Part shown: positions 1-21,353 of the stretch, one piece after another | Position numbering within the stretch: position 1 is the first letter of the stretch | Layout of the letters: each line of letters begins with the position of its first letter | Made by a program: the position numbers and the translations under genes | Notes under the pieces: model-generated | What the model was told of the DNA's origin: nothing | Database searches by the model: none | The model's input: the letters and a program-made list of their open reading frames with translations, nothing else | IMG/VR virus record: IMGVR_UViG_3300040815_000108 | Coordinates: 1-21,353 of that record | Direction: 5' to 3' (one strand) | Origin: a virus | Length of the DNA: 21,353 nucleotides

Positions 1-126
1 GATGAAATGAAAAAAGAAATTAAGTCGTTAAGACAAGATGTTTCTATGGGTAAGGGTGGACTTAAAGTTATTCTTGCACTTGGAACATTAATTGTTGGTA
101 TTATAGGATTTTTTCAGTTTAAGTGA
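1..126 (+). CDS. C-terminal part of a small membrane protein (left-truncated by window)
   Basis: The frame is open from base 1 to a TGA at 124-126 (41 codons visible). An ATG at base 7 could be the true start, giving a 39-residue protein, but the gene may begin outside the window. The visible protein has a charged, Lys-rich N-terminal part and then one hydrophobic segment of about 17 residues (VILALGTLIVGIIGFF), so it looks like a single-pass membrane protein. No family was recognised. It is followed at once by the next gene through a GTGA overlap, as in the rest of this late cluster of tiny proteins. Confidence 0.5.
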   Translation, partial: DEMKKEIKSLRQDVSMGKGGLKVILALGTLIVGIIGFFQFK

Positions 127-338
127 AATTTATATTAGCCTTTAGCATTTGCTCGGCAATCACAGGATATTGTAACAACACAGCGACATTACCAACGGAG
201 TTTAATAGTTGGTCAGAGTGTGTTGGAGCAGGAGGTAAATTAATTCAAAATTTTTCAATTGAAATGAAAGACCCTATTGAAGAAAAAAAACTTTATATGA
301 ATTATTTTTGTAACGAAATAGAAAAGGAAAATGTATGA
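123..338 (+). CDS. Small secreted or membrane-anchored protein of unknown function
   Basis: This 71-residue ORF starts with GTG at 123, inside the stop of the previous gene (GTGA), which suggests coupled translation. The N-terminus (MKFILAFSICSAITGYC) resembles a signal peptide or anchor. The rest is polar and contains Cys residues at the end of the hydrophobic segment and further on (SECVG, YFCNE) that could form disulphides after export. No family was recognised. It lies among small membrane proteins near the holin and lysozyme, so a role in lysis or the envelope is possible, but that is inferred from position only. Confidence 0.5.
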   Translation: MKFILAFSICSAITGYCNNTATLPTEFNSWSECVGAGGKLIQNFSIEMKDPIEEKKLYMNYFCNEIEKENV

Positions 339-457
339 TAATATATGGATACTCTGTAAAAACTTGGAGAGATAAAGCAGTTATTTACTGGCGTAACACA
401 AATAAAAAACTTTTTACATTGTTTGTGCTTTGGTCAATAATTCTTTGGACAATGTAA
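335..457 (+). CDS. Small single-pass membrane protein, unknown
   Basis: This is a 40-residue ORF with an ATG at 335 overlapping the upstream TGA by 4 bases. It has a basic, Trp/Tyr-rich N-terminal half (KTWRDKAVIYWRN) and a C-terminal hydrophobic stretch (LFTLFVLWSIILWTM), consistent with a membrane peptide. The next gene begins two bases after its stop. No homologue was recognised; size, overlap and base composition match its neighbours, which supports it being a gene. Confidence 0.45.
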   Translation: MIIYGYSVKTWRDKAVIYWRNTNKKLFTLFVLWSIILWTM

Positions 458-458
458 G

Positions 459-812
459 ATGTGGTTAGCGTTATTAAAAAATCCTCTTACTAAAATTATA
501 GCAGAAAAAACTTTTGGTGCTATTCAGCATAAATTGCAAAAAGATAAAATTGTAAGAGAAAAAGAATTAGACGCAGTATCACAAATTTCAATCGAACAAA
601 TTAAACAACAAGAACATTCATGGAAAGACGAGTGGTTGGTAGTTTTCTTTACACTATTAATGGCTTTTCATTTTATTCCATACACACAAGACACAATGGA
701 ACGTGGTTGGGCAATATTACAAAATGCTGACCCTATGTTTTGGTACATTATTTTAACAATAGTGGGAGCTTCATTTGGAGTAACTACAATGAATAAACTC
801 AAAAAGAAATGA
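459..812 (+). CDS. Holin-like membrane protein (GTA-holin / 3TM-like)
   Basis: The 117-residue protein has a polar, helical N-terminal third (about 1-55, rich in Lys, Glu and Gln), then hydrophobic segments around 59-75 (WLVVFFTLLMAFHFIP) and 94-110 (MFWYIILTIVGASFGV), and a Lys-rich tail. The SWKDEW motif before the first membrane segment, the IPYTQ turn and the final GASFG segment resemble holins of the gene-transfer-agent 3TM family seen in marine phages. A holin would permeabilise the inner membrane and release the GH24 lysozyme encoded at 3605. The family match is from recall of the motif pattern and was not searched. Confidence 0.6.
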   Translation: MWLALLKNPLTKIIAEKTFGAIQHKLQKDKIVREKELDAVSQISIEQIKQQEHSWKDEWLVVFFTLLMAFHFIPYTQDTMERGWAILQNADPMFWYIILTIVGASFGVTTMNKLKKK

Positions 813-919
813 TAGATAGAATTTTATATAATTTTTTTGGTTGGGTAGATAGTCTTTTTGAAAAATTAGATGAAGTTTTAACTTTTGATTTTCCTAAATC
901 TAAAAAGAAAAAGAAATGA
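809..919 (+). CDS. Tiny protein with Lys-rich tail, unknown
   Basis: A 36-residue ORF overlaps the holin-like stop by 4 bases (ATGA). It has an amphipathic, aromatic N-terminal helix (ILYNFFGWVDSLF) and ends in a run of lysines. No family was recognised. The head-to-tail overlaps on both sides are the main evidence that it is translated. Confidence 0.4.
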   Translation: MIDRILYNFFGWVDSLFEKLDEVLTFDFPKSKKKKK

Positions 920-1080
920 GAGATACTAAATCATTAGAAAGTTTTTTAAAAAAGATAGAAACACAAGCAAAAGAAAAAAATGTTTTTCGTCATTTAAAAA
1001 AAGAAGTTGAGCATGGTGCTAATGGTACAAGAGATTATGTTATTAAAAAAGGTATTAACAAAGGTAAGGTTGCTAAATGA
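916..1080 (+). CDS. Small basic protein, unknown
   Basis: This 54-residue ORF has its ATG at 916 inside the previous TGA and its own TGA overlaps the next ATG (1077). It is charged throughout and Lys-rich, with no hydrophobic segment, so it is probably cytoplasmic or virion-associated. No family was recognised. Confidence 0.45.
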   Translation: MRDTKSLESFLKKIETQAKEKNVFRHLKKEVEHGANGTRDYVIKKGINKGKVAK

Positions 1081-1451
1081 AAATATCAGAAAATACTTCA
1101 GTTGCTTTACCAATCAGAAATTTACTTGCAATTGTAGGAGCAGTAGCAATAGGTGTTTGGGCTTATTTTGGCATTATTGAAAGATTAAATAGTTTAGAAA
1201 CTAAAAACCAATTATTTGAACAAGATTTATTAGCGGCATCAAAACAATTACCTATAGACCAAGAACAATTCATGTTGTTGGAACATATAGCTCAACAAGT
1301 AGAAAAATTGGAACAAAACCAAGAACAAAATATGACTAATAAAGTCAATATTTTAAGACTTCAATCAGATGTAGAACGATTAAGAATTGATGTTGAGAAG
1401 TTAAAAGACAGTGTTAGAGCAAACATTGGAAAGTTAAATGGTGACCACTAA
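1077..1451 (+). CDS. Single-pass membrane protein with coiled coil (i-spanin-like topology)
   Basis: The 124-residue protein has one N-terminal membrane segment (about 14-33, RNLLAIVGAVAIGVWAYFGI), then a long Gln/Glu/Lys-rich region with heptad-like spacing (about 36-118), predicted as coiled coil. That topology is what inner-membrane spanins of Gram-negative phages show, and the gene sits between the holin-like gene and the terminase genes, where T7-like phages keep lysis genes. No sequence family was recognised, so the spanin idea is inference. It ends in a TAATG overlap with the next gene, which could encode a partner. Confidence 0.55.
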   Translation: MKISENTSVALPIRNLLAIVGAVAIGVWAYFGIIERLNSLETKNQLFEQDLLAASKQLPIDQEQFMLLEHIAQQVEKLEQNQEQNMTNKVNILRLQSDVERLRIDVEKLKDSVRANIGKLNGDH

Positions 1452-1672
1452 TGCAGGTATCATTAGTTTTTGCTCTTTGTCTTTTTATAAACGGACAACT
1501 GGTTGAACACAGAATACAGGACAGTCTATCTACTTGCCTTAAAATGAAACGTGAAGCTACTCGTAACATGAGTATGGACAATAAACAATTTATGTGTGGT
1601 GAAGTAACAGCAGAGTTAGAAGAAAACGTAGATGGAAGCAAAACCATTAAAAGAATAATTCAAAATAAATAA
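1451..1672 (+). CDS. Small exported cysteine-containing protein, unknown
   Basis: This 73-residue ORF starts at the ATG of a TAATG overlap. Residues 1-14 (MQVSLVFALCLFIN) are hydrophobic and resemble a short export signal or anchor; the rest is polar with Cys in SLSTCLKMK and FMCGEV. The region around Cys10 (VFALC) is not a good lipobox, so a lipoprotein o-spanin is not supported. It resembles short conserved ORFs near the terminase of marine podoviruses, from memory only. It may work with the coiled-coil membrane protein directly upstream. Confidence 0.5.
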   Translation: MQVSLVFALCLFINGQLVEHRIQDSLSTCLKMKREATRNMSMDNKQFMCGEVTAELEENVDGSKTIKRIIQNK

Positions 1673-1800
1673 TGGCTAAACAAAAATTTTTGCATTTCGT
1701 ACCTAGAGAGAAACCAAAAAAGAGAAAAGGAATACATGTCAAGTCAAGAAATAAAGGAAGTACCTTTAAAAAATACAACAGACAAGGAAGACCACAATAA
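1672..1800 (+). CDS. Very basic small protein, overlapping the terminase small-subunit ORF
   Basis: A 42-residue ORF starts in a TAATG overlap and encodes MAKQKFLHFVPREKPKKRKG and a further Lys/Arg-rich tail. The strongly basic composition suggests nucleic-acid binding. Its last 65 bases also encode the start of the next ORF in another frame. A protein with the same MAKQKFLHFVPR opening occurs next to terminase genes in other marine phages, from memory, which is why it is called here despite the overlap. Confidence 0.5.
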   Translation: MAKQKFLHFVPREKPKKRKGIHVKSRNKGSTFKKYNRQGRPQ

Positions 1801-1990
1801 AATAGAAACTGTCCTACAAGAGTTACCACAATTATTGGTAAACCATGCTTATAAAAAATTAAAATCTGGTGAAGACTTAACTGCTTCAGAGATGAAAGTA
1901 TGTTTAGAAGTTTGCAAGACATACAGTAAAGAACCTTTATCTAAAAAAGAAGATAACATTTTAGACGAAGTACCATTTGACAATGGATAA
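1736..1990 (+). CDS. Probable terminase small subunit
   Basis: The 84-residue, mostly helical protein lies directly before the large terminase gene and overlaps it by 8 bases. Small terminase subunits are short, poorly conserved, helical DNA-recognition proteins found in this position, and this is the only candidate. Its sequence (including LKSGEDLTASEMKVCLEVCK) was not matched to a named family. The start is ATG at 1736, giving a 65-base overlap with the upstream basic ORF; no better internal start is evident. In packaging it would recognise the concatemer and recruit the large subunit. Confidence 0.5.
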   Translation: MSSQEIKEVPLKNTTDKEDHNKIETVLQELPQLLVNHAYKKLKSGEDLTASEMKVCLEVCKTYSKEPLSKKEDNILDEVPFDNG

Positions 1991-3614
1991 ACGATTAAAG
2001 AATTTTAAAAATTTTTTGTATTTATGTTGGAAGCATTTAAACCTGCCTGAACCAACACCTATACAATTCGATATTGCGGATTATTTACAGTCAAACGAAA
2101 AGAGACTGGTAATAGAAGCATTCAGGGGCGTAGGTAAATCTTGGATTACCTCTGCCTTTGTATGTCATCAATTACTTCTTAATCCTCAAAAAAATATTTT
2201 GGTAGTATCTGCTAGTAAAACAAGAGCAGATGACTTTAGTACCTTTACACAAAGGCTAATAGGTGAAATGCCATTGTTACAACACTTAATACCTAGAGAT
2301 AATCAAAGACATTCTAAGGTATCATTTGATGTAGCACCTGCATTAGCTTCTCACGCACCCTCAGTTAAATCTATGGGTATTACAGGGCAGTTAACAGGTA
2401 GTAGAGCAGACATCATTATTGCTGATGACGTAGAGAGTGCTAATAACTCTCAAACACAGTTAATGAGAGATAGATTGTCTGAGACAGTCAAAGAGTTTGA
2501 TGCAATTATTAAACCTAACACTGGTAGAATTATATTTTTAGGAACTCCTCAAAATGAGATGTCATTATATAACACATTAGAGGAAAGAGGTTTTAAAACA
2601 AAAATTTGGACTGCGTTAGTACCTAATGCTACACAAAAAATTAGTTATGGTCATAAATTAGCAGACATTATACAGGGTAAAGAAGGTGAACCTACTGACC
2701 CTAAAAGATTTGATAATGTTGACCTAATGGAAAGACTATCATCTTATGGTCGTTCAGGTTTTAACTTACAATTTATGTTGGACACGAGTTTAAGTGATGC
2801 CAACAGGTATCCATTAAAACTAAACGATTTAATTGTAGCTTCAGGTTGTTCTACATGGAAGGAAGCTCCTGCTAAGATACAATGGGCTTCATCACCAGAA
2901 CAGATGAAAGCTATAGACCCTGATATACCTAATGTGGGACTTAAAGGTGATTACTTTGTAGCTCCTATGATGATGAGCGAAGAATTTACGCCATTTGAAG
3001 GTACATGTATGTCTATTGACCCCTCAGGTCGAGGAGCGGACAAAACAGCGTATGCGGTGCTTAAAATGCTTCATGGAGTGCTTTATTTGACTGCTATAGG
3101 TTCTTTAGATGGTGGTTATAGTGAAGATACAATGGCTAGACTAGCAAACATAGCTAAGAAGAATGATGTGAACTATGTAGTCATAGAAAGTAACTTTGGT
3201 GACGGTATGGCAACTCAGTTGTTAAAACCTGTCATGGCAAAAATACACCCATGTGAGATAGAAGAAGTTAGACATAATACACAAAAAGAAAAACGTATTA
3301 TAGATACACTAGAGCCTTTAATGAATAGTCACAGATTAGTTATTGATGACTTGTTAATACATGAAGATTTTAAACTAGAACCTGACCATCAGTTGTTTAG
3401 ACAGATGACTAGGATAACTAGAGACAAAGGTTCATTAAGACATGATGATGCCATTGATGCTTTAGCTATGGCGGCTAAGTATTGGGTAGACAGATTAGAT
3501 AGAGACCAAATCTTATCTTACAATCAACACAAAGAAGAATTGTTAGACCAAGAACTAGAAAGATTTATGGAACACAACATAGGAAGGGTTCAGGAAAAAG
3601 ACAGATGGATTTAG
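1983..3614 (+). CDS. Terminase large subunit (T7 gp19-like)
   Basis: This ATPase-nuclease packages the DNA concatemer into proheads and cuts it. From the ATG at 1983 it is 543 residues, near the usual size for T7 gp19 relatives. The N-terminal ATPase domain has a Walker A (FRGVGKS, K52) and a Walker B region (IIIADDVES, about 144-152). The C-terminal RNase-H-like nuclease has acidic clusters at D346 (SIDPSGRGADKTAYAV), E402 (IESNFGDG) and D488/D489 (RHDDAIDALA). A TTG six bases upstream is in frame, but the ATG in an ATGGATAA overlap with the previous stop is preferred. Confidence 0.95.
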   Translation: MDKRLKNFKNFLYLCWKHLNLPEPTPIQFDIADYLQSNEKRLVIEAFRGVGKSWITSAFVCHQLLLNPQKNILVVSASKTRADDFSTFTQRLIGEMPLLQHLIPRDNQRHSKVSFDVAPALASHAPSVKSMGITGQLTGSRADIIIADDVESANNSQTQLMRDRLSETVKEFDAIIKPNTGRIIFLGTPQNEMSLYNTLEERGFKTKIWTALVPNATQKISYGHKLADIIQGKEGEPTDPKRFDNVDLMERLSSYGRSGFNLQFMLDTSLSDANRYPLKLNDLIVASGCSTWKEAPAKIQWASSPEQMKAIDPDIPNVGLKGDYFVAPMMMSEEFTPFEGTCMSIDPSGRGADKTAYAVLKMLHGVLYLTAIGSLDGGYSEDTMARLANIAKKNDVNYVVIESNFGDGMATQLLKPVMAKIHPCEIEEVRHNTQKEKRIIDTLEPLMNSHRLVIDDLLIHEDFKLEPDHQLFRQMTRITRDKGSLRHDDAIDALAMAAKYWVDRLDRDQILSYNQHKEELLDQELERFMEHNIGRVQEKDRWI

Positions 3615-4024
3615 AAAAGACAAAAGAAGCTATTAAGAAAGAAGAAGGCTTTAGATTAGAAGTTTACAAATGTACTGAAGGGCATCTTACAGGCGGTTAT
3701 GGACACAAAATGTTAGACGGAGAAGAGCCACCTAAAGACCACGCAGGTTGGTTAGTCTTGTTTGAAAGAGACTTTGCTAGAGCTGTTACAGGAGCAGAAG
3801 ATTTGTTGATGATATGTCCTAATATTGATGAGACTGCAAGAAACATTGTGGTTGAAATGGTGTACCAAATGGGTGCTTATGGGGTCTCTAAGTTTAAGGG
3901 TATGCTCAAAGCTCTACAAGATGAGGACTACAAACAAGCTAGTGTGGAAATGCTAGATAGTAGATGGGCTAAACAAACGCCTAATCGTGCCAAACGAATG
4001 GCAGAACGAATGGCAAATATTTAA
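3605..4024 (+). CDS. Endolysin, GH24 T4-type lysozyme (muramidase)
   Basis: The 139-residue enzyme would cleave the N-acetylmuramic acid to N-acetylglucosamine bond of peptidoglycan at lysis. The N-terminus aligns with T4 lysozyme: E14 (KEEGFRLEVYK) is the general acid, and TEGHLTGGYGH matches TEGYYTIGIGH. The residue equivalent to T4 Asp20 is Cys23, and Thr29 is present, giving the E-8aa-C-5aa-T form of the triad known in several phage lysozymes. There is no signal peptide or anchor, so it needs a holin, matching the holin-like gene at 459. It overlaps the terminase end by 10 bases and is the last late gene before the non-coding region. Confidence 0.88.
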   Translation: MDLEKTKEAIKKEEGFRLEVYKCTEGHLTGGYGHKMLDGEEPPKDHAGWLVLFERDFARAVTGAEDLLMICPNIDETARNIVVEMVYQMGAYGVSKFKGMLKALQDEDYKQASVEMLDSRWAKQTPNRAKRMAERMANI

Positions 4025-4041
4025 GAGAAAAATCTGAGGGG

Positions 4042-4054
4042 GTATATGATATAC
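4042..4054. repeat. 13-bp palindrome GTATAT-g-ATATAC
   Basis: A perfect 6+6 bp inverted repeat with one central base lies 18 bases after the lysozyme stop. It is followed by two tandem ACAGAG units (4055-4066). It could be a protein-binding site, or a mark near the genome end. Function unknown. Confidence 0.35.
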
Positions 4055-4069
4055 ACAGAGACAGAGTTT

Positions 4070-4195
4070 CCCCCGTGCCAGACCTGTAGAACTGCACAAA
4101 AGAACCAAAAAACAAGGCATTAAAGGGGTTTTTGACTATATAAGGACTGCATATCCTTTGCAGGTACACGGGGGCGGGGTGCTTTTTTTATTTTT
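4070..4195 (+). terminator. Complex stem followed by a U-rich run; candidate late terminator or structured RNA
   Basis: CCCCCGTG (4070-4077) pairs with CACGGGGG (4167-4174), and ACCTG (4082-4086) pairs with CAGGT (4161-4165), giving about 13 bp of stem. The enclosed part holds AAGGA-CTGCATA-TCCTT (4142-4158) and a weaker CAAAAA/TTTTTG pairing. The stem is followed by GGGGTGC and a T-rich run (4183-4195). Termination after the late operon is the simplest reading; a discrete small RNA is an alternative. Nothing was folded by computer. Confidence 0.45.
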
Positions 4196-4340
4196 GCGTG
4201 TGTGTGAGATAGTCTGTTTTTTTGCGTTGCACCTGTGGGCGTGTGCGTTGCTCTCTTTAAGTTTCACACACAGCCACACCAAAAGCACCACCACAAGCAC
4301 TACCACAAGCCACACAGAGCCACGCACAGCCACGCCTTGA
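4196..4340. other. G+C-rich, GT-then-CA biased non-coding island
   Basis: The first part (4196-4255) is rich in GT and the second (4262-4336) in CA with many CCACA and AGCCAC units. TGTGTGTGA (4199-4207) pairs with TCACACACA (4264-4272). ORFs are open on both strands here only because of the low-complexity composition; the predicted products are repeats of Thr/Ser/His or Val/Leu and look spurious. Such a strand-biased tract between late and early genes is a reasonable place for a terminal repeat or packaging site. Confidence 0.4.
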
Positions 4341-4375
4341 GGTCATTGCAGGGGTAAGGTCATAAGTATTTTAAT

Positions 4376-4396
4376 TAGTAAAGTTACACTATTAGA
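4376..4396 (+). promoter_or_regulatory. Candidate phage RNA polymerase promoter, copy 1
   Basis: A 21-base sequence ending in AGTTACACTATTAGA is repeated exactly at 11327-11347, directly after the RNA polymerase gene. The core CACTAT coincides with the CACTATA core of the T7 promoter (-7 to -2), and the G four bases before it matches T7 -11. Its position before the early region and in a non-coding stretch fits a promoter for the phage enzyme. Confidence 0.65.
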
Positions 4397-4498
4397 TGAG
4401 AGCAAAAAAAAAGAATACTCTGTGTATCTCTTTAAGTATCTCATTAAGTATAGACCAAAGGACAACAACAAGCACAACAAAGGATAGTTATTTATATA

Positions 4499-4654
4499 AT
4501 GATTACTAGAAAAGACTGGCTAAAGACAGACGCAGGAAAGCAATACAAAGCCAGAACCAATAAAAATTATAGACAAAAGAAACAACAAACAAAGAAAGAC
4601 AATTTAAAAGTTAATAAGTCTTTTGAGTTTCATTTTAAAACAAATCAGTCTTAA
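4499..4654 (+). CDS. Small basic protein, candidate first early gene
   Basis: This 51-residue ORF (MITRKDWLKTDAGKQYKART and a further Lys/Gln-rich part) lies about 100 bases after the candidate phage promoter. It is very basic and could bind nucleic acid. The nearest Shine-Dalgarno-like AAGGA is about 14 bases upstream of the ATG, which is too far for strong initiation, so the call is uncertain. No family was recognised. Confidence 0.4.
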   Translation: MITRKDWLKTDAGKQYKARTNKNYRQKKQQTKKDNLKVNKSFEFHFKTNQS

Positions 4655-4680
4655 TTATCCACTCATAAAGACTAATTCTG

Positions 4681-4753
4681 TCCCACATATTCCTATTAAA
4701 TCCTGTGTAGTCCCATAATATCCTATAAATAAGGTAAAATAAGGCTTATTTAT
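4681..4753. repeat. Imperfect 30-bp tandem repeat and adjoining inverted repeat
   Basis: Two imperfect units start with TCCCA at 4681 and 4711, each continuing with an ATAT-like stretch and TCCTAT-AAA. They are followed by ATAAATAAG (4725-4733) pairing with CTTATTTAT (4745-4753), then an A-run and a T-run. T7 carries short imperfect repeats (CCTAAAG type) next to its terminal repeats, so this may be the comparable element. Function is inferred from position only. Confidence 0.4.
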
Positions 4754-4791
4754 CAACATAAAAAAAAATTAACTTTTTTTGTATTTTATAG

Positions 4792-4819
4792 TTGCAATCC
4801 ACAAATGCATCTATATAAG
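4792..4819 (+). promoter_or_regulatory. Possible host sigma-70 promoter for the early region
   Basis: TTGCAA (4792-4797) and TATAAG (4814-4819) are separated by 16 bases, a plausible -35/-10 pair. It lies upstream of the early genes where a T7-like phage needs host-dependent transcription. In such AT-rich DNA similar pairs arise by chance, so confidence is low. Confidence 0.3.
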
Positions 4820-4914
4820 GAAATTACATTATTTTTTTACTGTTTTTTATCTACATACAAAAAACATGAGCCACACACGGTGAGTGTTGCAGGTTCAGAC
4901 CTCGAAGGCGTAGA

Positions 4915-5041
4915 GTTTGACCTGTGGGCGTTGCGATACCAACACCCTGCAAAAATATTATCTGGGCGAGTTTGTCTTTAATGGTGTGCGGGTAGTCCTC
5001 ACGGTTTGGAGGCGGTTGCAGAGATGCAAAGTAGGTCAAAC
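4915..5041 (+). ncRNA. Candidate branched structured RNA in the early leader
   Basis: GTTTGACCT (4915-4923) pairs perfectly over 9 bp with AGGTCAAAC (5033-5041), extendable by two G-U pairs. Inside are three hairpins in order: TACC+ACACC (4937-4946) with GGTGT+GGTA (4983-4994); CCTC (4997-5000) with GAGG (5009-5012); and TTGCA-GAGA-TGCAA (5016-5029), whose GAGA is a GNRA-type tetraloop. The segment is visibly richer in G+C than the surrounding AT-rich DNA, contains no convincing ORF, and precedes the early genes. Pairing was done by eye and the function is unknown. Confidence 0.45.
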
Positions 5042-5058
5042 CAAAATTTGCGGTTGAT

Positions 5059-5101
5059 AATCTGCAAACACTCAGAGCTTGTCTTTAAGTGTTTACAGAT
5101 T
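5059..5101 (+). promoter_or_regulatory. Long leader hairpin upstream of the first strong early gene
   Basis: The 14-base arms 5059-5072 and 5088-5101 are complementary except for one C-A mismatch, enclosing a 15-base loop (5073-5087). There is no T-run, so it is not a standard terminator. It resembles in placement the RNase III processing hairpins of T7-like early transcripts, or an mRNA-stabilising leader. The loop text GAGCTTGTCTTTA nearly repeats GAGTTTGTCTTTA at 4968-4980. Confidence 0.5.
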
Positions 5102-5114
5102 GCCAACGCAATCA

Positions 5115-5138
5115 CAATCAATCAATCAACAAACGGAG
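5115..5138 (+). promoter_or_regulatory. Recurring leader with ribosome binding site (ATCAATCAAC...CGGAG), copy 1
   Basis: Tandem ATCA units followed by ACAAACGGAG end 9 bases before the ATG at 5148. The same arrangement recurs at 5743-5765, 6358-6374 and 8841-8859, and weaker forms lie at 6724-6738 and 11348-11362. It fixes the start of the next gene at 5148 rather than at an upstream in-frame codon. Confidence 0.6.
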
Positions 5139-5147
5139 AAAAAAACA

Positions 5148-5432
5148 ATGTCACACTTTTATGGTTCAATACCTTACTCAGCTAGAAAGACAACAGCTAC
5201 AGCCAGAGGACATAAGACAACTGGTTTGGTAACAGAGGCGGCTTCATGGGAAGGCAAGATTGTTACAGAGTTACATTTTGATACAGTTGTTAAAAAAGAT
5301 ATGTACTCAATTTATAGAAAGCCTCACGGCTCTAGTGGTGGAGAGACAATCTTATTGGCTCAAGGTTATCTAAATGATGACAAGCCAATTTTTACAGCTA
5401 CAGACAAAAGCAACAACAAGGCGGTGGCGTAA
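5148..5432 (+). CDS. Conserved-looking early phage protein, unknown function
   Basis: The 94-residue protein begins MSHFYGSIPYSARKTTATAR. The start at 5148 is chosen because CGGAG lies 9 bases upstream; the frame is open further upstream (to 5079) but that part encodes the leader repeats. The mixed polar sequence with several beta-like stretches (GKIVTELHFDTV, MYSIYRKP) suggests a small globular cytoplasmic protein. Short proteins with a similar MSHFYG opening occur in the early region of marine podoviruses, from memory; their role is not known. It overlaps the next gene by one base (TAATG). Confidence 0.7.
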   Translation: MSHFYGSIPYSARKTTATARGHKTTGLVTEAASWEGKIVTELHFDTVVKKDMYSIYRKPHGSSGGETILLAQGYLNDDKPIFTATDKSNNKAVA

Positions 5433-5686
5433 TGTTGGACACTAAACAATTAAAACAAGAGCCATATCAGAATGGGTTTCCAACTGTAAAAACTGCTTTA
5501 GAGTTTGGACAGGTTCGAGACCTTTTCAAGATAGTTGATGATTTAGTACAAATCAGAAACAATGCTATGTTCAACACTGTTGAAGATGAAAACAAGTTTA
5601 ATTTTATTTTATCTGAATTACAGTTTTATCATAGAGAAATAGACTACACTAAACTTATCGAAGAAAAGAAAATCTTTAAATATTAA
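5432..5686 (+). CDS. Early protein of unknown function
   Basis: This 84-residue ORF starts at the ATG of a TAATG overlap. It is predicted mainly helical (VRDLFKIVDDLVQIRNNAMF; ENKFNFILSELQFYHREIDY) with no membrane segment. No family was recognised. It closes a two-gene unit, since a hairpin terminator follows 11 bases after its stop. Confidence 0.6.
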   Translation: MLDTKQLKQEPYQNGFPTVKTALEFGQVRDLFKIVDDLVQIRNNAMFNTVEDENKFNFILSELQFYHREIDYTKLIEEKKIFKY

Positions 5687-5696
5687 AAATAGACTT

Positions 5697-5733
5697 AAAG
5701 CCTATCCAAGCGGTAGGCTTTGAGACTTTTTTT
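5697..5733 (+). terminator. Rho-independent terminator-like hairpin
   Basis: AAAGCCTA (5697-5704) pairs with TAGGCTTT (5714-5721), with CC/GG able to pair inside the loop. After GAGAC comes a run of seven T (5727-5733). Confidence 0.7.
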
Positions 5734-5773
5734 AAAGTCAATATCAATCAATCAACAATACGGAGTACCACTT

Positions 5774-5941
5774 ATGCAAATTGCAAAATGTGTACAGCGT
5801 ATTCAAAGAGCGGAAAGCGTTGCAAAGTTTAAAGACAACCTTGCAAAACAAATCCACTTTGACAAATACGCAAAAGCAAAAGGCTCGGAGCGTTTAAAAC
5901 TGTTCCATGAAGCTATTGCAGAAGGTTGGCTAATTGCGTGA
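5774..5941 (+). CDS. Small early protein, unknown
   Basis: A 55-residue ORF. The ATG at 5774 is preferred because the recurring leader with CGGAG ends at 5765; an upstream in-frame TTG would start inside the terminator. The product is basic and helical (KCVQRIQRAESVAKFKDNLA) and contains an alternating Lys-rich segment, consistent with a nucleic-acid or protein-binding peptide. No family was recognised. The stop TGA overlaps the next GTG. Confidence 0.6.
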   Translation: MQIAKCVQRIQRAESVAKFKDNLAKQIHFDKYAKAKGSERLKLFHEAIAEGWLIA

Positions 5942-6099
5942 AGCAGTTAAGCCTTTTCAGTCCTCAAGAGCTTATGAGATGCTATGAAGCAACAAACGTC
6001 ATTAGCATTGTTAGAAAGTCTCTGAGAGCTACAAAACAAAAAAAGCCTGTCCCAACTACGGGGCAGGTTTTAAGATTTCCGAAAAAATTTGTATCTTGA
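5938..6099 (+). CDS. Small basic ORF containing a terminator-like hairpin
   Basis: This 53-residue ORF starts at GTG within a GTGA overlap and stops in TGATG overlapping the next ATG, so it bridges two neighbours exactly. It encodes MKQLSLFSPQELMRCYEATN and a basic tail. The hairpin at 6046-6067 lies inside its coding region. Either it is a real coupled gene read through a weak terminator, or the overlaps are chance and the region is an intergenic terminator. Confidence 0.4.
   Translation: MKQLSLFSPQELMRCYEATNVISIVRKSLRATKQKKPVPTTGQVLRFPKKFVS
6041..6071 (+). terminator. Hairpin with T-run, candidate terminator or attenuator
   Basis: CCTGTCCC (6046-6053) pairs with GGGGCAGG (6060-6067) with one G-U pair and loop AACTAC. 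An A-run precedes and TTTT follows, which pair or form the U-tract. The U-tract is short, and the structure overlaps a possible ORF. Confidence 0.55.
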
Positions 6100-6293
6100 T
6101 GATTGGACTAGGTTGCCAATTAATCGAAGGCGAACTTGAGGAAATCAAAATAAATGCACTTGGCTACACTGAGAACGGCAGAGCCATCTTAGACAGCCAA
6201 GAGCATATATTTACTGAAGCGTTTGCAGAAATGGAAGTTTTATCTGCTGAAGATAAACTTGCAAAACTGCAACAAAAATACTTCAATAAATAA
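6099..6293 (+). CDS. Small acidic early protein, unknown
   Basis: A 64-residue acidic protein (GELEEIKINALGYTENGRAI) with ATG at 6099 in a TGATG overlap. An in-frame TTG lies one codon earlier. There is no clear ribosome binding site, so translation would depend on the upstream ORF. No family was recognised; acidic early proteins of phages often bind host targets, but nothing here shows that. A strong hairpin terminator follows six bases after its stop. Confidence 0.55.
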   Translation: MIGLGCQLIEGELEEIKINALGYTENGRAILDSQEHIFTEAFAEMEVLSAEDKLAKLQQKYFNK

Positions 6294-6298
6294 TTAAG

Positions 6299-6353
6299 AA
6301 CGCCGTCAAAACTTGATTAGGTTTTGTAACCTAAGGACTAGACGGCGTTTTTT
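6299..6353 (+). terminator. Strong terminator with nested hairpin
   Basis: AACGCCGTC (6299-6307) pairs over 9 bp with GACGGCGTT (6341-6349), ending in a T-run (6348-6353). The loop holds a second perfect 7-bp hairpin (6317-6323 with 6328-6334). The GACGG arm is echoed at several places downstream. Confidence 0.75.
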
Positions 6354-6380
6354 ATTCATCAACAATCAACGGAGCAAAAC

Positions 6381-6629
6381 ATGACTAAAAAAATATATAT
6401 GAGTGATGAGGACAAAATGATGAGGGATAAAAGCCTCACATGGTCTAAACCTGTAATAATGACGAGTAAAGATTATTTGAAAGCCCAATTTGAAAAACTT
6501 AAAACTACAAAATATGGTTTTAGTATCAAAATATTTGATGGTGAAGGCAATTCAACTAATCAAATGGAGCTGACACCCAATAGAACAAATGAGTTAAAAG
6601 AAATATTAGAAAACCACATACAAGTATAA
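6381..6629 (+). CDS. Early protein of unknown function
   Basis: This 82-residue ORF has its ATG at 6381, seven bases after the CGGAG of the recurring leader. The sequence is mixed, with a polar, Met-rich N-terminus and a likely beta-alpha C-terminal part (YGFSIKIFDGEGNS; ELKEILENHI). No family was recognised. It overlaps the next ATG by one base (TAATG). Confidence 0.6.
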   Translation: MTKKIYMSDEDKMMRDKSLTWSKPVIMTSKDYLKAQFEKLKTTKYGFSIKIFDGEGNSTNQMELTPNRTNELKEILENHIQV

Positions 6630-6814
6630 TGTCAGGCTTTAAATCTTATAAAATACGAGACGGCGTTCATATCCCTTCTGACAAATATCGGAAGGGGTGG
6701 AACGATATATTTGGAAATAAAACTCAATCAACAAAAGGACTAGACGGTGCATCAAAAACTAAAAAAACAAGTGTTATCATTTCTGGTAAGGACAAGGTCA
6801 CTAAAACAGTATGA
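6629..6814 (+). CDS. Small basic protein, unknown
   Basis: A 61-residue basic, Lys/Ser/Thr-rich protein starting at the ATG of a TAATG overlap. It has a Trp-containing N-terminal half (DKYRKGWNDIFGN) and a low-complexity Lys-rich tail. The second half overlaps another ORF in a different frame (6747-6938). No family was recognised. Confidence 0.5.
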   Translation: MSGFKSYKIRDGVHIPSDKYRKGWNDIFGNKTQSTKGLDGASKTKKTSVIISGKDKVTKTV

Positions 6815-6938
6815 TGAATTGTCACCACATCAGGTGGCTTACAAAGCTGTTGATTTAATAGAGAGAGTTATCGAGGGAAATAACCCTCCACTATTTAATC
6901 TTACAAATGAAATCCAAAAATCAACACTGGAGGATTAA
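6747..6938 (+). CDS. Small protein, unknown; start uncertain
   Basis: This 63-residue frame has GTG at 6747, preceded by a leader-like TCAATCAACA and an AAGGA (6735-6739) seven bases before the GTG, which favours that start. The convincing part is the helical C-terminal half (SPHQVAYKAVDLIERVIEGN). It overlaps the previous ORF by 68 bases. If the true start is later, the overlap shrinks, but no ATG is available in this frame. No family was recognised. Confidence 0.45.
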   Translation: MHQKLKKQVLSFLVRTRSLKQYDELSPHQVAYKAVDLIERVIEGNNPPLFNLTNEIQKSTLED

Positions 6939-6980
6939 TGGGTAACTAAAAGTTGTACTGAAGAGGCTTTAATAGCCGAA

Positions 6981-7007
6981 ATGCCGTCTATTATTACTAG
7001 ACGGTGT
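6981..7007 (+). promoter_or_regulatory. Hairpin of the CCGTC/GACGG family before a small ORF
   Basis: CCGTCTA (6984-6990) pairs with TAGACGG (6998-7004), extendable by two wobble pairs and one A-T to about 10 bp; the loop is TTATTAC. No T-run follows, so a terminator is unlikely. It ends eight bases before the ATG at 7015 and leaves little room for a ribosome binding site. Confidence 0.45.
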
Positions 7008-7014
7008 ATACAAC

Positions 7015-7161
7015 ATGTGGAAAACTAACATTATTGGATTTAATTCACTAATGGATTGTTGTAATTTCTATCAAAACAAAGGAGGGAAATTGTTACTAAC
7101 TAAAAATGTATATAATTTTTGGGGTGTAGCTTGGTGGACAAGCTCTAAACTATATTACTAA
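7015..7161 (+). CDS. Small Trp-rich protein, unknown
   Basis: A 48-residue ORF beginning with ATG at 7015 (MWKTNIIGFNSLMDCCNFYQ and a C-terminal FWGVAWWTSSKLYY). It contains several Trp and a CC pair. A tRNA-like look at 7121-7150 is explained by this coding sequence. There is no good ribosome binding site; the upstream hairpin may control translation. No family was recognised. Confidence 0.35.
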   Translation: MWKTNIIGFNSLMDCCNFYQNKGGKLLLTKNVYNFWGVAWWTSSKLYY

Positions 7162-7188
7162 ATTATAAACTTAGATAAAGGAGAACAA

Positions 7189-7317
7189 ATGGATATTAAA
7201 CTAGGTCTATTTAATATTTATACGGAAAAGTATTCCAAATGGAATTCTTTTAAGGTAAGTAAATCAAAGCATGAAACTATTATAGATATTGCGTACTGGC
7301 GAATATTTATATCGTAA
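7189..7317 (+). CDS. Small protein, unknown
   Basis: This 42-residue ORF (MDIKLGLFNIYTEKYSKWNS and a further 22 residues) has a good AAAGGAG ending 6 bases before its ATG. It is mildly basic, rich in Ile and aromatics, with no membrane segment. It is the last small ORF before the lysogeny module. No family was recognised. Confidence 0.45.
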   Translation: MDIKLGLFNIYTEKYSKWNSFKVSKSKHETIIDIAYWRIFIS

Positions 7318-7343
7318 TGGTTTCAAGTGTGGTTGTCTTCACT

Positions 7344-7370
7344 TATAAAGCAAGAAACAACACTATAAAG
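7344..7370 (+). repeat. Two TATAAAG repeats spaced 20 bp, before the regulator gene
   Basis: TATAAAG occurs at 7344-7350 and 7364-7370, with surrounding bases also partly matching, giving an imperfect 20-bp tandem repeat. The spacing is two helical turns, and the MarR-like gene starts 16 bases later. It could be an operator or overlapping -10 elements. Confidence 0.35.
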
Positions 7371-7385
7371 TAGGAAAGGGAGAAA

Positions 7386-7718
7386 ATGAAAAGCGGATTA
7401 AATCTATTAAAAATAATAGAGGAACTGCGTAAGTTTGATGCTCAAATTGAAGCTCAAGCTGTAGCAGTATTCTTTTTTGTTAGCGTTTACGGGGACAAAG
7501 ATGGAATATCAATGCAAAAAATAAGTGAAGATTTAGACATAGCTCAGTCTTCAGTGTCTAGGAATGTTTATAAATTATCTGACATTAACAGACACAAAAA
7601 GACAGGGATAGGTCTATTAGAGGCTTTTGAAGACCCAATGGAAAGACGTAGAAAAATTGTACGTCTTACAGCAAAAGGTAGAAGAGTTTATTCAACTCTT
7701 TTAGAATGGGTCAAATAA
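7386..7718 (+). CDS. MarR-like winged-helix transcriptional regulator
   Basis: The 110-residue protein has a winged helix-turn-helix: about 43-69 (ISMQKISEDLDIAQSSVSRN) is the HTH with the recognition helix, and RRRKIVRLTAKGRRVYSTLL is the wing and last helix typical of MarR proteins. The MarR dimerisation helices are shortened. A GGGAG lies four bases before the ATG. It sits directly before the integrase, where regulators of lysogeny or excision are expected, and the tandem TATAAAG repeat just upstream could be its own operator. The role is inferred. Confidence 0.72.
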   Translation: MKSGLNLLKIIEELRKFDAQIEAQAVAVFFFVSVYGDKDGISMQKISEDLDIAQSSVSRNVYKLSDINRHKKTGIGLLEAFEDPMERRRKIVRLTAKGRRVYSTLLEWVK

Positions 7719-7739
7719 CAATGAAAAGCGGAGGTACAA

Positions 7740-8612
7740 ATGCAACAACGAAATATAAAGTTGTTAACGGAGATACACCGCAAATTAACACTTAAAGGTT
7801 GGGAAAAGTTGCAATCTAAACGAGCCGAGAAAGTTATTGAAATGCTTGGTAAGGGAATGCTTGTGACTGAAGTTAACGATACCCACATTGGAAACCTTGT
7901 GGACACGTTGGAGGACAGAGGTTTTGCTCCTGCAACTATCAATCGTTATCTTTCATCAATCAGTAAGATGTTAAGGTTTGCTAATCAGAGACAGTCTATT
8001 TATCATCTTGATAGAATGCCTCATATTGAATGGCAAAAAGAAGACAATGGTAGAGAACGATACCTTGAACCAATGGAAGAAAAAGAAATTATCAGATTGT
8101 TAACCGAGTGGAATATGGTTGACTATTTGGAATTTTATTTGTTCTTAATTGATACAGGTATGAGACTAGGCGAGGCGTTATCTATTAAGAAGTTAATGGT
8201 ACATAACAACAATGGAAACTATGTTATTAACTTACCTGCTAGTGTCACAAAGAATGGTGAACCTAGAGGTATACCTTTAACAGAACGTGCAAAGTCTATT
8301 GTTCTCAAGTTGTTAATAAAAGCGGAAAGAAACGACCTTGTGTTTTCACATTTAAAGTATTGGACTTGTGAGAATACTTGGAGACGTTTGCGTAAGGCAA
8401 TGAACCTTGAAGACGACAAAGAGTTTGTCATTCATTGCTTGAGGCACACTTGTGCAACACGTTTGGCTCAATCAGGTAAGGTTGAATTACACATGATAGG
8501 TCAAATGTTAGGTCACAAGTCGTGGAAGATGATAAAAAGATACTCTCATTTAATACCAAATAACTTAATGGGAGCAGTGAATGTTTTAAACGGAATAAAC
8601 AAATCCGCTTAA
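7740..8612 (+). CDS. int: Tyrosine site-specific integrase
   Basis: This 290-residue tyrosine recombinase would insert phage DNA at a host tRNA gene and excise it. The SAM-like core-binding region (about 30-90; APATINRYLSSISKMLRFA) is followed by the catalytic domain with R142 (TGMRLGEAL), K171 (VTKNGEPRGIPL), H232 and R235 (IHCLRHTCATRL), H259 (MLGHKS) and nucleophile Y268 (IKRYSHL). It lacks the N-terminal arm-binding domain size of lambda Int but matches phage integrases of about 290 residues. GGAGGT lies four bases before the ATG. The att site lies 87 bases after its stop, a usual arrangement. Confidence 0.95.
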   Translation: MQQRNIKLLTEIHRKLTLKGWEKLQSKRAEKVIEMLGKGMLVTEVNDTHIGNLVDTLEDRGFAPATINRYLSSISKMLRFANQRQSIYHLDRMPHIEWQKEDNGRERYLEPMEEKEIIRLLTEWNMVDYLEFYLFLIDTGMRLGEALSIKKLMVHNNNGNYVINLPASVTKNGEPRGIPLTERAKSIVLKLLIKAERNDLVFSHLKYWTCENTWRRLRKAMNLEDDKEFVIHCLRHTCATRLAQSGKVELHMIGQMLGHKSWKMIKRYSHLIPNNLMGAVNVLNGINKSA

Positions 8613-8643
8613 ACATAAGATGTGATATGAGGATAGTTGGAAA

Positions 8644-8667
8644 GTTAGTAATGACAATGTTAGTAAT
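8644..8667 (+). repeat. Direct repeat GTTAGTAAT between integrase and att core
   Basis: GTTAGTAAT occurs at 8644-8652 and again at 8659-8667, a 15-bp period. A short inverted repeat TGCAT-AG-ATGCA (8685-8696) follows next to the att core. These are candidate accessory or arm-type sites for integrase or an excision factor. Confidence 0.4.
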
Positions 8668-8698
8668 AATGGCGTATTCAGGTGTGCATAGATGCAAT

Positions 8699-8741
8699 AG
8701 GATTTGCAATCCTCTGCGTAACCATTCCGCCACGATGCCCC
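8699..8741 (-). other. attP core: 5' half of a tRNA-Cys gene
   Basis: Read on the minus strand, 8739 to 8699 gives acceptor GGCATCG, TG, a D-arm (GCGG, loop AATGGTTA, CGC), A, and an anticodon arm with loop TTGCAAA (anticodon GCA, Cys). The anticodon stem 3' side agrees for four of five pairs, then tRNA similarity stops: there is no variable loop or T-arm. It is thus a partial tRNA, as expected for a phage att core that replaces the 5' half of the host gene after integration. An antisense ORF over it (8627-8761, plus strand) is not believed. Confidence 0.82.
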
Positions 8742-8840
8742 AACATTGTTTTAACAAGTAAACTCAACAACTATTCTCTATCACAAGCAAAACAAAATAG
8801 CAAAGGAGTGAACCTAATTTGTAGGTCATTCCGCAGTTGC

Positions 8841-8859
8841 ATCAATCAATAATAAGGAG
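8841..8859 (+). promoter_or_regulatory. Recurring leader with ribosome binding site, RNA polymerase copy
   Basis: ATCAATCAATAATAAGGAG ends five bases before the ATG at 8865 and resembles the leaders of early genes at 5115, 5743 and 6358. The 8742-8840 stretch before it holds no ORF or terminator that I can see. Confidence 0.55.
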
Positions 8860-8864
8860 AATAA

Positions 8865-11309
8865 ATGAAGATACTTGAAATAATGCCAACGTATCAAGAC
8901 CAGACACAAACTGAAAAGATGTCTGCTGAGCTTGGAAAGAACCGCACAAATAAGAGAAGGCTGTCACACATAGAACGTGAAGAGGAAAGCGTTACGTCTT
9001 ACGGTAAAGTTATTGTAGCAAATACAATACGTCCATTAGCAATAGCCATTGCAGAATGGGTAGAACATGCAATATCAAATGTTCATTCTAAACCACCCAT
9101 TGCTCTCAAATATATTTCTCAAGTAGACCCTAAAATTGTAGCATTGATAACGGCAAAACATGTAATCAATACTATTACTAATACTAAAAATCTTACAGCT
9201 ACCGCTATTACTTTAGGTGGTAGAATTGAAACTGAGATTAGTCTTAAAAATTTTAAAGGATTAAACCCAGAGTTATACGAGACAGTTAAAAAAGACTTAG
9301 ACAAAAGGTCTTGGAACTATAATTATAAAAGAAGAAAATTAAGAGAAAGTGCAAAACGTGATGAAGTTATGCAGTGGGAAGAGTGGACTACTACTGAAAA
9401 ATTACACGTTGGAATGGAGCTTGTTTCTTTGCTTATTTCTAGTACAGGACTTGTAGAAATAGCTACAGAACAACACAAACACAAGACTGTTAAAGTTATT
9501 AAACAGACTGAAAAAACAAAAGAATGGATTAATAACCGTAATAAGTTTAATGAGCTATTAAACCCAGAATACCTGCCTATGGTTATGCCTCCAAAATCTG
9601 TAGAGGACGGTAAAGTGGTCGGACACGGTTATTGGACATCAGAAATGCCAGAATTAGACCTTGTTAAACAAAAAGGTAAAAAATTCACTAAAGAATTAGA
9701 AGCCTTTGCTATGCCTGAAGTAACAACAGCAGTCAATTTAATGCAAGGAACAGCTTATAAAATTAATAAGTTTATTCTTGGTGTTATGCAAAACGCATGG
9801 GACAAAGGTTTATCTATAGGAGGTATGCCACCTATTAAAAACCTAGATTTACCAAATAAACCACATGACATTGAGACCAACCCAGAAGCACTCAAAAAGT
9901 TTAAGAAGGAAAGTGTCATAGTACACACAGAAAACAACCGTATGGTCTCTAAAAGGCTTCTATACGCTAAGATTATATGGTTAGCAGAGAAGTTTAAAGA
10001 ATATGCTACTTTGTTCTTTCCTCTACAATTAGATTTTAGAGGTAGAGCTTATTGTGTACCTGCATTTCTTAACTATCAGTCTATCAATGGGGCTAAAGCA
10101 TTGCTTAATTTTTCATTAGGTAAACCTATTACTACAGAAAATAGAGGTGTGTTTTGGTTAGCTGTTCACGGTTCTAATATGTGGGGCAATGATAAGGTAT
10201 CATTTGAAGATAGAGAAAAATGGTCTTATGATAATTTAGCATGGATTAAAGAATGTGCTGAAGACCCTATTGCTAATCGTAAATGGGAGGACGCAGATAA
10301 TCCTTTTCAATTTCTTGCATTTTGTGATGAGTGGAAAAGATACCATGAAACAGGTGATGGGTTTATTTCTCATATACCTGTTAACGTAGATGGTTCTTGC
10401 AATGGATTACAAATTTATTCTTTGTTATTAAAAGATAAAGTTGCAGGTAAATTAGTTAACTGCTTACCAAGTGAACTACCACAAGACATCTACCAGTTAG
10501 TAGCTAACGAAGTTATTAAAACTTTAAAAGTTAAAGCTAGTGAAGGCGACCCATTAGCACAAAAATGGTTAGAGTATGGTGTCAAACGGTCTACATGTAA
10601 AAGACCTATTATGACAATTTGTTATGGGTCTACTAGATACTCTTGCACTGACTTTGTAGTGGAAGATTTAACCAAAAGAAAAGACAAAGGAGAAATGCAC
10701 CCTTTTGATGACATGTTTAAACCTGCAACATATTTATCTAAAATAATATGGGCTAGTATAGGTGAGAATTTAAAATCAGCTAGGGTAGGTATGGATTATC
10801 TACAAAACAATGCAAAGATAATTGCAAAAGAAGGAATACCTATACATTGGGTTACACCTGTAGGCTTTCCTGTGTTTCAATACTACCCAGAAATGAAAAG
10901 TAAAAGAGTAAGGTCTCATTTAATGGGTGAGGTGTTTGCACCGCAGATAAAACAAGAAACAAAAGAAACTGATAAGTTAAGAAGTAGAAATGCTGTAGCG
11001 GCTAACTATGTTCATAGCTTAGATAGTGCTTGTATGGTTAAGACTGTTAATATTGCTAAAGCAAAAGGTATTGATAGTTTTTGCAATGTGCATGATAGTT
11101 TTGCTACACACGCTTGTGATATAGATAAACTTAATCAAAGCATAAGAGAAGCCTTTGTAGATACTTTTAGTCAAGACTTATTTACAAAGTTTAAATTAGA
11201 TGTTGGGCAATTATTGCCTGATGAAACTAGAAATAAATTACCTGCAATACCTGAAAGTGGTGATTTAAATTTAGCTTTACTACATCAATCTAAGTTTTTC
11301 TTTGCCTAA
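8865..11309 (+). CDS. T7-type single-subunit DNA-directed RNA polymerase
   Basis: This 814-residue polymerase (T7 enzyme 883) would transcribe middle and late phage genes from its own promoters. Catalytic residues are clear: D509 in VDGSCNGLQ (T7 D537), K579 and Y587 in KRPIMTICYGS (T7 K631, Y639), and D744 in NVHDSF (T7 D812). Other family blocks are LDFRGRAYCVPAF and NYVHSLDSACM. The N-terminal promoter-recognition domain is divergent. AAGGAG precedes the ATG. It is the first gene after the att site, so it is split from the early region on integration. A candidate promoter for it lies 18 bases after its stop. Confidence 0.96.
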   Translation: MKILEIMPTYQDQTQTEKMSAELGKNRTNKRRLSHIEREEESVTSYGKVIVANTIRPLAIAIAEWVEHAISNVHSKPPIALKYISQVDPKIVALITAKHVINTITNTKNLTATAITLGGRIETEISLKNFKGLNPELYETVKKDLDKRSWNYNYKRRKLRESAKRDEVMQWEEWTTTEKLHVGMELVSLLISSTGLVEIATEQHKHKTVKVIKQTEKTKEWINNRNKFNELLNPEYLPMVMPPKSVEDGKVVGHGYWTSEMPELDLVKQKGKKFTKELEAFAMPEVTTAVNLMQGTAYKINKFILGVMQNAWDKGLSIGGMPPIKNLDLPNKPHDIETNPEALKKFKKESVIVHTENNRMVSKRLLYAKIIWLAEKFKEYATLFFPLQLDFRGRAYCVPAFLNYQSINGAKALLNFSLGKPITTENRGVFWLAVHGSNMWGNDKVSFEDREKWSYDNLAWIKECAEDPIANRKWEDADNPFQFLAFCDEWKRYHETGDGFISHIPVNVDGSCNGLQIYSLLLKDKVAGKLVNCLPSELPQDIYQLVANEVIKTLKVKASEGDPLAQKWLEYGVKRSTCKRPIMTICYGSTRYSCTDFVVEDLTKRKDKGEMHPFDDMFKPATYLSKIIWASIGENLKSARVGMDYLQNNAKIIAKEGIPIHWVTPVGFPVFQYYPEMKSKRVRSHLMGEVFAPQIKQETKETDKLRSRNAVAANYVHSLDSACMVKTVNIAKAKGIDSFCNVHDSFATHACDIDKLNQSIREAFVDTFSQDLFTKFKLDVGQLLPDETRNKLPAIPESGDLNLALLHQSKFFFA

Positions 11310-11326
11310 ACCTATGCACTAATGGA

Positions 11327-11347
11327 TAGTAAAGTTACACTATTAGA
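11327..11347 (+). promoter_or_regulatory. Candidate phage RNA polymerase promoter, copy 2
   Basis: Exact second copy of the 21-base sequence at 4376-4396, including AAGTTACACTATTAGA. It lies in the short gap between the RNA polymerase gene and the SSB gene, where T7-like phages begin class II transcription. Confidence 0.68.
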
Positions 11348-11394
11348 ATAATCAACACGGAGAAAACACTGAGAACAATAACAATAAGGAAATA

Positions 11395-12015
11395 ATGACT
11401 AAACAAACATACAATAAGATAGTAACACCTGTGGGTGTTTCTCAATACTGTTGGCTAAACACGCCTGACACTAAATTTGATAAAGAGAATGGAGGACACT
11501 TTAAAACTAACCTCATTCTAAAAGGGTCAGAAGCTCAAACAGTAATTAAATCCATTAAAGAAGAAATGAAAAAGTCTTTAGAAATGGCTAAAGAAAAAAC
11601 TAAAGGTAAAGAACCTAAAACAGCAAACATGCCTTTTGAAGAAGAATATATTGAGGGTAAACCAACTGGCAATATCATCTTCAAATTCAAAGCTAAAGCA
11701 AAAATTATGATGAAATCTGGTGACGTAATAGACATCAAGATACCAATTTTTGATAGCAAAGGCACACCAATGAAAGAGCAAGTATGGTCTGGTTCTGAAA
11801 TGAAAATTTCAGCAGACATGATACCTTACTACACCGCAATGGCGGGAGCAGGTGTGTCTTTGAGATTAAAGGCAGTACAAATAACCAAGTTAGTTGAAGG
11901 TGGAGCAGGTGCAGGAGCAAAAGGGCATGGCTTTGACGAAATTAAAGATGGTTATGTTGCACCCGAAGAACAACCTACTGAAGCAGATGAGATACAAGAA
12001 GCATCTGACTTCTAA
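11395..12015 (+). CDS. Single-stranded DNA-binding protein (T7 gp2.5-like)
   Basis: The 206-residue protein has an OB-fold-like core and ends in an acidic tail (EEQPTEADEIQEASDF) with a terminal Phe, the hallmark of gp2.5, whose acidic tail and last aromatic residue contact the polymerase and helicase. Segments such as NIIFKFKAKAKIMMKSGDVI and WSGSEMKISADMIPYYTA fit this family. It lies directly after the RNA polymerase and before endonuclease I, as in T7. AAGGA lies 5 bases before its ATG. It would coat single-stranded DNA and coordinate the replisome. Confidence 0.85.
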   Translation: MTKQTYNKIVTPVGVSQYCWLNTPDTKFDKENGGHFKTNLILKGSEAQTVIKSIKEEMKKSLEMAKEKTKGKEPKTANMPFEEEYIEGKPTGNIIFKFKAKAKIMMKSGDVIDIKIPIFDSKGTPMKEQVWSGSEMKISADMIPYYTAMAGAGVSLRLKAVQITKLVEGGAGAGAKGHGFDEIKDGYVAPEEQPTEADEIQEASDF

Positions 12016-12400
12016 TCAAGTAGGACTTAAATATGGGTTTAGGTCAGGTCTTGAAATAGCAATCTCACAAGAGCTAGATGCTAACAAGGTAAAGTATAAA
12101 TATGAGAAGGTTAAATTGACGTATGTCAAACCACAGAAAGCTCATGCTTATACGCCTGACTTTTACCTAGATGAACAAGATATTTATATAGAAACAAAAG
12201 GTTTGTTCACTTCTGCTGACAGGCAAAAGATGAGACTTGTAAAAGAACAACACCCAGAAAAAGATATTAGATTTATATTTAGTAATTCAAGAAGCCGAAT
12301 ATCTAAAAAGTCTGCAACAACTTATGCCATGTGGTGTGAAAAATATGGTTTTAAATATGCAGACAAACATATTCCATTGGAGTGGTTAAATGAACAATAA
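11987..12400 (+). CDS. Endonuclease I, Holliday junction resolvase (T7 gp3-like)
   Basis: The 137-residue protein matches T7 gp3 (149 residues): FRSGLE, YTPDF, IETKG, EQHPEKDIRF, FSNSRSRI and FADK-like YADKHIPLEWL. Active-site residues correspond to E23, D58, E69 and K71 (T7 E20, D55, E65, K67). The enzyme resolves branched DNA and helps degrade host DNA. The frame is open further upstream in the SSB gene, but the ATG at 11987 puts FRSGLE at the right distance from the start; it overlaps the SSB gene by 29 bases. The end overlaps the next gene by 11 bases. Confidence 0.92.
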   Translation: MRYKKHLTSNQVGLKYGFRSGLEIAISQELDANKVKYKYEKVKLTYVKPQKAHAYTPDFYLDEQDIYIETKGLFTSADRQKMRLVKEQHPEKDIRFIFSNSRSRISKKSATTYAMWCEKYGFKYADKHIPLEWLNEQ

Positions 12401-12824
12401 TCTTAGAAGTAGAACTGATTTTATAGTTGTTCATTCAACTAAAACAAAACCTAATCAAAATTTAAGTGCAAAGGATATAACTTTACTTCATAGAAAAGAA
12501 GGTTTCTTTCACAACGCTTTTCATTTTGTAATTAAAAGAGATGGTACAGTAGAAAATGGTAGACCAGAAGATATGTCTGGTGCAATTTTACCAATAAACC
12601 AACCTTTAATTACTAATCAAAATTCTATTGCAGTAGGTCTTGTAGGAGGCTTATCTGAAGATGGAAAAACTCTCGACACTAACTTTACATTTCAACAATA
12701 CTCTTCGCTAAGAGAACTTGTTAAAAAGTTGAAAACAAAGTACAAGGTTGAGGTAGTGGGTTGCAGAAATGCAATTAACTCCAAATCGTGCATGTGTTTT
12801 GACACAAGTGCGATTGTTGATTGA
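12390..12824 (+). CDS. T7 gp3.5-like amidase-fold protein, probably lacking amidase activity
   Basis: The 144-residue protein aligns along its length with T7 lysozyme (N-acetylmuramoyl-L-alanine amidase): FIVVHST, HNAFHFVIKRDGTVENGR, NSIAVGLVGG, and SKSCMCFD. Zinc ligands H15 (T7 H17) and C134 (T7 C130) and K132 (T7 K128) are present, but the third ligand H122 aligns with R126 and catalytic Y46 with F44. No His occurs after residue 45. T7 lysozyme also binds and inhibits T7 RNA polymerase. It sits in the replication block, not the lysis block, and a terminator follows. Confidence 0.85.
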   Translation: MNNNLRSRTDFIVVHSTKTKPNQNLSAKDITLLHRKEGFFHNAFHFVIKRDGTVENGRPEDMSGAILPINQPLITNQNSIAVGLVGGLSEDGKTLDTNFTFQQYSSLRELVKKLKTKYKVEVVGCRNAINSKSCMCFDTSAIVD

Positions 12825-12825
12825 G

Positions 12826-12860
12826 ACGCTCCTAGTTAGAAATAGCTAGGGGCGTTTTTT
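12826..12860 (+). terminator. Rho-independent terminator
   Basis: ACGCTCCTAG (12826-12835) pairs with CTAGGGGCGT (12846-12855), one G-U pair, loop of 10, followed by six T (12855-12860). It ends the SSB-endonuclease-amidase unit. Confidence 0.8.
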
Positions 12861-12866
12861 ATTTAT

Positions 12867-12896
12867 GGGCTAATGGAAGGAGACTGAAGTTAGCCC
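12867..12896 (+). promoter_or_regulatory. Second hairpin between terminator and next gene
   Basis: GGGCTAA (12867-12873) pairs with TTAGCCC (12890-12896). The loop contains GGAAGGAG, a Shine-Dalgarno-like sequence without a near start codon. There is no T-run. The role is unknown; RNA processing or a translational switch is possible. Confidence 0.4.
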
Positions 12897-12914
12897 CTCC
12901 CTTTATTAATCCCA

Positions 12915-13085
12915 ATGAAACATTTTGAATTAGAAACGCTTAACAGGCAGATAAACGAAGAAGCTGTACTGTGGAACAAAACTAAAGCACCTATACACAA
13001 AACAAACTGGAATATTTTGCTAAAAAAATTTAGCGAAGTTTACAAAAAACTAAAACCAGAAAAAATCTTTACAGACTTACAATGA
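12915..13085 (+). CDS. Small helical protein, unknown
   Basis: A 56-residue ORF (MKHFELETLNRQINEEAVLW and a further Lys-rich part) that ends in an ATGA overlap with the primase-helicase gene. It is charged and predicted helical. No family was recognised; the tight coupling suggests it is translated with the helicase and may be an accessory factor. Confidence 0.5.
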   Translation: MKHFELETLNRQINEEAVLWNKTKAPIHKTNWNILLKKFSEVYKKLKPEKIFTDLQ

Positions 13086-14677
13086 ACGAAAGCGAATTTT
13101 TATATCACACATCTTGCGATAATTGCAGTTCGTCAGACGCAAATTCCGTTTATTCAGACGGACATGCCTACTGCTTTTCTTGCAACACAACAACACAAGG
13201 ACAATCAACAATGGAGCTTACACCAATTACAAAACAAGAAAGTAATTTTATTTCGGGTGAACATTTACCTCTTAATAAAAGAAAAATAAATTTAGATACA
13301 GTACAAAAATATAACTATCAAGTGGGTGCATGGTTTGCACGTCCTTGTCATATTGCTAATTATTATAATGATAGCAAAGAGTTAGTAGCACAAAAACTTA
13401 GATACCCTAATAAAGATTTTCAGTGGTTAGGTACACCTAAAGAAGCAGGTTTGTTTGGAGAACATACTTGTAAAGGAAAAGGTAAATACATAACCGTATG
13501 TGAAGGCGAAATTGATGCACTTACAATGTCACAATGTATGGATAACAACAAATGGGACGTTGTATCTATTAAAACAGGTGCGGCAGGTGCAAAAAAAGAC
13601 ATACAAAAATCACTCGATTTCTTGGAGGGTTATGAGAACGTAATCTTTATGTTCGACCAAGACGAACAGGGGCAGAAAGCGGCGATAGAATGTGCAAAAC
13701 TTCTTACGCCTTCGAAAGCCAAGATTGCGTCTCTACCTTTAAAAGACCCTAACGAAATGTTGTTAGCAGGTCAGGAAGATAAATTAGTTAAAGCTATGTG
13801 GGACGCTAAACCATACCGACCTGATGGAATTGTCTTAGGCTCAGAAATATTTGATGAGATAATGAAAGAAGATAATTATGTTACCGCACAATATCCTTTT
13901 AAATCTCTTAATGATAAAACTCATGGATTAAGAAAAGGTGAGTTAACAACTATCACAGCAGGTACAGGTGTAGGTAAATCATCTTTTTGTAGACACGTTG
14001 CGTTAGACCTATTGAAACAAGGTTTTGGTGTTGGCTACATTGCATTAGAAGAAAGTATTAAACGTAGTGCGTTAGGTATTATGGGTGTTCACCTAAAAAA
14101 ACCTTTGCACTTAACAAGAGAAGGAATAAGTGAAACACAATTACAAGAAACTTTTAAATCTACTATTGGTAATGGGAACTTTTATTTATATAACCATTTT
14201 GGCAACACAGTCGCCGATAGCCTTCTTAACAAAATAAGATATTTAGCAAAGTCATGTGAAGTAGACTTTGTAGTATTAGACCATCTACACATGGCTCTAT
14301 CAGCATTAGGTGATGAACATACTAATGATGAAAGAAAACTTATAGATTATTTTGTAAGTAAATTAAGAACACTGGTAGAAGAAACAGGTATAGGTGTTAT
14401 TCTTATATCACATCTTCGTAGGTCAGAAGGTGATAAAGGTTTTGAAGACGGTAAAGAAGTTACCATGAACAGTCTTCGAGGTTCAGCATCTATAGGTCAA
14501 CTATCAGATTTAATCATAGGTATTAATAGAGATATTAAATCAGAAAAGAAATTAGCAAATCTTACAATTTTAAAAAACAGGTTTAGTGGTGAGACAGGTA
14601 AAGCATGTACTTTATTATATGATTTAAACACAGGTTGTCTGACAGAGACAACACCTGATGTATTAGATGACTACTAA
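13082..14677 (+). CDS. Primase-helicase (T7 gp4-like)
   Basis: The 531-residue bifunctional enzyme makes primers and unwinds DNA at the fork (T7 gp4 is 566 residues). Domains: zinc ribbon C12, C15, C31, C34; TOPRIM primase with E141 (CEGEIDAL) and FMFDQDEQG; RecA-like helicase with Walker A AGTGVGKSS (K299), Walker B VVLDHLHM, and ISHLRRSEG. An internal ATG (M44, base 13211) has AAGGA 9 bases upstream and could give a zinc-less form, like T7 gp4B. It overlaps both neighbours. Confidence 0.95.
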   Translation: MNESEFLYHTSCDNCSSSDANSVYSDGHAYCFSCNTTTQGQSTMELTPITKQESNFISGEHLPLNKRKINLDTVQKYNYQVGAWFARPCHIANYYNDSKELVAQKLRYPNKDFQWLGTPKEAGLFGEHTCKGKGKYITVCEGEIDALTMSQCMDNNKWDVVSIKTGAAGAKKDIQKSLDFLEGYENVIFMFDQDEQGQKAAIECAKLLTPSKAKIASLPLKDPNEMLLAGQEDKLVKAMWDAKPYRPDGIVLGSEIFDEIMKEDNYVTAQYPFKSLNDKTHGLRKGELTTITAGTGVGKSSFCRHVALDLLKQGFGVGYIALEESIKRSALGIMGVHLKKPLHLTREGISETQLQETFKSTIGNGNFYLYNHFGNTVADSLLNKIRYLAKSCEVDFVVLDHLHMALSALGDEHTNDERKLIDYFVSKLRTLVEETGIGVILISHLRRSEGDKGFEDGKEVTMNSLRGSASIGQLSDLIIGINRDIKSEKKLANLTILKNRFSGETGKACTLLYDLNTGCLTETTPDVLDDY

Positions 14678-14891
14678 AAAAACAACAACAAAGCATAAAC
14701 GAAACGCTTTGTTTTGGTCTGGCTTAATTGCTGATGCAGTTGCCAAATATAAATCAACACACGTCCCCCAAACAATATCTGTTGGAAGTATTAAAACAGC
14801 TTTCATGTTGCAAGATACTTTAACAAGCATGGCATTGAGCGGTGATGATGCGGCGTGGAATATAGAAGTTAAATTAGAAACATTACATTAA
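14667..14891 (+). CDS. Small protein, unknown
   Basis: This 74-residue ORF overlaps the primase-helicase end by 11 bases. It has a Lys/Thr-rich N-terminus (MTTKKTTTKHKRNALFW) and a mixed C-terminal part with no membrane segment. No family was recognised. Its place between helicase and polymerase suggests an accessory role in replication, which is inference. Confidence 0.55.
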   Translation: MTTKKTTTKHKRNALFWSGLIADAVAKYKSTHVPQTISVGSIKTAFMLQDTLTSMALSGDDAAWNIEVKLETLH

Positions 14892-14893
14892 TT

Positions 14894-15175
14894 ATGAAAC
14901 TACCGAAAATAAATAAAAAGATACTAGATGCACCATTTGTGCATTGTTATTGGAAAGATATAAATGCCTCTGCTATTTGGACTTCATTAAAAGAAGCTAA
15001 AGCAAGTAAAGTTACTATCTGTATTACAGCAGGTTGGCTTTTAAGAGCAGACAAAGATGTGCATGTAATTGCAGGTGATGTTAATTTTAATGATGATGGC
15101 ACACTAGGTGATGTAGGTAACGTCACTACTATGCCTTCAGTAAATGTATTAAAAATTAAGAAGGTATCAGTTTGA
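14894..15175 (+). CDS. Small protein, unknown
   Basis: The 93-residue ORF starts two bases after the previous stop. The sequence (KVTICITAGWLLRADKDVHV, VIAGDVNFNDDG) suggests a beta-rich small domain. No family was recognised. Its stop TGA overlaps the TTG start of the DNA polymerase, so the two are probably translated together. Confidence 0.55.
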   Translation: MKLPKINKKILDAPFVHCYWKDINASAIWTSLKEAKASKVTICITAGWLLRADKDVHVIAGDVNFNDDGTLGDVGNVTTMPSVNVLKIKKVSV

Positions 15176-16869
15176 GATACGTTTTTGATATAGAGACCAA
15201 TGGATTTTTACATTCTTGTGACAAAGTACATTGCATTGTTTTAAAAGATATAGACACAGGGGAAATACTTACACCTGATAATGAAACTGCTATTAAAAAA
15301 CTAAAAGAAGCAGAGTTAATTATCGGACATAATATAATTAAATTTGATATTCCTGTATTGGAAAAATTATATTCCGCTACATTTACAGGCAAAATTTTTG
15401 ACACACTTGTAGGTACTAGATTAATATTTTCTGACATCAAAGATAAAGATTTTTCAATAAAAGATTTTCCAAAAGATTGCATAGGTAAACACTCATTAAA
15501 AGCATGGGGCAATCGTATAGGTGAATACAAAGAGCAGATAGAAACTGACTGGCAAACTTTTACACCTGAGATGCTTGAGTATTGTAAGCAAGATACAGAA
15601 GTTACTTATAAACTTTATAAAGTTATCGAAGAAAAAGGTTACTCCCAAGAAGCTATGGATTTAGAACATGAAGTAGCTTCACTTATATTTAAACAAGAAG
15701 AACATGGCTTTACATTTGATACTGAAAAAGCACAGGCTTTGTCTGTTAAATTAAAAGCAAGACTTGCTGAACTTTCAGAGGAATTGCAAGATGTATTCCA
15801 ACCCATAGTTACTGAAAGATGGTCAACAAAAACAGGTAAGAAACTAAAAGATAGTGTTACTATATTTAATCCATCAAGCAGACACCATGTAGCTCAAAGA
15901 TTAAAAGAGAAGTACGGTTGGGACGCTCAAGAATTTACAGCAGATGGTAAAGCAAAACTAGATGACAGTATATTATCTAAACTTCCATATCCTGAAGCAA
16001 AAATATTATGTGAACATTTTTTATTAAATAAAAGAATTGCACAAATAGCAAATGGTTCACAGGCTTGGTTAAAGCATGAACGTAATGGTAAGATACATGG
16101 CACTTGTAATACTAATTCATGTGTTACATCAAGAGCTAGTCATTCATACCCTAACTTAGGTCAAGTCCCTAGTACATCAGCTCCGTTTGGTAAAGAGTGT
16201 AGAGAATTATTCACAGTACCAGAAGGTAAACGATTAGTAGGTGTAGACGTAAGCTCTTTAGAAGTGATGATGCTTTGTCATTACATGTCTAAGTTTGATA
16301 ATGGAGCATATACAAAGGTTGCTCTTGAAGGTGACATACATACAGAGACACAAAAACTAGCAGGGCTAGACAGTAGAGATTTAGCAAAGCGTTTCTATTA
16401 TTGTTTTTTATATGGTGGAAGTGTCAAAAAAATTGCTGAAGTAATAAACAAACCTTTTAAAGAAGCAGGAAAGATTAAGAAAAGATTTTTAAATAATCTA
16501 CCTGCATTACATAAACTTATAGAAGGCGTACAGTCTGCGGCTGAACGAGGGTATCTAACAGGTTTAGACAAAAGACAAATCAAAGTTAGGAACAGCTACT
16601 CAGCACTCAATACACTTTTGCAATCAGCAGGGGCAATATTGTGCAAGAGATGGTTAGTAGAATTTAACAAAGAGATACAGAAATATAAGAACGCACAACA
16701 AGTTGTATGGGTACATGATGAAATACAAATTGAGTGTGAAGAAAAAGACGCTGATGAGATTGGTAGGATAGCAGTAGAATGTATTAAACGTGCAGGTGAA
16801 CACTTCAATCTAAGAGTGCCGCTAACAGGCGAATATAAAATTTCAACTAATTGGAGTGGAACACATTGA
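15172..16869 (+). CDS. DNA polymerase, family A (T7 gp5-like), short form
   Basis: This 565-residue replicative polymerase (T7 gp5 is 704) has an N-terminal 3'-5' exonuclease (D6 and E8 in FDIETNG; GHNIIKFDIPVL; YCKQDTEVTYKL) and a polymerase domain with motif A VGVDVSSLE (D359), motif B RDLAKRFYYCFLYG and motif C WVHDEIQIEC (D516). The segment that in T7 holds the thioredoxin-binding loop, just before FNPSSR, is only about 20 residues here. The start is TTG at 15172 in a TTGA overlap, which places the exonuclease motif correctly; no ATG is available nearby. Confidence 0.95.
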   Translation: MRYVFDIETNGFLHSCDKVHCIVLKDIDTGEILTPDNETAIKKLKEAELIIGHNIIKFDIPVLEKLYSATFTGKIFDTLVGTRLIFSDIKDKDFSIKDFPKDCIGKHSLKAWGNRIGEYKEQIETDWQTFTPEMLEYCKQDTEVTYKLYKVIEEKGYSQEAMDLEHEVASLIFKQEEHGFTFDTEKAQALSVKLKARLAELSEELQDVFQPIVTERWSTKTGKKLKDSVTIFNPSSRHHVAQRLKEKYGWDAQEFTADGKAKLDDSILSKLPYPEAKILCEHFLLNKRIAQIANGSQAWLKHERNGKIHGTCNTNSCVTSRASHSYPNLGQVPSTSAPFGKECRELFTVPEGKRLVGVDVSSLEVMMLCHYMSKFDNGAYTKVALEGDIHTETQKLAGLDSRDLAKRFYYCFLYGGSVKKIAEVINKPFKEAGKIKKRFLNNLPALHKLIEGVQSAAERGYLTGLDKRQIKVRNSYSALNTLLQSAGAILCKRWLVEFNKEIQKYKNAQQVVWVHDEIQIECEEKDADEIGRIAVECIKRAGEHFNLRVPLTGEYKISTNWSGTH

Positions 16870-17276
16870 TAAATAAAAAATTTGATATTGACTTGAAATA
16901 TGGTCAAGAGAGAGAAAAGAAATTAGCCTCAATTTTAGATAAAGATAAAACTAAAATAGAAGTTAAAACCGAAAGAGACTGGTGGTTTAAAACTGGTAAC
17001 ATTGCTGTTGAAGTAGAATGTAATGGTAAGCCTTCAGGTATTATGGCTACAACTGCAAACTATTGGGTACACATATTAGCTGATGGCGATAAGGATTATT
17101 GTAGATTAATATTTGATACAAGAACTGTAAAGAGATTAGCTAAAAAATATATCAAAACTTTAAAAGCAGGTGGTGATGGGTTTAGAAGCAGGTTTGTTCT
17201 TATACCTTTAGCCGAAATATTTTTACCAAAAAATTTAAGCAAATCTATGCAGGAGAGGATAGTTAAAAATGTATAA
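16866..17276 (+). CDS. Putative PD-(D/E)XK-type nuclease
   Basis: The 136-residue ORF from TTG at 16866, in a TTGA overlap with the polymerase stop (an earlier in-frame TTG at 16851 is less likely). IEVKTERDWWFKTGNIAVE has the E-x-K core of PD-(D/E)XK enzymes, with a helix bearing Glu (GQEREKKLASIL) before it. Proteins with a similar VKTERD...TGNIAIE pattern occur beside polymerase and exonuclease genes in marine podoviruses, from memory. It may process replication or recombination intermediates. A second acidic metal ligand was not firmly located, so activity is uncertain. Confidence 0.6.
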   Translation: MINKKFDIDLKYGQEREKKLASILDKDKTKIEVKTERDWWFKTGNIAVEVECNGKPSGIMATTANYWVHILADGDKDYCRLIFDTRTVKRLAKKYIKTLKAGGDGFRSRFVLIPLAEIFLPKNLSKSMQERIVKNV

Positions 17277-18021
17277 AAAGAAAAAAGTATTGTTAATTGA
17301 TGGTGATATACTTGCGTATCAAATTGCCACAAACAATGAAGTAGAAACTAATTGGGGTGATGGACTATGGACATTACATTCAAATGAAAATAGTTGTAAA
17401 CAACAATTTGATGCAGTCATAGATGACTTAGGTTCTAATTTATCAGCAGATGATTATATCGTTGCATTAACAGATAAGAATAATTTTAGAAAAGATATTC
17501 TTCCAACATATAAATCTAACAGAAATAGTAAACGTAAGCCTATAGTTTTAAACGCAATGCGTGAACACATTATGGAAAAACATAATGGTGTAGTGTGGAA
17601 GAACTTAGAAGCTGATGATGTCATGGGTATTATGGCAACTGAACCAACGCAAGAAGATAGAGTAATAGTCAGTATTGATAAAGACATGCGTACTATCCCT
17701 TGCACATTATCCAATGATGGCACAACTACTGAGCAAATCCCTCAAAGATTAGCTGATTATAATTTTATGATACAGGTTTTAACTGGAGATAAAGTTGACG
17801 GATATGATGGCATAGATGGTGTTGGAATTAAGACAGCAGAAAAGCTAATTAAGAAATACACTAATGTTCCACTTTTAGATTTATGGAAAATTGTCAAAGG
17901 TATTTACAAAGACAAAGGTTACACCGAACAAGAAGCTCTACAACAAGCTAGAGTTGCACACATTTTAAGACACGGAGAATACAATAAAAAAACAGGGAAG
18001 GTTACATTATGGCAGATATGA
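17269..18021 (+). CDS. 5'-3' exonuclease (T7 gp6 / FEN-like)
   Basis: The 250-residue protein has the FEN-type acidic sites: D11 and D13 (LLIDGDILAY), LEADDVMG, and SIDKDM, followed by a helix-hairpin-helix (GDKVDGYDGIDGVGIKTAEK) that holds DNA. The enzyme would remove primers, degrade host DNA and make single-stranded ends for concatemer formation. Its position after the polymerase is that of gp6. It overlaps the upstream ORF by 8 bases and the next by 13. Confidence 0.9.
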   Translation: MYKKKKVLLIDGDILAYQIATNNEVETNWGDGLWTLHSNENSCKQQFDAVIDDLGSNLSADDYIVALTDKNNFRKDILPTYKSNRNSKRKPIVLNAMREHIMEKHNGVVWKNLEADDVMGIMATEPTQEDRVIVSIDKDMRTIPCTLSNDGTTTEQIPQRLADYNFMIQVLTGDKVDGYDGIDGVGIKTAEKLIKKYTNVPLLDLWKIVKGIYKDKGYTEQEALQQARVAHILRHGEYNKKTGKVTLWQI

Positions 18022-18236
18022 TACAGAACCCTCCACACTATGCAAACAATGAGATTGAACCTATTGATTATATCATAGCAAACAAACTCACATACTGCGA
18101 AGGTAATGTTGTTAAGTACATTACAAGGTGGAGAGGTAAAGGCGGTATAGAAGATTTAAAAAAAGCAAAACAATACATTGACTTTATTATAGAAAAAGAA
18201 GGCGTACCTAAAGTCACAGAAAGTAAAGATGCTTGA
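18009..18236 (+). CDS. DUF3310 protein
   Basis: The 75-residue protein matches DUF3310, a short family widespread in phages: NPPHYANNEIEPIDYI, then LTYCEGNVVKYITRWRGKGG and LKKAKQYIDFII. The family is often annotated as a nucleotide kinase-like or dNTP-related protein, without a proven reaction. It lies at the start of the nucleotide-metabolism block, before a SpeD-like gene and NrdA, and overlaps the exonuclease gene by 13 bases. Confidence 0.82.
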   Translation: MADMIQNPPHYANNEIEPIDYIIANKLTYCEGNVVKYITRWRGKGGIEDLKKAKQYIDFIIEKEGVPKVTESKDA

Positions 18237-18597
18237 ACATAAGCATATTATTATTCGTGCCACAGTAAACAAACCTCCTAAAGATGTCGAGTTTATTAAA
18301 AGATGGGTAAGAGAGTTAGTTGCAAAACTAAAAATGAAACCATTAGGAGATACTGTTGCAGTGTATGTAGACAAAGAAGGTAATAAAGGTCTTACTTGTT
18401 TACAAGCCATTGAAACATCACACATAGCATTTCATTCATGGGACGAAGACAAACCTGCTATGGTTCAATTAGATGTCTACACATGTAGTCACTTAGATAA
18501 ACACATGGTGTTTAAAACTTTAGACATATTTGAACCAGTAGAAATTAATTATTTAACATTAGATAGAGAAAGATACTTAGAGATAAAACATTTATGA
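18229..18597 (+). CDS. S-adenosylmethionine decarboxylase-like protein (SpeD-like)
   Basis: The 122-residue protein has a pattern of bacterial AdoMet decarboxylase: ETSHIAFHSW followed by LDVYTC. S64, H69 and C86 correspond to the pyruvoyl serine, the processing histidine and the catalytic cysteine of the short enzymes (Thermotoga S63, H68, C83), with two extra residues before the Cys and a Thr between the Glu and Ser (ETSH instead of ESH). If active it would make decarboxylated AdoMet for spermidine synthesis. It overlaps neighbours by 8 and 4 bases. A divergent homologue with another role is possible. Confidence 0.58.
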   Translation: MLEHKHIIIRATVNKPPKDVEFIKRWVRELVAKLKMKPLGDTVAVYVDKEGNKGLTCLQAIETSHIAFHSWDEDKPAMVQLDVYTCSHLDKHMVFKTLDIFEPVEINYLTLDRERYLEIKHL

Positions 18598-20345
18598 TTA
18601 ACTACGACAGAGACAATTTACTTACTGACTTTGGTAAGACCACATTAAAAGATAGATATTTATTACCAGAAGAAACATCACCGCAAGATGGATTTATGAG
18701 AGCGGCAAAAGCATTTTCAGATAATGATGAGATGGCAGAACGTATTTATAATTACGCTTCTAAACTTTGGTTTATGTACTCAACACCTATTTTATCTAAT
18801 GGTGGTAGTACAAGAGGTATGCCTATCTCTTGTTTCTTAAATTATGTTGGAGATAGTAGAGACGGATTAACAGGACACTACACAGAGAATGCTTGGTTAG
18901 CATCTATTGGTGGAGGTATTGGCGGTTACTGGGGTCATGTAAGAAGTGATGGTGTTAGCACATCAGGTGGTTCACAATCATCTGGTTCAATTCCTTTTCT
19001 TCATGTAGTTGACAGTGAGATACTTGCGTTCTCTCAAGGTAAAACAAGGCGTGGAAGTTATGCGGCTTACATGGATATGTCTCACCCAGAGATAATAGAA
19101 TTTTTAGAAATGCGTAAACCTAGTGGTGGAGACATACATAGAAAATGTCTTAACCTTCATCATGGTATTAACATTTCTAATGACTTTATGGAACTTATAG
19201 AGAAATGTATTGCAGAACCCACTTATGATGACAGTTGGAATTTAATAGACCCTCATACAAAAGAAATAGTTAGGACTGTATCAGCAAGAGAGTTGTGGCA
19301 AAAATTATTAGAAACACGAGTTGCTACTGGTGAGCCTTATGTTTCATTTATAGATACTATCAATGACGCATTGCCTGAAACACAAAAGAAACTAGGATTA
19401 AGAGTTCATCATTCTAATTTATGTACCGAGATTACATTACCTACGAATGAAAACCGAACAGCAGTGTGTTGTTTGTCTTCTGTAAATTTAGAAAAGTATG
19501 ATGAATGGCAAAAAGAACCTTTGTTTATTCCTGATTTAGTAAGGTTCTTAGACAATGCTTTATCTTTCTTTATAGAGAATGCACCAGAAAATGTATTTAG
19601 AGCAAAGTTTAGTGCGGCTAATGAAAGAAGTATTGGATTAGGAGCTATGGGTTTTCACGCATATCTACAATCTAAAGGTATTCCTTTTGAAAGTGCATTA
19701 GCAAAAGCTATGAACTTAAAAATATTTAGAAAGATTAAAGAACAAGCTGTTGAAGAAAGTAAAAGTTTAGCAATTAAAAGAGGTGAAGCACCAGACATGG
19801 AAGGTACTGGAATGCGTAATGCTCACTTATTAGCTATTGCTCCTAACGCTTCCTCTTCAATTATTTGTGGAACTACATCACCTTCAATAGAACCTTTTAG
19901 AGCTAATGCTTATGTGCAAAAAACTATGTCAGGTTCTTTCTTAGTTAAAAATAAATATTTAGAAAAGCTATTAACTAAAAAAGGATTAAACACAGATGCA
20001 GTGTGGCAATCTATTGTAGCTCAACGAGGTTCAGTATTACATTTAGATGAACTTTCTGATTATGAGAAAGACACATTTAAAACAGCAATAGAAATTAATC
20101 AACAATGGGTAATAGAACATGCGGCTGATAGACAGCAATATATATGCCAAGCTCAATCAATAAATGTTTTTGTTCCTGCTGATGTTAATATTAAAGAACT
20201 CCATGACATACACATGTTGGCATGGAAAAAGAAAATTAAAACACTGTACTATTGCAGAAGTGAAGCAATTAAACGTGCAGAGTTATTATCAAAAAAAGTA
20301 GAAAGGACAATCATACCTGAAGCTGATTGCTTGGCGTGTGAATAA
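18594..20345 (+). CDS. nrdA: Ribonucleotide reductase large subunit, class I (NrdA-like)
   Basis: The 583-residue subunit reduces ribonucleotides to deoxyribonucleotides for phage DNA synthesis. C80 (GMPISC) and C292 (TAVCCLSSVNL) match the redox pair C225/C462 of E. coli, NLCTE (N275, C277, E279) is the radical site, and YY at 552-553 continues the radical path. It ends with CLACE, the C-terminal reducing cysteine pair. The N-terminal ATP-cone is missing, which explains the length (E. coli 761), so dATP feedback at that site is absent. The ATG at 18594 overlaps the upstream stop. Confidence 0.93.
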   Translation: MINYDRDNLLTDFGKTTLKDRYLLPEETSPQDGFMRAAKAFSDNDEMAERIYNYASKLWFMYSTPILSNGGSTRGMPISCFLNYVGDSRDGLTGHYTENAWLASIGGGIGGYWGHVRSDGVSTSGGSQSSGSIPFLHVVDSEILAFSQGKTRRGSYAAYMDMSHPEIIEFLEMRKPSGGDIHRKCLNLHHGINISNDFMELIEKCIAEPTYDDSWNLIDPHTKEIVRTVSARELWQKLLETRVATGEPYVSFIDTINDALPETQKKLGLRVHHSNLCTEITLPTNENRTAVCCLSSVNLEKYDEWQKEPLFIPDLVRFLDNALSFFIENAPENVFRAKFSAANERSIGLGAMGFHAYLQSKGIPFESALAKAMNLKIFRKIKEQAVEESKSLAIKRGEAPDMEGTGMRNAHLLAIAPNASSSIICGTTSPSIEPFRANAYVQKTMSGSFLVKNKYLEKLLTKKGLNTDAVWQSIVAQRGSVLHLDELSDYEKDTFKTAIEINQQWVIEHAADRQQYICQAQSINVFVPADVNIKELHDIHMLAWKKKIKTLYYCRSEAIKRAELLSKKVERTIIPEADCLACE

Positions 20346-20351
20346 TATAAT

Positions 20352-20462
20352 ATGAAAAAATTACTAGCAGAACTTAATGCACTATCTTTGTATTACCGTG
20401 AAGGTATTGCAGGTGCATGGGTAGGTTTTTTATTAGGCTTACTTGTGGGAGCAATGATATGA
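20352..20462 (+). CDS. Tiny membrane protein between nrdA and nrdB
   Basis: A 36-residue ORF whose C-terminal half (GAWVGFLLGLLVGAMI) is a Gly-rich membrane segment. It starts six bases after the nrdA stop and overlaps the next ORF by 4 bases (ATGA). No family was recognised. Confidence 0.45.
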   Translation: MKKLLAELNALSLYYREGIAGAWVGFLLGLLVGAMI

Positions 20463-20620
20463 CATACAGTACAATATTTGATGACATAGACAAACCAAGA
20501 AGAAAAAAAAGAACTAAAAGAAAACCAAAACAATCCGTATTATGGACTGTGTACCACACGGTCTTAGCAGTAGAATTGTTAGTTATAATTATAATAGAAG
20601 GAATAGAATTATTAAGATGA
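20459..20620 (+). CDS. Tiny basic membrane protein between nrdA and nrdB
   Basis: This 53-residue ORF has a very basic stretch (KPRRKKRTKRKPKQ) followed by a hydrophobic C-terminal segment (VLAVELLVIIIIEGIELL). Start at the ATG of the ATGA overlap; an in-frame upstream ATG at 20417 would lie inside the previous ORF. Its stop overlaps the nrdB start (ATGA). No family was recognised. Confidence 0.5.
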   Translation: MTYSTIFDDIDKPRRKKRTKRKPKQSVLWTVYHTVLAVELLVIIIIEGIELLR

Positions 20621-21353
20621 GTTTATTTAAAAAAAGAGCATACTACAAACCGTTTGATTACGATTGGGCTTTTCAATCATACGATATGCAACAAAAAATG
20701 CACTGGCTACCTAGTGAAGTTCCATTGCATGAAGACGTAAGAGATTGGAATGAACGATTAACTGTAGAAGAAAAAAACTTAATAGGACAAATCTTAAAGT
20801 TTTTTACTCAAGGAGATGTAGATATTGCTCAAGCATATTTAGATAAATATATTCCACAATTTAAAGCACCAGAAGTTAGAATGATGCTATCTGCTATAGC
20901 TACAAGTGAAGCTAATCATGCACATAGTTATTCATTATTGAATGATACTATTGGTTTACCTGATAAAGAATACAAAGCATTTCAAGAATACAAAGAGATG
21001 TCCGATAAACATGAATATTTGTTTGCATCTAAAGGCAAAGGACTAGAAGGATTAGCTAAAGAGATAGCATGTTTTTCTGCTTTTGGTGAAGGACTGCAAT
21101 TATTTGCTTCGTTTGCAATGCTACTTAACTTCCAAAGATATGGACGTATGAAAGGTATGTGCCAAATCGTAACTTGGTCTATCAGAGATGAGACACACCA
21201 TGTTGAAAGTGTGATTAAATTGTTTCATCAATTAATAAAAGAAAACCCAAATATTTGGACAGAAAAATTTAAAGCAAGTATCTATCAAACAGCTAGAGAC
21301 ATGGTTGATTTAGAAGATAAGTTTATAGATTTAGCATTTACAATGGGTGGTAT
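20617..21353 (+). CDS. nrdB: Ribonucleotide reductase small subunit, class I (NrdB-like), right-truncated
   Basis: 245 codons are visible before the window ends. The diiron-radical site is recognisable: TQGDVDIAQAY (first acidic ligand), SEANHAHSY (E98, H101, Y105 = E. coli E115, H118, Y122), FGEGLQLFASF and RDETHHVES (further Glu and His ligands). It would form the tyrosyl radical used by NrdA. The ATG overlaps the preceding stop by 4 bases. The C-terminal interaction tail lies beyond the window. Confidence 0.93.
   Translation, partial: MSLFKKRAYYKPFDYDWAFQSYDMQQKMHWLPSEVPLHEDVRDWNERLTVEEKNLIGQILKFFTQGDVDIAQAYLDKYIPQFKAPEVRMMLSAIATSEANHAHSYSLLNDTIGLPDKEYKAFQEYKEMSDKHEYLFASKGKGLEGLAKEIACFSAFGEGLQLFASFAMLLNFQRYGRMKGMCQIVTWSIRDETHHVESVIKLFHQLIKENPNIWTEKFKASIYQTARDMVDLEDKFIDLAFTMGG

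Follow-up and report, generated by a model that had tools for sequence, protein, structure and literature searches.

A candidate structured RNA family in the early leaders of Pelagivirus phages

The put element of phage HK022 is an RNA-only processive antiterminator of about 70 nt that consists of two stem-loops. In T7, an RNase III site (R0.3) lies just before the first early gene. Hammerhead ribozymes are also found in phage genomes, where their roles have been called unclear in the literature. In an Agrobacterium prophage, tandem hammerheads that cleave surround ardA, marR, and integrase genes, and they have been proposed to process long phage transcripts (Perreault et al. 2011, PMC3088659).

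The locus described here can be set against each of these systems. By "the window" we mean the whole stretch of DNA analyzed, the 21,353 bases of virus record IMGVR_UViG_3300040815_000108, a genome fragment that DNA similarity assigns to Pelagivirus, a group of T7-like SAR11 phages in the Autographiviridae. Like put, its leader element is a structured phage RNA located just behind a predicted early promoter and before early genes with terminator-like hairpins. Unlike put, it spans 115–175 nt with helices P1, P2, P4, and P5, so that neither the size nor the two-stem-loop form of put is found; it also includes a long-range P1 helix and a separate P4 domain, and a cutting device stands behind it. 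At the place corresponding to R0.3 the window has a long irregular stem (5048–5111), whereas most Pelagivirus relatives use a hammerhead ribozyme there. The early module is of the same kind as that of the Agrobacterium prophage, with hammerheads between genes, but a conserved structured leader before the first hammerhead is not described in the portions of that paper considered here (PMC3088659). The Rfam families RAGATH-1 (RF03152) and Hammerhead_3 (RF00008) resemble neighboring ribozymes in the window (6918–7013) and in its relatives, all below the gathering score, while the element itself matches neither. SAR11 is an abundant ocean bacterium, and our comparisons indicate that its viruses carry a conserved folded RNA before their first early genes.

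Location and fold of the leader element

The gene order of the window is terminase, lysozyme, a noncoding stretch with a 51-aa open reading frame (ORF), the leader, small early genes, a MarR-like gene, integrase, and RNA polymerase, with names assigned through annotated relatives and by inspection. The 51-aa ORF (MITRKDWL..., 4499–4654) is basic and strongly conserved, and it opens many Pelagivirus records as their first gene. A preliminary description had singled out 4915–5041 as a candidate structured RNA, and DNA matches to HTVC201P, HTVC304P, HTVC022P, HTVC131P, Jormungand, and HTVC019P span this region. Its account of the surroundings is borne out. The region is a G+C island (50%, compared with 34% window-wide; a mere 0.5% of 127-nt windows are as rich) and lies just upstream of the early genes, the first of which has its ATG at 5148. 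It also holds no believable ORF: the frames annotated there as Jormungand gp43 and HTVC131P gp2 fail in other relatives, which have no start codon or contain stops or frameshifts, and several changes alter the amino acid. Jormungand gp43 (L013, 2311–2538), the N-terminal part of its gp44 (L013, 2528–3178), and HTVC131P gp2 (L017, 307–534) overlap the structured RNA; gp43 and gp2 look spurious, and gp44 appears to have been given too early a start.

Upstream of the leader, a promoter-like block (4792–4819) places TTGCAA 16 nt before TATAAG. This block scores under the promoter-scan threshold; it is kept in relatives, several of which have TTGACA with TATAAA or TATAGA at the same position. Transcription would be expected to start at about 4826, as predicted from this block.

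The conserved element occupies about 4870–5044 on the plus strand, where all of the features that follow also lie; these limits derive from covariation and from a covariance model match at 4937–5044. The boundaries originally drawn at 4915–5041 were wrong, as the element begins some 45–75 nt further upstream. A hairpin at 4841–4866 (P0, UGUUUUUU/AAAAAACA, loop AUCUACAUAC), recognized in the sequence and changed to UGGUUUUU/AAAAAUCA in relatives, probably belongs to the element as well. P1, predicted by RNAalifold on a sequence-only alignment, joins CCACACAC (4871–4878) to GTGTGCGG (4984–4991); it has one A-C mismatch in the window and is perfect in L001 and L018. Between its strands lie a hairpin region that varies and the core UCUGGGCGAGU..GUCU. 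In the window's subgroup the P2 region (4887–4952) consists of UUGCA/UGCAA (4887–4891/4948–4952) around hairpins at 4892–4922 and 4926–4947, and in other subgroups it is one short hairpin. Its pairs are mostly invariant or changed on one side within the window's subgroup; across subgroups, P2 covaries. The core UCUGGGCGAGUUUGUCUUUAAUG (4961–4983) is kept across subgroups, and its GGG may pair with UCC at 4996–4998 in a candidate pseudoknot. P4, both strands of which were predicted by RNAalifold on a sequence-only alignment, pairs GGTTTGG (5003–5009) with TCAAACC (5036–5042) and encloses P5, a 5-bp hairpin with a GNRA-type loop (TTGCA-GAGA-TGCAA, 5016–5029). This GAGA-loop hairpin, one of the three local hairpins first noticed, is conserved, with one compensated pair (TTGTA/TACAA) in L058. 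Among relatives, the spacing between P1 and P4 is nearly constant, and the core is conserved and unpaired.

Some other pairings were considered for the same stretch. A P3 hairpin within the core has two constant pairs only and was omitted from the model. Pairing of CCTC (4997–5000) with GAGG (5009–5012) overlaps P4 and, by eye, is broken in several subgroups. A likeness of GACCTGTGGGCG to the hatchet ribozyme was dropped, since the C in question varies in relatives and Rfam gave no match.

The preliminary description had proposed a different architecture, in which a perfect 9-bp helix closes the RNA. That helix does exist in the window, where GTTTGACCT at 4915–4923 is the perfect reverse complement of AGGTCAAAC at 5033–5041, and it is part of the single-sequence minimum-energy fold of 4915–5041. 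It does not exceed chance. The window contains 23 perfect 9-bp inverted repeats spanning ≤130 nt, compared with a mean of 19.4 (range 9–29) in 20 dinucleotide shuffles, and the fold of 4915–5041 has z = −1.89, with 9 of 200 shuffles folding equally well. Nor is it conserved. Across nine close relatives, which make eight distinct rows, no pair changes on both sides, three vary on one side only, and one is broken in four of the eight. The 5′ strand GTTTGACC is invariant in these eight rows, and the 3′ strand takes the forms GGTCAAAC, GGCTAAAC, GGCTGAAC, GGCAAAAC, and GGTCAGAC; the helix is perfect in the window, L016, and L018. The segment that holds the 5′ strand is confined to the window's subgroup and absent from the others, and this strand is instead accommodated in a local hairpin, as its 3′ arm (4892–4900/4915–4922). 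The 3′ strand shares positions with the 3′ arm of P4, which covaries. One-sided changes without compensation are what the preliminary description had itself named as speaking against its helix. Because the helix is a chance-level repeat with such changes in relatives, we reject it, and an RNA closed in this way is most improbable.

Covariation, strand, and distribution

We compared leaders from some 35 distinct phages and viral contigs. The P1 pairing of CCACACAC with GTGTGTGG is replaced elsewhere by CCAAAAGC/GCTTTTGG, CCAAAGTC/GACTTTGG, CCACACAG/CTGTGTGG, and CCACACAT/ATGTGTGG. For P4, the GGTTTG/CAAACC of the window becomes GGTTCAG/CTGAACC, GCAGG/CCTGC, GAAGG/CCTTC, GGAAG/CTTCC, AAGCTGT/ACAGCTT, and other forms in relatives. 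A first-pass test used hand-chosen strands, and the covariation claim rests on later tests with sequence-only alignments. Given plain MAFFT alignment A1, RNAalifold predicted P1 alone, with both-sided changes at six of eight pairs, and given A6 it predicted P4 alone, with both-sided changes at seven of seven; these two tests are independent of our choice of strands and take as input sequences that we cut out. On A1 and A6, both-sided cells, which count sequences and not events, exceeded those of all 500 shuffles, and pairing dropped when the partner was slid by one column. Alignment A3, on which P2 covaries across subgroups, was fitted to the model and is biased toward it. When only the window's subgroup is considered, 97.5% of the cells in the new structure are paired and four pairs vary on both sides, and single-sequence folds of three distant orthologs each yield P1, P2, and P4. 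On this comparative evidence, P1, P2, P4, and P5 are shown to be maintained through compensatory changes.

Within the helices, G-U exchanges outnumber A-C mismatches (20 vs. 4 and 21 vs. 5), and we therefore read the element as a plus-strand RNA. The minus strand gives a better fold score for 4915–5041 (z = −3.19), but the excess of G-U over A-C favors the plus strand. It is almost certain, judging from the aligned sequences, that Pelagivirus early leaders contain a conserved, compact, plus-strand structured RNA of about 115–175 nt. The conservation might in principle come from a coding frame or from a DNA-level signal near the genome end. Indeed, ORFs are annotated in two relatives, and in several records the region is close to the left end. 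However, those frames are broken or startless in relatives, which led us to reject the coding reading, and both the G-U excess and the compensatory changes argue against any explanation without an RNA, which is very improbable.

A covariance model, R1, was derived from six sequences, all of the CCAAA subgroup, with close relatives excluded. It recovers the element from other subgroups' leaders, and it matches the window at 4937–5044 (E = 0.027) as well as HTVC168P, Eistla (E about 1e-10), and a phage contig binned in a metagenome-assembled genome (MAG). Across whole genomes, confident matches occur once per genome, in the leader, and all second matches have E > 0.04. The HTVC131P and Jormungand leaders are missed by R1, yet they align directly; HTVC109P, also missed, has by eye the same 3′ domain with an enlarged P1 domain. 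HTVC031P, L052, L053, L062, and L067 have different leader sequences at the element's place.

A search of Rfam 15 with 4870–5044 gave no match up to E = 5 in the window and no consistent match in relatives, and a search for tRNA or tmRNA found none. Our literature search on pelagiphage RNAs and ribozymes, whose coverage of subscription papers was thin, returned one opinion article only and no description of such an RNA. Thus, with strong covariation and no Rfam match, the original proposal of a structured functional RNA in a phage early leader, outside any known family, is supported. We would class the element as a new RNA family within a known kind, namely, the structured early leader RNAs of phages; a covarying RNA that opens the early transcript, together with a self-cleaving ribozyme exchangeable for a hairpin, would count as such a family.

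A search for Pelagivirus-like terminases in bacterial genomes gave two contigs only, in unrelated MAGs. These are Pelagivirus-type phage contigs placed in a Winogradskyella MAG (L088, JABDKL010000011.1) and a Neomarinimicrobiota MAG (L089, NZIV01000032.1), and their placement there likely reflects binning errors.

Proposed cutting devices and candidate roles

Most relatives have a type III hammerhead ribozyme after P4, ahead of the first early gene's ribosome-binding site. Pattern scans find the CUGANGA..GAAA core with stems I–III in these leaders; every core is on the gene strand, whereas the reversed control yields none, and Rfam Hammerhead_3 matches four leader hammerheads at E about 1e-5, under its gathering score. 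This core is absent from 4870–5147 of the window. There, as in most close relatives and in HTVC022P, a long hairpin replaces the hammerhead while the left flank stays the same. In the window, the hairpin (5048–5111; z = −4.92, 0 of 200 shuffles) has about 26 pairs with small internal loops. Such a long, largely double-stranded irregular stem is of the kind cut by RNase III, and we regard the hairpin as a putative cut site of that type. The exchange of two unrelated devices at a single position suggests that cutting itself matters. In the hammerhead-bearing relatives, the ribozyme motif makes it probable that the leader is released from the mRNA. The group with the conserved long hairpin comprises the window (5048–5111), L015, L046, L048, L057, and L061, which share the left flank TTTGCGGTT.

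The first early gene (5148–5432) is exchanged between phages, with differing proteins behind the same leader: a 94-aa protein in the window, an annotated ArdA in Jormungand (L013), and another protein in HTVC131P (L017). Because this gene is swapped freely, a gene-specific switch is unlikely. Further into the early operon, a terminator-like hairpin (5694–5724) has similar or identical counterparts in many relatives. Such hairpins form conserved GACTTAAAGCC..GGCTTTGAGACTTTTTTT and ACGCCGT..ACGGCGT families with loop and stem variants, carried by the window (5694–5724), L015, L018, L061, L070, L077, and others. Terminator counts were set against simple base shuffles, and the reverse strand scores equally, the hairpins being near-palindromic; only their conservation is used here.

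We tentatively propose the following sequence of events. From the early promoter, the folded leader RNA would be made first, near the start of the early transcript. In most relatives the hammerhead behind the element would cut this leader off the mRNA, and in the window the 5048–5111 hairpin would do the hammerhead's job through host RNase III; the cut would give the early mRNA a defined 5′ end. The leader would then influence the very host RNA polymerase by which it was made, as an RNA-only, put-like antitermination or elongation element, and the polymerase would then pass the terminator-like hairpins within the early operon (5694–5724 in the window). Action of the leader on host RNA polymerase, as with HK022 put, is a plausible analogy that falls short of being probable, and the explanation as a whole, a released leader RNA with such an action, is likewise a tentative one. 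Its promoter-proximal position, its independence from the downstream gene, the downstream terminator-like hairpins, and the put precedent all count in favor of polymerase action. On the other side, the element is unlike put in size and form, the hairpins may have other purposes, and the early operon may contain internal promoters, by analogy with LUZ100, which has them. A cut between element and polymerase would also agree no less well with an RNA that acts in trans once freed.

Such a trans-acting RNA is the main rival. The leader would be a stable small RNA, freed by the hammerhead or hairpin, that binds a host protein, RNA, or ribosome at takeover, and this is a reasonable if doubtful possibility. 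A cutting device after the element in nearly all relatives, a compact fold with a conserved unpaired core, and the irrelevance of the downstream gene all agree with it, but the element stays directly behind the early promoter, which trans action would not need. Because that place is kept and conserved terminator-like hairpins lie downstream, we lean slightly toward action on the polymerase. A more general formulation, an RNA-only host-takeover device that is cut free by interchangeable devices and reprograms host RNA polymerase or another host machine, is rather unlikely as stated. The adjacency of element and cutting device in nearly all relatives, together with the processing of T7-like early mRNAs at the same place, could also mean that the leader is passive and partnerless, shielding the early transcript or helping the hammerhead or hairpin to fold and cut. 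This is distinctly unlikely, since the conserved unpaired core and near-constant P1–P4 spacing exceed passive needs and the same element is paired with two unrelated cutting devices. Least probable among these roles is a ligand- or temperature-sensing switch over the early genes or hammerhead cleavage: A 5′ leader that folds compactly and may contain pseudoknots would fit, but the first gene is exchanged while the element persists with hammerhead or hairpin behind it, and no known riboswitch matches. Whatever its role, the element gives phage hammerheads a concrete, testable setting.

Other structured leaders and hammerheads

Other, apparently unrelated structured leaders are located between early promoter and early genes in L052, L053, and L091 (HTVC031P), in L062 and L067, and in L021 and L022; several of these, too, have a type III hammerhead behind them. 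More broadly, as many as four or five hammerhead motifs are found in the early region of a single Pelagivirus genome, always on the gene strand: one of type III behind the leader, others of type I between early genes, and a RAGATH-1-like motif before the MarR and integrase genes. Examples are found in L014 (994 and 2954) and L019 (2577 and 3122), and also in L027, L029, L054, and others. The window keeps only the RAGATH-1-like motif at 6918–7013, which matches RAGATH-1 over its full length with an intact core and is conserved in relatives, although it scores 36.9 bits against a gathering score of 56.3 (E = 0.0059). Two hammerhead motifs, at 685 and 2577, are also found in the early region of Rhizobium phage RHEph01 (L097), a T7-like phage that is more distant and carries genes for MarR and integrase.
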